Source: Nodosilinea sp. E11
GTDB taxonomy: Bacteria; Cyanobacteriota; Cyanobacteriia; Phormidesmidales; Phormidesmidaceae
Length of the DNA stretch: 64,000 nt
NCBI RefSeq assembly: GCF_032813545.1
Contig: NZ_CP136520.1
Span: forward strand, 3,280,001-3,344,000
Direction of reading: 5' to 3'
A program made the translations under genes and the position numbers. Shown here piece by piece: positions 1-64,000 of the stretch. Each line of letters begins with the position of its first letter. Positions within the stretch are counted from its first letter, which is position 1. A model generated the notes under the pieces. That model did not search any database. It saw only the letters and a program-made list of their open reading frames with translations, and was not told where the DNA came from.

Positions 1-908
1 ATAATCTGGGTCAGCATGACGGCTGCGATGAAGGCCACCAGACCCTTAATGCGGTTAGGGCTTTGCAGCACAATCTCTGTATCCATCTGACCAAAGCCAC
101 CCACATTGGGATTAGCAGTCAATGGCTTACCAGCTTCGACCACATCGCCTGCGGCAACTAGCAACTCAGGGCCAGCGGGAATGGTTTCGGTGATAGTGCC
201 ACCCGCATCAGACTGAATCGTAACCACATAGCCACCCGCTGCTTGGGGCTCAACATCGGTCACGGTGCCGCTAGCAGTGGCGTTGTAAGCGGTATTGTTG
301 CTAGCCTGACCCGTGGGGTATACCTGACCACGACCGCGGTTGCCACCGACGTGAATTTGGTACTTTCCAAAGGAAACCGAGCGATCTTGGCTGGGGTCTG
401 GAGCCAGCACGGGGAAGATGATTTCCTGATATTGTTCGCCGGGTAGGGGACCTACCAGCACAATGTTTTCTTGAGTATCGCTGTAGGGCAAGAAGTAGGT
501 GCTGCCCACTTCTTCTCTGAGCTCCTCAGACATCCGCTCCGGGGGGGCAATCTTGAAGCCTTCGGGCAATACCACCACAGCGCCGACGTTTAGCCCGCCT
601 TTGCTGCCGTCGCCCAGCACCTGCTGGGTGTTGAGATCGTAGGGGATTTCAACTTTGAGCTTAAAGACTGAATCGGGTAAGACGGCTTGGGGCACTTCCA
701 CCTTGGTGGGCTTAGCCGCCAGGTGACAGTTGGCACAGACAATCCGACCGGTGGCTTCGCGAGGGGTTTCGTAGTTTTCTTGGGCCCAGAAAGGGTAAGC
801 CTCAGCGCTCTGGGGAACCGCCAACCAGCCTGCAAACACCGTCAGAATGGCGGCACAGGTGATGGCAAGAGGGCGCAGGCCATTGATTAAGGAGATGAAT
901 CTATTCAT
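1..908 (-). CDS. petA: Apocytochrome f, C-terminus cut by window edge
   Basis: Cytochrome f is the c-type cytochrome subunit of the thylakoid b6f complex and passes electrons from the Rieske centre to plastocyanin or cytochrome c6. Translation from the ATG at 908 gives a signal peptide (about residues 1-37, ending in AEA) followed by YPFWAQ, whose Tyr supplies the axial haem amine ligand. The covalent haem site CANCH is at residues 58-62. About 302 codons are present, ending inside the C-terminal membrane helix, so roughly 30 residues lie to the left. It sits 49 bp downstream of petC on the same strand, the usual petC-petA order. Identification is secure. Confidence 0.97.
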
Positions 909-957
909 GCGTTCAAGGGTTGTGTCAACTGGGGTGTTTGTCGCAGTTTGCCGTAGC

Positions 958-1500
958 CTAGGCCCACCAGGGAGATTCGCCGGTGCGGAAGTCGGTTTCA
1001 GTCCAATCGGTTAGAGAAACTTTGTCGTCTTCTGTGACATCGGCGTGGGCTAAGGCTAGAGATAACGGTGCTGGCCCACGCACGACTTTACCGGTGGCAT
1101 CGTACTGAGACCCGTGGCAAGGACACATGAATTTGTTTTCACTGGCGTTCCAGGGCACCACACAGCCCAAGTGGGTGCAGATGGAGTTGATGCCGTAGCT
1201 TTCTAGGGAACCACTTTCTTGCACTACCAGGTAGGTCGGGTCGCCTTTGAGGCCTTGTACCAACACGCGATCGCCGGGGTTGTGGGTTTCCACAAACTGG
1301 CTCGCAATCACATCGTTGCCCAGTTCGTTTTTGGCGGTTACCCCGCCCCCACCGGTGCCGCTAGACGGCGGGACGAAGTACTTAATAACGGGATATAACA
1401 TGCCCCCGACGGCTCCAGAGGCAGCCCCCAGCAGCAGCAGGTTCATAAATTGGCGGCGTCCCAAATCAGGGACATCGGAGGTTCCAGAAGCTTGAGTCAT
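958..1500 (-). CDS. petC: Rieske iron-sulfur protein of cytochrome b6f complex
   Basis: This is the [2Fe-2S] Rieske subunit that oxidises plastoquinol in the b6f complex. The 180-residue length is normal. The N-terminus carries a twin-arginine motif (GRRQFMNLL, residues 14-22) that overlaps the single membrane anchor, followed by a Gly-rich hinge (about 47-53). The cluster ligands are in CTHLGC (108-113) and CPCHGS (126-131). It is the promoter-proximal gene of the petC-petA unit. The ATG at 1500 matches the known N-terminus of the family. Confidence 0.97.
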
Positions 1501-1961
1501 AATCCAGACTGGTATACCTGTTTCAAACGAATAACAGCTATCAACGGCGGTGGCTGAAACCTAGACCCATAGGGGAACATACTGTCCTTACCCTGGGCCA
1601 GGTAAACCCTTGACGGGGCACCAATTGGAGCAGTCCTGATGTCGCTGACCACGCCTTTAGCTTTACCAATCGTATTATTGCACCTTGCTGTTCGCCGAAA
1701 ATCATGACTAAAGGTTAACTGGCTTAAGCGATCGCAGATTCTGGCTTTCAGAGGGGTGCAAAACGCTATAAAACAAGGATTTCGGCGTTTAGGAAGGGAT
1801 GAGAGGCTGTTTGAAGAATTATTAAGCCTCAGAACCTAACTTTATGGATGGTTTAGTCGGTTTATAAGGGAGTGCATCTTGGGCTTAGTGCGGGTGAGTC
1901 GACAGGGCGTATTGTAAAGAAATGTATGGGTGGCGGCGATGGTGATGGCAAAGGTGGCGGC
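1501..1961. other. Intergenic region between divergent petC and DUF3067 gene
   Basis: About 460 bp without a supportable gene. It must hold the petC-petA promoter (minus strand) and the promoter of the DUF3067 gene (plus strand). The open frame at 1872-1961 upstream of the DUF3067 start is Gly-rich and looks non-coding. No hairpin or repeat stood out. Confidence 0.6.
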
Positions 1962-2279
1962 ATGACAGGGGCAGATTTGCAGGGGCTTCTCATTGAGAAA
2001 TGGGGCTACTCCTTTGATATTCAGTTCCGACGTACCCAGGGCAAAATATTTCTCCAGGTCATGTGGCGCTATCTAGAGCAGGCATCGTTTCCCCTCAGTG
2101 AAGACGAGTATTTGACCCATCTTGACCGGGTAGCGCTCTATCTCAACGAGTGGGGGCAAGTTGACTATGTGCAACGGTGGATCGCTGAAACCCGCGATCG
2201 CCCCCGTCTGGGCAAAGCCGTCAGTGTTCCCCTCTCTTTGGGAGAGCGAGCGCTTGAATGGCTAGCCGACGAGTTTTAG
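1962..2279 (+). CDS. DUF3067 family protein
   Basis: A small soluble protein of 105 residues, recognised as the cyanobacterial/plastid DUF3067 family from its pattern (MTGADLQGLLIEKWGYSFD, then VMWRYLEQASFPLSEDEY and a C-terminal LGERALEWL). Its function is unknown to me. The frame is open back to 1872, but those 30 codons are low-complexity Gly/Asp, so the ATG at 1962 with a short AAGG upstream was chosen. It is divergent from petC-petA. A role connected with the b6f complex would be a guess from position only. Confidence 0.75.
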   Translation: MTGADLQGLLIEKWGYSFDIQFRRTQGKIFLQVMWRYLEQASFPLSEDEYLTHLDRVALYLNEWGQVDYVQRWIAETRDRPRLGKAVSVPLSLGERALEWLADEF

Positions 2280-2556
2280 GTTAGTTAACCTGTGAGTAGA
2301 TATGTGAGTAGATAAATGGGGGCAACACTAAAGCCCAGCGCAGCCTAAGGCTGACCTAGCCAAAAAGCGGCCACGATGCCGCAGCTCAAACACTCGCCCT
2401 TGGTTGGGGTTAAGGGCTTGTTAGGCGCAGCCCTGTTAATAACGAGTATGTTTTTTAGCCCGGTGCTGGGTTATAAGGGTAAATACTCAAAAGCTTTTGA
2501 GGGGAGAGTGTTACGATTTTCTAGGTGAAACTGCTCCAAAGGAAGAGGGCTAAGCT

Positions 2557-3552
2557 GTGATTCGTTCTGCCACCGCACCGCTTCAAACGTCGTTGCTGCC
2601 CAGTTTTGGGGATAACAGTCGCCTGAAGCTTTTTTCTGGCTCAGCCAATGTTGATTTGGCTAGAGAAGTGGCCCGTTATCTAGGGCTTGATCTTGGCCCC
2701 ATGGTGCGCAAACGCTTCGCCGATGGTGAAGTTTATATCCAAATTCAAGAGTCGATTCGAGGCTGTGATGTTTACCTGATTCAGCCCACCTGCTATCCGG
2801 TGAACGATCACCTGATGGAACTGCTGATTATGATCGATGCCTGTCGACGAGCCTCGGCACGGCAGATTACGGCGGTAATTCCCTACTATGGCTATGCCCG
2901 CGCCGATCGCAAAACCGCTGGTCGAGAGTCAATCACCGCTAAACTCGTGGCCAACCTGATGACTAAGGCCGGGGCCAGTCGGGTGCTGGCCATTGATCTA
3001 CACTCTGCTCAAATTCAAGGATATTTTGATATTCCCTGCGACCATGTCTACGGCACGCCGGTGCTAATCGACTACATCGCCAGCAAAAAGCTAGAAGACC
3101 TGGTGGTGGTCTCCCCTGACGTGGGCGGTGTGGCCCGCGCCCGTGCCTTTGCCAAAAAATTAAACGATGCCCCTTTGGCCATCATTGACAAGCGTCGTCA
3201 AGCCCACAACGTTGCTGAGGTGATGAACGTGGTGGGGGATGTGCGGGGCAAAACCGCCGTGCTGGTCGATGACATGATCGATACCGCTGGCACGATTTGC
3301 GAAGGGGCTCGCTTGCTGAAGCAAGAGGGGGCTAGGCAGGTCTATGCCTGTGCCACTCACCCCGTCTTCTCACCGCCCGCTGTAGAGCGCCTATCGGCAG
3401 GGCTGTTTGAGGAAGTGATTGTCACCAACACGATTCCGATGACGGCGGCTCGCCAGTTTAAGCAGCTGACGGTGCTGTCAATGGCTAACCTCTTAGGCGA
3501 AGCCATCTGGCGGATTCACGAAGAAAGCTCCGTCAGCAGCATGTTCCGTTAA
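2557..3552 (+). CDS. prs: Ribose-phosphate pyrophosphokinase
   Basis: It makes PRPP from ribose-5-phosphate and ATP, for purine, pyrimidine, histidine, tryptophan and NAD synthesis. At 331 residues it is full length. The cation-binding DLHS is at 147-150 and the PRPP-binding loop DDMIDTAGT at 238-246. An ATP-site segment around FADGEVYIQI (54-63) is also visible. The start is GTG at 2557, with GGAAGAGG about 10 bases upstream acting as ribosome binding site. It appears monocistronic. Within the window, hisIE, hisC, purQ and purS belong to PRPP-dependent pathways. Confidence 0.97.
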   Translation: MIRSATAPLQTSLLPSFGDNSRLKLFSGSANVDLAREVARYLGLDLGPMVRKRFADGEVYIQIQESIRGCDVYLIQPTCYPVNDHLMELLIMIDACRRASARQITAVIPYYGYARADRKTAGRESITAKLVANLMTKAGASRVLAIDLHSAQIQGYFDIPCDHVYGTPVLIDYIASKKLEDLVVVSPDVGGVARARAFAKKLNDAPLAIIDKRRQAHNVAEVMNVVGDVRGKTAVLVDDMIDTAGTICEGARLLKQEGARQVYACATHPVFSPPAVERLSAGLFEEVIVTNTIPMTAARQFKQLTVLSMANLLGEAIWRIHEESSVSSMFR

Positions 3553-3580
3553 TCCGTTAAATAGTCCTACCTCATTAAAG

Positions 3581-3616
3581 CCAGTGGGTCACGGCAGTGC
3601 TGTCATGGCCCACTGG
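3581..3616. terminator. Hairpin between convergent prs and DUF3531 gene
   Basis: CCAGTGGG at 3581-3588 pairs perfectly with CCCACTGG at 3609-3616, and the inner part (ACGGCAG/CTGTCAT) pairs imperfectly. It lies in the 77-bp gap between two converging genes, so it probably acts as a terminator. It has no T-run, so the assignment is moderate. Confidence 0.45.
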
Positions 3617-3629
3617 GTTCAGGCATTAG

Positions 3630-4082
3630 TTAGGCGTCTTCATCGACAAATTCGGGCTGACCGCTGCCTGGAATGGGCCAGTCAGAATTTTCGCCTCCAA
3701 TGTAGCAGGTCTCAACGACGACATATTCACGGCTGAACTGCTCTAAGGCATTGATCAGCACGTCAATCGCCAGGGCATCGCTAGTGCCTAGATCAATCCA
3801 ACAACGCGCCCACAGCCCGTCGTATTCCACTTCGCCAATGTTGTGCATGACCGACAGCATGCTGTTGCTGAGCTGGTTTTGGTCGTAGGGTAGATAGCTA
3901 ATATCGAGCCCCGTATCTTGCACCTGGAGGTTTTCGGCGTTAAACCCGCCTAGTTTGCCCAAGAAAAACCATGACGAAAAGACTTCGTCAACGTACTGCT
4001 GTTCCATGACGGAGGGCACGGTTTCAAACTTGAGCCAGATCCAAAGGTTAAAGAAGTCGCACTCGCGAAATTCGACCTGCAT
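3630..4082 (-). CDS. DUF3531 family protein
   Basis: A 150-residue soluble protein recognised as DUF3531, a family found in cyanobacteria and plastid-bearing plants. It opens with MQVEFRECDFFNLWIWLKFE, is rich in acidic and aromatic residues, and ends in an acidic tail (FVDEDA). No catalytic motif is visible and the function is unknown to me. It lies 59 bp downstream of the TPR gene on the same strand, but a hairpin separates the two, so co-transcription is uncertain. Confidence 0.75.
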   Translation of the reverse strand: MQVEFRECDFFNLWIWLKFETVPSVMEQQYVDEVFSSWFFLGKLGGFNAENLQVQDTGLDISYLPYDQNQLSNSMLSVMHNIGEVEYDGLWARCWIDLGTSDALAIDVLINALEQFSREYVVVETCYIGGENSDWPIPGSGQPEFVDEDA

Positions 4083-4086
4083 AGCA

Positions 4087-4119
4087 AAGCCCTATACTGC
4101 ATTACTCAGCATAGGGCTT
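4087..4119 (-). terminator. Terminator-like hairpin after the TPR gene
   Basis: AAGCCCTAT (4087-4095) and ATAGGGCTT (4111-4119) form a perfect 9-bp stem around a 15-base loop. On the minus strand the stem is followed by a short T-rich stretch, directly downstream of the TPR gene and upstream of the DUF3531 start. Confidence 0.5.
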
Positions 4120-4141
4120 AACCAGCAGAACCGTTCGGAGA

Positions 4142-5077
4142 CTAACGCGCGTTGAGTTGCGATCTCTCAGAGCAGGCCTCGGGCACTACGCCCTCTGCGA
4201 GGCAGGCCTCGTAGGCAATTTGTCTGGCCGTGGATGTCGGCAGTTGATCGGCGTAGGTCAGGGCCGATCGGTAAAAGGGCAAGCTGGCCTCATACTGCTG
4301 TTGAAGGAATAGAATCTGAGCCTTCAAGTAGAGCAAATCGGGGTTGTTGGGAGCTGCGGTCAGCGCCTTATCCACCTCCGTTAGTGCCTCGGGGTAGCGG
4401 CCTAGGTCGCGCATGCCAATGGCAACCCCCCGGTGCGATAGGTAGGCTGGGCGGCCATTTTGCAGTCGGGCAATCGCTTGATCAGGATTGGCAAAGGGTA
4501 AGTTGACTGCCAGCAGCAAATCCATAAAGCCTTTGAGCAAGCTGAGCTCGGGATCATTGCGATCGATGCGCTCTGCCGCCTCCAGTTCACTAAAGACCCG
4601 CTGCAAAAGGCGCAGGGCCGTGGGAGTGCCCCGAGCAATGCCCTGGGTTTGCAGAACGTGGGCTCCTTCCATAAAAATCCCCACTGCCGTATAGAGGTGG
4701 CCTCGCAGGGGGTCGGTAGCCTTGAGTGCAGCGGCGGTTTGTTGGGTCAGGCGGGCCTGTTGGGCCAGCTTGTCTAAGTCTTTATTGAGATAGCCTAGAG
4801 CGGCGGCGATGGCATAGTTCATGGGCTCATCGGGTTCATCGGCCATGGCCTGGCCAACCAGAGTCTGAGCTGCCGTGTAATTTCCCTCATAAAACAGTGC
4901 ATTAAACACCGCTTCAGTGCTGTCGCCAATAGAGTGGGGATTGTTGGGCCGAAACGGATCCCCCGCTTGGGCTGCCATGGGTGCTAGTCCGAGGAACGCT
5001 GTGGTGAGAGTGCCTGCCAATACTGCTTTGCAGCGTGAACCCAGGCGAGTCGGGATGAGCCGAGCATTTAAAACCAT
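4142..5077 (-). CDS. Exported tetratricopeptide-repeat protein (Sll0314-like type, unnamed)
   Basis: A 311-residue protein with a clear signal peptide (about residues 14-38, ending AAQAGD). The rest is helical with TPR-like units. The best one lies near 225-262 (YPEALTEVDKALTAAPNNPDLLYLK, abbreviated here by its ends YPEAL and LLYLK), followed by QQQYEASLPFYRSAL. Such proteins usually act as periplasmic or lumenal scaffolds, and no partner can be named. The tail has three Cys residues, possibly one disulfide plus a free thiol. The Sll0314 comparison is only a recollection and should not be relied on. Confidence 0.7.
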   Translation of the reverse strand: MVLNARLIPTRLGSRCKAVLAGTLTTAFLGLAPMAAQAGDPFRPNNPHSIGDSTEAVFNALFYEGNYTAAQTLVGQAMADEPDEPMNYAIAAALGYLNKDLDKLAQQARLTQQTAAALKATDPLRGHLYTAVGIFMEGAHVLQTQGIARGTPTALRLLQRVFSELEAAERIDRNDPELSLLKGFMDLLLAVNLPFANPDQAIARLQNGRPAYLSHRGVAIGMRDLGRYPEALTEVDKALTAAPNNPDLLYLKAQILFLQQQYEASLPFYRSALTYADQLPTSTARQIAYEACLAEGVVPEACSERSQLNAR

Positions 5078-5360
5078 AGTGAATTATCCGTTACGACCTG
5101 AAGCATTGAACCGAAACCGTACGACATGGAGGGAAAGATGCCTGCTCGATCAACTATCGTGGTCCTTGATGGCTCAATTGTGGCGAATTCCAGTGGAGTT
5201 TGTGGCAGTAATGTTACAGAAGCTACACTGGCCTAGCTCCTACCTAAATTGCTATTCGGTCTACCAAGACCAATCCTGTAGGGCAAACTGGAAATAGGCT
5301 GGCTTGAATGGTGCCTGCTCAATCCAAATTTATCGCCCATTGTTTTACTGCTGGGGTGGC

Positions 5361-6017
5361 ATGCTCTATCTTCGTGAACTCACTTACCATCCACCGGCCA
5401 GTCAAACGGCTATTTTGAAAAACATTTCTCTGGAGCTGCCACCCCAGCACCTGGGGTTGATCTACGGCCCCAGTGGCTCGGGCAAGAGCACTCTGCTGGA
5501 GCTGATGGCGGGGTTTGCCCAACCCACCCAGGGTGCTATTCAGTGGCGAGAGCAAGACTTAGACCCAGAGGCACTGCGGCAGTTGGCCGGGCTGGTCTTT
5601 CAATTCCCAGAACGCCACTTTTGTGGTCACAGTTTGCTAGAAGAATTGCGTCTAGGGCATCCAGAACTGGCTCGCAACCAAATTGAGCAAGCCCTAAAGG
5701 CGGTTGGGCTGGACCATCTGCCACTTAAGGCTGGCCCCCATGCGCTCAGCGGCGGGCAGCAGCGGCGGTTGGCGCTGGCGGTGCAGTTGATTCGCAAGCC
5801 CTATCTACTGCTGCTAGATGAGCCTACGGCGGGGCTAGACTGGTCTATGCGTCAGCAGATCATTGGGCTGCTCAAGCAGCTGAAGCAAAACTGGACGCTG
5901 CTGGTGGTTTCTCACGATGCAGATGAACTGGCTCATCTGGCCGATCGCTGTTGGCAGCTCGACCACGGCAGGCTTAGAGCGGTGCCTCAAACTACACTGT
6001 CATCCACAGCAGGATAG
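5361..6017 (+). CDS. ABC transporter ATP-binding protein (ABCI11/CbiO-like)
   Basis: A stand-alone nucleotide-binding domain of 218 residues. Walker A is GPSGSGKST (36-44), the signature is LSGGQQRR, Walker B is LLLLDEPTAGLD, and an H-loop follows in VVSHDADE. The frame is open back to 5304, but the ATG at 5361 preceded by GGGGTGG fits the family start. Its make-up resembles the EcfA/CbiO-like ATPases whose plant relative (ABCI11/NAP14) acts in chloroplast metal homeostasis. No permease gene is adjacent, so the substrate is unknown. rsmG begins 35 bp downstream and is probably co-transcribed. Confidence 0.8.
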   Translation: MLYLRELTYHPPASQTAILKNISLELPPQHLGLIYGPSGSGKSTLLELMAGFAQPTQGAIQWREQDLDPEALRQLAGLVFQFPERHFCGHSLLEELRLGHPELARNQIEQALKAVGLDHLPLKAGPHALSGGQQRRLALAVQLIRKPYLLLLDEPTAGLDWSMRQQIIGLLKQLKQNWTLLVVSHDADELAHLADRCWQLDHGRLRAVPQTTLSSTAG

Positions 6018-6052
6018 GGTGGATAGGGCCTCAACGGCAGGATAGGGAACAC

Positions 6053-6790
6053 ATGAATCAATTGCCGACGTCCAGCGATCGCTGGCAAAGCACTTTGCAC
6101 TGGCAGCCGACGGATGACCAGCAAGAGCGCTTTCAGACTCTTTACGACGCTATTCTGCTGGCTAACCAGCAGGTTAACTTAACGCGCATTACCTCCCCCG
6201 CTGATTTTTGGGAAAAGCACTTGTGGGATTCGCTCCAGGGGGTAGCGCCGTGGTTGAGGGAGGCTGGAGCCAGCGCTCCGGGGCTCCGAGTGGTGGATAT
6301 TGGTACCGGGGGTGGGTTTCCTGGCCTGCCGGTGGCGCTGGTGTTTCCCCATTGGGCGATCGCTCTGCTCGATGCTACCCGTAAAAAACTTGCCGCGCTA
6401 GAAACCGTCTGTGAACGCGTGGGGATCGATAACGTTAGCTTTTTGCCCCAGCGGGCTGAGCAGGTTGCCCACCAACCTCTCCACCGAGAGGCCTACGACT
6501 TGGCTCTGCTGCGGGCCGTTGGCCCAGTCAACACCTGCGCTGAGTACGCCCTGCCATTGCTCAAATTAGGGGGGCAAGCCGTGCTCTACCGAGGCCAGTG
6601 GACGGCGGCAGAAGAAGCTGGGTTAACCGCCATTCTCCAGCGGTTGGGGGGGCAGCTGAGCGAAGTGCGATCGCAGGTCACGCCTCTAACCCAGGGCGTG
6701 CGCCACAACGTCGTGCTCACCAAGGCAGAGCGCACGCCTGACCAGTTTCCGCGTCTGCCGGGGATTCCGGCGAAGACGCCGCTGGTTTAA
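6053..6790 (+). CDS. rsmG: 16S rRNA (guanine527-N7)-methyltransferase
   Basis: RsmG (GidB) methylates N7 of G527 in 16S rRNA using SAM. The 245-residue protein has the family N-terminus (LLANQQVNLTRITSPADFW), the SAM-binding VVDIGTGGGFPGLP (80-93), and the catalytic-face segment LALLRAVGPV. Loss of this enzyme gives low-level streptomycin resistance in other bacteria. It follows the ABC ATPase by 35 bp. Downstream lies a purine-rich repeat tract. Confidence 0.95.
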   Translation: MNQLPTSSDRWQSTLHWQPTDDQQERFQTLYDAILLANQQVNLTRITSPADFWEKHLWDSLQGVAPWLREAGASAPGLRVVDIGTGGGFPGLPVALVFPHWAIALLDATRKKLAALETVCERVGIDNVSFLPQRAEQVAHQPLHREAYDLALLRAVGPVNTCAEYALPLLKLGGQAVLYRGQWTAAEEAGLTAILQRLGGQLSEVRSQVTPLTQGVRHNVVLTKAERTPDQFPRLPGIPAKTPLV

Positions 6791-7070
6791 GGGTGGATGA
6801 GTGGGAGGGTAGGAGGGTGGATGAGTGGGAGGGGATGGGGGAGGTTAGGAGGTAAAGAGGTTAGGAGGTAAAGAGGTCAAGAGGTCAGGAGGTAGAGAGG
6901 TTACTTGGTTGACGTTGTGGATCGGATTCTTCTGAGGCTGTAGGGGTAAGAGGCAAATCATTCCGATAGCAGGCAACGCCACGTTTGTTTCCCACCTGAT
7001 TTTTGGCTCATCCACTTCCTCTTCTACCCATCCACCCATCCACCCATCCACTCTCCACCCTTAAGTCCCG
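6791..7070. repeat. Purine-rich tandem tract with inverted complement
   Basis: This gap holds repeats of GGGTGGATGAGTGGGAGGG (6791-6840), then AGAGGTTAGGAGGTAA-type units (6845-6902), about 100 bp of unique sequence, and finally a CCATCCACCCATCCACCC tract (7021-7062) that is the inverted complement of the first. The whole could fold into a long cruciform or RNA hairpin between convergent rsmG and hisIE. The purine-rich repeats may have grown by replication slippage. Confidence 0.75.
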
Positions 7071-7739
7071 TCACCGTCTCCGCGCCTGAAGCTTGCGGTA
7101 AACGTCCTTAATATCGACCCCGTGGTGGGCCAGGGCGACGAGGGTGTGATAGATCAAGTCGGCGGCTTCTCCGGCTATGCCATCAGCGTCATCGTCTTTG
7201 CAGGCCATCACTACTTCAGCGGCTTCTTCGCCAATTTTTTTGAGAATTTTGTTGTCGCCCCCCGCCAGCAATTTGCAGGTGTAGGAGGCGGGGTTGGGGT
7301 GGTCGCGGCGATCGCAAATTACCCCAAACACTTGCGAGAGCGTGTCAGCTGGGGGCGCAACTTTGTGGTCGTCGATCTGGTGAAAGCAACTGCGCTCGCC
7401 AGTGTGGCAGGCGATGTCACCCAACTGTTCTACGGTGACTAGCAGGGCATCGCTGTCGCAGTCGTAGCGGATCGACTGCACCTTTTGCACATGGCCCGAG
7501 GTGGCCCCCTTGTGCCAAAACTCTTGGCGCGATCGGCTCCAGAACCAGGTTTCGCCGGTGTTTAAGGTCTTTTGCAGCGACTCGGCATTCATCCAGGCCA
7601 TCATCAGCACGGTGCCGTCGAGGTAGTCTTGCACGATGGCAGGCACCAGCCCCTGGTCGTTGTAGCGAATGCGATCGATGGGCACAGCGGTGGCAAAGGG
7701 CGAAGACGGAGAAGTGACCATGGCAGGGCGATAAAACAT
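7071..7739 (-). CDS. hisIE: Bifunctional phosphoribosyl-AMP cyclohydrolase / phosphoribosyl-ATP pyrophosphatase
   Basis: It catalyses the second and third steps of histidine synthesis. The N-terminal HisI domain shows [16 protein letters not shown], the metal-binding DCDSD and [11 protein letters not shown]. The C-terminal HisE domain starts near residue 135 and carries [15 protein letters not shown] and a GEAADLIYH segment. The fusion and the 222-residue length are normal for cyanobacteria. The start may be the ATG at 7739 or the one at 7721, and only the first six residues depend on that choice. Confidence 0.95.
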
Positions 7740-8017
7740 CCTTACCCACTCTAGTATTTCTTGGTCTGCGCCCAGACCCGATGCGCCAGAAATGGAAAGC
7801 CGACTTGCCTGGCCCTACCCACCGCTCTCATAAACGCCTAACCCGATACAAAACGCGGATTGAGCGAATTCGTCCTAACTTTTCTGCCAACAAAAGTTAA
7901 CATAGTAGTTAACAAACCTTCAGCTAAGTCTAGTCTGGCTATCTGCCCTGCTCAAGGGCGCTTTGCCTGCGGGCTTGGCTCATTCGACCTTACTCTTTAC
8001 AGACGCAGGAGAGTTTC

Positions 8018-8437
8018 ATGACTGGATTTATTCGCGGGTTGTTTGGCGGCAAAGCTAAGAACCCCGGAGAAGCAGACCGCCCGGTGCGGCAGCAACCCGC
8101 TGCTCAGCAACCCACCATTAAGCAAGTTGGCGGAGCTTACTTTTTGAGCGAAGACGACGCCAAGAGCTACGGCAACATCGAGTACATGCGATCGTCTAAA
8201 ACCGTGCGGCGCACGTATGCCAAAAAGCGGGGTGAAACCGGGGAGAAAGAAAGCATTCGGCAAATTTCTGCGATGGAAGCTAAGCGCCTGCAAGACCAGG
8301 GCTTGTCTGTGGAAAAAATTTCCCAGGCCGACGTTTCTGTGCAACCCGCCTTCAAGAAGGATGCGAACTCCGATCGCCGCAAGGTTGATACCAATCTCGA
8401 TATGTTTCGCAAAATGGCAAAAGACATCAAGAAGTAG
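8018..8437 (+). CDS. Conserved cyanobacterial hypothetical protein
   Basis: A 139-residue soluble, basic, probably partly disordered protein. It opens with MTGFIRGLFGGKAKN, has a Gln/Pro/Ala-rich stretch (about 24-36), a Tyr-containing core (YFLSEDDAKSYGNIEYMR), then a charged helical part with KESIRQISAMEAKRLQ, and ends DMFRKMAKDIKK. No enzyme motif is visible. I recognise the type as a conserved cyanobacterial unknown. The start is supported by AGGAGAG at 8007-8013. A strong terminator follows, so it is probably a single-gene unit. Confidence 0.7.
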   Translation: MTGFIRGLFGGKAKNPGEADRPVRQQPAAQQPTIKQVGGAYFLSEDDAKSYGNIEYMRSSKTVRRTYAKKRGETGEKESIRQISAMEAKRLQDQGLSVEKISQADVSVQPAFKKDANSDRRKVDTNLDMFRKMAKDIKK

Positions 8438-8478
8438 TCACTCGCTACTGGGGCTAATGCCCTGCCAATGAATAACGG

Positions 8479-8506
8479 GGACGTAGCTGAGCTGCGTCCT
8501 TTTTTT
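8479..8506 (+). terminator. Rho-independent terminator
   Basis: GGACGTAGCT and AGCTGCGTCC form a stem with one mismatch around a single G (8479-8499), followed at once by seven T residues. It lies 42 bp after the stop of the 139-residue gene. Confidence 0.85.
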
Positions 8507-8635
8507 GTGAAAATCTGACGTATGGATTTTTCTCTCAAGGATGAATTAGCGACATAGCGCAGAAGTCGACAACCTGGCCCCATTTTTCGTTACCTTTGGT
8601 AAAGATTCGTTTACTCCCCGCCTTTGGAGCCGCCC

Positions 8636-10345
8636 ATGCTGCGTTTAGAACACATCAGCAAGATTTACCCCACTGGGGAGGTGCTCAAGGACGTGAACTG
8701 GGAGGTGAAACCGGGCGATCGCATTGGTTTAGTCGGCGTCAACGGCGCGGGTAAGTCGACCCAGCTCAAGATCATCACTGGCAAAATTGAGCCCACCACC
8801 GGCACGATCATTCGCCCTGCTGACCTCAAGATCGCCTACCTGTCGCAAGAGTTTGAGGTTGACCCCAGCCACACTGTGCGTGACGAATTTTGGACCGTAT
8901 TTAAAGAGGCCAACGAGGTGCAGTCAAAGCTGCATCACATTCCCACGCTGATGGAGAGTGCCAACCCCGACGAACTCGACAAGCTGATTCACGAGTTGGA
9001 TAAGCTACAGCGGCGCTTTGATGCCCTGGGTGGCTACGGCTTAGAGTCACAGATTGAGAAGATTTTGCCTGAGATGGGGTTTGAGGCGGCTGACGGCGAT
9101 CGCTACGTCAGCGAGTTTAGCGGCGGCTGGCAGATGCGTATGGGCCTAGGCAAAATTTTGCTACAAGCCCCCGACGTGTTGCTGCTCGACGAGCCCACCA
9201 ACCACCTTGACCTCGACACCATTGAGTGGCTTGAGGGCTACCTCAAAAAGCTCACTACCCCGATGGTGATCGTTTCTCACGACCGGGAGTTTCTCGATCG
9301 CCTCTGTACCCAGATCGTTGAGACCGAGCGCGGCGTCTCTACCACCTACCTGGGCAACTACACGGCCTATTTGACCCAAAAGGAAGAGAATCTAGCCGCC
9401 CAGCTCAGTACCTACGAGCGCCAGCAAAAAGAAATTGCTAAACAGCAGGCCTTTGTCGATCGCTTTCGGGCCAGCGCTACCCGCAGCACCCAAGCTAAAA
9501 GCCGCGAAAAGCAGCTCGACAAGGTAGAGCGGATTGAGGCCCCCACCGGCAGCGTCCGCACCCTGCACTTCCGCTTTCCCCCTGCTCCCCGCAGTGGCCG
9601 CGAGGTAGTCACTATTGCCGATCTGACCCACAACTACGACGAGAAGATTTTGTTTCTGGGGGCCAATCTGCTGATCGAACGGGGCGATCGCATTGCGTTT
9701 CTGGGCCACAACGGCTCGGGCAAATCGACCCTGCTGCGGATGATCGCCGGTCTCGAAACTCCCACCGACGGCCAAGTCGAGGTGGGCAACCACAATGTGA
9801 TCCCCAGCTATTTTGAGCAAAACCAGGCCGAAGCGCTAGATCTCGAAAAAACTGTGATCGCCACCATCCACGACGAAGTGCCCGACTGGACCAACGAAGA
9901 AGTGCGTACTCTGCTGGGGCGGTTTCTGTTCACCGGCGATATGGCATTTAAACAGGTGAAAGCTCTGAGCGGTGGCGAAAAGGCCCGTCTAGCGCTGGCC
10001 AAAATGCTGCTGAGCCCCGCCAACCTGATGATGCTCGACGAGCCCACCAACCACCTAGACATTCCTGCTAAGGAGATGTTGGAGGAGGCTCTCCAGCATT
10101 ACGATGGCACCGTGCTGTTGGTGTCCCACGATCGCTACTTCATCTCCCGCGTCGCAACCAAAATTGTCGAAATTCGCGATGGTGAGCTGCGCCTGTATCG
10201 GGGTGACTATCATTACTATCTCGACAAGGTGGCCGAAGAAGCCGAGGCCGCCAAGCAAGCGACCCTAGACGCCGAGCGAAAAGCCAAGGCTGCCGCCAAG
10301 CGCCAGCAACAGCAGGCCAAGCGTAAGGCCAACGCTACAAAATGA
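8636..10345 (+). CDS. ABC-F family ATPase
   Basis: A soluble protein of 569 residues with two ABC domains and no membrane part. The first Walker A is GVNGAGKST and the second GHNGSGKST. The signatures are FSGGWQMR and LSGGEKAR, and both Walker B motifs end in LDEPTNHLD, which is diagnostic of ABC-F. The linker between them is helical and charged, and the C-terminus is a Lys/Arg/Gln-rich tail. Members act on ribosomes (EttA, Uup and relatives), and which subtype this is cannot be decided by eye. The ATG at 8636 has GGAG at 8626-8629, so the in-frame TTG at 8624 was rejected. Confidence 0.9.
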   Translation: MLRLEHISKIYPTGEVLKDVNWEVKPGDRIGLVGVNGAGKSTQLKIITGKIEPTTGTIIRPADLKIAYLSQEFEVDPSHTVRDEFWTVFKEANEVQSKLHHIPTLMESANPDELDKLIHELDKLQRRFDALGGYGLESQIEKILPEMGFEAADGDRYVSEFSGGWQMRMGLGKILLQAPDVLLLDEPTNHLDLDTIEWLEGYLKKLTTPMVIVSHDREFLDRLCTQIVETERGVSTTYLGNYTAYLTQKEENLAAQLSTYERQQKEIAKQQAFVDRFRASATRSTQAKSREKQLDKVERIEAPTGSVRTLHFRFPPAPRSGREVVTIADLTHNYDEKILFLGANLLIERGDRIAFLGHNGSGKSTLLRMIAGLETPTDGQVEVGNHNVIPSYFEQNQAEALDLEKTVIATIHDEVPDWTNEEVRTLLGRFLFTGDMAFKQVKALSGGEKARLALAKMLLSPANLMMLDEPTNHLDIPAKEMLEEALQHYDGTVLLVSHDRYFISRVATKIVEIRDGELRLYRGDYHYYLDKVAEEAEAAKQATLDAERKAKAAAKRQQQQAKRKANATK

Positions 10346-10631
10346 TGCAGATGTAGAGTAATATGCCTTTTATAAAAAATCTTGCTTAAATTAAAGGTTT
10401 ACCTACCCCTTAGCTGGCGCAGCAAGTTTAGGCTGAGCCCAAGTGTGCGATCTTCGATCCCTTGACCGCGGGTGGTTCTGCGGTGGTGTAAGGCTAAGTT
10501 ATCTACCTAAGCGCTGTTTAAAGGGCGCTGCTTAATGACCGATCCAGCGCTGCCCCGGCTCAGAACCGAGGCTGATTTTCTGGATAGTATGATTACTAAG
10601 ACGTTAGTCCAAGTCCCAAGGATTCTTACCC
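10346..10631. other. Intergenic region upstream of gpmI
   Basis: 286 bp between two plus-strand genes. The first 60 bp are AT-rich. A TAGTATGAT stretch at about 10585 could be a -10 element for gpmI. No clear terminator hairpin or small gene was found. Confidence 0.4.
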
Positions 10632-12230
10632 ATGAGTCAAACGTCAATTCCGCCGATGGTGTTAATCATTCTCGACGGCTGGGGATACCGGGAAAATAGT
10701 GATGGCAATGCCGTTGCTGCGGCTAAAACTCCGGTGATGGACAGCCTCTGGGCTGCCTACTCTCACACCTTGATTCGCACCTCGGGTAAAGATGTGGGGC
10801 TCCCTGAGGGCCAGATGGGCAACTCTGAGGTCGGCCATCTCAACATTGGTGCGGGGCGCATTGTGCCGCAAGAACTGGTGCGTATTTCTGACGCCGTGGA
10901 AGATGGCACCCTGCAAGAGAATGAGGCCTTACTAGAGGCCTGTCAGGGAGTTCGCTACCGCAACAGCAAGCTGCACCTAATTGGGCTGTGCTCAGAGGGC
11001 GGAGTGCATTCGCACCTGTCGCACCTGTTTGGCTTGCTTGAGATGGCTAAAGCCCAAGATATTGATCAAGTTTGCATCCACGTGATTACTGATGGCCGCG
11101 ACACTAAGCCGACCGAAGGCAAAGTGGCGGTACAAAAAATTCAGGACTACGTTGATCAACTGGGTCTGGGCCGCTTGGTCACCCTCAGTGGCCGCTACTA
11201 CGCGATGGATCGAGACAACCGCTGGGATCGCGTCGAGAAAGCCTATCGGGTCATGACTGACCCTGGCCCCGGCAGTGGCCAGACGGCTATGGAAGCGCTG
11301 CTGGCCTCCTACGAGCAAGATATTAATGACGAGTTTGTGGAGCCGGTGCGGCTGGCCCCTGGGGCGATCGCTCCTGAAGACGGTGTCATTTTCTTCAATT
11401 TTCGCCCTGACCGGGCCCGGCAACTCACCCAAGCTCTGGTTGACCCGAACTTCCAAGGCTTTGAGCGAGAACTCATTGCCCCGCCTAACTTCGTCACCAT
11501 GACTCAGTACGATCCCGAGATGCCAGTCAAAGTGGCCTTTCAGCCCCAAAATTTGAGCAACATTTTGGGTGAGGTGATAGCCAATCACGGCCTGAAGCAG
11601 TTTCGCACCGCTGAAACCGAGAAGTATGCCCATGTCACCTATTTCTTTAATGGCGGTCTCGAAGAACCCCTCGAAGGCGAAGATCGAGAGCTAGTGTCTA
11701 GCCCCATGGTCGCTACCTACGACAAGGCCCCCGCCATGTCAGCGGCAGCCGTCACTAACACCGCTCTGGCTGCGATTGAGAAAGGCATATATTCCTTAGT
11801 GGTAATTAACTACGCCAACCCCGACATGGTCGGGCATACCGGCAAGATGGATGCCACTATCACCGCCTTGCAGGCTGTTGACCATCAGCTAGGCCTACTG
11901 ATTGACGGCATTGGCAAGGCCGGGGGAACAGCGATTATCATTGCCGACCACGGCAACGCTGAGCTGATGTGGGACGAAAACCACAAGCCCTGGACGGCCC
12001 ACACCACCAATCCGGTGCCCTTTATTTTGGTTGAAGGGGAGAAGCTCAAGGTACCTGCCTACGGTGGTGACGTCAACCTGAGAGAAGACGGGCGACTGTC
12101 TGATATTGCTCCCACGATTCTGCAAATTTTGGGTCTGCCTCAGCCCCCAGAAATGACCGGGCGATCGATGTTTCTCCCCGCCGATATGGAGATTCGCAAC
12201 AACCGCACTCCGGTGAAGCTCTCAATCTAG
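10632..12230 (+). CDS. gpmI: 2,3-bisphosphoglycerate-independent phosphoglycerate mutase
   Basis: It interconverts 3- and 2-phosphoglycerate in glycolysis and carbon export from the Calvin cycle. At 532 residues it is full length. The metal-site start LIILDGWGY (11-19) and the phospho-serine region MGNSEVGHLNIGAGR (Ser65) belong to the alkaline-phosphatase-type mutases. Later come ITDGRDTKP, FNFRPDRARQL and the metal ligands in ADHGNAE. The next gene is secG, 82 bp away, and both share a terminator at 12654. Confidence 0.97.
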   Translation: MSQTSIPPMVLIILDGWGYRENSDGNAVAAAKTPVMDSLWAAYSHTLIRTSGKDVGLPEGQMGNSEVGHLNIGAGRIVPQELVRISDAVEDGTLQENEALLEACQGVRYRNSKLHLIGLCSEGGVHSHLSHLFGLLEMAKAQDIDQVCIHVITDGRDTKPTEGKVAVQKIQDYVDQLGLGRLVTLSGRYYAMDRDNRWDRVEKAYRVMTDPGPGSGQTAMEALLASYEQDINDEFVEPVRLAPGAIAPEDGVIFFNFRPDRARQLTQALVDPNFQGFERELIAPPNFVTMTQYDPEMPVKVAFQPQNLSNILGEVIANHGLKQFRTAETEKYAHVTYFFNGGLEEPLEGEDRELVSSPMVATYDKAPAMSAAAVTNTALAAIEKGIYSLVVINYANPDMVGHTGKMDATITALQAVDHQLGLLIDGIGKAGGTAIIIADHGNAELMWDENHKPWTAHTTNPVPFILVEGEKLKVPAYGGDVNLREDGRLSDIAPTILQILGLPQPPEMTGRSMFLPADMEIRNNRTPVKLSI

Positions 12231-12311
12231 GCGTAAGCCTAGATCGGGTCTGAAAGGGTTCTGGGGCTTGAGGTATAGTGAAGATTGGGTTTGAACTAGG
12301 CTAGGAACGCG

Positions 12312-12566
12312 ATGATAGTTACCACAATTTTGAAGGTCATCTGGATGGTGGCAGCCGTGGGTCTGACGGCTTTGGTGCTGCTGCACAGCCCCAAAGGCGA
12401 TGGCTTGGGCGGTTTGGGCGGGCAGGCTCAGCTGTTTACCAGTACCAAGAGTGCTGAAACAACGCTTAATCGCGTCACCTGGACCCTCACGGTACTGTTT
12501 ATGGGCCTCACGGTTGTGCTGAGTGCAGGGTGGCTAGATGCCGCAGCGACTACTCCGGCTCTTTAG
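12312..12566 (+). CDS. secG: Preprotein translocase subunit SecG
   Basis: A small partner of SecYE in the translocon. The 84 residues form two membrane helices (about 4-23 and 57-76) joined by the conserved loop HSPKGDGLGGLGGQAQLF. The length and topology are typical. It lies 82 bp after gpmI with a shared terminator, an arrangement I recall in several cyanobacteria. Confidence 0.93.
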   Translation: MIVTTILKVIWMVAAVGLTALVLLHSPKGDGLGGLGGQAQLFTSTKSAETTLNRVTWTLTVLFMGLTVVLSAGWLDAAATTPAL

Positions 12567-12653
12567 ACTGCTAGAGTCGGGCCAGCCGCCAGTTAATCAC
12601 GGCTGATGGGTCCGACACTGTTGTAAGTTTTGGTGTGTGAATTTGTTGAGAGT

Positions 12654-12690
12654 AAGCCCTCTGAGCTAGCTAGCTCAGAGGGCTTTTGTT
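12654..12690 (+). terminator. Terminator of the gpmI-secG unit
   Basis: A perfect 32-base palindrome (12654-12685; arms AAGCCCTCTGAGCTAG and its complement) followed by TTGTTT. The core resembles a classic Rho-independent terminator. It may also serve the converging minus-strand gene ending at 12730. Confidence 0.85.
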
Positions 12691-12729
12691 TGTGCCAGTT
12701 CTGGTTGCACAAGGATATTTGGCCCAGAG

Positions 12730-13434
12730 TTACCAGTCGCCAGACATGACCGCTAACGCTTGGCCCGTAGTGGTGATGATGCTCAGGGGCAATCCTTGGC
12801 TGCTCTCTTGCCGAGGAAACTGCACAAGTTGAAGCCCAGCCTCACCAGGTTCAACGGTCGCGACGTATTGATTGTCTTGCCAAGCTAGGTTCACCAGGCG
12901 GTGATGCAGCAGCCATATTTCAGCCAGATCACCCTGGTTAATTTGCTCGGCTTGGTCACCGTTGTAGCAGTCCCAGGTGTTCTCTAGGGCCGTCCATACC
13001 CCAGAGAGATAGAGGGGATCGGTGCGGGCGCTGAGACCATAGGTGGTGAATGAAAAAACGTCGTGGCTCCACCAGTCTTTGGCGATGTCTACCAGGGGAT
13101 CATTCTGGAGGTCTAGGTCATTACCGTAGCGGGGCATGGTTTCGAGCTGCTTGAGTTGAGCATGCTCAGAGGGGCGCTGCCAGTCGGGTAGGTTAACGCA
13201 AATGGTGGCTGCGATCGCACCCCTGGGCGCTTCGTCGATCGCCGAGTTGGCGGGTACATCGAGCTGAGCCAGGTAGGTGGTGAGAGTCGGCTCTGCAGTG
13301 CTATGGCGCAGCAAGCTTGTCTGCAGTGGGCTGGGGTAGAACGGTTGGGCCAGAGGCTGGCTGGAGGCTGTTAGTAGCCCCGCTGAACCAGCACCGAGGG
13401 TAAGCAGTAAAACCGTGGCAAACAAGTGACTCAT
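12730..13434 (-). CDS. Exported protein of unknown function
   Basis: 234 residues starting with a likely signal peptide (MSHLFATVLLLTLGAGSAGLL). The mature part contains a conserved-looking core with aromatic residues (DWWSHDVFSFTTYGLS, about 115-130) and two Cys residues (CVNLPDW and DCYNG) that could form a disulfide. No family was recognised. It is convergent with secG and has no close upstream neighbour on its strand. The reading frame is long and its codon use matches the neighbours, so it is probably real. Confidence 0.6.
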   Translation of the reverse strand: MSHLFATVLLLTLGAGSAGLLTASSQPLAQPFYPSPLQTSLLRHSTAEPTLTTYLAQLDVPANSAIDEAPRGAIAATICVNLPDWQRPSEHAQLKQLETMPRYGNDLDLQNDPLVDIAKDWWSHDVFSFTTYGLSARTDPLYLSGVWTALENTWDCYNGDQAEQINQGDLAEIWLLHHRLVNLAWQDNQYVATVEPGEAGLQLVQFPRQESSQGLPLSIITTTGQALAVMSGDW

Positions 13435-13862
13435 GAAGGCAGGCAGGGATCAAAAATGGGATGAGGTCGGTTCGATAGGGACGATCGCCCAGACACTGCC
13501 CAGAGGGCATGGTACAGAGGACTGGAGCACAGGGGGAGAAAACCCAGATTACCTGCTTTGGTCTTCCTTGGCGGTCTTTCTTAACTTGGGGCTGGGATGT
13601 GGCCCAAGTTTGGGTGACAGCCTGAAAAAAGGTTGGCGTTAACAGGTGGGCTGTGGGGAGAAGCCCAAGGTAGATCAACCCGGTTGGGAGAGGTGATGAG
13701 ACTGCTGGCATCAGGTCTGAGCGTTGAGGCTCCTAACCTTGGTCCGGCAAGACTTTTGCCTATTACTAAGATAGCGGTTGAGGGCTTTTGTGAGCGGTAA
13801 TTCTTGCCACTTCTTCGGGATCATTTCAACTGGCCTAAGGAGGGTTGTTTTAAGGGATTGGC
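13435..13862. other. Intergenic region, no gene seen
   Basis: 428 bp between two minus-strand genes. Open frames here are short, start with poor codons and overlap in several frames, so none is called. It should contain the promoter of the exported protein gene. No terminator hairpin was obvious for the helicase. Confidence 0.5.
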
Positions 13863-15359
13863 CTAATAGGGCAGGTCGTCCAATTCGGGCGATGGTGCCT
13901 CAGCCGCTCGGGGCACCGAGGGCAGGGGATCAGCTCTATAAACGGGTTTGACGGGAACCAACTCAAGCTGGCGCGGGCGATCAGGGGAGGACTGCACCCC
14001 CTGACGGCGGCGGTTGGAGATCGCCTCTTCGGTGGTTTCTTCTGCAACTACCTCGTAGAGCACAGCCTGTTTGTGGCCACTGCCCTTGCGGAGAATGCGC
14101 CCCAGCCGTTGTACATATTCGCGGGTAGAACCGCTGCCCGACAGCAAGATGGCCACCCGGGCCTCGGGCACATCGACCCCCTCATTGAGCACGTGGCTGA
14201 CCACCAGGGTGGGATAGTCGCCGCTGCGAAACCCTTGGAGAACGGCATGGCGCTCTTTGACTGGGGTTTGGTGGGTGATAGCGGGGATCAAAAATGTCTC
14301 GGAAATTTGGTAGACAGTGCTGTTGTCGTTGGTAAACACAATAGTGCGATCGGGATAGTGCTGGGCCAATAGATCGGCCAAGACCCGTAGCTTGCCTTCG
14401 GTGCCCAGGGCGATCGCCCGCGCTTCTCGATGGGCGAGCATGGCCCGTCGCCCCCCCGCCGACTGGGCGCTGGCGCGGACAAACCGCTGCCAGCCCTGGG
14501 CCGAACTCAGCCAAATGTTGGCTTCCTGCAAAAAGTGGTTGCGCTGGGCGATTAGCTGGTTATAGCGCGATCGCTCCTGACTAGAGAGCTTGACCTTAAT
14601 CGGCACAATCTGGAAGGGCGCTAGGGCATGGCCTGACAGATCGGCGGCTGACTTGGCGTAGACCACTGGCCCCAGCAGGTGGTTGAGATCGTCGTGGCGA
14701 CCGTCGGCCCGGTCTGGGGTTGCGGTGAGGCCTAGGCGATAGGGCGCGATCGAATATTCGGCAATGACTCGGTTAAAGTCGCTGGGCAGGTGGTGACACT
14801 CGTCGCAGATCAGCAGAGCATATTGGTTGCCTAGGTTCTCGGCATGGATGGCGGCGCTATCGTAGGTGGCGACCAAAATTGGTGTGCGGTCTTTTGATCC
14901 CCCGCCCAGGAGCCCCACATCGATATCAGGAAAGGCGGCCTTGAGGTGGGCATACCACTGGTGCATGAGGTCTAAAGTAGGCACCGTGATCAGCGTGGGC
15001 CGGGGCGTAGCCTGCATGGCCATCTGGGCCAGATAGGTCTTGCCGCTGGCGGTGGGCAACACCACCACGCCGCGCCAGCGCTGATCGATCCAAGCCTGAA
15101 GGGCCTCTTGCTGGTGCGGGTAAGGGGTTAGGCTCAGCTGGGGATCAAGCGCTAGTGAGGCAAAGGTCTGGGCCTGATCGCTAAAGGGCACTTGCTCGGC
15201 CCGCAGCTTTTCTACCAGGGCGCGATACTGCTGGGCCGGGATCCGGAATTTTTCGATGCGATCGTCCCAATGGGCGAAGTCAACCCAGCTTTTGCCGCGC
15301 GGGGGCGGGTGGAGAATCAGGGTGCCGCGATCGTAGGTGAGGGTAGGGGTGCGCCCCAT
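13863..15359 (-). CDS. XPB/SSL2-like SF2 DNA helicase
   Basis: 498 residues. An N-terminal damage-recognition-like part precedes the helicase core. Motif I is PTASGKT (102-108), motif II is DECH (186-189), motif III is LTATP (211-215), and motif VI is QRLGRILRKG. The order and the RILRKG ending match archaeal/bacterial XPB-type helicases, which work in excision repair and often pair with the nuclease Bax1 (DUF790). No Bax1 gene is adjacent here. The C-terminal 60 residues are Pro/Arg-rich and probably disordered. The start at 15359 (MGRTPTLTYDRGTL) fits the family N-terminus. Confidence 0.85.
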   Translation of the reverse strand: MGRTPTLTYDRGTLILHPPPRGKSWVDFAHWDDRIEKFRIPAQQYRALVEKLRAEQVPFSDQAQTFASLALDPQLSLTPYPHQQEALQAWIDQRWRGVVVLPTASGKTYLAQMAMQATPRPTLITVPTLDLMHQWYAHLKAAFPDIDVGLLGGGSKDRTPILVATYDSAAIHAENLGNQYALLICDECHHLPSDFNRVIAEYSIAPYRLGLTATPDRADGRHDDLNHLLGPVVYAKSAADLSGHALAPFQIVPIKVKLSSQERSRYNQLIAQRNHFLQEANIWLSSAQGWQRFVRASAQSAGGRRAMLAHREARAIALGTEGKLRVLADLLAQHYPDRTIVFTNDNSTVYQISETFLIPAITHQTPVKERHAVLQGFRSGDYPTLVVSHVLNEGVDVPEARVAILLSGSGSTREYVQRLGRILRKGSGHKQAVLYEVVAEETTEEAISNRRRQGVQSSPDRPRQLELVPVKPVYRADPLPSVPRAAEAPSPELDDLPY

Positions 15360-15492
15360 GGGTGCCAGTAATAAACAGAGGGTGCTCTGACGCTAGCATA
15401 GCCATCCTGGGGCGCATTGCTGAGGTGTGGCTAAAATTGGCAACCTCTGGGCCAGTTTCTGGGCCAGTTGTGCGTAGACTGTCCCGTTTGCG

Positions 15493-17256
15493 TTAGCTGC
15501 TGGTGTCTTGGCCGACTGGGGTAGCACTGTACTGAAGGCATTTGAGCCGATTGGCGGGCATGGTGAGATAGAGCACATCGCCGTCGGTCAGGGTGATGTC
15601 TAAGAGATCATCGCCGTGGATGGCGCGGTGTGCTTTAGAGGCTGTCCTTGGAGTCTCGCGACGCTCAAGGTACAGGGGAACCAGATGAACCCTTTGGGCT
15701 ACGGCCTGCATGGGCTGGTTGTAGAAGGGATGGTGGGGGGTAATCAGCGTGGCGATCGCCACCCACAGCAGATTCCCGGCCATGCCGCTGCCCAAAATGT
15801 GACCGCCTAAAGCGGCGGCGGCAAAGGTGGGGGCGGCTAAGTCCATCGGGCTGAGCACTTGGTCAAACTCGAACACCTGTTGCACCTGCTGGGCAAATTC
15901 GGCATCGTAGATGCGCACTACAGCGGGCACCTTAGGGCCAATGCTGCGAGCCGTAAGGGCAATTTCTAGGTTGACCGTATCGTCGCTGGTCACTACCAGT
16001 AAAGCTTGGGCCGAAGCCAGATTGAGGGTTTCGAGGGTAGAAGTTAAATTGGCGTCGGCAATGATCACCGGAATTTTGCGCGCCTGGACGGCGGGTAAAA
16101 AGCGGTTGTGGGCATCTTGCTCGACTACGGCCACCTTATGCCCGGTTTCGTGCAGGTGAATGGCAATGCGGTAGCCCACACCCCCCAGCCCACAGACCAC
16201 AAAATGGTGCTGGCGGGGCATCCGGGCCACACTCCATAGGCTTTGGAAATGGGATCCTAAAATGAAGTCGTTGAGGAGGGCGTAGCAGATGCCGATCACC
16301 CCGGCTCCGATCAACATCATGATGGCGGTAAAGACTTTGATCGGGGCCGATGCCTTTTCGGCTACCTGCTCTTGGCCGCCAGCGCCCGTAATCATACCCA
16401 CGGAAAAATACAGTGCGTCAACCCAGCTGGTGTTGAGGTTGTGCCATAGGTAGGTAAAGGTGGCTAACCCAATGGTGAGCAGCAGGGCCAGAATCACCAT
16501 TAACGTGGCGCGGGCGCGACGGCGACCGTGGTCGAGGGTGACCAGCAGCCGCTGCCAAAACTGGGAGACATGGCGCGATTGTAGCATTGGCTGCTGGGGG
16601 CGGGTGGCTACGACAATGCGATCGCCCGGCTGCAACACCTGCCCCGTCACCACAGCGGTGACTAAATCAATGGAGCTATGGGCGGAGTCGTAGTGAATCA
16701 ACAGCTGGGATCGGTTGTCCCACATCGCTTTGAGCGGTTTGCCATGCCAGGGATGGGCGGCATCAATCACCTCTTCATACATTGGCCAGGTGAGATCAAA
16801 CAGGCGCAGTTGCCCCATGGCGCGATGGCCCTTGGCGGCGAAGGCAAACAGCGGTGCCGCCAGGGCGGCGCTGCTGAGGCTGACGTGGTGGGGCAGGGTA
16901 TGGTCGAGGCGATCGCCCAATCTGATATTAAACAGCCGGTTAATAATCCGAATGTTGGGATTGAGCAAGCGCGCCTGGGTCAGAATTGCCAGGTTGAGAG
17001 CATCGTCTGAGGCGGCCAGCACCAACGTTTGGGCCTGGTAAATGCCTGCCTGAATCAGAGTCGAGGCCGATCGCAGTTCTCCGACCACTACATCGCCCTC
17101 TACCTCAGGCATCGGGTGGTAGCTGATGCCGACTACTCTAGCCCCCTGCTGACGTAGCAGCGTAAAAATTCTCAGCCCCGTGCGTCCCAACCCGCAGACA
17201 ATAATGTGGGGCAGTACCTGGGGCAGATCCCGAGGTTGAGAGGAGATCCCGACCAT
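15493..17256 (-). CDS. Two-RCK NAD-binding ion-channel-like membrane protein
   Basis: 587 residues laid out as RCK/TrkA-N domain, two membrane helices with a pore-like segment, then a second RCK domain. The first Rossmann motif is VCGLGRTG (20-27) and the second VCGLGGVG (354-361). Helix 1 is about 251-270 and helix 2 about 309-330. Between them, YFSVGMITGAGGQE replaces the TVGYGD-type K+ filter. RCK domains normally bind NAD(H), nucleotides or Ca2+ and gate K+ channels. The domain order and the atypical filter mean ion selectivity cannot be assumed. It is upstream of the helicase gene on the same strand with a 133-bp gap. Confidence 0.85.
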   Translation of the reverse strand: MVGISSQPRDLPQVLPHIIVCGLGRTGLRIFTLLRQQGARVVGISYHPMPEVEGDVVVGELRSASTLIQAGIYQAQTLVLAASDDALNLAILTQARLLNPNIRIINRLFNIRLGDRLDHTLPHHVSLSSAALAAPLFAFAAKGHRAMGQLRLFDLTWPMYEEVIDAAHPWHGKPLKAMWDNRSQLLIHYDSAHSSIDLVTAVVTGQVLQPGDRIVVATRPQQPMLQSRHVSQFWQRLLVTLDHGRRRARATLMVILALLLTIGLATFTYLWHNLNTSWVDALYFSVGMITGAGGQEQVAEKASAPIKVFTAIMMLIGAGVIGICYALLNDFILGSHFQSLWSVARMPRQHHFVVCGLGGVGYRIAIHLHETGHKVAVVEQDAHNRFLPAVQARKIPVIIADANLTSTLETLNLASAQALLVVTSDDTVNLEIALTARSIGPKVPAVVRIYDAEFAQQVQQVFEFDQVLSPMDLAAPTFAAAALGGHILGSGMAGNLLWVAIATLITPHHPFYNQPMQAVAQRVHLVPLYLERRETPRTASKAHRAIHGDDLLDITLTDGDVLYLTMPANRLKCLQYSATPVGQDTSS

Positions 17257-17410
17257 AGTGAGCGATCGCAGAGACTATCCTCTGTTGTCGAGGCTAGAGG
17301 CTGCTGCCGCTGTAGTCTTCGGCACGTTGTCTTAAAAATTTGGGGAATAGGGGCGAGGGTGCTTCACTCACCCCCGTCCCTACTCCCTCCCGCCCTGATC
17401 CATTGCGCGC

Positions 17411-17614
17411 CTACTCTCCTGCAATCTCTTCACTCTTGCCTCGCACGGGCGGCAGCTTCTCCACCAAGCCCATCTCAAAGGCAGTGTCGGGTAGCTCACC
17501 TGCCAGGTATTTCCCCGGCTCAAAGACGCGCCCCGGCGTCAGGCACATCTGCCGCAGCTCGACAATTTCAGTGTTTAAGAACATCGTGCGCGATAGGCGT
17601 CGTTCGAGGGCCAT
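17411..17614 (-). CDS. Small conserved hypothetical protein downstream of raf1
   Basis: 67 residues, soluble. It begins MALERRLSRTMFLNTEIVELRQM and has one Cys and a Pro/Gly-rich centre (TPGRVFEPGKYL). The start has a strong AGGAGG ribosome binding site just after the raf1 stop, only 12 bp away, so the two are almost certainly co-transcribed. I do not recognise a family. Its position suggests, but does not prove, a link to Rubisco assembly. Confidence 0.65.
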   Translation of the reverse strand: MALERRLSRTMFLNTEIVELRQMCLTPGRVFEPGKYLAGELPDTAFEMGLVEKLPPVRGKSEEIAGE

Positions 17615-17626
17615 GGCCTTTTCCTC

Positions 17627-18703
17627 CTACTCGTCTAGTTGCCAGAGTTCGCGGTTGTAGTCTTCGTCCAAAATGCGCTTGGGCCGCAGAATCAAAATCA
17701 TCTTGCCCAAAATCGGCGTATCTAAGGGCTGGGGAGACCAGGCCAGGGCGAGCTGGTCGCCCTCAGCGGTGAGAAAGTAACCGTCATCGCTCCACTCGCG
17801 ATCGCTGCGATCGATCACCGCCAGCACGACCTCATCGGCGGCATCGGCAGGATAGTTGGGCAATTGGCGGGATGGGGTGAGCAGCCCCACCGGGTCTTCG
17901 GCTCGAAAAATCACCTGCCAGCCGGGCACGGCGATCCACGCGCTGGCTCCATTCGCGGCCACCATGCCAAAGGGGGCTTCGGGTACCACCACCGGTACGG
18001 CTTTGAAATCTTCTACCGTCAAAGGCATCTGGCCGACCACGGGGATCACGCGGGGTAAGTCGCTTTCGCTTTCGAGGCGGTATAGGGGGAGCCGAGGCGC
18101 TGGTCGGCTTTTGTCTACTGTAAAGTCGGTGAGTAGCTTTTCGATCTGCTGGCGAGCTGTCGGGCTTTCGGCAAAGCGCAGTCCTTGGGCAATTAGACGA
18201 GAGCGATCTTGTAGGTCGTCTTTTTGGCGAGCCAGCTTCCAAAAGTGGTAGGCGATCGCATCACCTGGCCCATCCCCAAACCCTGGCGGCTTTTCCTTCC
18301 GATAAGAATATTCTTTAATCGGTTTTACCAGATCTCGTATGGCGTCAGAATCTAGCCCGTGCTGGAGGGCAAAGTCGGCAGTGCTGGCGCGATCGGCCTG
18401 GGAAAGAATCCGCAATTCGTAGAGTGAGTCGCTACCTTGCTGAGTAAAGTGGGCCTTGGTAGTTTCGGCTACCCCTACCTTGAGCAGCGATTGATAGACC
18501 TGTTCTGCCACCACAATTTGGTTTTGCTGAATCGGTTCAAACCCCGTTTCTTCAAAAATTTGATGGGGGTTAAACCCGGCCTTTTGCAGAGCCTGGCAGC
18601 CCTGGGCCCAGTCTACCCAGGTACCTTCTTTGCGCCGCAGCCTGAGCAATATGTCCTTTACCGCATCGGTATTGGGGGGAGACGAAGAACCAGGGGAAAC
18701 CAT
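17627..18703 (-). CDS. raf1: Rubisco accumulation factor 1
   Basis: Raf1 is a dimeric chaperone that helps form and release the Rubisco RbcL8 core. The 358-residue protein shows the family layout: an alpha-helical N-terminal half (WVDWAQGCQALQKAGFNPHQIFEETG and KEYSYRKEKPPGFGDGPGDA regions, cited here by position about 30-60 and 135-160) and a beta-rich C-terminal dimerisation half ending LILRPKRILDEDYNRELW. The frame extends to a GTG at 18730, but the ATG at 18703 is more usual. A 67-residue gene follows 12 bp later. Confidence 0.9.
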   Translation of the reverse strand: MVSPGSSSPPNTDAVKDILLRLRRKEGTWVDWAQGCQALQKAGFNPHQIFEETGFEPIQQNQIVVAEQVYQSLLKVGVAETTKAHFTQQGSDSLYELRILSQADRASTADFALQHGLDSDAIRDLVKPIKEYSYRKEKPPGFGDGPGDAIAYHFWKLARQKDDLQDRSRLIAQGLRFAESPTARQQIEKLLTDFTVDKSRPAPRLPLYRLESESDLPRVIPVVGQMPLTVEDFKAVPVVVPEAPFGMVAANGASAWIAVPGWQVIFRAEDPVGLLTPSRQLPNYPADAADEVVLAVIDRSDREWSDDGYFLTAEGDQLALAWSPQPLDTPILGKMILILRPKRILDEDYNRELWQLDE

Positions 18704-18851
18704 TGTCAGTGCCACGTTAACGCTATACACCCTGACTCTATCGCGGATGGCTCCGCTTCACCGCTTCCCCTAAAAGAAAATTTGGGGTTGACGAGGGTAC
18801 CTCCCTTAGGTCACTATTGTTGATGCGTTGGGCACAGGCTTGAGCGCATGC

Positions 18852-18924
18852 GGGGCTATAGCTCAGTTGGTAGAGCACTTGCATGGCATGCAAGGGGTCA
18901 GCGGTTCGAATCCGCTTAGCTCCA
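18852..18924 (+). tRNA. trnA-GGC: tRNA-Ala (anticodon GGC)
   Basis: A 73-base cloverleaf. The acceptor stem GGGGCTA pairs with TAGCTCC (one G-T pair), the D arm is AGCTCAGTTGGTAGAGC, the anticodon stem CTTGC/GCAAG encloses loop ATGGCAT with anticodon GGC, and the T arm has GGTTCGAATCC. The discriminator base is A and CCA is not encoded. It has no intron. Confidence 0.97.
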
Positions 18925-18943
18925 TCTCGCTCATTCACAACAG

Positions 18944-18979
18944 AAAAGGGGGCGATGGCATTGCCATCGCCCCCTTTTT
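18944..18979. terminator. Bidirectional terminator after tRNA-Ala
   Basis: A GGGGGCGATGGC stem pairs with GCCATCGCCCCC around ATT (18948-18974), with AAAA on the left and TTTTT on the right. It can stop both the tRNA transcript and the converging beta-barrel gene that ends at 19007. Confidence 0.85.
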
Positions 18980-19006
18980 GCTGGTTCAGAGCCCGTGGTC
19001 TAGGAC

Positions 19007-19495
19007 CTAGAAGGTGTAGCCCAGACCGACGGTGCCGTTGATTCGGCTGTTGCCATGAAGCGACCAGTTGACTGCGCCATTGGCCACAACGCGCTCGGTG
19101 ATGCGGTAGTCAACCCCACCAGTGACCAGCGGGCCGACAGTGGTAGAGCCTTCGGTAGCGACCGACAGGCCGCCGCCCACGTAGGGCAGCAGACGTCCGT
19201 TGGGGGTTACGGGGTTGAAGTCGTAGGTCACGGGCAGCAGGAAGGAGGTTGCGCCGTCGCCATTGAAGTTGAGGTCGGAGATCACGCCGGGGCGCAGCGA
19301 GACGCTGTCGGCTACGGTGAACTTGCTGTTGACAGATAGGCCCACGTCGCTAGTACCTACGTTGCCGATGCCGACACCAGCGCCGACGTAGTTGTAGTCG
19401 GTGGGAGCCTGTTGAGCGTTAGCGGCCATGGGCAGGGCGGCCATAGAAGCGGCGGTGAGACCTAATGCGATCGCAGCGATAGAACGGGTTTTCAT
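19007..19495 (-). CDS. Exported beta-barrel (outer-membrane-like) protein
   Basis: 162 residues. A signal peptide (MKTRSIAAIALGLTAASMAA to ANAQ) is followed by alternating hydrophobic/polar strands rich in Gly (YVGAGVGIGNVG, LPYVGGGLSVA) and a C-terminal strand ending VGLGYTF, the terminal Phe being typical of outer-membrane barrels. Probably an 8-stranded barrel of the OmpA/OmpW size class. The start at 19495 has GGAG at a proper distance, whereas the ATG at 19501 would be too close. Its role is unknown. Confidence 0.75.
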   Translation of the reverse strand: MKTRSIAAIALGLTAASMAALPMAANAQQAPTDYNYVGAGVGIGNVGTSDVGLSVNSKFTVADSVSLRPGVISDLNFNGDGATSFLLPVTYDFNPVTPNGRLLPYVGGGLSVATEGSTTVGPLVTGGVDYRITERVVANGAVNWSLHGNSRINGTVGLGYTF

Positions 19496-19896
19496 GGTCA
19501 TTCTCCAAATGCAAACTGTGTGTTGTTGACTGTGTGGTTGAGAAGCCCACCCAAAACGGTTTGAGCAATGCCATTAGGTCGGGATGGGGCTGGCGGAGAA
19601 GCAGAGGTCTTCGCTTTCGCCATGACACTGTTGTAGCGCTGCGGGCTAGGTCCCCTTGATGCAGGTCATGACACTTTTTGTAGTGGGTGATACGGGCTGA
19701 ACAGTTAAATAAACCAGGCAAGTTTCTCAACCCCTGTGCTGACGAAGGTTTGAGGGGTTTAGAGAGGCCAGAAAAGCGCGATCGCAGAGCTGTAAACCCC
19801 TGGGCTAGCGGTGGCTTTTGGCAGGCAGACGCCCAACTGGCACAGTCAACTGGCATAGCCCTGCGATGGCGCTATTAACCAATCCAGGGCGATCGC

Positions 19897-20610
19897 TTAG
19901 CCCCTGGTTTGAATCAGATCGTTAATCTGGTTAAAGATTTCTTCAAATAGCTGCGGCGGCGCGCCGCCTGGAATCAGCAGGTCATTCATGATGAAGGAGG
20001 GAGTGCCCTGTAGCCGCAACTGCTGGGCCAACTCTAAGTCTTGCTGAATGGCGGCCTCGGCCTCGGTACTGGTGCGATCGCGGTTAAACTGCTCTAGATC
20101 GAGCCCCATGGCCTCGGCCAACTCCAGATACAGCTCTTCGCCCAGACGGTTTTGGTTAACAAACAGGCCGTCGTGGTAGAGCCAAAACTGCCCCTGCTGC
20201 TGTGCCGCCCAGGCCGCCTTGGCCGCAGGCATCGCCTCAGGATGAATCTGCGTCAGCGGAAAATGTTTGTAGACGTAGAGAATATCGTCTTCGTGGTTGC
20301 CCACAAACTCCTTCATGTGCCCCGCTGCCACCACACAGTAGGGGCACTGAAAATCAGAAAATTTAAACAGCACAATGGGCGCATTGGGGTTGCCCCTGGT
20401 CGCTGATGTGCCCACCAAGCTCGCCCGATTTCTCGAGCCGATCACCTCGGTCACCACGGTCTGACGATCTTCTGGGCTGGCCGGAGCGACGGTCTGATTG
20501 CGTCGGGGCACCAACAGCAGCAAGGGCACCAGCATCCCCACTCCCAGAGCCGCAATGATCCCCCACAGAACTAGCTTCGAGCCTTGCAGCCGTCCCCAAA
20601 GGTTATTCAT
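19897..20610 (-). CDS. DsbA-like thiol-disulfide oxidoreductase, membrane anchored
   Basis: 237 residues: one N-terminal membrane helix (about 13-35), then a DsbA/thioredoxin-fold domain with the active site CPYC (89-92) and the cis-proline loop QGTPSF (about 202-207). It should sit in the periplasm or lumen and oxidise or isomerise protein disulfides. The ATG at 20610 has AGGAG six bases upstream. It lies 86 bp downstream of the sigma-factor gene on the same strand and may be co-transcribed with it. Confidence 0.85.
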   Translation of the reverse strand: MNNLWGRLQGSKLVLWGIIAALGVGMLVPLLLLVPRRNQTVAPASPEDRQTVVTEVIGSRNRASLVGTSATRGNPNAPIVLFKFSDFQCPYCVVAAGHMKEFVGNHEDDILYVYKHFPLTQIHPEAMPAAKAAWAAQQQGQFWLYHDGLFVNQNRLGEELYLELAEAMGLDLEQFNRDRTSTEAEAAIQQDLELAQQLRLQGTPSFIMNDLLIPGGAPPQLFEEIFNQINDLIQTRG

Positions 20611-20696
20611 CGTCAACTCCTGTGCTAGCGCTACCCATCATCATGCCGTTCAAGGGGCGCTCCAGCCAGTTTTTGCGTAGGATGGGCCAAAACAGC

Positions 20697-21374
20697 CTAT
20701 CGGCGACTTTGGGTTTCGCAGGATCGGCAGGTTTGAGACAGCGGCTCACCCTGGGCTAGGCGCTGCCAAAAAATATCTCTGAGCCGCCGCTTGGCCCGTG
20801 AAGCCCGCTGGCGCAAGGTCGTTTCGTTGGCTGGGGGTAGCCCTTCGCTGAGCAGCCACTGGCTAATCTGGCTCCAAGACCAGCCCCGGACGTTGCGCAG
20901 GTAGAGTAGGCAAGTGCCCTCCGGATCCTCGTCGTGCAGTAGGGCCAAAGCCTCGTAGAGCAGGTCAAGTTCTTCGCTCAGCACCTGCTGCTGCATGATG
21001 TTGAGGCGGTGATCGGGCAGTATGGCCTCGATCACCTGAGGGTCGGTGGCACCGCTGCGATGCTTGCGCTTGCGCTCGTAAATGACGTGAAAGGCCGTTG
21101 CCCGTAGCCAGGCGTAGGGGTTGTGGATCAGCTCTCCCGTCTGCAGCTTCTTTTTGCCCCGCAGGTAAGCTTCGTGGAGAATTTCGTGGGCTTCGTATTG
21201 GTCGTGCAAGCTGTACTGCTTGAGGGTTCGCTGAATCGCACTCAGAATTGGGGTAGCGTGAGGGTTATCTTTGCCAAGAATTTCACTCAGCGCTTGATCG
21301 AACACATCTTGGGCAGGAGCATCGGCGGGGGGGCAGAACTCATTAAAACCACTGGTGTCGTCAGATTGGCTCAT
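20697..21374 (-). CDS. Sigma-70 family (ECF-like) RNA polymerase sigma factor
   Basis: 225 residues with a region-2-like N-terminal half (EAHEILHEAYLRGKK, then PYAWLRATAFHVIYERKRK) and a region-4 helix-turn-helix (WSQISQWLL, then ETTLRQRASRAKRRLRDIF). It recognises its own class of promoter, and the target genes are unknown. No anti-sigma factor lies next to it. The C-terminus carries CRSC, an unusual extra Cys pair. The DsbA-like gene directly downstream suggests, as inference only, a link to envelope redox state. Confidence 0.8.
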   Translation of the reverse strand: MSQSDDTSGFNEFCPPADAPAQDVFDQALSEILGKDNPHATPILSAIQRTLKQYSLHDQYEAHEILHEAYLRGKKKLQTGELIHNPYAWLRATAFHVIYERKRKHRSGATDPQVIEAILPDHRLNIMQQQVLSEELDLLYEALALLHDEDPEGTCLLYLRNVRGWSWSQISQWLLSEGLPPANETTLRQRASRAKRRLRDIFWQRLAQGEPLSQTCRSCETQSRR

Positions 21375-21729
21375 ATTCCCTTTAGCATCTTAGGTGCGGC
21401 ATCACTCACTGAATAAGTGATATAAGCTGCTCCAATGTGACAGCTAGAATTGCGGAAAATCAGGCCTCAAAAAAACAATCAAAAAAGATGACGCAACCCT
21501 GTCACAACCTCAAGGTACAGGTCACTAATACACTAGTGCGGCAATCATTAGACCCCATTTGCCTAAAGCCCATTGCCTAAAATAGGCTGTGGCTTTCTAG
21601 ATTGGGTTGGGGGTGATACTAGCCTGTCCAACCGCGTGCCCACGTGAGCCTGGGTCAGGGGGGTAGCCCGACGACCGTCATTCATAGTGAGATCTATTCT
21701 GCTTTCTTAACGGAGGCACCTGAGGAGTA
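21375..21729. other. Divergent promoter region
   Basis: 355 bp between the sigma-factor gene (minus) and the PG-binding-like gene (plus). It must carry both promoters. An AAAAAACAATCAAAAAAG A-tract lies near 21470-21490. Otherwise no repeat or hairpin stands out. Confidence 0.45.
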
Positions 21730-22269
21730 ATGGACACAGAACACGCGACAGCACCCGTGCTAGATACCGCTCTTCTAACCGCAGAGCCAGCTGACACCCC
21801 TATGGCTGATCGGCTGAGGGCTGAAGGGGTGTCTCCCACCGCCGACCTGATGCAAGCTTTGCAGCAGCACCGCTCTACGTTGATCGACTACTGTACGCTG
21901 GCTCTCCAACCGACGCTGTCAGACGCTGACGGCGATCGCCTAGGTGAGATTTTGGCCCAGGCGATCGATGACCCGCTGCTCAACTTTTGGATTGATGAAG
22001 CCGACTGCTGGGTGGCCGAACACCTAGAGGTCTTGTCTCCAGAGGTGCTCAAGCAGCAGCAGAGCAAGCTCAAACGCCTCATTGGCCAAACCTGGGTGGA
22101 TACGCTTTGGCACGATTTACAACATCGAACCAAGGCCCTTCAGGCTTATCTCAAGCGGGCGGGAGTCTACAGCGGTGCTATCGACGGCATTATGGGGCCG
22201 ACGACCCAGCACGCGATAGAATCCTTAAAGACCGCCTACCCTGACGATCTGCCGCTGGGGTATTTATAG
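21730..22269 (+). CDS. Unknown helical domain fused to a peptidoglycan-binding-like domain
   Basis: 179 residues, no signal peptide. Residues about 45-125 form an all-helical domain (STLIDYCTLALQPTL, DRLGEILAQA, WIDEAD, KQQQSKLKRL) that is clearly shared with the protein at 45679-45996. Residues 135-172 resemble a PG_binding_1 repeat (LQAYLKRAGVYSGAIDG, IMGPTTQHAIESLK). The absence of a signal peptide is odd for a wall-binding protein, so the domain may bind something else. The cupredoxin gene starts 10 bp downstream, so the two form an operon. Confidence 0.7.
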   Translation: MDTEHATAPVLDTALLTAEPADTPMADRLRAEGVSPTADLMQALQQHRSTLIDYCTLALQPTLSDADGDRLGEILAQAIDDPLLNFWIDEADCWVAEHLEVLSPEVLKQQQSKLKRLIGQTWVDTLWHDLQHRTKALQAYLKRAGVYSGAIDGIMGPTTQHAIESLKTAYPDDLPLGYL

Positions 22270-22279
22270 GGATAAGCCT

Positions 22280-22756
22280 ATGATCTGGTATCAACGAAGA
22301 GATCCAGGGAATTGGCGAGGGATTTTGGCCGGGCTGATGTTTGCTCTAGTGCTGACCCTGATGGTCGGGGTTAGGGGCGCGATCGCCGCCACCGCCACCG
22401 CTGAAACCCTCACTATTCACCTAGGCACAGCTACCGGTGCCCTGCGCTTTGAACCCGACCAGATGCAGTTTGTGGCCGGTCAGCGCTACCGCTTGGTGCT
22501 CGACAACCCCAGCCCTGAGAAGCACTACTTTACCGCTAAAGACTTTGCCGATGGCCTTTGGACTCAGAAGGTACAGGCTGCTGGGGTCGAGGTCAAAGGG
22601 GCGATCCACGAGCTAGAGCTGAAGCCAGAGGCGATCGCTGAGTGGGTGTTTGTGCCCGAACGGCCCGGCATCTATGAACTACACTGTGCGATCGCGGGTC
22701 ATGCCGAAGCCGGCATGGTAGGGCAGCTCGAGATCTTGTCCGCCACCAACCCCTAA
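22280..22756 (+). CDS. Exported cupredoxin (blue copper-like) protein
   Basis: 158 residues. A signal peptide or anchor (about 14-37, ending AIAA) precedes a plastocyanin-fold domain. The copper ligands appear complete: His in SPEKHYF and the Cys-x4-His-x4-Met of HCAIAGHAEAGM. It should bind one type-1 copper and act in periplasmic or lumenal electron transfer or copper handling. It is in an operon with the PG-binding-like gene. The partner and redox role are not visible. Confidence 0.8.
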   Translation: MIWYQRRDPGNWRGILAGLMFALVLTLMVGVRGAIAATATAETLTIHLGTATGALRFEPDQMQFVAGQRYRLVLDNPSPEKHYFTAKDFADGLWTQKVQAAGVEVKGAIHELELKPEAIAEWVFVPERPGIYELHCAIAGHAEAGMVGQLEILSATNP

Positions 22757-23151
22757 GACATTGTTTAGGCGTAGTGGTTTTGTTATTGCTCCAGACGCTG
22801 CTCGGCGCAGAGTAGGTGCCCCTACAGTGTTGGTGATTGGCGGCATCATCACTGTGGTTGCCCGTCTAGAAGCCCTAACCGAAGCCCCTGGCCATGCTTT
22901 GCTGTCAGCGCTACAGGCCAACAGTTGGGGGCTGTTAGGAAACCGCCAACCTCGCCCTAGTGCGCTTAACCTCTAGCGGTGAACGACAGCCCAACTAGAG
23001 CTTATGCCCTGCGATAGAGGTGATTCACTGAATACTATGACACTTATAGAGGAATAGAAAAAATGCCCTTCTGCTGTTTTTGCCTTAGGTCCTCGTTTAT
23101 TTCCCGGTTAACATTTTTAAATAGCACCGCGTTTATAGTGTTGAGCTTGTA
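22757..23151. other. Intergenic region, no convincing gene
   Basis: 395 bp. A TTG-started 71-codon frame (22761-22976) has no ribosome binding site or recognisable sequence and is not called. A TTTATAGTG stretch at 23131-23139 could be the -10 region of the kinase gene at 23152. Confidence 0.45.
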
Positions 23152-24405
23152 ATGCCCCCGGATCTCCCCAATGATTCCTTTGCCATCTTGGCCGTAGACG
23201 ACTCCCCCGACAACTTATTTTTGATCGAATCAATTTTAGATGACCCGGACTACCGCATGACCTGTGTGGAGAGCGGGCAAGAGGCTTTACGGGTAGTGCA
23301 GCAAGCACCGCCTGACCTAATTTTGCTGGATGTTATGATGCCGGGGCTGGATGGCTACGCTGTCACCCAAAGAATTCGCAGCGATTCTACCCTGCCCTAC
23401 ATTCCCATTCTGTTAATTACTGCCCACGACCAGTCGAGCCTAGTGCAGGGTCTAGATGCGGGGGCCGATGACTTCATTCGCAAACCAGTCGATGTCAACG
23501 AGTTGCGGGCCAGGGTGCGATCGCTGTTGCGCCTGAAACGCAGTATTGATGCCCAGTCGGCCATGATTCGTCAGCGGGATGACTTTGTGGCCCGCCTCAC
23601 CCACGACCTCCGCACCCCTCTAGTAGCGGCTAACCGCATGCTTAAGCTGTGCCAAGGTGACGCTTTTGGCACGGTCGCTGACGACGCCAAACAGGCCCTT
23701 GGGAACATTGCCGAGAGCAATCGCCACTTGCTGAGCATGGTCAACACCCTGCTTGAGGTCTATCGTCATGAAGCTGGTCATAAGGCACTGACGCTATCGC
23801 CGGTCGATCTGTTTCAGCTAGCCGAAACTGTGGTCATGGAGCTAGCCCCCATTGCCGCTGAAAAAATGCTCACCTGTCTGCTCTGCCGAGCCGATCGGGG
23901 GGATGTTTTGTATAGCTACTCTGGTAACGGGGTTCAGCACTCTAGCCATGGTCTAGAGCCTGTGGCGGCAGGCCCTGTGGCTTTAGAAGCCAGCAGCCCC
24001 ACCAGTGACGACTTTACTGTCCCAGGCGATCGCCTAGAACTGCGGCGGGTGATTACTAACCTAGTGGGCAATGCGATTAAATTTACCGATACCGGTAGCG
24101 TTAAGGTAACAGTTGGTACGACAGAGCATCTGCCTGCCGAGGTTGACCCCGTTAGCTCCGGCGATCGCCCTCACCTGTGGGTTTGGGTGTCGGTCGCCGA
24201 CACTGGCATTGGCATCCCTGAAGCAGAGCAAGGGGATGTGTTTGAGTGGTTTCGGCAAGGCAACCAGGCGCGGGCGGGTCACGGACTGGGCTTGCACCTG
24301 TCGCAGCGCATTGCTCGCCTGCACGGCGGCACCATTGCGCTGATCTCAGAAGCCGGGCAGGGAAGCTGTTTTACGCTCTATTTGCCACAGTCGGTGAATC
24401 AATAA
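23152..24405 (+). CDS. Response regulator-histidine kinase hybrid
   Basis: 417 residues, soluble. The N-terminal receiver has the acidic pair in VDDSPDN, the phospho-acceptor Asp60 (LLDVMMP) and Lys111 (RKPVD). It is followed by a HisKA domain with the H-box THDLRTPL (His151) and an HATPase domain with N-box NLVGNAIKF (303-311), G1 ADTGIGI (349-355) and G2 GHGLGL (377-382). About 45 Ser/Gly/Val-rich residues (247-292) are inserted before the N-box. The receiver-first order suggests a relay intermediate controlled by another kinase. Its partner is not in the window. Confidence 0.9.
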   Translation: MPPDLPNDSFAILAVDDSPDNLFLIESILDDPDYRMTCVESGQEALRVVQQAPPDLILLDVMMPGLDGYAVTQRIRSDSTLPYIPILLITAHDQSSLVQGLDAGADDFIRKPVDVNELRARVRSLLRLKRSIDAQSAMIRQRDDFVARLTHDLRTPLVAANRMLKLCQGDAFGTVADDAKQALGNIAESNRHLLSMVNTLLEVYRHEAGHKALTLSPVDLFQLAETVVMELAPIAAEKMLTCLLCRADRGDVLYSYSGNGVQHSSHGLEPVAAGPVALEASSPTSDDFTVPGDRLELRRVITNLVGNAIKFTDTGSVKVTVGTTEHLPAEVDPVSSGDRPHLWVWVSVADTGIGIPEAEQGDVFEWFRQGNQARAGHGLGLHLSQRIARLHGGTIALISEAGQGSCFTLYLPQSVNQ

Positions 24406-24550
24406 ACCGCAGGGGTCTGTGAGCAGTTTTCAGCAATAGCTGTATGGATCCACATACAGACTAAAAATCTCGAACCGCCAGCCCTAAACCATTGTCTTTC
24501 TTGGGGTTTAGTAGGATGGGAATACCCCGTCATCTATCCAGGGCAACACT

Positions 24551-25666
24551 ATGCGTATTGGGTTACCGAAAGAGATCAAAGACCAAGAATTTCGGGTGGG
24601 CTTAACGCCAGCTGCGGTGCAAAGCCTTTGCCAGCAGGGGCATCAAGTCATGGTGCAAACTGGGGCGGGGGCTGGCTCGGGCTTCAGTGACGCTGACTAC
24701 CAGCGGGCAGGGGCTATCCTAGTGGCCGATGCTGCTACCGCTTGGGACCAAGAGTTGGTGGTTAAGGTTAAAGAACCCCAACCATCCGAGTACGGGTTCT
24801 TTCGCCCCGATTTGATCTTGTTTACCTACCTGCATCTGGCGGCTGAGCGATCGCTGACAGAGGCTCTAATGCAGAGCGGCATCAATGCGATCGCCTACGA
24901 AACCGTAGTCGGCTCCGATGGCCGACTGCCTTTACTCACCCCCATGAGCATCATTGCCGGTCGGCTCTCGGTGCAGTTTGGAGCCCGCTATCTAGAGCGG
25001 CAGCAGGGTGGGCGCGGCGTGCTGCTGGGCGGTATCCCCGGCGTGGCCCCTGGCACCGTGGTGATTTTAGGTGGCGGTGTAGTGGGCACCGAGGCCGCCA
25101 AAATGGCTGTGGGCCTGGGGGCTAGGGTACAAATTATTGACCTCAATGTAGATCGCCTGGCCTACCTCGAAACTCTTTTTGGCTCTCGGGTAGAGCTGCT
25201 TTACAGCAGCACTGCCCAAATCGCTGCCTCTGTACCCCAAGCAGATCTGCTGATTGGGGCAGTGCTGGTGCCCGGTCGCAAGGCTCCCATCCTCGTGTCG
25301 AAGGAACTGGTAGCAACTATGCGCCCCCACTCAGTCATTATTGACGTGGCCGTTGACCAGGGCGGCTGTATCGAAACCCTGCGCCCCACCTCCCACAGCC
25401 AGCCCACCTACGTTGATCAGGGCGTGGTGCACTTTGGGGTACCTAACATGCCCGGTGCTGTTCCCTGGACGGCCACCCAGGCGCTCAACAACGCTACCCT
25501 GCCCTACGTGCTCAAGCTCGCCAACCAGGGCATGGCTGCCCTAGCCACCGACAGTGGCCTCCAAGGCGGGCTAAATGTGTCAGCCGGTAAGCTGATCCAC
25601 CCGGCGGTGCGCGATGTTTTTGCTGACCTAGCTAACCAACCCGTGGAGCAACTGGCGACTATTTAG
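24551..25666 (+). CDS. ald: Alanine dehydrogenase
   Basis: It interconverts L-alanine and pyruvate with NAD and ammonia. 371 residues is the normal length. It opens MRIGLPKEIKDQEFRVGLTP, has the catalytic-face KVKEPQ and FTYLHLA segments, and the NAD-binding VVILGGGVVGTEAAKMA. The C-terminal MPGAVPWTATQALNNATLPY is diagnostic for Ald rather than the related PntA. It appears monocistronic and converges on txlA with only 3 bp between stops. Confidence 0.96.
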   Translation: MRIGLPKEIKDQEFRVGLTPAAVQSLCQQGHQVMVQTGAGAGSGFSDADYQRAGAILVADAATAWDQELVVKVKEPQPSEYGFFRPDLILFTYLHLAAERSLTEALMQSGINAIAYETVVGSDGRLPLLTPMSIIAGRLSVQFGARYLERQQGGRGVLLGGIPGVAPGTVVILGGGVVGTEAAKMAVGLGARVQIIDLNVDRLAYLETLFGSRVELLYSSTAQIAASVPQADLLIGAVLVPGRKAPILVSKELVATMRPHSVIIDVAVDQGGCIETLRPTSHSQPTYVDQGVVHFGVPNMPGAVPWTATQALNNATLPYVLKLANQGMAALATDSGLQGGLNVSAGKLIHPAVRDVFADLANQPVEQLATI

Positions 25667-25669
25667 CCG

Positions 25670-26251
25670 CTAATTTGTGACCACATTGCCGTGGGCGCGG
25701 GGGTTGTCATTGACAGTGCTCTGTCGCGACAAAAAGTCGCCCTCCACAGCTGACGTGCGGCCAAAGGTTTGCTGGTGGGGTAGGGGGGCCTGGGCGATCA
25801 GGGCATTGAGGTTGTCGCTGAGAATCTGGCGCGGCTGTTCGCCAATGGCCGTAGCAATGGGCGCGCCATCGGCCCCCGAATAGACAAAGTGAGGAATGCC
25901 TTCGACCCGGTAAGCTAGCATTTCGGGTAGCCACTTGTTGTTGTCGATGTTGAGCATGACAAAGTTGACGCGATCGCCATAAGTCTCCCGCAGTTCTGCC
26001 ATGTCTCCGGCCATGGCTTGGCAGGTGCCGCACCAGTTGGCGTAAAACTCTAGCAGGGTCGGCTTGCCGTTGATCTGGGCCACCTCGTAGGGCACTGCGC
26101 TGGCGGCTAATTCGGGTAAAGAAGGCACCGCTGACTGGGTGCGAATGCCCAAAACCATGGCTGTCGCCAGTACCACGGCGGCCACGGCCACGATCAGGTT
26201 GCGGGCCCGGCTGGGGGCAAGATTAGAGGTGACAGGCAGATTGTCTGGCAT
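25670..26251 (-). CDS. txlA: TxlA/HCF164-like membrane-anchored thioredoxin
   Basis: 193 residues: one N-terminal membrane helix (about 17-36), then a thioredoxin domain with active site WCGTC (73-77) and the cis-Pro in GIPHF. In plants the homologue HCF164 faces the thylakoid lumen and is needed for cytochrome b6f assembly. Cyanobacterial TxlA is thought to act alike in reducing apocytochromes. The last 35 residues are polar and variable. It is divergent from the NIL-ferredoxin gene and converges tightly with ald. Confidence 0.88.
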   Translation of the reverse strand: MPDNLPVTSNLAPSRARNLIVAVAAVVLATAMVLGIRTQSAVPSLPELAASAVPYEVAQINGKPTLLEFYANWCGTCQAMAGDMAELRETYGDRVNFVMLNIDNNKWLPEMLAYRVEGIPHFVYSGADGAPIATAIGEQPRQILSDNLNALIAQAPLPHQQTFGRTSAVEGDFLSRQSTVNDNPRAHGNVVTN

Positions 26252-26312
26252 GGTGAAGACGTATTTCCTAGGGTTCTGAAAACGTGAGGGCTGCGAGCCG
26301 ATGGTTCGAGAT

Positions 26313-26340
26313 CTAACGGGCCTACCAGGTCTCCCGTTAG
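26313..26340. promoter_or_regulatory. Inverted repeat between txlA and NIL-ferredoxin genes
   Basis: CTAACGGG (26313-26320) and CCCGTTAG (26333-26340) form a perfect 8-bp stem around a 12-base loop, in the 144-bp divergent promoter region. It could be a protein-binding site or a leader hairpin of txlA. Nothing identifies its ligand. Confidence 0.35.
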
Positions 26341-26395
26341 GATGAAGGTAGACCTACTGGTTTTAGTGTAAAAGAATCGTGGTATTGAGTCGGCT

Positions 26396-26800
26396 ATGAA
26401 AAAACGGGTGAAGCTAATTTTCCCCAAGCGGTCGGTACATATGCCGATCACTTACCGGTTAGCCAAAGACTTCAACATTGCTGCCAATATCATTCGGGCT
26501 CAGGTAGCCCCTAACCAGGTGGGCACCCTGGTAGTAGAGCTATCGGGTGATATTGACCAGCTTAACGACGCCATTGACTGGCTTGAGGTGCAAGATATAG
26601 AGGTCTCTGGGGCCAGCGGCGAAATTGTGGTGGATGAAGACCTCTGTGTCCACTGTGGCCTCTGTACTGGCGTGTGCCCCACTCGCGCCCTCACCCTCGA
26701 TAGCGAGACCTACCGGCTGACCTTCGCGCGATCGCGCTGTATTGTCTGCGAGCAATGTGTGCCCACCTGCCCGGTGCAGGCCATCTCCACGAATTTGTAG
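26396..26800 (+). CDS. NIL domain-containing 2[4Fe-4S] ferredoxin
   Basis: 134 residues. The first 75 form a NIL domain (a small ACT-like ligand-binding fold, best known from methionine ABC ATPases), starting KKRVKLIFP. The rest is a bacterial-type ferredoxin with two motifs, CVHCGLCTGVCP and CIVCEQCVPTCP, each complete for one [4Fe-4S] cluster. Such proteins are associated with sulfur or methionine metabolism in other organisms; here the electron partner is unknown. The next gene starts 15 bp downstream and is probably co-transcribed. Confidence 0.88.
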   Translation: MKKRVKLIFPKRSVHMPITYRLAKDFNIAANIIRAQVAPNQVGTLVVELSGDIDQLNDAIDWLEVQDIEVSGASGEIVVDEDLCVHCGLCTGVCPTRALTLDSETYRLTFARSRCIVCEQCVPTCPVQAISTNL

Positions 26801-26815
26801 GCCCGGTTGATCGCC

Positions 26816-27271
26816 ATGAAATCCGACCGATCACTGCGCACACTACTTCAAGCTCACTGGTTATCTTGGTTGCTACTGGTGATGGCCTACGCTACCTATG
26901 GCGGGTTTTTGCACCATCGTCAGGCACCGGCCGTGAGTTGGGGGTTAAGCATTCTGCTGGCGATCGCCGGTGCCTGGGTGATTACCCTCGGCTGGCCGTG
27001 GGTGCGGCGAGTAATTTTGCTGGGCTTTCAGTCAGACATGGGATATTTTGTCATGGCGCTTTCGCTGGCCTCTTTGGCCGTGGTTGCCGTTACCCAGTTC
27101 GAGCTGTTTGCCTACTTTGCCATGCTGGTGGCGGTGTCGCTGCTGGCTAGGGTAGACAATCTGATTGTGGGCTTTAGAGATGCGATCGCATTTATCTGTC
27201 TGTCAGGGCTGGCGCTGATCGGATTAGCGTTGAGCTGGCTGCCAATTTTGCTGGCAGCGACTACAGCCTAG
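26816..27271 (+). CDS. Small integral membrane protein, unknown function
   Basis: 151 residues with four likely membrane helices (about 15-32, 41-60, 73-105 possibly two, and 122-146). There are no enzymatic motifs. The ATG at 26816 is preferred over a TTG at 26807. Its codon use matches the neighbours, and it follows the NIL-ferredoxin gene closely, so the two may work together, for example as a membrane partner of the ferredoxin. That link is inference. It is a conserved-looking cyanobacterial unknown. Confidence 0.7.
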   Translation: MKSDRSLRTLLQAHWLSWLLLVMAYATYGGFLHHRQAPAVSWGLSILLAIAGAWVITLGWPWVRRVILLGFQSDMGYFVMALSLASLAVVAVTQFELFAYFAMLVAVSLLARVDNLIVGFRDAIAFICLSGLALIGLALSWLPILLAATTA

Positions 27272-27422
27272 GTCTGGGGCCGGCGATGCCTGCTGCGTAT
27301 CAATCAGGGCTGACCTAAACCGGTCTAACAACCCTTGCCAACTTTAAATTTTGTTGCTTTTGGCTGTGGCCTGGGTAGATTAAGGTTACCCATTTGCTTG
27401 CTGCCCAAATCTCCGCTTCACT

Positions 27423-27890
27423 ATGAACACCGCTTTAATAGAGTCTATTAAGCAGTCTGACGGACGCTACCTCAGCGATGCTGAACTGCGGCCCTTGGCT
27501 CAGTTTGTAGCTTCCTTCGACTCGCGCTATGCAACCTACACTTACCTTAAAGATAACGGCGAAACCTTGGTGCTCAACGCGCTGCGCCGGTTGATGTCGA
27601 CCCAGCACCGCCAGGTGGTGCAAGAGCATGGGAGCAAATGTCAGCGCGACATGACCTATACCCTAGAGTGCATTGCCAAAGCCATCTTGCTCGATGACCC
27701 AAGCGGGTTTATGGAAGAGTACGTGGTGTGGATGCAAAACATTACCCGTGCCCTGCACAAAGAATCCTCTGCCATTGACTCCTATCGCAGCCTTCAGACA
27801 GAACTTACCGATGCTCTGGCTCCAGAAGCGGCCCAGCTGGTCAACGGCTACCTTGAAAAGCTCGTCACTGCTTTTGCCGATGGCATGTAA
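27423..27890 (+). CDS. Orphan phycobiliprotein-like (globin-fold) protein
   Basis: 155 residues with the helical pattern of the phycobilisome family (RYLSDAELRPLAQFVASFDSR at 15-35, then NALRRLM). Residues 73-81 read CQRDMTYTL, matching the chromophore-site pattern Cys-x-Arg-Asp-x-x-Tyr-x-Leu of allophycocyanin subunits, so a bilin could be bound at Cys73. The C-terminal half (DSYRSLQTELTDAL, LEKLVTAF) is more divergent. No phycobilisome, linker or bilin-lyase genes are nearby. It could be a core-associated minor subunit or a regulator such as a degradation factor. Confidence 0.75.
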   Translation: MNTALIESIKQSDGRYLSDAELRPLAQFVASFDSRYATYTYLKDNGETLVLNALRRLMSTQHRQVVQEHGSKCQRDMTYTLECIAKAILLDDPSGFMEEYVVWMQNITRALHKESSAIDSYRSLQTELTDALAPEAAQLVNGYLEKLVTAFADGM

Positions 27891-27903
27891 ACCTTACTCA
27901 ACC

Positions 27904-27935
27904 CAGCCCTAGCAATAACTTCATGCTCAGGGCTG
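27904..27935. terminator. Possible terminator hairpin after phycobiliprotein-like gene
   Basis: CAGCCCT (27904-27910) pairs with AGGGCTG (27929-27935), extended inwards by AGCA/TGCT. It lies 14 bp past the stop codon. There is no T-run, so support is moderate. Confidence 0.4.
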
Positions 27936-27996
27936 ATGCTCGCCTAGGTTGGCTGGGCAGACTATAGGGTGCTGGTGCACTTAATCATCTGAGCCT

Positions 27997-28518
27997 ATGA
28001 GTTTTTGTCGTAGTGCCTACCCCCTAGACTCTGTGAGGTTAGATCCCTTGACTGACGGAACCGCCGCTAGGGCTTATTTGATCGGGCTATCTACCTTTCA
28101 GCAGCAGCCCTTGCTGGGTAGTTATCAGCAGGGGCTACTGTGCTTAAACGACTGTGGGTTGATCGTGGCCGATGAATGGGTGCGCTCAGCCGCTAGCCGC
28201 AAAGGTATTACCCTTGACGCCTGGGTGATCACCCCTACCAGTCTCAGCGGAATTGTTTTTCTCCAAGGGGCTAACCCCATCGGTATAGGGGTTTCAGGCC
28301 CATTGGCAAGTCAAAAACCTTGGCTGCTGTCGTCTTTCATCGCCGGATTTAAAGCTGCCGCCGCCAAGCGCATCAACCTCTGCCGCAACCATCTAGGGCA
28401 ATCGGTATGGCAGCGCAACTACGATGAAAGGCTGATTTCTGACAAAACTCAGCTGGCTAACCTTCGCAATCAGCTGCAAGGCACCGCTGGCCAAGTTTTA
28501 GATATTGGCCACGACTAA
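27997..28518 (+). CDS. Transposase-derived (REP-associated Y1-like) protein lacking the HUH motif
   Basis: 173 residues. The layout follows REP-associated tyrosine transposases: LNDCGLIVADEWVRSA (about 49-64), LDAWVITPTSLSGIVFL (about 73-89), LSSFIAGFKAAAAKRIN, and VWQRNYDERLI. In active members the second block reads about MPNHLHGIV. Here both metal-binding His of the HUH motif are Ser (TSLS) while the catalytic-region Tyr in QRNYDE remains. It cannot be a normal transposase and is probably a domesticated DNA- or RNA-binding protein. The frame is intact and flanking inverted repeats are not evident. Confidence 0.7.
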   Translation: MSFCRSAYPLDSVRLDPLTDGTAARAYLIGLSTFQQQPLLGSYQQGLLCLNDCGLIVADEWVRSAASRKGITLDAWVITPTSLSGIVFLQGANPIGIGVSGPLASQKPWLLSSFIAGFKAAAAKRINLCRNHLGQSVWQRNYDERLISDKTQLANLRNQLQGTAGQVLDIGHD

Positions 28519-28635
28519 ACGGCTGATCGCTAGAGTATGGGTACAGTACGGCTCAACCCTCGGCTTCTCCGTTGCGCTAGCGGCATGACCGGTAATCTGG
28601 GATAGCAACCAGTTCTGGACGGCTTTCAAGGTCTT

Positions 28636-28739
28636 ATACCCAATCCTGGTTGGTTACCCCCGACTTGGCAGGGTAAATGCCCTTTTCCCCTTCAGTTTGA
28701 CCGTTTGAGAACCGGGCTGATGCTATCCAGATTTGGTAT
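28636..28739 (+). repeat. MITE-like repeat, copy B
   Basis: A 104-bp member of the family with ATACCAAATCC-type ends. The left end is ATACCCAATCC and the right end GATTTGGTAT. The middle carries the shared TACCCCC and GTTTGACCGTTTG blocks. It lies between the transposase-like gene and the YqeY gene. Confidence 0.7.
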
Positions 28740-29197
28740 CAGCCTGCCAGCTTGGCTTTGACCAGGGCCTGCACCTTGCCACCATCGGCACGGCCTTTAA
28801 GCTGTTGCATCGCAGGTCCCATGACCTTGCCCATGTCTTTGGCTGATGCAGCTCCAGTTTTGGCAATCAGCTCGTCGATGATCGCTTCTACCTCGGTATC
28901 GCTGAGCTGCTGGGGCAAATATTCAGCAATAATCTCTAGTTCCTGGGCTTCTTGGGCTGCCAGGTCTTCTCGCCCCGCCTTTTGATATTGCTCAATCGAG
29001 TCTTTGCGCTGTTTGGCCAGCTGGGTCAAGACCTCTAGCTCTTGCTCGACGGTCAGGGCATCTTGTCCGCTGGGGCGCACTAGGGTCTCGCGGTCGAGAA
29101 TCACTTTTTTGATGCTGCGTACCGTCTCTAGGCGTACTTTGTCTTTGGCCTTCATGGCGGTCTTGATGTCGTCGCTGATGCGGTCTTTTAGGCTCAT
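28739..29197 (-). CDS. GatB/YqeY domain-containing protein
   Basis: 152 residues, all-helical and charged. It opens MSLKDRISDDIKTAMKAKDK and contains the family segments LETVRSIKKVILDRE, EYLPQQLSDTEVEAIIDELI and DMGKVMGPAMQQLKGRADG. The domain is shared with the C-terminus of GatB and may bind tRNA. The free-standing YqeY form has no settled function. The length is typical. It ends at the edge of a MITE-like repeat. Confidence 0.92.
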   Translation of the reverse strand: MSLKDRISDDIKTAMKAKDKVRLETVRSIKKVILDRETLVRPSGQDALTVEQELEVLTQLAKQRKDSIEQYQKAGREDLAAQEAQELEIIAEYLPQQLSDTEVEAIIDELIAKTGAASAKDMGKVMGPAMQQLKGRADGGKVQALVKAKLAG

Positions 29198-29332
29198 GGC
29201 AAACTATCCTTGCGCCGATCTCGGTGGCGCGTTGTCGGCTATGTTCCCACTTTAAACCGTTGGCGATCGCAACAGAGTAGGTGGCGTCGCCTTTGCCCCG
29301 TTCTTACCTTCTTAATGGTTAAGGGCGTAATG

Positions 29333-29776
29333 CTAGGGGGTCTCTGGCTCTGGGAGAGTCAGCTGTTGGTGTAAAAAGTGAATTAGATCGGCGAAGGTGG
29401 TGAACTGGGTTTCGTCAAACTGTTCGCTGATGTCGAGAGCAAAAATTTCGTCAAAGTCTTCGCACAGGGTGATCCCCCAGTCAAACCAGCACACGGCGGG
29501 AAAGGCCAGATCGTCAATCAGGTGGTCGCTGGGCCGCACCCGGCCGATATCGAGCCCAGAGTAGGCGTGCAACTGCTCGTAGGCAAAGTCGCTGAGCGCT
29601 CTGGGTAGGGCACGAGGCACAGCCGGCGGGGTCCAATAGCGGATGAACCACTCGGTGCTGGTAAGGCAGGGGCGCGATCTCAGCCACTGGTTCACTCGTT
29701 GGCGGGTGACCATATCGGGGCTGAGGGCCATGTAGGTTGTGAGACTGTTGACTAAGTTTCTCAACGGTTGCCACAT
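29333..29776 (-). CDS. Acyl-carrier-like protein lacking the carrier serine
   Basis: 147 residues, acidic. Residues about 76-140 follow an acyl carrier protein outline: GRVRPSDHLIDDLAF, then a helix WFDWGITLCEDFDEIFALDI, and FTTFADLIHFLHQQL. The position where carriers have Asp-Ser-Leu reads AFPAVCW, so phosphopantetheine could not attach. The first 70 residues are a separate helical, Arg-rich part. It may be a degenerate carrier used as a protein-protein adaptor. The family is not recognised and the ACP comparison is by eye. Confidence 0.6.
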   Translation of the reverse strand: MWQPLRNLVNSLTTYMALSPDMVTRQRVNQWLRSRPCLTSTEWFIRYWTPPAVPRALPRALSDFAYEQLHAYSGLDIGRVRPSDHLIDDLAFPAVCWFDWGITLCEDFDEIFALDISEQFDETQFTTFADLIHFLHQQLTLPEPETP

Positions 29777-29869
29777 CGCTTTCTTAAACGTCGAGCCTCT
29801 TGGCTTGGCCTCTGGGGCTTGGTTAGAGTGTGCCCAAGGTCGTGGCTGAAGTCATGGTTTTGGCATGAA

Positions 29870-31219
29870 TTAGCCTTGGCCACAGAGTTGAGCCAGCGTA
29901 GCGACGAAGTTAGGATAGGACACCGCTGCTGCCTCGGCCCGCTGAATCTGTAGGGAGCCTGAGGTGCGTAGGGCCGCGATCGCCAAACTCATGGCCACTC
30001 GATGATCAGTGTAGCTATCTACAACCGCACCGCTAAGGGGGTTGCCGCCATAGATGGTCAAACCGTCGGGACGTTCTTCGATGCGCGCCCCCAAGTGGGT
30101 GAGTTGGCTGGCCATTACGGCGATGCGATCGCACTCTTTGACCCGCAGCTCTGCCGCATCGGTAATGGTTGTGGTGCCCTCGGCAAACAGAGCAGCCACC
30201 GCCAAAACGGGCACTTCGTCGATCATGCGGGGCAGCAGGTCACCGCTGAAATTGGCGGCCTTAAGACGGCTGTGGCGCACTCGCAGGTCGGCCACGGGTT
30301 CGCCGGTCACCTCGCGAGGGTTCTCCAGGGTAATGTCGGCCTCCATCGCGGCCAGGGCATCGAGAATGCCGGTGCGGGTAGGGTTAATGCCGACATTCTC
30401 GACCACCAGGTCAGAGCCGGGGGTGATCGCTCCGGCCACCAACCAAAAGGCGGCGGAGCTAATGTCGCCGGGCACCACTACGGTCTGCCCGGTGAGGGTG
30501 GCAGGGCCGTGAACGGTGACGCTACAGGTGTCAGGATCCACTTCAATCTCGGCTCCAAAGGCTCGCAGCATGCGCTCGCTATGATCGCGCGACAGGCTGG
30601 GCTCGGTCACGGTAGTTTTGCCCTCGGTCATTAATCCGGCCAGCAAAATGCAAGATTTGATTTGGGCCGAGGCCACTGGCGAGTGGTAGTGAGTAGGTTT
30701 AAGGGACTGTCCTCGCACGGCTAAAGGGGCGAGGCGGTTGTGCTGTCGGCCCCAAATCTCTGCGCCCATCTGGGTGAGAGGTTTGATCACGCGATCCATC
30801 GGGCGCGATCGCAGTGAGCCATCGCCTGTGACCGTAAAGTAGCGATCGGGGTGGCTGGCCAGCAACCCTAGCATCAGCCGCAGGGTGGTACCCGAGTTGC
30901 CCGCATCCAGCACGTCGGCAGGCTCTTGCAAGTTGCCGAGGCCCACCCCCTGCACGGTCACCCACTCGTCGTCTAACGATGACATGGTCACCCCCATGGC
31001 CTGAAAACAGGCGGCGGTACTGCGCGGGTCTTCGCCCAGCAGCAGCCCCTGAATACGGGTTTCGCCACTGGCGATCGCTCCCAGCATCAGCGCTCGGTGC
31101 GATATTGACTTGTCACCTGGCACCCGCACTCGGCCCGTGAGGGCTACTCCTTCAGCCGGCAACTCTAGGGTGAGGGTTTGGTGCGGGGCAGCGTCGGTCA
31201 GGGCAATGCGGGCGGTCAT
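29870..31219 (-). CDS. aroA: 3-phosphoshikimate 1-carboxyvinyltransferase (EPSP synthase)
   Basis: It joins shikimate-3-phosphate and phosphoenolpyruvate in the shikimate pathway. 449 residues. Diagnostic segments are [16 protein letters not shown] (34-49), [15 protein letters not shown] and LRVKECDRI, plus [12 protein letters not shown] near the C-terminus. The Gly-Asn-Ser-Gly-Thr-Thr PEP-site sequence with Gly rather than Ala at the usual position suggests a glyphosate-sensitivity type to be decided by alignment. It lies 66 bp downstream of the PIN-TRAM gene, on the same strand. Confidence 0.96.
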
Positions 31220-31285
31220 GGCAGCAATAGTGAAAAGCCGTTGCGATCGTACCCTATTGCTGTCTAGGTCAGGAGGGCTGTGTCG

Positions 31286-32368
31286 TTAGGAGGTGACCAT
31301 TGATGTTTTAGGGCGGGCGAAGATCATGCGACCCGCAGAGGTTTGCAGCGACCCGGTCACCACCACCTCTAGCTCTTCACCAATGTAGTTACGGCCTTCT
31401 TCGACCACCACCATAGTGCCGTCGTTGAGGTAGCCCACGCCCTGGGAGGGTTCTTTGCCCTCTTTGAGAATTTTTAAGTCGATGTCGTCGCCGGGCAGGT
31501 AGGCGGGACGAATCGCCTGGGCCAGGTCGTTGATGTTGAGCACTTCGACATCTTGAAAACTGGCGACTTTGTTGAGGTTGTAGTCGTTGGTGAGCAGCAT
31601 GGCGTTGAGTTCTTGGGCCAGCTTCACCAGTTTGGCATCGACGGTGGGAATGTCGTCGTAGTCGACAGAGTTGATCAGCAGGCGATTGGGATAGGCCTCG
31701 CGAATGCGGTTGAGCACGTCAAGGCCACGGCGACCGCGATCGCGCTTTTGGTCGTTGCTGGCATCGGCCACATTTTGCAGTTCTTGCAGCACAAACTGGG
31801 GCACCAGTAGCTGCCCTTCCAAAAAGCCTGTCTCCATCAGCCCCTCAATGCGGCCATCAATGATGCAGCTGGTGTCGAGCACCTTGGTCTTGCTGGGCTT
31901 GAGGGTGCCTTCGGCCACCAGGGTTGACTCTAGGGTGCTGGGGCTGATCAGCCGCAGCAGCGATCGCCCGTGGGTGTCGGCCAAATTCATGCCCGAGACA
32001 GCAAACAGCACGCTGCCCAGCACCGCCGTCATCGGTTTAATAAAGCCAAACTCGGAGGGAATTGGCAGCAAAAACAAGGGGGCCAGCATCAGGTTGGCGA
32101 TCAGCAGGCCCAGCACCAGCCCTACGGCGCGGGTGAGAATGCGATCGGGGGGCAGTTCTTTGACCTGCCGTTCTAGGCGGCGGTAGCTGGTCTGCATCAC
32201 TAGGCCCAACCCAGTGCCAATCAGCCCGCCAAATACAGCGGTGACAGCCCCCAGCGCCTCAATATTGGTCACCTGCTGCAAAATCGGCTGGGGCAGCAGG
32301 TCAATGCTGTAGAACCCAATGCCCGCCCCGGCCAGGATAAATGAGAATATAATCAGTGCGTCTAGCAT
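31286..32368 (-). CDS. PIN/TRAM domain membrane protein (YacL-like)
   Basis: 360 residues. Four N-terminal membrane helices (about 4-22, 38-58, 83-101, 109-127) precede a PIN nuclease domain with its acidic residues in VLDTSCIIDGRI (about 163-174), TVDAKLV and LTNDYNL. A TRAM-type beta-domain closes the protein (VVVEEGRNYIGEELEVVVTG). Such proteins are widespread in Gram-positives and cyanobacteria and are presumed membrane-bound RNases, with the substrate unknown. It is probably the first gene of a unit with aroA. Confidence 0.9.
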   Translation of the reverse strand: MLDALIIFSFILAGAGIGFYSIDLLPQPILQQVTNIEALGAVTAVFGGLIGTGLGLVMQTSYRRLERQVKELPPDRILTRAVGLVLGLLIANLMLAPLFLLPIPSEFGFIKPMTAVLGSVLFAVSGMNLADTHGRSLLRLISPSTLESTLVAEGTLKPSKTKVLDTSCIIDGRIEGLMETGFLEGQLLVPQFVLQELQNVADASNDQKRDRGRRGLDVLNRIREAYPNRLLINSVDYDDIPTVDAKLVKLAQELNAMLLTNDYNLNKVASFQDVEVLNINDLAQAIRPAYLPGDDIDLKILKEGKEPSQGVGYLNDGTMVVVEEGRNYIGEELEVVVTGSLQTSAGRMIFARPKTSMVTS

Positions 32369-32568
32369 GGTGGTCTGCGGTTCTGGCCTTGATTTTGCAG
32401 CGGTTATAGGCTATTGCCTATCCCTCTCAGTGTACTCCCCTAGATCAAAAGCGCCAGAAGAGACGCGATCGAGCAGCCAGGTTGGCAAAAGTATACCGCT
32501 AATACCCGTTTCCCTAGCCGCCCCACTGGCTCTGCAATAATGGGGGGGTTACTGCACTTGCGTTCTCC

Positions 32569-33693
32569 ATGGCTTTGCCCTTTTTGCGATCGGCGGTGGT
32601 TCAGCTGGCGGCCTACATGCCCCACGTTGAGTCGGCAGACGACCCCTCCCCAGCTAGGCTCGACATTCTCGACACCAATGAGTGCCCCTACGATCTACCC
32701 AAGGCGCTGAAAGAAAAGCTGGCCTGGCACCTGCATCACGACATCGCCGCCAACCGCTACCCCGACGGCGGCCATGGGGCGTTGAAAGGGGCGATCGCTC
32801 AGTATGTCACCGAATCTGCTGACGGCGCTTCTGTGAGTGCCGACCACATCTCCGTCGGCAACGGATCTGATGAACTGATTCGCTCACTGCTGATTGCCAC
32901 CTGCGTCGGTGAGGAAGGAGCAGTGCTGGTGGCCAATCCCACCTTTTCGATGTACGGCATTCTCGCCCGTACCCTGGGCATTGCGGTGGTGACAGTGGGA
33001 CGGAACGAGGAAACCTTTGAAGTTGATCTGGCGGCGGCGCAGCAGGCGATTGACCAACCCCCAGCGGCCCCCGTGCGAGTGGTGTTTATGGTGCACCCCA
33101 ACTCCCCCACTGGTAACGCCCTCACCGCCGCCGAATTGGCCTGGCTCAAGGCCCTGCCCCCCGACATTCTGGTGGTGGTGGACGAAGCCTATTTTGAGTT
33201 CAGCCAGCAGACCACTGTAGCCGAGGTGCTGACTCGGCCCAACTGGGTGGTGCTGCGAACGTTTTCTAAGGCCTTTCGCCTGGCGGCCTACCGAGTGGGT
33301 TATGCCGTGGCCAATCCAGAGCTAACCCAAGCACTCGAAAAAGTGCGTTTGCCCTACAACCTACCCAGTTTGACCCAAGCAGCGGCCCAGCTTGCCCTCG
33401 CCCACCGTCAAGAATTGCTGGCCGTGGTGCCTGAGATTCAGCAGCAGCGGCGGGAGTTGGCGACGGCGATCGCCCAGCACACCCCCCTGCGCCTGTGGCC
33501 CAGCGACGCCAACTTTCTCTACGGACGACCTCCGGCATCTTCTGGTCAACCGCTGAATGCAGAGCTAGAGCGCTGGTTTAACCAACTGCGTCGCCAGGGT
33601 ACGCTGGTACGCCACACGGGGGGCGGGTTGCGAATTACCGTGGGCACTCCGGCAGAGAATCAGCGAACCTTAGCCCACATGCAGCAGCTCTAA
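32569..33693 (+). CDS. hisC: Histidinol-phosphate aminotransferase
   Basis: A PLP enzyme of histidine synthesis (or a related aromatic aminotransferase), 374 residues. It has [19 protein letters not shown], the HPNSPTGN segment, the pyridine-binding DEAYFEF, the PLP-lysine motif [10 protein letters not shown] and a C-terminal [17 protein letters not shown]. The start [13 protein letters not shown] is supported by homology to the family N-terminus. It is not next to other his genes. hisIE lies 25 kb away. Confidence 0.93.
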
Positions 33694-33701
33694 ACCTCCC
33701 C

Positions 33702-33729
33702 GTAGAGGCATTGCATGCAATGCCCCTAC
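33702..33729. terminator. GTAGGGGCATTGC-type palindrome at hisC/unknown-gene convergence
   Basis: GTAGAGGCATTGC and GCAATGCCCCTAC form a nearly perfect 28-base palindrome with one mismatch. It begins 8 bp after the hisC stop and contains the stop codon (33726-33728) of the converging minus-strand gene. Two related palindromes lie at 50348-50375 and 59089-59117. It can act as a bidirectional terminator. Confidence 0.6.
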
Positions 33730-34304
33730 ACCAGGGCGCGGGCGCGGCGGACGGTATAGGGCAACACTCCCACTAGCAGCGCAAAGGCTTCATCGGGCAC
33801 CTGATCGACAATGTTCTGATCAAAGTAGCTCTTAAACTGTTCCAGAATGAGCTGGGCGCGATCGAGGGGCACAGGCTTGTCGGTAAAATTTTGGGTGAGT
33901 CGCACCCACTGCAAGCGGATTTTAAGCGCTTTTTGTTGGGCATCAGCCGACTCAGGGGAGATCAGCGACAGACTACCTAGGGGGATGACGGCACGACAAT
34001 CGTCATCGAGACCGCCGCCCACGGCGGCACCAGGGCCAGCAAACTCGGTGTAAAACTCTTTGTAAATAATCAGTCCATTGCGGCGGCGACTGTTTACTAC
34101 CCACAGACTGCCGCCGCGAATTTTAGCCAGAATATCATCGTCTTCTGACACCGATAGACTGGATTCAAAAAAGGGATTTGAAAGACGGCTCACTGGGGTG
34201 ACAGCATGGGGGTGGGGAGCCTTAGGCGCAGCGAAAAAGCCAGGGGAGTGCAATGAACCCCCGTATCCTGACCGTGGAATATTCTGCTCAAAGTTGGAGA
34301 TCAT
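33726..34304 (-). CDS. Conserved hypothetical protein
   Basis: 192 residues from the ATG at 34304 (a GTG at 34313 is also in frame). The N-terminal 45 residues are Pro/Ser-rich and disordered-looking. A beta-rich middle contains GSLWVVNSRRRNGLIIYKEFY, cited by position about 65-85, then a helical end (LILEQFKSYFDQN, VLPYTVRRARALV). No family was recognised. It looks like a cyanobacterial protein of unknown role. Its stop lies inside a dispersed palindrome. Confidence 0.65.
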   Translation of the reverse strand: MISNFEQNIPRSGYGGSLHSPGFFAAPKAPHPHAVTPVSRLSNPFFESSLSVSEDDDILAKIRGGSLWVVNSRRRNGLIIYKEFYTEFAGPGAAVGGGLDDDCRAVIPLGSLSLISPESADAQQKALKIRLQWVRLTQNFTDKPVPLDRAQLILEQFKSYFDQNIVDQVPDEAFALLVGVLPYTVRRARALV

Positions 34305-34499
34305 CCCCGTCACATACTAGCGATAACCGTTGATTAACTGTGGCCTAAACTGGATTTTTGGAAATTCTGGAGATCGTCAGTTCCCAGGTTTTTATTCTAG
34401 AGTAAATGTCTGGTTCCCCCCCGATGAAGTATTTAGCTGCGTTGAAGTGGGGGTGAATTTCTTTCGCTATAGTTTGAGGTTTGTATGAAGCTGCCTAGT

Positions 34500-35159
34500 C
34501 TAGCTGGGGGGTTGCTCTGGAGCCGGTGACGGCAGTAGGGTCTTGCGTAGCAGCAGGCGGCGGGCCTGAAGCCCAAGCCAGGAGGCGGGAGTATCTTCGA
34601 CCTGGGCTATAGTAAAGCCCGCTTTAAGATAGAGCGCTCGGGCGGCGAGGTTGTCTTCCATCACGTGGAGACGCAGTTCGTAGATGCGCCATCGTTGGGC
34701 TACCTGTTCGCAGGATTGCAGAAGAGTAGTAGCAATGCCCTGTCGCCGGAAGCTGTGCCCTACGGCCAGGTTAGAAATGTAGACGTGGCGATCGCCTTGC
34801 CAGGGCCAGGGCTGACGGAGAGCTGCTTCTACCGTACCGGCGATTGCATCATGGCTGTTGGGTGGGGCTACAGACAGCGGGGTGGCCGCTGGGTCAGTTG
34901 CTATGGCGGCTAGGCAGGCATAGCGAGGCGATTGAGCCCTGAGCCGCTGCTTCAAATCTTCTTGAATGCCCAGTCGAATGAATGGATAGACCCACTGTCG
35001 CCAGCCATCGCAGTTGTAGAAACTGGCGGTTAGTACATCGGTCAGCCGCTCGATATCGTGCAGGTGAGCGGTGCGAACCTGCGGGGGCGGTGCGGCTGAG
35101 GTGGGCAGGAGGGGAAGGTCTGGGTCGGCCTGGATCATGAGCTTTTGTGGCGAACACAT
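34500..35159 (-). CDS. GNAT family N-acetyltransferase
   Basis: 219 residues. After about 28 variable residues comes a GNAT fold: DIERLTDVLTASFYN, then the acetyl-CoA loop in FRRQGIATTLLQSCE (the Arg-Arg-x-Gly-x-Ala signature), and ELRLHVMEDNLAARALYLKAGF. The substrate is unknown. The first ATG is at 35159 and another at 35138. The upstream sequence holds a short direct duplication (TGTTCGCCGCAAA and TGTTCGCCACAAA), so the true start is uncertain. Confidence 0.85.
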   Translation of the reverse strand: MCSPQKLMIQADPDLPLLPTSAAPPPQVRTAHLHDIERLTDVLTASFYNCDGWRQWVYPFIRLGIQEDLKQRLRAQSPRYACLAAIATDPAATPLSVAPPNSHDAIAGTVEAALRQPWPWQGDRHVYISNLAVGHSFRRQGIATTLLQSCEQVAQRWRIYELRLHVMEDNLAARALYLKAGFTIAQVEDTPASWLGLQARRLLLRKTLLPSPAPEQPPS

Positions 35160-35359
35160 TTGCGGCGAACACAGCTAGCGCTGGCGTTAACGAAGCGAGT
35201 ACTCGGCACTCAGCCTAAACGGTTGGTCAATCGCCTTCCAGTCAATATACCCTCCTCCTCGCCGCCAACGAGTACGATCTAAAGAATGGTTTTTTTGTCA
35301 CCGCTGTTTGTCGTAGGTGGTGTTTATCGGGTTTGCCTGGGCGGGGGCACCTTATAACT

Positions 35360-36325
35360 ATGGCCGATTCCTCATTTCTCACTACCTTTGTGCGCCACCG
35401 CGATCCCAAGCTGCTGTGGCCTGGGGCAGCGGTAGCTTCGGTGCTGGCTCACGGTCTGGCTCTGGGGATGGTGCGGACCCTAGCGCTGCAAACTCCAGCT
35501 CTCTCCGAGGGTGAGATGGCCCCTCTGCCCATTCAGATGGTAGCTCTGCCTCCAGATCAGCCGCCTATCGCTCAGTTGACTGATGCTGCCGGGGCGGCAC
35601 CGCCATCGGCAGAGCCTGTGGCCACCCCTGTGGCCACCAATGATGCAGCACCGGCCCTGGCGGCTCAGGCCGCACCCACTGTAGCCAATCCTCCTGAGGT
35701 CGCCCCGGCCCCAGCCCGGCGACCGGAAACCCCGACGGTAGCTGCGCCGCCCCAACCCGCTGCACCCCCCATAGTCAGCCCCCCGGTGGTCCCGGCCCCG
35801 CGACTGACTCCAGCGCCTAGGTCTGTGGCCCCCCCTACAGTGGCCCCCGCCCCGCCCCGCCCAGAGCCACCCCTGGCAGCGGCCCCAGAGGTGAGCCGAC
35901 CCCCAGGGGTAGAGGCTCCACCCGGAGGTGCGCCGCCAGTGCCCAGTGGTAACGCTGGCCAGGGCGGCCAAGTAGTGCCCGTGGGCTTGCAGTTGGATCC
36001 TAACGGTAGAGACATTCCTGAAACGGCTCCGCAATTGCTGGGCGCTAGCGCGATCGCCATGCAGCCTCTGGCCTCTAGCTGTGGATTTGCCAACCTGGAT
36101 GCTCTGCTGGCAGGAATGGTGGCTACCTCGGTACAGATGCAGATTCGGGTAGAGCCGAGCGGGGAGATTTCTAATGTCAGGCTATTGCAGGGGACTGGCA
36201 GCAGCGCCGTGGATGATTTGGTGAGCTGTGTGGTGCGCCAGCGCCTGCTGCTGCAACCGGCTAGCTCGGCGGGGGTACCCCAGCTTACCGATGCCTTTAT
36301 TTTGGAGGCCCGTATTCAGTTTTGA
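35360..36325 (+). CDS. TonB-like proline-rich energy-transducer protein
   Basis: 321 residues from the ATG at 35360. There is one N-terminal membrane helix (about 21-38), a long Pro/Ala/Val-rich periplasmic spacer (about 50-215), and a C-terminal TonB-type domain with MQIRVEPSGEISNVRLLQGTGSSA near 250-273 and a closing DAFILEARIQF. TonB proteins carry energy from the inner membrane to outer-membrane receptors. No ExbB/ExbD genes or receptor lie nearby. It stands alone, with the spacer making it GC-rich. Confidence 0.78.
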   Translation: MADSSFLTTFVRHRDPKLLWPGAAVASVLAHGLALGMVRTLALQTPALSEGEMAPLPIQMVALPPDQPPIAQLTDAAGAAPPSAEPVATPVATNDAAPALAAQAAPTVANPPEVAPAPARRPETPTVAAPPQPAAPPIVSPPVVPAPRLTPAPRSVAPPTVAPAPPRPEPPLAAAPEVSRPPGVEAPPGGAPPVPSGNAGQGGQVVPVGLQLDPNGRDIPETAPQLLGASAIAMQPLASSCGFANLDALLAGMVATSVQMQIRVEPSGEISNVRLLQGTGSSAVDDLVSCVVRQRLLLQPASSAGVPQLTDAFILEARIQF

Positions 36326-36393
36326 ATGTTTAGTTTTAAGGGTTGAACTTTCGCGTTCAAGCAAAATTCAAAACTGAAAACTCAAAACTGGCG

Positions 36394-37158
36394 TTAGCTC
36401 TGCAAGTGGGTGGTGTCGTTAAAGCGTTTCACTCGCCAGAGTTCGGTATTGAGGCGGTTGGGGCCGGTTTGGGGCCAGCGATCGCGGTCTAACCAAAACT
36501 CAAAGCAGGCGGTGTTGTCCATGGGCAGCCCCCAGGCGCGATCGCAGCCCATCAGGCCCGTGATCACATGCTGCAAAATCCAGTGGTGGGCGATGACAAG
36601 AATGCGATCGCCGTTGCCGTGCTGGTGCAGCAGTTGAGCGACGAATCGCTGGGCGCGAGCTTGTCCCGCAGTCAGGGTTTCGGCCTGGGGAATGGGCTGC
36701 CAGTCGAGGCTGGTGGTGAGCCGTTGGCAGAGGTCGGGGTAGCGATCGCAGGCCTCGGCCCAGGTGAGGCCGTTAAACACGCCTGCATCGTATTCTTTGA
36801 GGTCGCTGAGCAGCGTTACAGGGATGGGCTGGTCTAGGACGGCCCCAGCGACAGGCTTGGCCTGGAGCAGCACCATGCCTGTTGTGGGAGGGGTTGGCGA
36901 TCGCTGGGATAGATCTAACTCGACTAACTCAGCCCCGAGGCCTTCGACCATGGCTGCCAGGGTAGCGGTCGCTCGCTCTAGGGGGCTGCAATAGACGCCG
37001 GTAGGGAGCCAGCCGGTCGCTCCTAGGTGCTGGCCCAGCCGCCGCGACTGTTGCCGCCCCAACGGCGTCAGCCCAGTAGAGGTCGTCCCTTCCATGCGGC
37101 CTACGGTGTTGCCCACCGACTGGCCATGGCGCACCAGCAGCAGCTTCAGCAGGGTCAT
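36394..37158 (-). CDS. Histidine phosphatase family protein
   Basis: 254 residues from the ATG at 37158. The phospho-histidine motif LLVRHGQSVGN is at about 6-16. The second conserved His lies in VIAHHWIL, and the central part shows GVYCSPLERATAT (Arg of the phosphate pocket). It belongs to the cofactor-dependent phosphoglycerate mutase-like branch; substrates range from sugar phosphates to signalling proteins, and none can be chosen here. The frame continues to 37218, but the short extension is not conserved-looking. Confidence 0.88.
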   Translation of the reverse strand: MTLLKLLLVRHGQSVGNTVGRMEGTTSTGLTPLGRQQSRRLGQHLGATGWLPTGVYCSPLERATATLAAMVEGLGAELVELDLSQRSPTPPTTGMVLLQAKPVAGAVLDQPIPVTLLSDLKEYDAGVFNGLTWAEACDRYPDLCQRLTTSLDWQPIPQAETLTAGQARAQRFVAQLLHQHGNGDRILVIAHHWILQHVITGLMGCDRAWGLPMDNTACFEFWLDRDRWPQTGPNRLNTELWRVKRFNDTTHLQS

Positions 37159-37265
37159 CGGCTCAAACTCATTGCTAAGGGGTGTGATCAGAATTGCCAG
37201 ACTTGATTTTAGGGGCAATGTTTTTCCTGGCGGGCAAACGGGCCGAATGGCCGCAACTCAGTTGT

Positions 37266-37370
37266 AATCCTGAATCTTGTTTGGTTGCCCCCGGTTCAGC
37301 CGGGCACATGCCATGCGCCTCTATGGTTTGACCGTTTGGAAATCGAGGTTATGCAATTCGGATTTGGTAT
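37266..37370 (+). repeat. MITE-like repeat, copy C
   Basis: About 105 bp. The left end TAATCCTGAATCTTG is degenerate, and the right end GGATTTGGTAT is well kept. Shared internal blocks are GGTTGCCCCCGGTTCAGC and TATGGTTTGACCGTTTGG. It lies upstream of the histidine phosphatase gene and the CDF transporter gene. Confidence 0.7.
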
Positions 37371-37507
37371 AAGTGAATCGACTTGAACGAGGCGTGGCCA
37401 GCGTGGGGGTGTGGGCCTGATTAGGCCGGGGTGGGTAGTCTAGAGCTGAGCGGTGGCGGCGGTAAAACTGTCTATTAGTGCCGCCATAACCTGGAAAGCA
37501 TGCCAAA

Positions 37508-38290
37508 ATGCTAGAGAATTTCTCGCGGCCTATCGTTTGTTTGCCCATGGGTTCTTCAGTTCACTCGACGTCATCGTTTGCCTGTCGCTGCGGGTTGGAT
37601 GACGCTGATCGTCAGCGCTTAGGTCTGTTTCTCAGCCTGGTGTTGGGGTTTGCTGTGGTGGAATGGCTGGTGGGCAGCCACAGCCATAGCCTGGCCTTGC
37701 AGTCAGATGCAGGACACATGCTGACCGATGTGGGGGCGATCGCCCTGGCGCTTTCAGCCAGTTGGCTCACACGGCTGACGTTGGCCCGCCCCCGCCCTGG
37801 TCAACCGCGCCTAGAAGCGATCGCGGCGTTAGTCAATGGTCTGGGGCTGCTGGTGATGGCGGGGCTAATTTCCCTAGAGGCCTGGCACCACCTGATCGCG
37901 CCCCCTGCTGCTCTGGTCAGCGCGCCTATGGTAGGCACAGCCCTGGTGGGTCTAGGGATCAATGGGTTTGGTGTGTGGTTGCTCCATGGCCAAGCCGACG
38001 AGACATCTTTGAATCGGCGGGGCGCATTCTTGCACGTGGTGGCTGATCTGGCTAGCTCGGTGGGCGTAATTGTTGGGGCGCTGTGCATGGCCCTGTTTCA
38101 GTGGTTTTGGATTGACGGTGCCCTGAGTTTGGCGATCGCCCTACTGATTGGCAGCAGTGCTTTACCCTTGATCTACCAAAGCTGGGGCCATCTGAAGGGG
38201 CAGTCTGCCCCCGACCTATCGGCCCTAGGCTTTTTAGAAACTGGTCGCACCGATCTGAGTGCTCATATTTCTGGGGCATCCTCCGACTAA
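37508..38290 (+). CDS. Cation diffusion facilitator (CDF) family transporter
   Basis: 260 residues with about six membrane helices. Both metal sites are present: SLALQSDAGHMLTD (HMLTD, the first His-x3-Asp) in helix 2 and FLHVVADLASS (HVVAD, the second) in helix 5. These proteins export Zn2+ or related divalent ions in exchange for protons. The usual cytoplasmic C-terminal domain (about 80 residues) is largely missing, leaving about 40 residues. The N-terminus has Cys-x-Cys and two His residues that may bind metal. The ATG at 37547 is an alternative start. Confidence 0.85.
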   Translation: MLENFSRPIVCLPMGSSVHSTSSFACRCGLDDADRQRLGLFLSLVLGFAVVEWLVGSHSHSLALQSDAGHMLTDVGAIALALSASWLTRLTLARPRPGQPRLEAIAALVNGLGLLVMAGLISLEAWHHLIAPPAALVSAPMVGTALVGLGINGFGVWLLHGQADETSLNRRGAFLHVVADLASSVGVIVGALCMALFQWFWIDGALSLAIALLIGSSALPLIYQSWGHLKGQSAPDLSALGFLETGRTDLSAHISGASSD

Positions 38291-38433
38291 GGGGAGGCTA
38301 GCCCGCAGGTTCGGGTAACAAACCTGCGGCATTAGGCCACAAAACTGCGCCAGATCGTCTATTAGACTCTACTATTCTTAGCTAGGTGGCAATCTCTGCG
38401 TTGGCCGCCACTACGTCTACGGGAGTGACCGCC

Positions 38434-40074
38434 ATGGGTACCTGGGTTAAGGAAACCGATGAAGCTTTTTACCTGATGCAGGGAAACCAGTGGATATCCC
38501 GCATTCAGAAGCGTCCCTCTGCCTCGAACCCCAAAGAGCAAGTGCTCAATGTGGAGGGTATGCGAGATTGGTTCTTACGCTCTGATGCGCCTTTGGCGAT
38601 GACGGTCTCGGTGGGTACCGGTGGTCCAGAACCCGAGCAGGCTGGCGGTGGATCGGTGGTGGTGCCCCCCCCGCCGGAGGAAACTCCTCCCCCCGAAGCC
38701 GTGACGCCCCCCGACATTGTGACGCCCCCCGAAGTCGTGACGCCCCCCGAAGTCGTGACGCCCCCGGAAACCATTGCCCCACCTCCACCCGACAGCGGCG
38801 AAACGTCTCCCCCTGGTGCTGGGGAGGGTACTGTGCCTAGCCCGGTGACCAACTTGGCCCTGCGGGTGAAGAGCACGACTTACTTTAAGCTTCAGCCCAA
38901 ACTGTCGAGCGAGCTGACTGATACCGAAAAGGTGCTAGTGACCAACGGTACCGTCCTCGATATTCAGTACTACATCAATGTTGGCCGCAACCACTGGCAG
39001 GTACAGCTGCGCGAACCTACCCTGGGCGATAAAACCAACCGCACTTGGTTTGTTTACACGCCCGATATTGATGTACTGACCGGCATTCGGCTGCGAGTGG
39101 TGAGCGACACCCTGTTTAAGACCGAACCCAAAATATCGTCGCAGCTGAGCCCGGCACAAAAGGTATTTGTCAAAAACGGCACCCAGCTTAATTTGCTGGC
39201 TTTTAAGCCAGCCGCCAGCGACCACTTTGAGATTACTCTGGCCGATGCGATCGTGGGGGCTGAGGTGACGACCAAGTGGTATGTTTACAGCCCCGATGTC
39301 AAAATCGACGGCAACCGCGAAACCCTAGAAGTGAGCGGCGACACTATTTTTAAGGCAAAACCTGTGCAGTCGAACCAGCTCTCTAATGCTGAAAAGGTGC
39401 TGGTGAAAAAGGGCACGGTGTTTTTGCTCAATTCCTACGCTCAGCCTGACAAAAACCATGTGCGAGTGGCCCTCCAGGGAGCGTTTTTGGGGCCTCAAAA
39501 TCGCACCACCTGGCATGCCTACGCCCCTGATATTCAAATCTCTGGCACTGAGATTGGCAATCACCCGAGCGATCGGGGGCCGGAGCAACCTGCCAACCCC
39601 ACCGACCGAGGCGTGGCGCTAACCTTGCCGGGGTTTTCAGGCACCTACTATTCCAACCAGCCCATTCAGCCCAAGAATCGCTACGGGGTGCGGGGCAATT
39701 TTACCTGGGGCGAGGCGCTGCACGTCAATCGGGCCACGGGGCGATATCGTAAACCGGCTAACGCCGGGGTGGTCTACAACATCTTGAAAGTGGCCGATGT
39801 GATGGAAGAGATTCGCAAAATGTACGGCGACAAGGCGCTGAAAATTAACTCCTGGTATCGCGATCCGGCGACTAATGCGGCGGTGGGTGGAGCGTCTATG
39901 TCTCGCCACCTTTTGGGTGATGCGGTAGATTTTGTGGTGCCTGGCGTGCGCTGCTCAGACGTCTATGCGCGGCTAAATGGATGGTGGGGCAACCGAGGAG
40001 GGCTGGCTAGCTCTTCGGTGTTTACTCATATCGATATGCGCGGCTACCGGGCTCGTTGGAGCTACGGCTATTAG
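38434..40074 (+). CDS. Peptidase M15-type protein with three N-terminal repeats
   Basis: 546 residues from the ATG at 38434 (GGGAG upstream; the GTG at 38386 is an alternative). After a 60-residue head comes a Pro/Glu/Val-rich hinge (PPEVVTPPEVVTPPE), three repeats of about 72 residues, each ending in YTPDI, YSPDV or YAPDI, then a C-terminal M15A domain. That domain has SWYRDP, SRHLLGDAVDF and THIDMRG, supplying the His-Asp-His zinc site. No signal peptide is clear. It likely cuts or binds peptidoglycan peptides. The protein at 56219 shares only the last domain. Confidence 0.82.
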   Translation: MGTWVKETDEAFYLMQGNQWISRIQKRPSASNPKEQVLNVEGMRDWFLRSDAPLAMTVSVGTGGPEPEQAGGGSVVVPPPPEETPPPEAVTPPDIVTPPEVVTPPEVVTPPETIAPPPPDSGETSPPGAGEGTVPSPVTNLALRVKSTTYFKLQPKLSSELTDTEKVLVTNGTVLDIQYYINVGRNHWQVQLREPTLGDKTNRTWFVYTPDIDVLTGIRLRVVSDTLFKTEPKISSQLSPAQKVFVKNGTQLNLLAFKPAASDHFEITLADAIVGAEVTTKWYVYSPDVKIDGNRETLEVSGDTIFKAKPVQSNQLSNAEKVLVKKGTVFLLNSYAQPDKNHVRVALQGAFLGPQNRTTWHAYAPDIQISGTEIGNHPSDRGPEQPANPTDRGVALTLPGFSGTYYSNQPIQPKNRYGVRGNFTWGEALHVNRATGRYRKPANAGVVYNILKVADVMEEIRKMYGDKALKINSWYRDPATNAAVGGASMSRHLLGDAVDFVVPGVRCSDVYARLNGWWGNRGGLASSSVFTHIDMRGYRARWSYGY

Positions 40075-40099
40075 GCCCAATCTAGGACGACAACAAGGG

Positions 40100-41860
40100 A
40101 TGACTGAGCGGTGGAAGAACCGTGGCCGCCCAATTATTTCCCTGGGTTTACGACGGTGCCAGCGGGCGCTGGTGAGAGTGGTCAGGCGGGGGTGGGTGCT
40201 GGCGCTGCTGGTGCTGAGCTTGGGGATGGCGATGGGGCCGGGGTTGGCCTTCTCCCCGCCGCCGCCGGCGACACCCTCTCCAGATCTAGCGGATTTTCCT
40301 TTAGTGCGATCCTACGATCTGGGCTCAACCACGCTCAGCCAAACTGACGCGGGCGTTGCTACCATGCCGCTGCGGTTGACGGGGGCGATCGCGCTGCCCC
40401 CCGGCCCTGCTCCCCGGCCCTGGGTTATTGTGCTCCACGGTCGCCATGCCGGTTGCCACTTTCAGCCAGAGGCCACCAGCCAGTGGCCCTGCGCCGCTGA
40501 ACCCCGCTTTGACCTGGGGTTTGCCTACCTGGCCCAGGCTTTGGCTGAGGCAGGCTATGGAGTGCTAGTGCCTAACCTCAATGCGGCCTTTAGCGAAACC
40601 TATGGGGCGACCGCTGATACCCGCAATCAGCTGGCTGACCAGCGCAGCGGCCAGATTATTGATGCTCACCTAACTCGTCTGGCCCAGGCCCACCGGGGGG
40701 ACGAAGTGGGGTTTGGCGTTTCCTTGGTCGGGCGGGTTGATTTGGCCCGGCTGGCTATGGTGGGCCACTCTATGGGCGGTGGGGCGGCGGCGCTGAGTGC
40801 AATCCAGAGGGCAGAGGCAAGAACGTTTGGGACAATGACCGCTGGCCTAGGCTCTGTTTCAGCTCTGGTGCTGGTCAGCCCCACGCGCAGTTACCCTATG
40901 CTTCAGCGACCCGATGCTTACCAATTGCCCGATGTGCCGACGGCGGTAGTAGCGGGCGGGTGCGATCGCGACATTTTTGACCTCAGCAGCCTCTACTACG
41001 TAGAAACGGCTCGATCGCAAGCTCGCACTACCCCTGTGGTGGGTCTGGTGCTACCGGGAGCCAACCACAACTACTTCAATGCCGCTGTGGCCGAAGATGA
41101 CTATTATCGTCAGCCCGACAATGGGCCGCTGTGCAACCCCCAGCGATCGCGCGATCGTCTGTCGCGGGTGGCCCAGGAAAATTTTCTTGCCCAGTATACT
41201 CAGGTGTTTTTGCAAACCGTTTGGTCTAACCCAGGGGAGGCGGCTTTAGCCACAGCAGGGCGGGCCACCCAGCGGGCGGCCCCAGCGACTATCTTGGGAC
41301 AACCGGTGCTGACCACGCTGGTTGTGCCCAGCGCCCAACGCTACCCCCTATTCGAGAGCGAAGATAACCCAACGGCTAGCTTTACCGCTGGTCTAGAGGC
41401 ATCCTTTTGTCAGCCGCTCACCGATTGCTCCCAGGCGCGGCGGCCCTATCCCCACTTTCCGGGGGTGCTCACCCTGGCTTGGCAATCTGCCCCCCAACAG
41501 CTCAACCTGACGGTCGCTAGGGCCGATGTCAGCTCTTTTGACAGTCTGGAATTGCGCCTTGCCCCCGATCCATCTTGGCTAATACCCCAGGGGCAGCCGG
41601 TGTTGGCGGTGGTGCTGCGCGATCGCCAGGGCCAGGCGGCGCGGGTCGAAATTCTCTCTAGCGTGCCTGCTCTGCGCCAGTTTGAGCCTGACCCACCCCA
41701 TGGTGCTACGGCCCCCCTCTATCCCAGTAGTCTCCGCATTCCCCTCGGGCAATTTTCTGGAATCAATCTGGCCGACTTAGCTCAGGTGGAACTGGTGTTT
41801 GACCAGGTACCCCAGGGTAAGCTGCATCTGGCCAGCCTTGAGTTTGTGGGGCGACCTTGA
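40100..41860 (+). CDS. Exported alpha/beta-hydrolase with extra beta domain
   Basis: 586 residues from the ATG at 40100. A basic stretch and a signal-type helix (about 27-51, ending GLAFS) are followed by an alpha/beta-hydrolase domain (WVIVLHGRHAGCH; nucleophile motif GHSMGGG; GANHNYFN near the catalytic His). The last 180 residues are a beta-rich module (FDSLELRLAPDPS, LVFDQVPQGK) resembling a carbohydrate- or surface-binding domain. The substrate is unknown. The frame runs back into the M15 gene, but the start was set after it. Spacing to the M15 gene is 25 bp, so an operon is likely. Confidence 0.8.
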   Translation: MTERWKNRGRPIISLGLRRCQRALVRVVRRGWVLALLVLSLGMAMGPGLAFSPPPPATPSPDLADFPLVRSYDLGSTTLSQTDAGVATMPLRLTGAIALPPGPAPRPWVIVLHGRHAGCHFQPEATSQWPCAAEPRFDLGFAYLAQALAEAGYGVLVPNLNAAFSETYGATADTRNQLADQRSGQIIDAHLTRLAQAHRGDEVGFGVSLVGRVDLARLAMVGHSMGGGAAALSAIQRAEARTFGTMTAGLGSVSALVLVSPTRSYPMLQRPDAYQLPDVPTAVVAGGCDRDIFDLSSLYYVETARSQARTTPVVGLVLPGANHNYFNAAVAEDDYYRQPDNGPLCNPQRSRDRLSRVAQENFLAQYTQVFLQTVWSNPGEAALATAGRATQRAAPATILGQPVLTTLVVPSAQRYPLFESEDNPTASFTAGLEASFCQPLTDCSQARRPYPHFPGVLTLAWQSAPQQLNLTVARADVSSFDSLELRLAPDPSWLIPQGQPVLAVVLRDRQGQAARVEILSSVPALRQFEPDPPHGATAPLYPSSLRIPLGQFSGINLADLAQVELVFDQVPQGKLHLASLEFVGRP

Positions 41861-41901
41861 CGGGAAAGAAGAACCGGGTTTCTTGGGTGCGATCGCAGTG
41901 C

Positions 41902-42000
41902 TATAGCTGTGGCCAGCCTGGTTAAGACATCTCCCTTAAGAACGTTTGAACGTTCAAACGTTTTTTGGGCTTCTGGATGTCCTAACCCAGGTGTTCATGG
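41902..42000. repeat. 99-bp duplicated element, copy 1, with 22-bp palindrome
   Basis: It matches 44796-44893 at all but about six positions. The core is a perfect palindrome (41941-41962, centre CGTTTGAACGTTCAAACG) followed by TTTTTT, so it looks like a bidirectional terminator between converging genes. Whether it moved or was duplicated is not visible. Confidence 0.85.
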
Positions 42001-42043
42001 CTATATCCATGCCTTTCACCAGAAATCCGGTTGTTCCAAAGCG

Positions 42044-42868
42044 TCATAGGCCTGCGAAAGTAGGATGGCGAAACTCGTAGCCTGCGGCCTTGAGCTTTTG
42101 GTTAGACACGCGCACGTTGTAGGGCCGAGCGCTGGGCTGGGCTGGATCCCAATGTACGGGGTCTAGGTTGTGGGCGGTGCAAACGCGATCGATCAGTTCG
42201 CGCACGGTGGGAATTTCGTCTTGCACCAGGTTGTAGAGGCCGTTGAGGGCGTGGGCCTGGGCATGGGCGATCGCTCCTACAATGTCGTCGAGATGCACCC
42301 AGTTGCTGGCCTCGTGCCCAACTCCGGGGCGAGTCTGCCCAGCGGCGCGGCTGTAAATCTTGGCCAATTCTCGTCCTGGGCCGTAGATGCCGCCCAGACG
42401 CAAGATGCAAACGGCGCGATCGGCGGTGGCCGCTTGAAGCAGAGTTTTTTCGGTCTCTGCCATTGTGTGCCCATTGTCGGTGGCCGGTTTGGCGGGGTCA
42501 TCTTCGCGCACCCAGGCACCGTCGTAGTTGCCGTAGACCGAGTAGGTGCTGGTAAAGATGATTTGCCTGAGGCTTGGTGCGCGATCGAGAACGCTGGTTA
42601 CGGTTTTGGCGGTGTTGAGGTAAGTCTCTTCGTAATTGGCCTGACGACCGGCTCCGACACAAATCAGCAGGGTATCTTGGCCTTGCATCAGCGCCGCAAT
42701 TCCTGCGGGATCTGACCCGCTAACGACCTGTACGGCTGACGCGATCGCTTGCAGATCGTCCACCCGCTCAGGACGGGTGGTTGTCGCCGTAACCCGATGT
42801 CCCTGACTGCCCCACAGCTGGGCCACCGCTTTGCCAACGTAGCCACAGCCTAAAATTGCTGCCTTCAT
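42044..42868 (-). CDS. NAD-dependent epimerase/dehydratase (SDR, YeeZ-like)
   Basis: 274 residues. The Rossmann motif ILGCGYVGKA (5-14) starts the protein, TSTYSVYGNYDG carries the catalytic-site Ser/Tyr region, and WVHLDDIVGAIAHA is a family segment. It belongs to the extended SDR group. The actual substrate is not evident. Its ATG overlaps the rnc stop by four bases (ATGA), so translation is probably coupled. It closes against the duplicated element at 41902. Confidence 0.82.
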   Translation of the reverse strand: MKAAILGCGYVGKAVAQLWGSQGHRVTATTTRPERVDDLQAIASAVQVVSGSDPAGIAALMQGQDTLLICVGAGRQANYEETYLNTAKTVTSVLDRAPSLRQIIFTSTYSVYGNYDGAWVREDDPAKPATDNGHTMAETEKTLLQAATADRAVCILRLGGIYGPGRELAKIYSRAAGQTRPGVGHEASNWVHLDDIVGAIAHAQAHALNGLYNLVQDEIPTVRELIDRVCTAHNLDPVHWDPAQPSARPYNVRVSNQKLKAAGYEFRHPTFAGL

Positions 42869-43518
42869 CGTTTCAGCCTCCTCAGTGCCTCAGTGGCGGC
42901 ATTTTTACGCGCGTCTTTGATACTACGCCCTTGGCCGGTGCCGTAGCTGGTATCGGCGATCCGCACTTCTAAAACAAACAGTTTGGCGTGGTCAGGGCCA
43001 AGGCGATCTTTCTCGACGTAACTGGGCAAGGCACCGCCCATGTGGGCCTGCACATACTCTTGCAACTCAGTTACCGGATCAATGACTCGAAGCTCTAGAA
43101 CGCGATCGACAAGCGGGCCAAAGACGGCCTCGACATAGCGGTGGGCGGCTTCAATGCCGGCATCTAAGCGGTACGCCCCAATTACGGCTTCAAACATATC
43201 GGCCTGAACGCTGGGGTTGTTGCGCTCGTGCTGTGCCCCTGCTCCTAAGCGCATATGGTTTGGAATGCCCATCTCTACCGCTAACTTTGCCAGGCAAGGC
43301 TCATCCACTAAGCGATCGCACCGCCGCGACATTTCCCCAACGTTGATGTGAGGATAGCGGGCACCCAGCAGATCGCGCACCACAAACTCGAGAATGCTGT
43401 CGCCCAAAAACTCTAGCCGCTCGTAGTCGGGGCCTTCGGCGGGGTGTTCGTTGGCGTAGCTACTGTGGGTGAGCGCCTGCCGCAGCAGGGCCAAATTTTG
43501 AAAGCTAGGCAAATCCAT
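42865..43518 (-). CDS. rnc: Ribonuclease III
   Basis: A double-strand-specific RNase that processes rRNA and many other transcripts. 217 residues. The catalytic motif LEFLGDSILEFVV (35-47) and the second acidic site in DMFEAVIGAYRLD are intact. A C-terminal dsRNA-binding domain ends SIKDARKNAATEALRRL. Overlap with the SDR gene by 4 bp suggests an operon. recF is divergent, 80 bp upstream. Confidence 0.95.
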   Translation of the reverse strand: MDLPSFQNLALLRQALTHSSYANEHPAEGPDYERLEFLGDSILEFVVRDLLGARYPHINVGEMSRRCDRLVDEPCLAKLAVEMGIPNHMRLGAGAQHERNNPSVQADMFEAVIGAYRLDAGIEAAHRYVEAVFGPLVDRVLELRVIDPVTELQEYVQAHMGGALPSYVEKDRLGPDHAKLFVLEVRIADTSYGTGQGRSIKDARKNAATEALRRLKR

Positions 43519-43598
43519 GATTTACAGCGTCAGGGAATAGGCGAGGCATTAGCGCCGTCCTGTATCCTAAACCAAGTCCAGCCTCAGCTTTAACCCCC

Positions 43599-44729
43599 TT
43601 GTATCTCACCCATCTATCGCTCAGGCACTTTCGTAACTACGGCGAGCAGCAGATCGACTTTGCTGCCCCCAAGACAATTTTGGTGGGCGAAAATGCCCAG
43701 GGCAAGTCGAACCTACTAGAGGCCGTAGAGCTGCTGGCGACGCTGAAGTCGCACCGAACAGGGCGCGATCGCGATCTCGTGCGGCAAGACCAGCCCGCTG
43801 CCCAAATCACCGCCTCCGTCCGTCGGGATCTAGGTATGGCCGATCTGTCGCTGGTGCTGCGGCAGGCGGGGCGGCGTACGGCCATTCTCAACGGCGAAAA
43901 GCTGCGGCGACAGCTCGACTTTCTCGGTGCCCTCAATGCGGTGCAGTTTTCTAGTCTCGACCTCGACCTGGTGCGGGGCGGGCCGGGAGAACGGCGCACC
44001 TGGCTCGACACGCTGCTGATTCAGCTAGAGCCGGTCTATGCCCATATTCTCAGCCAGTACAACCAGGTGCTAAAGCAGCGCAACGCCCTGATCAAGCAGT
44101 CCTACGGCGGTGATGAGGGGGAAGCCAGCCAATCTGTAGACGCCACTGAGTTTGCCCTATGGGATGCCCAACTGGCGGCTCTGGGGACGCGAGTGATTCG
44201 GCGGCGGGCCAGGGCGATCGCGCGGTTGGCCCCGATCGCCCACCAGTGGCACCAGGCCATCAGTGGTCAGCGCGAAGACTTGCGGATTCACTACCAGCCC
44301 AACGTGCCCATGGCAGAGGATGACCCCCAGGTGATTCAAGCCAGCTTTTTAGAGAAGATCAAACTGCGCGCGATCGCCGAGCAGCATCAGCGCACTTCGC
44401 TAGTTGGCCCCCACCGCGACGACATCGAGTTTGCCATCAACGATACCCCCAGCCGTCAGTACGGCTCTCAGGGACAGCAGCGCACCCTGGTGCTGGCCCT
44501 CAAGCTGGCCGAGCTGCACCTGATCGATGAGGTGGTGGGTGAACCGCCCCTGCTGCTGCTCGACGATGTGCTGGCCGAGCTAGACTTGAACCGCCAAAAC
44601 CAGCTACTAGAAGCCATTCAAGACCGTTTTCAAACCATCATTACCACCACTCACCTGGGCGCGTTTGGCAGTCAGTGGATGACCTCATCACAAATTTTGA
44701 CCGTCAAATCTGGGCGTATTGAGGGCTAA
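43599..44729 (+). CDS. recF: DNA replication/repair protein RecF
   Basis: An SMC-like ATPase that loads RecA at single-strand gaps through RecFOR. 376 residues. It opens [15 protein letters not shown], has Walker [10 protein letters not shown] (31-39), the signature [10 protein letters not shown] and Walker [12 protein letters not shown]. The start codon is TTG with no clear ribosome binding site, but the family N-terminus leaves no other choice. It is divergent from rnc, and the downstream gap holds the second copy of the duplicated element. Confidence 0.94.
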
Positions 44730-44795
44730 TAGACGGCTTTTCACCATTGAGCCGACAGCTGTAGTTGTACTCCCTGGTGGTCACCTAATACCCCG

Positions 44796-44893
44796 TATAG
44801 CTGTGGCCAGACTGGTTAAGACATCTCCCTTAAGAACGTTTGAACGTTCAAACGTTTTTGGGCTTCTAGATGTTCTAACCCAGGTGATCATGG
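44796..44893. repeat. 98-bp duplicated element, copy 2, with 22-bp palindrome
   Basis: It lies between recF and the converging ferredoxin gene. It matches 41902-42000 in the same orientation, with the palindrome at 44835-44856 followed by TTTTT. The two copies flank the SDR-rnc-recF block as direct repeats. Confidence 0.85.
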
Positions 44894-44914
44894 CCCTACC
44901 CCTGTGTTGGGCCA

Positions 44915-45238
44915 TCAGTCCGATGGATCAGGCGGGTGAAACCGAGGATGGAGGCGATCGCGCACCCATTCTCCCTGCCCCAAATGTTGCTCCACAATTC
45001 GCGGTACATCCTCAGCGGTGACTCGGCAGTACCAGGTATTGCCGGGCATGATCTTAACCGTAGGCCCAGCGCTGCATTGGCCCATGCAGTCGCTCTCGGC
45101 GATTAAAATGGTAGGGCCTTGGTGTTCTCTGAAGGTTGCTAGCACCGCTGCCGAACCGCCGCGATCGCACGACCGATGTCGACAGACCTGCACCAGCCAG
45201 CGACTGGGGCGACTAGGTAAAGAGGAAGACATGGTCAT
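44915..45238 (-). CDS. Thioredoxin-like [2Fe-2S] ferredoxin domain protein
   Basis: 107 residues from the ATG at 45238 (another at 45232). The domain has the CRHRSCDRGGSAAVL, SDCMGQCSAGPTVKI pattern of thioredoxin-like [2Fe-2S] ferredoxins, with Cys residues in the first and second blocks. Related proteins occur in cyanobacteria as (2Fe-2S) ferredoxin domain-containing proteins. The redox partner is unknown. The open frame runs to 45559, but that part overlaps another gene's coding strand and is not credible. Confidence 0.83.
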   Translation of the reverse strand: MTMSSSLPSRPSRWLVQVCRHRSCDRGGSAAVLATFREHQGPTILIAESDCMGQCSAGPTVKIMPGNTWYCRVTAEDVPRIVEQHLGQGEWVRDRLHPRFHPPDPSD

Positions 45239-45333
45239 GGGGCCTTGGAGGGCGAACTGACTACTCCCAGCCTGCCACAGATCGTCCCCAAACTGTCTAC
45301 AGACCGTTGTAGCGGTGGCTGAGTCGGAGGGTG

Positions 45334-45390
45334 ATACCAAATCCGAGTCACACAACCCCGATACCCAACCGGTTAACCTGTACGGGGCCA
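45334..45390 (-). repeat. MITE-like repeat, partial copy E
   Basis: A minus-strand half copy. It starts ATACCAAATCCGAGTCAC and shares the ACCCCGATACCCAACCGG block with the reverse complement of copy C. It overlaps the upstream part of an open frame and explains why the N-terminal extension of the next gene is not credible. Confidence 0.6.
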
Positions 45391-45413
45391 ACCCAAGGGC
45401 ACAAGTTGAGGTG

Positions 45414-45665
45414 ATGATGACGCGATTTTTGCAGGTTTTTCTGACGACGCTGCTCATGCTGGTGCTGTTGTTTGTAGCTCTGCCGGCCCTGCTGACGCTC
45501 ATGGATGTCGATTCGTTTCGCATTGGTGATGGAGTGTTACTCGTTTTAGATTGGCGCAATCACCCCAATGGCAACAGAATTATGTTTGGTGTTTTGCCGT
45601 TGGGCCTGGGGGCCACAGTGGTTGCCCTGATCGACCAGTGGGTAGGCGATCGCGATCGGCTCTAA
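45414..45665 (+). CDS. Small two-helix membrane protein
   Basis: 83 residues from the ATG at 45414 (45417 is equally possible, with TGAGG at 45407-45411). Two membrane helices lie at about 5-28 and 60-76, joined by a polar loop with DWRNHPNGNR. No motif gives a function. The open frame begins at 45315, but that part is a dispersed repeat. It converges with the gene ending at 45679. Confidence 0.6.
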   Translation: MMTRFLQVFLTTLLMLVLLFVALPALLTLMDVDSFRIGDGVLLVLDWRNHPNGNRIMFGVLPLGLGATVVALIDQWVGDRDRL

Positions 45666-45678
45666 ATTGGGGCCAGGG

Positions 45679-45996
45679 CTAGACGTTGGTGTTGGCCTGT
45701 GGTCTACAGGTAGCCAGCAGTTCCTCGACCCAAAATGCATCAATGGCCAAGCGCAGACGTTGTTGTTGTTGTTGCAGGTGCTGCTGGCAAAGGCAGGGCT
45801 GTAATCGCTCTACCAGCCCATCGGCTTCGTCGATTAGCAAACTGAGCAAGGGTTCGGCCTTCGCCTGCTGTAAAATTTCGCCCATGCGCTCTGCGGCAGC
45901 CTGGTCGAGGGTGGGGCGCAAGGCCAGTTGGCAATAGTCATACACCGTAGACCGGTAAGCGAGGGCGATACTGAGCCATTCGTCACAGGGTGGCAT
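45679..45996 (-). CDS. Helical protein sharing a domain with the 21730 gene product
   Basis: 105 residues, no signal peptide. STVYDYCQLALRPTL, ERMGEILQQA, LLIDEADG and QQQQRLRLAID match the first domain of the protein at 21730-22269 over about 80 residues, in the same order. This member lacks the peptidoglycan-binding-like domain. The ATG at 45996 has AGGAGA six bases upstream, better than a TTG at 46026. The function is unknown. Confidence 0.65.
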   Translation of the reverse strand: MPPCDEWLSIALAYRSTVYDYCQLALRPTLDQAAAERMGEILQQAKAEPLLSLLIDEADGLVERLQPCLCQQHLQQQQQRLRLAIDAFWVEELLATCRPQANTNV

Positions 45997-46237
45997 AGGG
46001 TCTCCTAGGACTGTCGATTGGGCCAAGCGCTGGCCTCGCCGAAAACACTCGACCCCAACAACACGGTAACCGGCTACCCCAGGGGCAACCGGTACAGCGC
46101 AGAACTCCGTCTTGGATCTTGAGTCAGAGTCGGTCTCTTTGAGGATTAGTGTAGGCAGTAGCGCTGCCGTGACTCAGCTATTCGTGAAGTTTAGACCTCG
46201 ATCGCGATCGCTCTTTAAAGCAAGTGCAAAGCTCCAC

Positions 46238-46933
46238 CTAGGCTGCGACCAGAGCTTGCACCAGGCTTTGAAACAGCGGCAGCCCGTCAACGCTGCCCAG
46301 CACCGCATCAGCGGCCCGCTCGGGGTGGGGCATCAGGCCCAACACGTTACCCGCCCGGTTGCAGATACCCGCAATGTTGCTGAGAGAACCATTGGGGTTC
46401 GTACTGTCGTTGCACACACCATCGGCGCTGCTGTAGCGAAAAACGATTTGTTGGTTGGCCTCTAGCTCAGCTAAGGTGGCGGCGTCGGCATAATAGCACC
46501 CTTCGCCGTGGGCAATGGGCAGGGTAATCACCTGGCCCGGATCGTAGCCTGAGGTCCATAGCAGGTCGGTGCGCTCGACCTTGAGGGGGACGCGATCGCA
46601 GATAAACCGCATGTCTCGATTGCGTACCAGCGCCCCCGGCAGCAGCCCGACCTCGGTTAAAATTTGGAACCCGTTGCAAATACCCAGTACCGGCTTGCCA
46701 GCGTTGGCATGCTCGACGGTAGCCTGCATGGCTGGAGAAAACCGGGCGATCGCCCCACAGCGCAAGTAGTCACCGTAGCTAAAGCCACCGGGCACCACCA
46801 CCACATCGACATCACCCAGGTCGCTATCTTCGTGCCAAACCATACGGGTGGGCTGTCCCAAAACATCACGGGTGACGTAAGCCACATCGCGATCGCAGTT
46901 GGCTCCGGGGAAGACGATAACGGCAAATTTCAT
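46238..46933 (-). CDS. purQ: Phosphoribosylformylglycinamidine synthase subunit PurQ
   Basis: The glutaminase subunit of FGAM synthase in purine synthesis. 231 residues. It starts [16 protein letters not shown], has the nucleophile in GICNGFQIL, and the catalytic His/Glu in GLMPHPERA. It acts with PurS and the large PurL subunit, which is not in the window. purS lies 127 bp upstream on the same strand, so they form a purS-purQ unit. Confidence 0.96.
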
Positions 46934-47060
46934 GGGAGAGTCAGTAAGGGTGAAGAGGCGAAGGCGTGAACGAGGAGGGAAGCGTAGGTGCTCGGACTTG
47001 GTGCGTTGAACCCCGGAAGCTTGACCCCCTCGATTTAGCAGCGGCTATACCTGCGGCTAG

Positions 47061-47324
47061 TTAAGCGGTGGCTAGGGCTTGTAGCTCAAAACGGTAGTTC
47101 TCAATCACGGGGTTTGCCAAAAGCTGATCGCACATGCGATCGAGTTGTTGGCTAGCGGCAGCTTCATCGTCAGCTTCCAGCGTGAGCTCAATGTATTTGC
47201 CAATCCGAATTGGGCCGACGTTGTTATAGCCCATGTGGGCCAAGCCAGCTTGCACCGCCGTTCCAGCTGGGTCGAGCACCGAAGGGCGTAGAGTGACGTA
47301 GATGCGAGCGCTGTAATGGGGCAC
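47061..47324 (-). CDS. purS: Phosphoribosylformylglycinamidine synthase subunit PurS
   Basis: 87 residues, the usual size. The GTG start has GGAG five bases upstream. RIYVTLRPSVLDPAGTAVQAGL and IGKYIELTLEADDEA (cited by position about 7-27 and 41-55) are family features. PurS bridges PurQ and PurL in the FGAM synthase complex. The gene heads the purS-purQ unit and is divergent from a Fur-family gene, 103 bp away. Confidence 0.94.
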   Translation of the reverse strand: MPHYSARIYVTLRPSVLDPAGTAVQAGLAHMGYNNVGPIRIGKYIELTLEADDEAAASQQLDRMCDQLLANPVIENYRFELQALATA

Positions 47325-47384
47325 GACAAACTCCGGTGGTGGCTGAAAAAGCCATACATAATAGTTGGCATTATCATCCTACCG

Positions 47385-47400
47385 TATCAACCGGTTGATA
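47385..47400. promoter_or_regulatory. Perfect 16-bp palindrome in the purS/Fur-family promoter region
   Basis: TATCAACCGGTTGATA lies in the short region between the divergent purS and Fur-family genes, 28 bp upstream of the latter's ATG. Its position and symmetry suggest an operator, perhaps for self-regulation by the Fur-family protein. That is inference, and it does not closely match a Fur box I can recall. Confidence 0.45.
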
Positions 47401-47427
47401 AAATTGAGACAGTACAAGTGAGCCAGC

Positions 47428-47832
47428 ATGGTACGACGCACCCGCAGCCAAGAGAAAGTTTTGACGGTCTTAAAGCGGTTGAGCAAGCCGATTTCGGCTC
47501 AAGATCTCTACGTGGAAATGCGGCAAGACGGCAACACCATGGGGCTAGCCACAGTTTACCGCTCGTTAGATGCCCTCAAACTAGAGGGGGCGGTGCAGAT
47601 GCGGACTCTGCCATCGGGCGAAGCACTCTACAGTCTGCCCCAAGAAGACCGTCATCATCTCACCTGTCTCCAGTGCGGCATCACCATCGCCATTGATGAG
47701 TGCCCTGTGCATAGCCTAGAGAAAGATCTCCACCAAGCCCACCAGTTCAAAATTTTCTACCACACCCTTGAGTTCTTTGGCCTTTGCCCTCGGTGCCAAA
47801 CTGAGATGCCATTGGATCCGGTGCAAGCCTAA
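47428..47832 (+). CDS. Fur family transcriptional regulator
   Basis: 134 residues. A winged-helix DNA-binding domain (SAQDLYVEM, LATVYRSLDAL) is followed by a metal-sensing and dimerisation domain with HHLTCLQCG and a C-terminal GLCPRCQ. The two Cys-x2-Cys pairs form a structural zinc site. Cyanobacteria usually have Fur, Zur and PerR; which this is cannot be decided by eye. The N-terminus is a little short for Fur. It lies divergent from purS with a palindrome between. Confidence 0.88.
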   Translation: MVRRTRSQEKVLTVLKRLSKPISAQDLYVEMRQDGNTMGLATVYRSLDALKLEGAVQMRTLPSGEALYSLPQEDRHHLTCLQCGITIAIDECPVHSLEKDLHQAHQFKIFYHTLEFFGLCPRCQTEMPLDPVQA

Positions 47833-48438
47833 AGCTAAAGTATGGGCCACTTCCCGAATGATTCACGAGAGCCGATATTGTCGCTACCCAATAATCCTTG
47901 ACCAAGCTGATTGTGACAGGCTCTAAACGTAAAGGGGGCATGTGTCAGGTGTCAGGTCTGCCATGAACCTGACACCTTGAACCTTGAACCCACTAACCTG
48001 TCACCTTTTGCTTGGCAGAGGACTAGTTGGCCTGGGCTTTAGCTGGGAGTCGCCAGTCCAAGCAGCCTTATGACTTTTAGTTGGGCATCTCTTTCTTTCG
48101 AAAGAAGACCCTAGCGTCGATCAGCGGAAAGATGACATTAAGACAGTTAGTTTGATGGCTCCTGTTTTTGTGAGGAGAACATTCAATCTTTGGGGCGATA
48201 ACGACTGGGGAAAATCGATCGCCAATCTTCTGCTTGTGGGCTATGCCTACAAATTCCTTTCGCTCAGATTGAGGAAAGCATAGAGTGATTCTTTTGTCAG
48301 GTGGGGTAGTGCTTGGGCCTACGCCGTGATGATTTTTGCTGGCCAGAAAATAGCTATGGCTAAATCAAAGATTAATGAGGACTTATACCAAATCCTAAAT
48401 AAAGTCATTTAGCACCGATACAATAGCCACAAACCCCT
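47833..48438. other. Gene-poor region
   Basis: 606 bp with no supportable gene. It contains short direct repeats of GTGTCAGG and CTTGAACC (about 47940-48000) and one ATACCAAATCC repeat end at 48385-48395. Its base composition is lower in GC than the rest of the window. The promoter of the 48439 gene must lie in its last part. Confidence 0.5.
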
Positions 48439-48831
48439 ATGGAAAGCCAAATATTTCTACCGCCAGATTTGCCTCGCCATCGTGCTGATATTAACCAGCC
48501 CACCTCTCAAACTTTGTTTTGGACAGAAATTGATGCGGCTGAAGCACCAGTAGTTGAAGACTATCGATCTCCCAGCAGCTTTCTGGATGGTCTGGTTTTA
48601 GTGGGTTGGGGCTTTTCATTCAGTATTTTGATTGTTTTAGCTGTACGAAAAATTGTATTTTTTAAACTAAATGCTCGCGAGGTTAAGTCTCCCGATCGCA
48701 GTCAAACTACCCCTTGCTCTCAATGCCGCTATTTCAGCAAGAATCCCTATATAAAATGTGCCGTCAATCCTTTAGTTGTGCAAAAAATAGAGGCTAACGA
48801 TTGTTCTGACTTTTACGCCAATGATTGCTAG
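48439..48831 (+). CDS. Single-helix membrane protein with Cys-rich cytoplasmic tail
   Basis: 130 residues: a polar head, one membrane helix (about 50-67), then a basic linker and a Cys cluster (CSQCRYFSKNPYIKC, then NDCSDFYANDC). The spaced Cys residues suggest a small metal- or Fe-S-binding module. Its codon use is more AT-rich than that of its neighbours, hinting at a different origin. No family name is known to me. The start ATG at 48439 lacks a strong ribosome binding site. Confidence 0.6.
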   Translation: MESQIFLPPDLPRHRADINQPTSQTLFWTEIDAAEAPVVEDYRSPSSFLDGLVLVGWGFSFSILIVLAVRKIVFFKLNAREVKSPDRSQTTPCSQCRYFSKNPYIKCAVNPLVVQKIEANDCSDFYANDC

Positions 48832-49517
48832 GGGTTAGAGTATTGTCTTAGATCAGGATTTCTTAGGCTGAAGAGTTTGGCCCTATGCCCAGTAAGGCTC
48901 CATCGGCAATAGAGAGCTAGGCTTGTTTAGAGGATAAACCTTTGCAGATAGATGAGTGAAATGCAGTGAAACTCATCTTCAAGCCAGGTTCGGTTTGCGT
49001 CGTAGATGCTGCCCCCTGGTCGATTCTTTTGGCCTAACGATGAATCCTCCATCGCCGCCGGATGGTCTGCTGAGTGCATGCGATCGCACCGGCTAGAGAT
49101 GCCGCCGCTTGCAAGTGAAACATTCGGCTAAGGGGCACATTATAGCCAAACTAAGAACACATCTAAACGCGACTATTTGTTGGCTTGGATCAGGGTTTTA
49201 TGGCGCAAGAAAGACTAAGTCAGTCTAAATATTTGGATCCAAAAACTGATAGTTTGATCTGAGAAAACTGTCTGATATCGCTAAACGCTAAGACAAGCGG
49301 TTCGGGTGTTAGTTAGACCTAGGGTTTGGGGTAAAATCAGCCTCGGGTAAGAGGCGTACTCGCAGTTTGGTGCGCGGCTTACCGCTGCCATAGCCCTGGA
49401 GGCTGCTAGCTCACTCTGCTTGTTAATCCCCCCGCCGAGAAATTATCAAGTTGCGGTAGCGGGCAAGACTTGCAGTCTTTTATTGATGTGTTTTGCGCGA
49501 TCGCACCCTAGATCTTC
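48832..49517. other. Gene-poor region upstream of the L,D-transpeptidase gene
   Basis: 686 bp with no supportable protein gene. The last 180 bases contain several local hairpins (GCCTC...GAGGC at 49352-49367 is one) and could form a structured 5' leader or small RNA. No known RNA family was recognised. Confidence 0.4.
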
Positions 49518-50162
49518 ATGCTAAACCGCTTATTTGGTCTGTCGGGGCTTGCCCTAGCCCTGAGCTTGATTGTGCCTGCTGCTCAACAGGCCCGTTCTAG
49601 ATCCTTGCCTGAGGCAATGTTCTCTTTCCCTGAAACCAATTTGGTAAGCGACTTTGCTGCCCTAACGCCTGAATCTGTGCTCCTGTCACCCATTCCTGAG
49701 CCTGCTCAAGCATGGGTCAACCCAAGCGTTGCTGATACAGCTTTGGCTATGGCCCCTCCGCCCCAAACTGAGGAGGTGCGTTTAGAGATCCACCTGGGAC
49801 AGCGAGAAGTCTGGGTCTACCAAGGCACAACTATCACGAAGCGTTATCCCATTGGTATTGGGCGGGCGGGTTGGGAAACCCCTACGGGCACCTTTCAAGT
49901 ACGCCAAATGCGCGAAAACCCCACCTGGATCAGTCCCTTTACCAATGAGCGTATCCCTAGCGGCGATGCCCGCAATCCTTTAGGTACAAGGTGGATTGGC
50001 TTCTGGACAGACGGCAACAATTGGATTGGATTTCACGGCACTCGCAATCCATCGACAGTGGGGAGAAACGCATCCCACGGCTGCATCCACATGCACAGCA
50101 CCGATTTGGAGGATCTGTATCGCCAGGTCAAGCTGGGTACCTCAGTCACTGTAGTGCAATAG
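49518..50162 (+). CDS. L,D-transpeptidase (YkuD family), exported
   Basis: 214 residues with a signal peptide (about 1-26). The mature part has a linker and then a YkuD domain with YPIGIGRAGWETPTGTF, FHGTRNP and the catalytic SHGCIHMHS, where Cys is the nucleophile and the preceding His the base. Such enzymes make 3-3 cross-links in peptidoglycan or attach proteins to it. It stands alone in a palindrome-rich region. An upstream leader of unclear structure may affect its expression. Confidence 0.9.
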   Translation: MLNRLFGLSGLALALSLIVPAAQQARSRSLPEAMFSFPETNLVSDFAALTPESVLLSPIPEPAQAWVNPSVADTALAMAPPPQTEEVRLEIHLGQREVWVYQGTTITKRYPIGIGRAGWETPTGTFQVRQMRENPTWISPFTNERIPSGDARNPLGTRWIGFWTDGNNWIGFHGTRNPSTVGRNASHGCIHMHSTDLEDLYRQVKLGTSVTVVQ

Positions 50163-50300
50163 CCAACGGACTGAGCAACTGCCAAAACCAGTGAAAGGCC
50201 TGTCTGTTGTTATCTGTCCCCTGTAGAGCCTGCCCCGCCAAGACGTGGGGCAGGAATCCACTAGCCCGTAATTACTCTCGAATGGTTTTCCGTGGAACCA

Positions 50301-50327
50301 GGTTTGCCAAATCGGATTTGGCAAACC
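50301..50327. repeat. Perfect inverted repeat after the transpeptidase gene
   Basis: GGTTTGCCAAATC (50301-50313) and GATTTGGCAAACC (50315-50327) form 13-bp arms around one base. It resembles the ends of the MITE-like family (CCAAATC) but is a separate palindrome. It may act as a terminator. Confidence 0.6.
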
Positions 50328-50347
50328 CGGTCATAGTCAGAAACACC

Positions 50348-50375
50348 GTAGGGGCGTAGCATGCTATGCCCCTAC
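50348..50375. repeat. GTAGGGGCATTGC-type palindrome, second copy
   Basis: GTAGGGGCGTAGC and GCTATGCCCCTAC form a 28-base palindrome with one mismatch, closely similar to 33702-33729 and 59089-59117. It lies between the transpeptidase gene and the Gln-rich protein gene. Confidence 0.65.
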
Positions 50376-50517
50376 AAAACGGGGGTATTCATTTGGGATT
50401 CAGGATGATAGAAACAATGCCAGACTATTGATAGATAAGTCTATGAAGCAGCCTCTTTAAGCTTTTGATAAGTGCTCGAAATTGAGTCAGATTGAAAACG
50501 TTTTAAGAGGCAATTTT

Positions 50518-51189
50518 ATGAATACGAAGAGTCAAAATCGTCTTATTCTTGCGCTAGCTGGTCTGGCTGGTGCAGTAGTGACCGGTGTCCTGGTTGGCAT
50601 GCCCAGTGTGACTGCTCAAGTGGATGGAGCCGGGCAATCGCCTGGTACTACTGGTGCGGGTCAGCAGCAGCAGCCTGGCACCACTGGTGCGGGTCAGCAG
50701 CAACAGCCTGGTACTACTGGCGCAGGCCAACAGCAGCAGCCCGGTACTACTGGCGCAGGCCAACAGCAGCAGCCCGGCACCACTGGCGCAGGCCAACAGC
50801 AACAACCTGGTACTACTGGTGCAGGCCAACAGCAACAGCCTGGTACTACCGGCGCAGGTCAACAGCAGCCCGGCGCGATCCAACAGCAGCAGCCTGGCAC
50901 GGTTCAGCAACAGCAGCCCGGCACGATCCAACAGCAGCAACCTGGCACGGTTCAGCAACAGCAGCCCGGCACGATCCAACAGCAGCAACCTGGCACGGTT
51001 CAGCAACAACCTGGCACGGTTCAACAGCAGCAACCCGGCACGATCCAACAGCAGCAACCCGGCACGATCCAACAGCAGCAACCCGGCACGATCCAACAGC
51101 AGCAACCCGGCACGGTTCAGCAGCAACCTGGCACGGTTCAGCAGCAGCAAGATCAGTTTGATGACGATGGTGTGCGTGCTTTGTGGTAA
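50518..51189 (+). CDS. Exported Gln/Pro/Gly-rich tandem-repeat protein
   Basis: 223 residues from the ATG at 50518, which has AGAGG at 50505-50509. A signal peptide (about 7-31, ending VTAQ) is followed by repeats of PGTTGAGQQQQ (about seven) and then PGTIQQQQ or PGTVQQQQ (about fourteen). The tail ends QFDDDGVRALW. The repeats are near-identical in DNA and must vary in number. No enzyme motif is present. It could be a surface, sheath or wall-spanning protein, which is inference from composition. Confidence 0.75.
   Translation: MNTKSQNRLILALAGLAGAVVTGVLVGMPSVTAQVDGAGQSPGTTGAGQQQQPGTTGAGQQQQPGTTGAGQQQQPGTTGAGQQQQPGTTGAGQQQQPGTTGAGQQQQPGTTGAGQQQPGAIQQQQPGTVQQQQPGTIQQQQPGTVQQQQPGTIQQQQPGTVQQQPGTVQQQQPGTIQQQQPGTIQQQQPGTIQQQQPGTVQQQPGTVQQQQDQFDDDGVRALW
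50648..51148 (+). repeat. Coding tandem repeats, 33-bp then 24-bp units
   Basis: The first array has units of about 33 bp coding PGTTGAGQQQQ, and the second has units of 24 bp (some 21 bp, one Gln codon less) coding PGTIQQQQ/PGTVQQQQ. Unit-to-unit differences are mostly synonymous (CAA/CAG, GGT/GGC), showing expansion followed by drift. Confidence 0.85.
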
Positions 51190-51287
51190 CCCCAGTGCTG
51201 TCGAGTAGCCTCTCAGCCGAAGGTTTTACTAAACAATACTGTTGAGGCTGCTAGGTGAGCCCGTTATAGGCTGCCTGACGAGGGGTT

Positions 51288-51376
51288 GATACTGAATCCT
51301 GTTTGATTACCCCGGTTCAGCAGAGTGCATGCCGTGCGCCCCTATGGTTTGGCCTTTTGGGAATCGGGGTTATGCC
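51288..51376 (+). repeat. MITE-like repeat, copy D (right end lost)
   Basis: It starts ATACTGAATCCTGTTTG and shares the TACCCCGGTTCAGC and CTATGGTTTGGCC blocks with copy C. The terminal GGATTTGGTAT is missing, so this copy is decayed. Confidence 0.6.
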
Positions 51377-51387
51377 CTTAAAACGAA

Positions 51388-51426
51388 AGATTCCCCTATG
51401 CTCTCGCCGAGAGCATAGGGGAATCT
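51388..51426. terminator. Perfect 18-bp stem hairpin at Gln-rich gene/pntB convergence
   Basis: AGATTCCCCTATGCTCTC pairs perfectly with the complement at 51409-51426 around a GCC loop. It sits between two converging genes, so a bidirectional terminator is likely. No T-run follows. Confidence 0.6.
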
Positions 51427-51529
51427 GTACGAGCGGTTTTACCCGAATGAAAGCCACCTAGAAGCTGGTTGGGGTTAACTTAGCCCGCCTCACAATGACA
51501 GGTATTTCTCCCAAGATCAATAATGCAGG

Positions 51530-52954
<1,425 letters not shown>

Positions 52955-53010
52955 ATCCTTGGAGAATGGGTGGGTGGGCATTTTTGAACGTTGAACTCAA
53001 CGGTCAAAAA

Positions 53011-54618
53011 TTATTTATGAAACATGTTCAGCATGCGCTGCGAGACCATAAAGCCGCCGGCAATGTTGACGGTGCCGAGGAAGAGGGCGATCGCGCCCAA
53101 GATGGTCATGGGTGACGTAATATCGCCGGAGATCTGGAGCATGCCGCCGATGATAATGATGCCGCTGATGGCATTGGTAACGCTCATCAGGGGAGTGTGC
53201 AGGCTGGGCGATACATCCCAGATCACCTTCCAGCCCAAAAAGCTGGCCAGCACAAACACCGTCAGGTGGGTCATAAAGGAAGCCGGTGCCCAGAGACCGA
53301 TGGCAACGCAGACGAGGCCCAATACCACAGGCCAGAGGAGCTGGCTGTACCAAGGCTTGGCGATCGGGGCAGCGGCCACCGGAGCGGTCGACGGGGTACT
53401 GGGAGCCGCCGCCGGAGCCTCTACCTTCGGCGGTGGCCAGGTGACCTGGCCGTTGTGAATCACGGTGGTGGCGCGAATCACCTGGTCTGCCATATCAATG
53501 GAGAAGTTTTCGGCTCCGCCCAGGTCGCTGAGCAGGTGTACCAGGTTGTTGCCGTAAAGCTGGCTGGCTTGGGCGGCCATGCGGCTGGGCAGGTCGGTGA
53601 GGCCGATAATCGTGACACCGTTGTAGTTAATCACCTCACCGGGCTGGGTGACTTCGCAGTTGCCACCCTGTTCGGCGGCCAGATCGACCACCACCGAGCC
53701 GGGTTTCATGCTCTCAACCATTTCGCGGGTAATCAGCAGCGGGGCCGGTTTGCCGGGGATCAGCGCCGTGGTGATGATGATGTCGATCTCTTTGGCTTGC
53801 TGGGCAAACAGCGCCATTTCGGCGGCGATGAAGGCTTGGCTCATCACCTTGGCATAGCCGCCCTCGCCACTGCCGTCTTCTTCAAAGTGAAGTTCGAGAA
53901 ATTCTGCGCCCAGGCTCTGCACTTGCTCTTTGACCACCAGGCGGGTGTCGAAGGCTTTGACGATCGCCCCGAGACTCTTAGCTGCCCCGATCGCCGCCAG
54001 ACCCGCTACGCCCACGCCAATCACCATCACTTTAGCCGGGGGCATTTTGCCCGCAGCAGTGATTTGGCCAGTAAAGCAGCGGCCAAAGTTACTGGCGGCC
54101 TCAATCACCGCTCGGTAGCCGCCAATGTTGGCCATCGAGCTAAGGGCATCGAGCTTTTGGGCGCGGGAGATGCGGGGCACAGCATCCATGGCTAGCACCG
54201 TGCCGCCCTGGTCGGCCAGTTGGCTCAGCAGGTCGGGGTTTTGGGCAGGCCAAATGAAGCTGATCAGGGTTTGCTCGGGCTTGAGCAGGGTGGCTTCGTG
54301 GCGATCGAGGGTGGGGTGGTGCTGGGGCGATCGCACCTTGAGCACCACATCAGCGGCGGCCCACAGACTGGGGGCATCGGCCACAATTGTGCAGCCTGCG
54401 GCTTCGTAGGCACTATCGGTAAAGCTAGCCCCTACCCCGGCCTGGGTTTCGACCAAGACATCAAAGCCAAGCTTTTGTAGCTTTTTGGCTGTATCGGGGG
54501 TGGCGGCGACCCGCTGCTCACCGGCAAAAATTTCTTTAGGAATGCCAACCGTCAACCCTGAGGAGACAGCCTCTGCCGGGTTAGCTACAGGGGTTTCTTG
54601 GGGTGCTGCAATGGTCAT
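53011..54618 (-). CDS. pntA: NAD(P) transhydrogenase subunit alpha, fused form
   Basis: 535 residues. Domain I (about 22-395) binds NAD(H) and has VGIPKEIFAGEQRVAATP, the QIT/RISRAQ region, VMVIGVGVAGLAAIGAAKSLGA and the mobile loop. An Ala/Pro-rich linker (about 396-432) leads to about four membrane helices, ending VSQRMLNMFHK. Many cyanobacteria carry separate pntAA and pntAB genes; here both parts are in one frame, as in E. coli. It heads the pntA-pntB unit. Confidence 0.95.
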   Translation of the reverse strand: MTIAAPQETPVANPAEAVSSGLTVGIPKEIFAGEQRVAATPDTAKKLQKLGFDVLVETQAGVGASFTDSAYEAAGCTIVADAPSLWAAADVVLKVRSPQHHPTLDRHEATLLKPEQTLISFIWPAQNPDLLSQLADQGGTVLAMDAVPRISRAQKLDALSSMANIGGYRAVIEAASNFGRCFTGQITAAGKMPPAKVMVIGVGVAGLAAIGAAKSLGAIVKAFDTRLVVKEQVQSLGAEFLELHFEEDGSGEGGYAKVMSQAFIAAEMALFAQQAKEIDIIITTALIPGKPAPLLITREMVESMKPGSVVVDLAAEQGGNCEVTQPGEVINYNGVTIIGLTDLPSRMAAQASQLYGNNLVHLLSDLGGAENFSIDMADQVIRATTVIHNGQVTWPPPKVEAPAAAPSTPSTAPVAAAPIAKPWYSQLLWPVVLGLVCVAIGLWAPASFMTHLTVFVLASFLGWKVIWDVSPSLHTPLMSVTNAISGIIIIGGMLQISGDITSPMTILGAIALFLGTVNIAGGFMVSQRMLNMFHK

Positions 54619-55271
54619 AGGAAATTACTACCGAAATGGCCTATACAAAAAGAACACAGGCAAAGGGAAACACAGTGAAACGGAAAAAACCTCGTAGGTA
54701 AGCCGTCAGGGCATCGTTAGAACCGTCAAACTTTGACCCCGCTTAACCTTGGTGACGCGCTGTAGGTGGGAATGATTTTTGCCCTAGTTGATGGCAGGTG
54801 GGTAAAAAGAAAGCGGCCAAGCCCTTGACTAACGATGAAGCTGCGCCCCCATGGTGTCTGAACCAGCTCATTGGTTTCCGCTTAGACGATTTCTCGAAAA
54901 GAAGATCCCCGCTTTATCCGCCAACTGTAGCCACCGTAGGGTGGGCACTGCCCACCATTAAGGAAAAAGTTTCCCAGAAGTCCCCTTAGCCACCGTCTGC
55001 CCTAGGTTCTGCGCTAGATATTGAGACGGTCTAGATGTTTAGATTGTGGTTTGATTTCACTCAAGTGCAAGGATTCAGCCCAAAAGCTAGGGATTACAAG
55101 CTAGAAAACTAGAGATGACTTCTTGGCATGGTAAGGGGCACACCAGAGCATAAGGATAAAACTTTAGGAATGTTTTATGAGTGTTGAAACTTTGAAGATT
55201 GATGATCGCCAATCAACAACAAAGGCCTTCTGGGAGATTGGGTGAGTTCATTTACAGGCAAAGCGTCGGTG
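54619..55271. other. Intergenic region with no convincing gene
   Basis: 653 bp. A 63-codon open frame (54798-54989) is Lys/Pro-rich and ends in a repeat-like GTAGGGTGGGCACTGCCCACC segment (54936-54956), so it is not called. The region must hold the pntA promoter near its left end. Confidence 0.5.
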
Positions 55272-56045
55272 TTAACCAGCCGATGTCAAAGCTTTGACCA
55301 CTTCTAAGAATCCGTCTACTTCAGGAGCGTGGGTGAGGTGGGCCGGGCGGTGCTCTAGGTGCTGCCAGTAGTCTTTGACGTTTGCCACACCCACCGCATT
55401 CGGAAAGATGGCTGGGTCAAACAGGCTCTCGTCGTTGGGGCTATCGCCTAGGGTGATGACCTCGGCGGTAGAGATCGGCGCAAAATGGTGCTGCAACACC
55501 CGCTGCAACCCGGCGGCCTTAGACTGACCCAGTTTAAACAGGTGGCACTGGACGGTGCTGTAGGTAAACCCCCAGCCCAAGGTCTGACAAACGTGCGCCA
55601 TTTCGTCTAGGTCTGCCTGAGACAGGCCGTCAAGGTCAAAGGTCCAGTCGGTGAGGCGAAAGCGGTTGTCGTCAGACTCTTGCAGTTGGGGCCATCGCCA
55701 TTGCAAATGCGCAAAGGCTGTCTGTAGCTGCTGGCGGTGATCGACTAGATCGGGGATCGCTACTAATGGCTCGGGGGGAGCGGTGAGCGGAAAATAAAAC
55801 CCGCCATTCTCGGCCATGGCCCCGGCGACAGGGAGGTAGTGAGCCAAACCATTTACCCACCCCGCCGATCGCCCCGTGACAATCACTACCGGCAGACCCG
55901 CAGCCTGGAGTTGCTCTAGCCCTTGCAGCAGGGCGGCGGTAAACTTGCCCTGGCGGGTGAGGGTGCCGTCCATATCGGTAGCTAGCAGCTTGAGGCCAGG
56001 TGCTGGGGAAAACCCAGGGGTGGGTAATGGATGAATTTCGCCCAT
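55272..56045 (-). CDS. HAD family hydrolase (Cof/SPP-like phosphatase)
   Basis: 257 residues. Motif I is ATDMDGTLT (21-29, with the Asp nucleophile), motif II is VIVTGRSAG, and motif IV is GDSPNDESLFD. The cap region is of the C2 type, as in Cof, mannosyl-3-phosphoglycerate phosphatase and sucrose-phosphate phosphatase. The substrate cannot be fixed. A compatible-solute role is only a possibility. It is divergent from the second M15 gene, 173 bp away. Confidence 0.88.
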   Translation of the reverse strand: MGEIHPLPTPGFSPAPGLKLLATDMDGTLTRQGKFTAALLQGLEQLQAAGLPVVIVTGRSAGWVNGLAHYLPVAGAMAENGGFYFPLTAPPEPLVAIPDLVDHRQQLQTAFAHLQWRWPQLQESDDNRFRLTDWTFDLDGLSQADLDEMAHVCQTLGWGFTYSTVQCHLFKLGQSKAAGLQRVLQHHFAPISTAEVITLGDSPNDESLFDPAIFPNAVGVANVKDYWQHLEHRPAHLTHAPEVDGFLEVVKALTSAG

Positions 56046-56218
56046 CGGGTCTACACTTTGTGGTTACTGTGAATGGGTCATTATGGCCCGATTTTGCAGC
56101 CTAGAAAAAAATGCTACGCATGTAGAGGACTGAGGGTGGGCGGCTGACATGGCCTTGGCACCCAAACCTTACTCTCTGCTCACGCCAGCAACTACCCTCT
56201 AAACGCCCCGTTAACGCC

Positions 56219-57880
56219 ATGAGCACCCTAGCACCCGATCAACGCAACTACTACTATCTCCTAGAAGGGGGCCGGGCGGGCGTGCACAAGCCGATTTTGG
56301 CCGCTCTCTATGCCGTCCACAATCAGCCGCAGCTCAGCGATGGAGAAACAGGGCTGGGTCTGGCTCCAGCCAATCAGCTGGCTATGACTGCGATCGATAC
56401 CTTCTCGACCCAGGTACAGTACGGGGCCAACACCATTCGTAGCCTGACCCAGGGGCTGATTGCGCAGGGCTGGAGTGGGGCCGACATTTGGGATGCTAGC
56501 GTGGGACGGTACAGCGATCGCTTTTTGCAGGCGGTGGCTAGAGGCTTTACCCCTGCCGCTAGCGATCTCGACGCCGCCCAACTCGAACCCAGCGACCCTG
56601 GGGCGCTGCTGCAAGCCTATCTAGAAGACATCAGTGCCGACTACAGCGGGGCACAGCTGCCCCAGAGCTTAGCCAAGCTCGATCCGGCCCTGTTGGCCTT
56701 TGCCGAACGGGTGCCCCCCAACTACGGGCGGCTCGACTTTCAGCGCCTGGCGCTTTTAGAAGCGGTGCGCCTGTGGCGACAGCTCAACACGACGGCGGCG
56801 GCCATCGATGCGTTGGGGGTGCCGGTGGTAGACCAGGTGCCCGACGAGGCCGCCCTCGACAATGCCCTGGTGGCCTTTATGCAGTCTGCCGGGCGCTATT
56901 ACTCGGGCTACCCCAACCAGCGGGAGGCGTTGATTCGGCTGGTGCAACTGTGGCGCGAGCTGGATACCCGTGAGGAGGCGATCGAATGGCTGCTGACCCA
57001 CGACCCCTTCGCTACCGAAACCAACTTAGACATCGTCGATCCGGCGCTGATCGCTTTTGTGCAAAAAATTCCTGCCGCCTATGGGGGCCAGGGCGATCTC
57101 CGCTTTGCTCTGACCGAGGGCTATCGCCGCTGGTTTGGCCTCGACTCGCGCACTACGGCGATTCAGCAACTGGGGGTCGACCCTGACGATCTGATGCAGA
57201 ATGCTGAGAATCAGGCGGCCTTGCTGACCTCGGCCCGCACCTTAGACCGCGCCCTGCTCGACTTTGCCGCCAGCATTCCTGCCACCTACACGCCGACAGA
57301 ACAGCAGCGGGAAGCGTTGATTCGGCTGGTGCAACTCTGGCGGCGACAGGAGGGGCGAATTCCGACGATTCAACTGTTGTTTGACGATCTGCGACGACTA
57401 GAGCGGGCTTCACCCTCCTCGCCAGAGGCCATGCCTGTGCCAGTGCCCGCACCATCCCCGGCGCGCCCGTCCCGGTGGACCCCTAACAATATTCAGCTCG
57501 ACGCCAGCATTGTGCCCAACGGCAATTTCACCTGGTCGGAGGCGACGCGGGGCGGTGCCCGGATGCCTCCCAATCAGGCGACGGTCGATGCCATAGTACG
57601 GATTGCGGCGTTGGCCCAGCAGGCCCGCGATCGCATTGGCCGTCCCTTTTTAATCACCAGCTGGTACCGTCCGGCTGAAATCAATCGTCGGGTGGGGGGT
57701 GCCTCCCAGAGCCGCCACATCGTCGGTGACGCCATTGACTTTTACTGCGTGGGGCTGACCGGCAACCAGGTCTACTGGGCCCTCGACCCCTGGTGGCCGG
57801 GGGGGCTGGGCCGCTATCGGCAGTTTCCCGCCCTGGTGCATTTGGACGCGCGCGGGTTTAAGGCGCGGTGGATGCATTAG
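56219..57880 (+). CDS. Peptidase M15-type protein with four helical repeats
   Basis: 553 residues, no signal peptide. The first 150 residues resemble a lysozyme/transglycosylase-like or PG-associated helical region (YLLEGGRAGVHKPILAALY). Residues about 168-405 hold four repeats of about 50 residues, each with a core like LDPALLAF...YPNQREALIRLVQLWR..TR.EAI. A Pro-rich hinge leads to an M15A domain with SWYRPAE, SRHIVGDAIDF and VHLDARG, the His-Asp-His zinc site. The last domain is shared with 38434-40074. Its partner or substrate is unknown. Confidence 0.82.
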   Translation: MSTLAPDQRNYYYLLEGGRAGVHKPILAALYAVHNQPQLSDGETGLGLAPANQLAMTAIDTFSTQVQYGANTIRSLTQGLIAQGWSGADIWDASVGRYSDRFLQAVARGFTPAASDLDAAQLEPSDPGALLQAYLEDISADYSGAQLPQSLAKLDPALLAFAERVPPNYGRLDFQRLALLEAVRLWRQLNTTAAAIDALGVPVVDQVPDEAALDNALVAFMQSAGRYYSGYPNQREALIRLVQLWRELDTREEAIEWLLTHDPFATETNLDIVDPALIAFVQKIPAAYGGQGDLRFALTEGYRRWFGLDSRTTAIQQLGVDPDDLMQNAENQAALLTSARTLDRALLDFAASIPATYTPTEQQREALIRLVQLWRRQEGRIPTIQLLFDDLRRLERASPSSPEAMPVPVPAPSPARPSRWTPNNIQLDASIVPNGNFTWSEATRGGARMPPNQATVDAIVRIAALAQQARDRIGRPFLITSWYRPAEINRRVGGASQSRHIVGDAIDFYCVGLTGNQVYWALDPWWPGGLGRYRQFPALVHLDARGFKARWMH

Positions 57881-57890
57881 GGAGTGGATG

Positions 57891-57942
57891 GGTGAAGGGG
57901 TGAAGGGGTGAAGGGGTGAAGGGGTGAAGGGGTGAAGGGGTG
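57891..57942 (+). repeat. 8-bp minisatellite (GGTGAAGG)
   Basis: About six tandem copies of GGTGAAGG, the last ending in TG. It lies directly after the stop of the second M15 gene. Confidence 0.9.
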
Positions 57943-58099
57943 AATGAGAGAGATAAGGGGGATGGGGAGATGCTAGACCATTTGAGCCTCGCACAGGTTA
58001 GACAGGCCTATGCAAGTCCTCACCGGCAAATCGAAGCGCGACTGTTCAGTGTAGGGTTGCAAGCTGGCGAAACCTTGCCTTTAGTGCCATGTACCCGAT

Positions 58100-59044
58100 A
58101 TGGCTATGCCTGAAGAGGATAACTGCATCACCGGGGCCGAACTGTGGGCCTGGCGAGTCCAGGCATTACAGGCCGCCAAGGCCGCTGGAGTCGAGGCTGA
58201 GGAAGTTGATTGGTTACTGACGGCAGTGGCCGATGTCGATCGCCTGGGGCTGAAGCTGGGTAATGTGCAGCAGCGATCGCCCATTGCCCTGCGCTACCCC
58301 CTCAGCGAGCTAGACCGTCGCTGGCAGCAGCGCCTCAGCGATCGCACCCCGGTGCAATATCTAGTTGGCGAAACTCCCTGGCGCGACCTGATGCTAACGG
58401 TCTCGCCAGCGGTGTTGATTCCCCGGCCAGAGACTGAGCTGATCATCGATCTGGCGGCGGCAGCAGTGGCGACTAGCCCGATCAGAGATCGCCTAGCCCA
58501 GGGCCTATGGGTCGATATGGGGACCGGCAGTGGCGCGATCGCCCTTGCCTTAGCCCAAACCTTTCCCGCCGCCCGCATTCTTGCCGTCGACCAAAGCGCG
58601 GCGGCTCTGGCTGTTGCCCAGCACAATGCCGATCGCACCGGACTACGCGATCGCATTACCTTTTACCATGGCAGCTGGTTTGAGCCCCTGGCGGCCTACC
58701 GGGGGCAACTCAGCGCCCTGGTGTCGAACCCCCCCTACATTCCCTCCGCCCTGCTGCCCACGCTTCAGCCCGAGGTGATTGACCACGAACCCACCGCCGC
58801 CCTCGATGGCGGCGACGACGGCCTCACTGCCCTGCGCATTCTGGCCGCCCAGGCCCCAGTGTATCTGGTGCCCGGTGGTCTGTGGCTAGCCGAAATCATG
58901 GCCGGGCAGGGCGAGGCGGTGCGAGATCTGCTGGCCGCCCAGGGCTGCTACAGCGAGATTGAGATCTGTCTTGATTTGGCCGGGCGCGATCGCTTCGTGC
59001 GAGCGATTTACACGCCAGACTGCCAAGCCAAAAATGACCCGTGA
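58100..59044 (+). CDS. prmC: Release factor glutamine methyltransferase
   Basis: It methylates the Gln of the GGQ motif in peptide-chain release factors, using SAM. 314 residues. The SAM motif VDMGTGSGAIALAL and the substrate-binding NPPYIP (about 213-218) are diagnostic. The N-terminal helical part matches the family. The start at 58100 gives MAMPEEDN, in line with usual lengths. A MITE-like element begins at its very stop codon. Confidence 0.95.
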   Translation: MAMPEEDNCITGAELWAWRVQALQAAKAAGVEAEEVDWLLTAVADVDRLGLKLGNVQQRSPIALRYPLSELDRRWQQRLSDRTPVQYLVGETPWRDLMLTVSPAVLIPRPETELIIDLAAAAVATSPIRDRLAQGLWVDMGTGSGAIALALAQTFPAARILAVDQSAAALAVAQHNADRTGLRDRITFYHGSWFEPLAAYRGQLSALVSNPPYIPSALLPTLQPEVIDHEPTAALDGGDDGLTALRILAAQAPVYLVPGGLWLAEIMAGQGEAVRDLLAAQGCYSEIEICLDLAGRDRFVRAIYTPDCQAKNDP

Positions 59045-59163
59045 TACCAAATCCAACCCACAAAAACCCGCTGCGAAACCGATACCTCGTAGGGGCATTG
59101 CACTGCAATGCCCCTACGGTTTGGCCTTTTGGAGACCAGGTTTATGCGATCCGGATTTGGTAT
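59044..59163. repeat. MITE-like repeat, complete copy A
   Basis: A 120-bp element with ends ATACCAAATCC and GGATTTGGTAT. Its two halves are imperfect inverted copies of about 57 bp, meeting at the GTAGGGGCATTGC palindrome (59089-59117). The left end overlaps the last bases of prmC. This is the best-preserved member in the window. Confidence 0.85.
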
Positions 59164-59170
59164 TAGGCCC

Positions 59171-60541
59171 CTAACCCCGATCCAACCAATCCCGCTGGTG
59201 CTGCCAAAAGCGCTGCCACCAGTCGGAAGGCTCATCCTTGGGGCCATCGTGCTCGGTGGGGCGAACGCTGGGGCCATCGACCACCAGGCTGCCCACATAG
59301 TCGGCATCGGCATAGACGCGATCGATCTGCTGGCGAATCTCGGCCATATCGGCTTCTGAGACCACACCGTTGCTGGTGGCCTTATAAAACTGCACCGTCA
59401 CCCGAATCGGGTAGTTGGGGTCGCGTTCGATGGCGAGGTTGTCGATTTCGGTAAACGGCCCTTCTACCTCGCCGTGGCCGATCACTGCGGCCTCCACATC
59501 GCTGGGGGCGCGGCTGCTCTCCGTGCTGGGAGCCGCCAAGCTCATCAGCCCGCTGTCAAAGGTTGATTGCGCCATGGGTGCCCGCTGCTTGAGGGGCACC
59601 TGAATCAGCAGCACCATGTTTAGGCCCTCGGTGTCGGCTTCGGCCATCACCTCCCCAGGGCGGTCTGGGGTCTCGGCCTGCTCAGTTTGAAAGTCGCTCA
59701 GGCGCTGGCCTGTAAAGCTGGCCCGCTCCCCATTCTTGTTGAAAAACAGGCGCTGCCCCCAGGTGCGCCCGGCTTCAAACCCGTCGCGCTGGTTGTCGAT
59801 CACCGTCACGCTAGTGCCTTCTCGGGTGGCCAGAATGGTCAGCACCGCCGGGTCGCCGGGTCGCGATTGGTAGTTAAACAGCACCGGGTTGAAGGTGGCC
59901 ACCCCCGCCTGGGGAATCGGCAAAAAGCAGGCCTGAGCGCTGACCAGCACATGACTGTCGCGCTGGGGAACCAGCAGCGATCGCGAAGCGTCCCCGGAGG
60001 GGAATTGCCCCCGCCCCGCCCACGACTGGGGGGTGTGTAGATAGCTGCGTAAATCGCCCAATACCTCTGCCAGGGGCACCCGGCGTAACTCACGGCCCTG
60101 TTCATTGCCCACCAAGACGGCAAACTTATCGAGGGGCACATCGGCGCTGAGATCGGCAAAGTTGGGATGGCGAATCACAGGCATAAGGTGCAGCTGGTGC
60201 CGCCCGGTGTCTGGGTCTTGCTGCTGCACCTGAATGGTCATATCGCTGATGTTGGGGCCGACCGCCGAGCCATAGAAGCGCCCGGTGTCTTCCCAGGTGA
60301 CATTGAGAATAGTTAGCTCTAGGGCCTCGGCCAGCTGTCGAGCTATGGGGTCAGACACCATCGCTTGGGTGCGCTCAATCACCTGGCGATCGCGGTTGTA
60401 GTGTTGGCGTTGCACAATTGGTGGCACTGGCGAAAGGTCTGGGATCGTCAATTCTGCGGCTTGCAGGTGAGGAGCTATCAGTGCCACTAGCGTTGCGATC
60501 GGCACCGCGCCTAGGGGTAGCCAAAATCTCAGCGGTTTCAT
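59171..60541 (-). CDS. Exported protein of unknown function
   Basis: 456 residues. A signal peptide (about 1-29, ending LQAAE) precedes a largely beta-rich protein with a charged and Pro-rich tail (HDGPKDEPSDWWQRFWQHQRDW). A core with SVTVIDNQRDGFEAGRTWGQRLFFNKNGERASF, cited by position about 247-280, looks conserved. No catalytic motif was recognised. It is the last gene of the minus-strand run that begins with the CPBP protease, and lies 91 bp after the lipase gene. Confidence 0.7.
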   Translation of the reverse strand: MKPLRFWLPLGAVPIATLVALIAPHLQAAELTIPDLSPVPPIVQRQHYNRDRQVIERTQAMVSDPIARQLAEALELTILNVTWEDTGRFYGSAVGPNISDMTIQVQQQDPDTGRHQLHLMPVIRHPNFADLSADVPLDKFAVLVGNEQGRELRRVPLAEVLGDLRSYLHTPQSWAGRGQFPSGDASRSLLVPQRDSHVLVSAQACFLPIPQAGVATFNPVLFNYQSRPGDPAVLTILATREGTSVTVIDNQRDGFEAGRTWGQRLFFNKNGERASFTGQRLSDFQTEQAETPDRPGEVMAEADTEGLNMVLLIQVPLKQRAPMAQSTFDSGLMSLAAPSTESSRAPSDVEAAVIGHGEVEGPFTEIDNLAIERDPNYPIRVTVQFYKATSNGVVSEADMAEIRQQIDRVYADADYVGSLVVDGPSVRPTEHDGPKDEPSDWWQRFWQHQRDWLDRG

Positions 60542-60631
60542 GGTCGTGCTCCTAACCCGAACTATTTCCTTAACCTACGGCAGGGGGCTACAGGTGTCAG
60601 GATGGTTGCAAAAACTGAAACTGCCGCTGCG

Positions 60632-61807
60632 CTATAGGAAACCGTCTCGCCGCTGGTTGCTTTCAGCCTCGGCATTCACCGCCCGGCGATAGGTATCGAC
60701 GATGTGGTTGGGCAATATGTCGCCCCCCTGGCTGAGAAAAGCCCACTCTTCGCCCACATGCACAAACTCAGCCCGCAGTTTGGTGGGCGGCATAGTGGGG
60801 ATGGGGTCGGCCAGGTTAGTAATCCGAAAACTGTTGGGCAATATCTGGGCGTAGCTGCGCACAAACTCGGGGTTGCCCACGCGGGGGCTAGCGTAGACGT
60901 AAACTTGCAAACTGGGCCGCAGCTCGGGCACCGCTAGGGCAATGTCGAGGGCGAGCACTGTGGCCAGGGCGGCCCCCAGGCTGTGCCCCGACACGTAGCA
61001 GGGCTTGGCGGGGTTGATCTGGCGCACCGCCTCCACCACCTGAGGATTGATAATGCTGTTGGCAATGCGGCGAAAGCCCTGGTGAATATTGCCTAGGCTC
61101 TCGCCTGTGGTGGGGTCGAGGTAGGGCTGCTGCACGGCGTAGATATTGCCCACCCACTCGGCGGTGCGCTGGGTGCCGCGAAACACCAAGATGCTGTCGG
61201 CCTCAGACTCGAGCAAAAAGCCGTAAAACACCTCAATGCGGCGACCCACCCGCACCGCCGTCGTTACCCCGGTGCGAATGGCGTCTTCGGTTTGGCCAAG
61301 GTTTTCCTCCAGGGCGGTGGGATCATTCACCAGGGTGGGGTCGTCGATCAGCGCCTGGGGCACCTGCACCTCGATGTTGTCGTTGACCTGACGCTCTTGA
61401 CCGCGAAAGCTGGTGACTAGACGGTAGGGATCTAGCTCGGGACTGTAGTCAAACAGCCGTTGCAGGCTGCCGTCGTAGCTGGGGTCGTTGCGACCGGTGA
61501 TGTACTGCTGGGTGGCCAGACGGCTGAGCAAGATCAGCCGCTTCGAGACCTGGCGGTTGTAGGGGATGGGCGGCGGCGGAAAGGCCGCCGCCGCCTGAAT
61601 CGCCTGGAATTCTTCGACCATGCGGGTGTCGCCGGTCACCGCTGCCTGAATGATATCTTCGGGGTCGTAGAACTCGGCAGCAAAGGCATCGATCGCCGCC
61701 TGGCGGGCCTGGGCGCGATCGCGCCGCACATACTCTGTCCCCAGGGTGGCGGCGGTGCCTGCGGCCACACCTCCCAGCAACACCTGACGACGCTTAAATT
61801 TATCCAT
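60632..61807 (-). CDS. Class 3 lipase, Tat-type exported
   Basis: 391 residues from the ATG at 61807, which has AGGAG six bases upstream and overlaps the previous gene by 8 bases. The N-terminus KFKRRQVLLGG is a twin-arginine signal. The lipase domain has ILVFRGTQRTAEW, the nucleophile motif SGHSLGAALAT and, later, ASPRVGNPEF and the DPIP segment with the catalytic Asp. A His near HVGEEWAF may complete the triad. It probably acts on glycerolipids outside the cytoplasm. The longer frame to 62026 overlaps and is not used. Confidence 0.88.
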   Translation of the reverse strand: MDKFKRRQVLLGGVAAGTAATLGTEYVRRDRAQARQAAIDAFAAEFYDPEDIIQAAVTGDTRMVEEFQAIQAAAAFPPPPIPYNRQVSKRLILLSRLATQQYITGRNDPSYDGSLQRLFDYSPELDPYRLVTSFRGQERQVNDNIEVQVPQALIDDPTLVNDPTALEENLGQTEDAIRTGVTTAVRVGRRIEVFYGFLLESEADSILVFRGTQRTAEWVGNIYAVQQPYLDPTTGESLGNIHQGFRRIANSIINPQVVEAVRQINPAKPCYVSGHSLGAALATVLALDIALAVPELRPSLQVYVYASPRVGNPEFVRSYAQILPNSFRITNLADPIPTMPPTKLRAEFVHVGEEWAFLSQGGDILPNHIVDTYRRAVNAEAESNQRRDGFL

Positions 61808-62720
61808 GGTGGTGCTCCTGGCTAGGGTTGGCGATCGGGGGAATGTCTGAGAGAGTTTCTGGAATAGCGGCTGGAGAAGACTGAGCGATCGCCTGGAGGT
61901 TGGGAAAGGCCCGTTTGAGGGCCACAGGGTCGGGCCGCTTGGCGCTGGTGTAAAACTGGTTAATCGCCTGCCCGGCAATCCAGGTGGCGGTGGCAAACCC
62001 CGCCGCTGGGGCAAAGGCTCCGACATAGGGCACCACCACGCCCAGGCCCACCACGGTGCCCCAGGCCAAAAAGCCTACGACTACTGCGGCCCAAAAGCCA
62101 AACAGGTTACCCGCGATCGCCAGCAGATCTTGCCCCCGAGGCCGCCCCCAGAGGTTGCGAATATCCCAACTCATCTTCAAAATGAGCCCCAGCACCACCA
62201 GAAACTTGATTTCCAGACTACCGCCGCCGCGCAGGGGCACCAGGCCCGCGATCGCCGCCCCCAATGCATAGTCAAAAATCAGGCGGCGCACGTCTCCCTC
62301 GCGGCCAATCAGCGCGGCCATGCCCGCCAAAGCCGAAGTGATCGACCCGCCAGACAAGTTGGCCCGCAGGGGCTGTCGAGCGAGGGCCGCCGCCAGCTCC
62401 GGCGAGAGGCCAAAGGCCGATCGCAGCTGCCTCAGTACCGCCGTCTCCTGGGGGTTAATGCCCTTCGATCGCACAATGCCATAGGCCCCTCGGTACACCT
62501 GCTGTTGCCCCTCCGGCGTTTGAATCTGGGGCAGCCAGTGCTCAATCGGGCGGGTGTCGCCCAGCAGACTCTCCAGCGTCACCCCCACTGGCAGCGGTGT
62601 AAAGGGGGCGATCGCCGCCAAAAAGGCCTCAAATTCTCGCGGCGTGGGCATACCCTTGAGCTTGGCCACCCCGGCCAGGGTTTCGAGGCAGGCGAGCTGT
62701 TCGCGATCGGAGAGGATCAT
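61800..62720 (-). CDS. TerB/DUF697-like membrane protein
   Basis: 306 residues from the ATG at 62720. The first 60 residues look like a TerB-type helical domain (SDREQLACLETLAGVAKLKG). The centre contains three or four hydrophobic helices (about 140-160, 168-185, 205-240) in the style of DUF697. The tail is Pro/His-rich (NPSQEHHHG). The open frame runs to 62846, but that part is a dispersed repeat. It overlaps the lipase gene by 8 bp, so the two are translationally coupled. Confidence 0.72.
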   Translation of the reverse strand: MILSDREQLACLETLAGVAKLKGMPTPREFEAFLAAIAPFTPLPVGVTLESLLGDTRPIEHWLPQIQTPEGQQQVYRGAYGIVRSKGINPQETAVLRQLRSAFGLSPELAAALARQPLRANLSGGSITSALAGMAALIGREGDVRRLIFDYALGAAIAGLVPLRGGGSLEIKFLVVLGLILKMSWDIRNLWGRPRGQDLLAIAGNLFGFWAAVVVGFLAWGTVVGLGVVVPYVGAFAPAAGFATATWIAGQAINQFYTSAKRPDPVALKRAFPNLQAIAQSSPAAIPETLSDIPPIANPSQEHHHG

Positions 62721-62755
62721 GGGGGGAGGGGAGAATGTCAAAGGAGCAATTTTGC

Positions 62756-62835
62756 AGTGGTCATTCCCGCCCAGGCGGGAATCCATTTGAGCGCAGTTAC
62801 GGGCTAGTGGGTTTCTGCCTACGCCGGAGTGATGG
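62756..62835. repeat. Dispersed ATTCCCGCC-type repeat
   Basis: It contains the inverted pair ATTCCCGCCCAGGCGGGAAT (62764-62783) and a second part TCTGCCTACGCCGGAGTGATGG. This resembles a common intergenic repeat of many bacteria. It covers the 3' end of the CPBP gene and the space before the TerB/DUF697 gene. Confidence 0.7.
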
Positions 62836-64000
62836 CCTTGTCCCAACTTGATTGGCGATAGCTATCAAGCGGTTTTTGCGGGGCAGTCGTTCCTGGCCAC
62901 CCAAGGTATAGATCCAGATCATCACGACCGCCCAATGAATCAAAACAATCGGCCAGAGTGAGCCGGTGAGCCAGTAGACGGCGGTGAGGGTGAGGCCTAG
63001 CCAGCCTGCCAGGGTAAGAAAGCGGCGATCGCTGAGGGTAGGCCAGGCGGCGGTGTAGGTGGTTTTGCCCAACAGCAGGTGGTAGAGCAGAAACAGCACC
63101 AGGCTGACGATGGCCCACAGCAGCCAGCGCCCGCCTGCCACACCCTCACTGGGGTGGGGCAGCACCATAACCCGAAAGCCAATTTCTTCGAGCAAGGCAG
63201 GGATAACGAACACTCGTAGGGCGCTGAGGGCCAGGGGCAGCGGCGGAACGAGGGCCAGCTGGCGGGTAAGAAAGCCGGTCTTGAGGCCGTAGGGAATGGC
63301 GATCGCCCCGTAAAGCCCCAGCGCCAGCAGCACCAGCAGCGGGGTGGTCAGTCTAAACGGTGTGCTGAAGGCATCGGCGAAGCGCTGCACCGCCCGCCCC
63401 ACCAGGGGAATGCCACCCATCAGCGTGGTGGGCGGCACCGGCTCGATGCGAGGGTCATTGCCGCCCACCATATTGGTGCGCAAAAACCACAGCTCGGCCC
63501 CGTGGCGCAAAAACACCCGAGCTACGGCGTCGTGGGCCCAGCGGGGCATCATGGTTTGCCAGCTCAGCACCCCGGCAAATAGCCCGTTATTGCTAGTAAA
63601 GGCCCCTCGGGGCACCACCCCGGCCAGGGACTCGGCATTGTTTTGCCAGTCAGCGCGAATGACGCCGTAGGGCACCAGCAGCTGTTCCAGGTCATTAGCT
63701 AAGGCCACAAACTGGAGGGCACGCTGGGCCTCAGGACTTTTGATATTGTCGATCACCCACCGCACCACCTCGGGGTGCTCCTCAATGCGCCGCCGCACCT
63801 GCTGCATCGCGATGAACAGCGCCTGGTTTGAGTCCTGCACGCAGGAGGTAGCCGGGGTTACCCCCGCTACCCCGGTGCCGTCGCCCGTGCGGTATCGGGC
63901 CGCAATCACTTGGGTTTGGATCAGCAGTTCCTCAAACAGCGAAATCCGGGTTTCGCCCAGCTGTAGTGGTGTAGTCAATGAGTCGAGCTTCACGACCACG
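62797..64000 (-). CDS. CPBP family intramembrane metalloprotease, N-terminus cut by window edge
   Basis: At least 400 residues, running off the right edge. The first 200 are soluble and helical. The C-terminal half has about six membrane helices. EEIGFRVMVLPHP supplies the Glu-Glu-x3-Arg metal motif, YHLLLG the second His and LIHWAVVMIW the third His, as in the CPBP/CAAX protease family. Its last 20 residues are coded by a dispersed repeat. The TerB/DUF697 and lipase genes follow closely on the same strand. Confidence 0.85.
   Translation of the reverse strand, partial: VVVKLDSLTTPLQLGETRISLFEELLIQTQVIAARYRTGDGTGVAGVTPATSCVQDSNQALFIAMQQVRRRIEEHPEVVRWVIDNIKSPEAQRALQFVALANDLEQLLVPYGVIRADWQNNAESLAGVVPRGAFTSNNGLFAGVLSWQTMMPRWAHDAVARVFLRHGAELWFLRTNMVGGNDPRIEPVPPTTLMGGIPLVGRAVQRFADAFSTPFRLTTPLLVLLALGLYGAIAIPYGLKTGFLTRQLALVPPLPLALSALRVFVIPALLEEIGFRVMVLPHPSEGVAGGRWLLWAIVSLVLFLLYHLLLGKTTYTAAWPTLSDRRFLTLAGWLGLTLTAVYWLTGSLWPIVLIHWAVVMIWIYTLGGQERLPRKNRLIAIANQVGTRPSLRRRQKPTSP

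What the first reader, a model, noticed from the sequence alone, without database searches (positions are those of the whole stretch)
27997..28518. Transposase-derived protein that has lost both HUH histidines
The protein follows the REP-associated Y1 transposase layout over nearly its whole length (LNDCGLIVADEW, LDAWVI, GIVFL, AAKRIN, VWQRNY). The metal-binding His-x-His of MPNHLHGIV-type sequences reads TSLS, so both His are Ser. The frame is intact and no REP-type palindromes flank it. This points to domestication for a nucleic-acid-binding task without cleavage. The layout and substitutions are seen; the family match is from memory; domestication is inference.
Basis: partly seen in the sequence, partly recalled or inferred. 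Interest (0 to 1): 0.62.

Follow-up and report, generated by a model that had tools for sequence, protein, structure and literature searches.

The report
Dead transposase kept as working gene
In one family of filamentous cyanobacteria, a DNA-cutting enzyme related to transposases has lost its whole cutting site, yet most species keep a copy whose former DNA-gripping helix is unusually well preserved, which suggests it now binds something instead of cutting it.

Summary
The ORF at 27997-28518 is real and belongs to the TnpAREP/RAYT (HUH-Y1) superfamily (profile-profile E 5.6e-47 against intact relatives). It lost more than the two histidines: the catalytic Tyr reads Q159 and the third metal ligand Asn reads T163. 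It is one member of a clade found in 55 of 63 genomes of its family. In the tree the dead rows form one branch (SH-aLRT 98, quick search). Outside the family I found none in the class sample. None of 54 rows keeps the Tyr. The four active-site columns, invariant in 56 intact relatives, are variable in the dead clade. The helix at residues 107-128 is far more conserved (mean entropy 0.49 bits, one row per genus) than in slightly less diverged active relatives of the same family (1.21). dN/dS is low (median 0.089; active relatives 0.217). Neighbour genes are conserved. REPs flank 20 of 56 active genes and lie inside 27; for dead genes the counts are 2 and 0 of 54. This is an exapted, non-cleaving protein, not a decaying copy. 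That it binds structured DNA or RNA is inferred; the target is unknown.

The parts
27997..28518 (+). ORF, 173 aa, catalytically dead TnpAREP-like (HUH-Y1) protein
28240..28248 (+). codons of S82-L83-S84 at the place of the metal-binding His-x-His
   Evidence: column counts
28315..28380 (+). residues 107-128 (KPWLLSSFIAGFKAAAAKRINL): 13 of 22 columns at 0.4 bits or less in the dead clade, 4 of 22 in family active relatives; corresponds to the helix called DNA-binding alpha3 in E. coli TnpAREP
   Evidence: PMC8266576 passages; helix 104-130 in a low-confidence model
28408..28422 (+). residues 138-142 WQRNY: W and Q invariant in 56 active relatives; W in 54 and Q in 50 of 54 dead ones
28471..28473 (+). 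codon of Q159 at the place of the catalytic tyrosine
   Evidence: 4er8 alignment of the active relatives
28483..28485 (+). codon of T163 at the place of the third metal ligand (Asn)
   Evidence: PMC6006769 passages
27951..27979 (+). upstream block (GGCTGGGCAGACTATAGGGTGCTGGTGCA) conserved among same-genus orthologues, less so in L032-L034; perhaps the promoter region
   Evidence: alignment of 19 upstream regions; the sigma-70 consensus scan found no site in 27300-29300

Best explanation
The gene is a domesticated descendant of a subclass-2.4-like TnpAREP. SHOWN: in the dead clade the nucleophilic Tyr is gone from every row read; the two His and the third metal ligand vary freely. REPs in and beside the gene and the C-terminal W--D motif are gone. 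Core fold residues stay, and the helix at 107-128 is much more conserved than in active relatives. The gene is kept with conserved neighbours and under strong purifying selection. INFERRED: Tyr was lost once, before the His; the protein cannot cleave or rejoin DNA. It works by binding, most likely gripping a structured nucleic acid (a hairpin of DNA or RNA) with the old hairpin-reading helix. Because that helix is nearly fixed across 14 genera, the ligand is probably one conserved molecule rather than a fast-changing REP family. Domestication alone: about 0.93. Domestication plus nucleic-acid binding: the figure below.
For: Homology: hhalign probability 100, E 5.6e-47. Active relatives match TnpAREP 4er8 at E 8.2e-6 and Pfam Y1_Tnp in 23 of 24. 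Entropies at S82, S84, Q159, T163: 0 bits in 56 active rows; 2.5, 2.36, 3.03, 3.22 in 54 dead rows. Control for divergence: one dead row per genus (14 rows, median identity 0.46) against 16 active rows of the same family (0.52): helix 0.49 against 1.21 bits, other columns 1.73 against 1.31. Tyr: 0 of 54. One branch, support 98. dN/dS median 0.089 in 17 usable of 26 pairs, active 0.217 in 8 of 11. Neighbours: of 55, 28 M48/RimM, 17 Pbs/YqeY, 6 WD40, 4 none of these; 54 of 56 active copies have none of the eight neighbours sought, 15 of 16 within the family. REPs near the gene: 20 of 56 active, 2 of 54 dead; inside 27 of 56 and 0 of 54. In E. coli TnpAREP helix alpha3 is called DNA-binding and carries K82, which contacts the REP stem bulge (PMC8266576 passages).
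Against: No direct evidence of binding. Features said to read GTAG in E. coli (strand beta1, R104 equivalent, C-tail) are mostly lost. The alignment does not place invariant K119 on K82, so residue equivalence in the helix is not established. A fixed helix could equally be a protein-protein surface. The model has pLDDT 40.6, and the Foldseek hits (2f4f E 0.022, 4er8 E 0.085) are weak. The dead profile matches no PDB sequence at E 1 and only 1 of 49 dead members rings Pfam Y1_Tnp. 8 of 63 genomes lack the gene. Six orthologues have a Tyr at column 158, next to the catalytic place, though none of them has a His of the pair.
Confidence: 0.58

Rival explanations
1. The helix at 107-128 now serves as a surface for a protein partner or a homodimer, and the protein no longer binds nucleic acid.
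For: Columns that vary in active relatives became nearly invariant; GTAG-reading features and the C-terminal motif are lost; the gene has no REPs around it beyond chance.
Against: Invariant K119, R125, N127, W138 and K124 (53 of 54) suit nucleic-acid contact, and the stretch corresponds to the known DNA-binding helix.
Confidence: 0.25
2. It still binds GTAG-tagged REPs and acts as a dominant-negative or REP-occupying protein that silences or organises them.
For: The window genome has 49 perfect GTAGGGGC palindromes (0 in the reversed control) but no other match to the active profile at E 1e-6. Among genomes without an active copy (profile hit of 200 bits or more), carriers have more REPs than non-carriers: 35 against 8, one-sided p 0.04.
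Against: 19 of those 35 carriers have at most one such palindrome. Shared descent and genome size are not controlled. The GTAG-reading parts are lost. REPs may be remnants of past activity, and the genome holds two intact, more distant E. coli-like TnpAREP genes.
Confidence: 0.12
3. It is a decaying pseudogene of an old transposase.
For: All catalytic residues are gone.
Against: dN/dS about 0.09; each of the 54 dead rows is read from one open frame (L069 is cut by a contig end, L064 holds unknown residues), and the stops flagged for some are at the ends of the matches; conserved neighbours; newly invariant columns.
Confidence: 0.02
4. It is still a nuclease using other residues.
For: Six orthologues have a Tyr at 158 and 8 of 54 keep one His.
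Against: None of the four site residues is conserved across the clade.
Confidence: 0.03

Closest known systems
TnpAREP / RAYT, subclass 2.4 (Quentin et al. 2018, PMC6006769)
   Same: Core fold residues, W-Q motif, HUH-to-Y layout, variable loop between HUH and helix, cyanobacterial host; its members often carry REPs inside the gene (section 23), as do the active relatives found here
   Different: No HUH pair, no Tyr, no conserved third metal ligand, no REP in the gene, no C-terminal W--D motif; conserved neighbours. The assignment of the active relatives to subclass 2.4 is mine, from motif and REP habit; the paper's own profiles were not run
E. coli TnpAREP (RayT), PDB 4er8
   Same: Same superfamily; DNA-binding helix and W-Q strand correspond
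   Different: E. coli protein cleaves REP ssDNA with Tyr115 and reads GTAG (PMC8266576 passages); the dead clade has lost the Tyr and most GTAG-reading features
IS200/IS605 TnpA (2f4f, 2ec2, 2xm3)
   Same: Same HUH-Y1 fold family (weak matches of the active profile)
   Different: True mobile-element transposase with active site and terminal hairpins (general knowledge and PMC6006769 abstract)

Membership tests
TnpAREP / RAYT (active) | Sequence relation to TnpAREP | tested here: met
   hhalign E 5.6e-47 to active relatives; NF047646 hit in 46 of 49 members at E 0.01; window below the curated cut-off (19.9 against 80)
TnpAREP / RAYT (active) | HUH pair of histidines | tested here: not met
   S82/S84 in the window; both His in 0 of 54, one His in 8 of 54
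TnpAREP / RAYT (active) | Catalytic tyrosine | tested here: not met
   Q159; Tyr in 0 of 54
TnpAREP / RAYT (active) | Third metal ligand Asn (Y---NP) | tested here: not met
   T163; Asn in 2 of 54, L028 and L031
TnpAREP / RAYT (active) | Flanking or internal REP sequences | tested here: not met
   2 of 54 flanked, 0 of 54 internal, against 20 and 27 of 56
TnpAREP / RAYT (active) | ssDNA cleavage and strand transfer | not testable with these tools
   needs biochemistry
TnpAREP / RAYT (active) | Y1 fold in three dimensions | tested here: inconclusive
   pLDDT 40.6; weak Foldseek hits
Domesticated transposase-derived gene | Kept in the lineage with conserved neighbours, not multiplied | tested here: met
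   55 of 63 genomes; no second dead copy among the copies whose motifs I read, lower-scoring matches not all read; contexts
Domesticated transposase-derived gene | Purifying selection | tested here: met
   median dN/dS 0.089 in 17 usable of 26 pairs

The most novel reading that the evidence does not exclude
A family-wide cyanobacterial regulator made from a TnpAREP by deleting its chemistry while hardening its hairpin-gripping helix: a cleavage-free HUH protein that recognises one conserved hairpin RNA or DNA in the cell.
Probability: 0.35. Interest if true: 0.82.

Novelty: new variant of a known kind. Interest (0 to 1): 0.62.

Why it matters
TnpAREP is called a domesticated transposase in print (PMC8266576 abstract, listing), but with its catalytic site at work. 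The large survey of the family took members without HUH and Tyr motifs as probably non-functional and set them aside (PMC6006769 section 8). Here is a clade without a conserved site residue that is under strong selection. It suggests that HUH-Y1 proteins can be exapted for binding alone, and it offers a defined surface (residues 107-128) and 55 orthologues with which to find the ligand.

Tried and rejected
Foldseek on it gave IS200 and TnpAREP chains as three of the first four, the other unrelated, at E 0.02-0.09; I do not rest on it. Dead-clade profile against PDB sequences: no match at E 1. Relatives in viral contigs: none of 32 candidate stretches. Rfam on the window: one tRNA only.

Link between dead gene and REP number: suggestive only (p 0.04) and confounded by descent, so not claimed. 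In that count an 'active copy' means an A3-profile hit of 200 bits or more, taken by hand.

K82 of E. coli as the counterpart of invariant K119: the alignment does not support it, so only the helix as a whole is compared.

Worry that the active set is simply more diverged than the dead set: tested and rejected.

Rows dropped: L008-L014 (same places as, or near copies of, other loci), L018, L110, fragments L085 and L123; 11 further rows in the rooted tree; L024, L063, L046, L069, L078 left out of the 49-row profile; pairs with dS outside 0.1-1.5 or undefined left out of the dN/dS medians. Pairs were chosen by hand. An earlier dN/dS run stopped with an error after 11 pairs (whole open frames, omega 0.08-0.44; beside it yqeY 0.03-0.12, the phycobilisome-domain gene 0.10-0.42, the 147-aa gene 0.06-0.22) and was replaced. 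The first alignment had minus-strand loci unturned and was redone.

Literature: searches. I judged by titles and starts of abstracts; some searches listed 15 of 200, 15 of 49 and 15 of 29 papers. None listed is on a catalytically dead TnpAREP clade. Only the open library was searched; the 2017 paper on domesticated bacterial transposases (DOI recalled) is not held. Of PMC6006769 I saw the abstract, passages and sections 8, 23 and 31; of PMC8266576, passages and the start of the abstract. Others: listings only.

Full report
What is there. The window is a stretch of a 6.1-Mb genome (G000:C7:3280001-3344000). Its near relatives by record title are cyanobacteria: Nodosilinea, Shackletoniella, Tildeniella, Leptolyngbya and Phormidium tenue. 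The ORF at 27997-28518 encodes 173 aa without stops. The search found one copy in its genome at E 1e-3. Pfam gives nothing at E 1; NCBIfam gives REP-associated tyrosine transposase at 19.9 bits against a cut-off of 80.

Family. 57 of 63 genomes of the family have a match. After reading the motifs, matches fall into two sets. One set of 56 rows, 16 from the family and 40 from other families of the class, has His-x-His and Tyr. The other, 54 rows (55 genomes with L018), all in the window's own family, has no Tyr and no His pair: 46 have no His, 3 keep the first and 5 keep the second. Eight of 63 genomes have no dead gene that I could find: G012, G035, G038-G041, G049, G060. A profile search found nothing in six of them and only partial matches of 53 bits or less in G012 and G035, which score higher with the active profile. 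G049 is only 61% complete, G012 83% and G041 87%.

Outside the family. The dead profile was run on 388 genomes of the class, 60 of them of the family by the listing. The best match outside reached 167 bits; dead proteins of full length reach 174-234, three incomplete or divergent dead copies 129-154, and two family active copies 165-168. So the score alone does not separate the sets cleanly. I fetched 42 genes from 40 places outside and read them: 41 have His-x-His and Tyr and one, L123, is a fragment. The other outside matches were not read.

Homology. Dead profile (49 rows) against active profile (24 rows): probability 100, E 5.6e-47, 157 columns. The active profile finds 4er8, TnpAREP, at E 8.2e-6, with H-x-H, W-Q and Y-I-x-x-N-P aligned. 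Numbered along that chain, the window's Q159 lies at Tyr115 and T163 at N119. The roles of these residues are from PMC6006769 and PMC8266576 passages.

Constraint has swapped. In 56 active rows the columns of S82, S84, Q159 and T163 have zero entropy; in 54 dead rows 2.5, 2.36, 3.03 and 3.22 bits. The columns of G30 and S32 in strand 1, Thr and Cys in nearly all active rows, are freed too. In contrast K107, P108, L111, K119, A123, K124, R125, N127 and L128 have at most 0.13 bits in the dead rows; six of these nine have 1 bit or more in active rows, while K119 is invariant in both. With one row per genus (14 genera) the four site columns rank 107, 89, 131 and 92 of 138 in conservation, and the ten helix columns printed rank 7 to 26. 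Divergence does not explain it: the 14 dead rows are a little more diverged (median identity 0.46) than the 16 active rows of the same family (0.52), yet their helix has 0.49 against 1.21 bits, while the other columns have 1.73 against 1.31. Not every helix column is fixed: 13 of 22 are at 0.4 bits or less, against 4 of 22. The W--D motif that follows the Tyr helix in 50 of 56 active rows is in 0 of 54 dead rows.

Descent and selection. In the tree of 110 rows the 56 active rows are one side of a branch, SH-aLRT 96. With five outgroup proteins from the same genome, the 47 dead rows kept are one side of a branch, SH-aLRT 98. Both are quick searches without bootstrap; the outgroup has long branches and the rooting is weak. 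Tyr is absent from all 54, so it probably went first and once, and the His positions later and repeatedly. Nei-Gojobori dN/dS over the domain: median 0.089, range 0.04-0.33, in 17 of 26 dead pairs with usable dS; median 0.217, range 0.12-0.31, in 8 of 11 active pairs. Pairs share branches and were chosen by hand, so the two medians are descriptive. The flanking yqeY is tighter still (0.03-0.12).

Place in the genome. Of 21 same-genus copies, 17 have yqeY downstream, 13 of which also have a phycobilisome-domain gene upstream; three lie beside a WD40-repeat gene and one is on a short stretch near a contig end. In most other genera the gene lies after an M48 peptidase and before rimM; a tRNA-Leu(CAA) was found in 20 of the 24 such loci scanned. 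Counts: 28 M48/RimM, 17 Pbs/YqeY, 6 WD40, 4 none of these, of 55. Of 56 active copies 54 have none of the eight neighbours sought, and of the 16 in the family 15. Flanks were 1.5-2.5 kb or less. In G000 the M48 and tRNA-Leu pair exists elsewhere without the gene beside it, so the gene changed place at least once while being kept.

No REPs. GTAG-tagged hairpins within 400 bases: 20 of 56 active genes, 41 hits against 1.0 in base shuffles; 2 of 54 dead genes, 3 hits against 2.0. REP inside the gene, a known habit of subclass 2.4 (PMC6006769 section 23): 27 of 56 against 0 of 54. Yet the window genome holds 49 perfect GTAGGGGC palindromes and no other match to the active profile at E 1e-6; two more distant E. 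coli-like TnpAREP genes are intact. REP numbers are only loosely related to the dead gene.

Mechanism. The chemistry is gone, the scaffold is kept, and one helix is under new, tight constraint. In E. coli TnpAREP the corresponding helix is the DNA-binding alpha3 (PMC8266576 passages). The most likely function is therefore binding without cleavage to a fixed structured nucleic acid. A protein partner is the main rival. Neither was tested here; the structure model was too poor.

Novelty. Quentin et al. retained 722 of 924 proteins with the complete core and judged those without core motifs probably non-functional (section 8). My searches of the open library listed no described dead clade (titles and abstract starts). 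I file this as a new variant of a known kind.

Noticed in passing
window 27423-27890: A 155-aa phycobilisome-domain protein (Pfam 63 bits), far below the NCBIfam cut-offs of allophycocyanin and phycocyanin, sits upstream; it was found beside the dead gene in 13 of 21 same-genus copies.
   Followed up: partly
window 50348-50375 and 59089-59117: Two GTAGGGGC...GCCCCTAC palindromes (REPs) lie in the window, 21 kb or more from the gene; the genome has 49 although no intact close relative of the REP transposase was found.
   Followed up: partly
L006:1354-1902 (-) and L007:1297-1869 (-): The same genome carries two intact E. coli-like TnpAREP genes (D-H-x-H, Y-I/L-H-Y-N-P); L006 matches 4er8 at 8.4e-42.
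   Followed up: partly
upstream of the dead gene in L039, L041, L044, L050, L051, L062, L064, L065, L078: A small basic ORF (MAQQLKRWESPRNQGRNHKGRGGSAKQ...) recurs in these nine loci; the one scanned has no Pfam match at 1e-5.
   Followed up: partly
L037, L038, L032, L033, L034, L052: The dead gene lies beside a WD40-repeat gene in three genera; why a single small gene changed place more than once is unknown.
   Followed up: no
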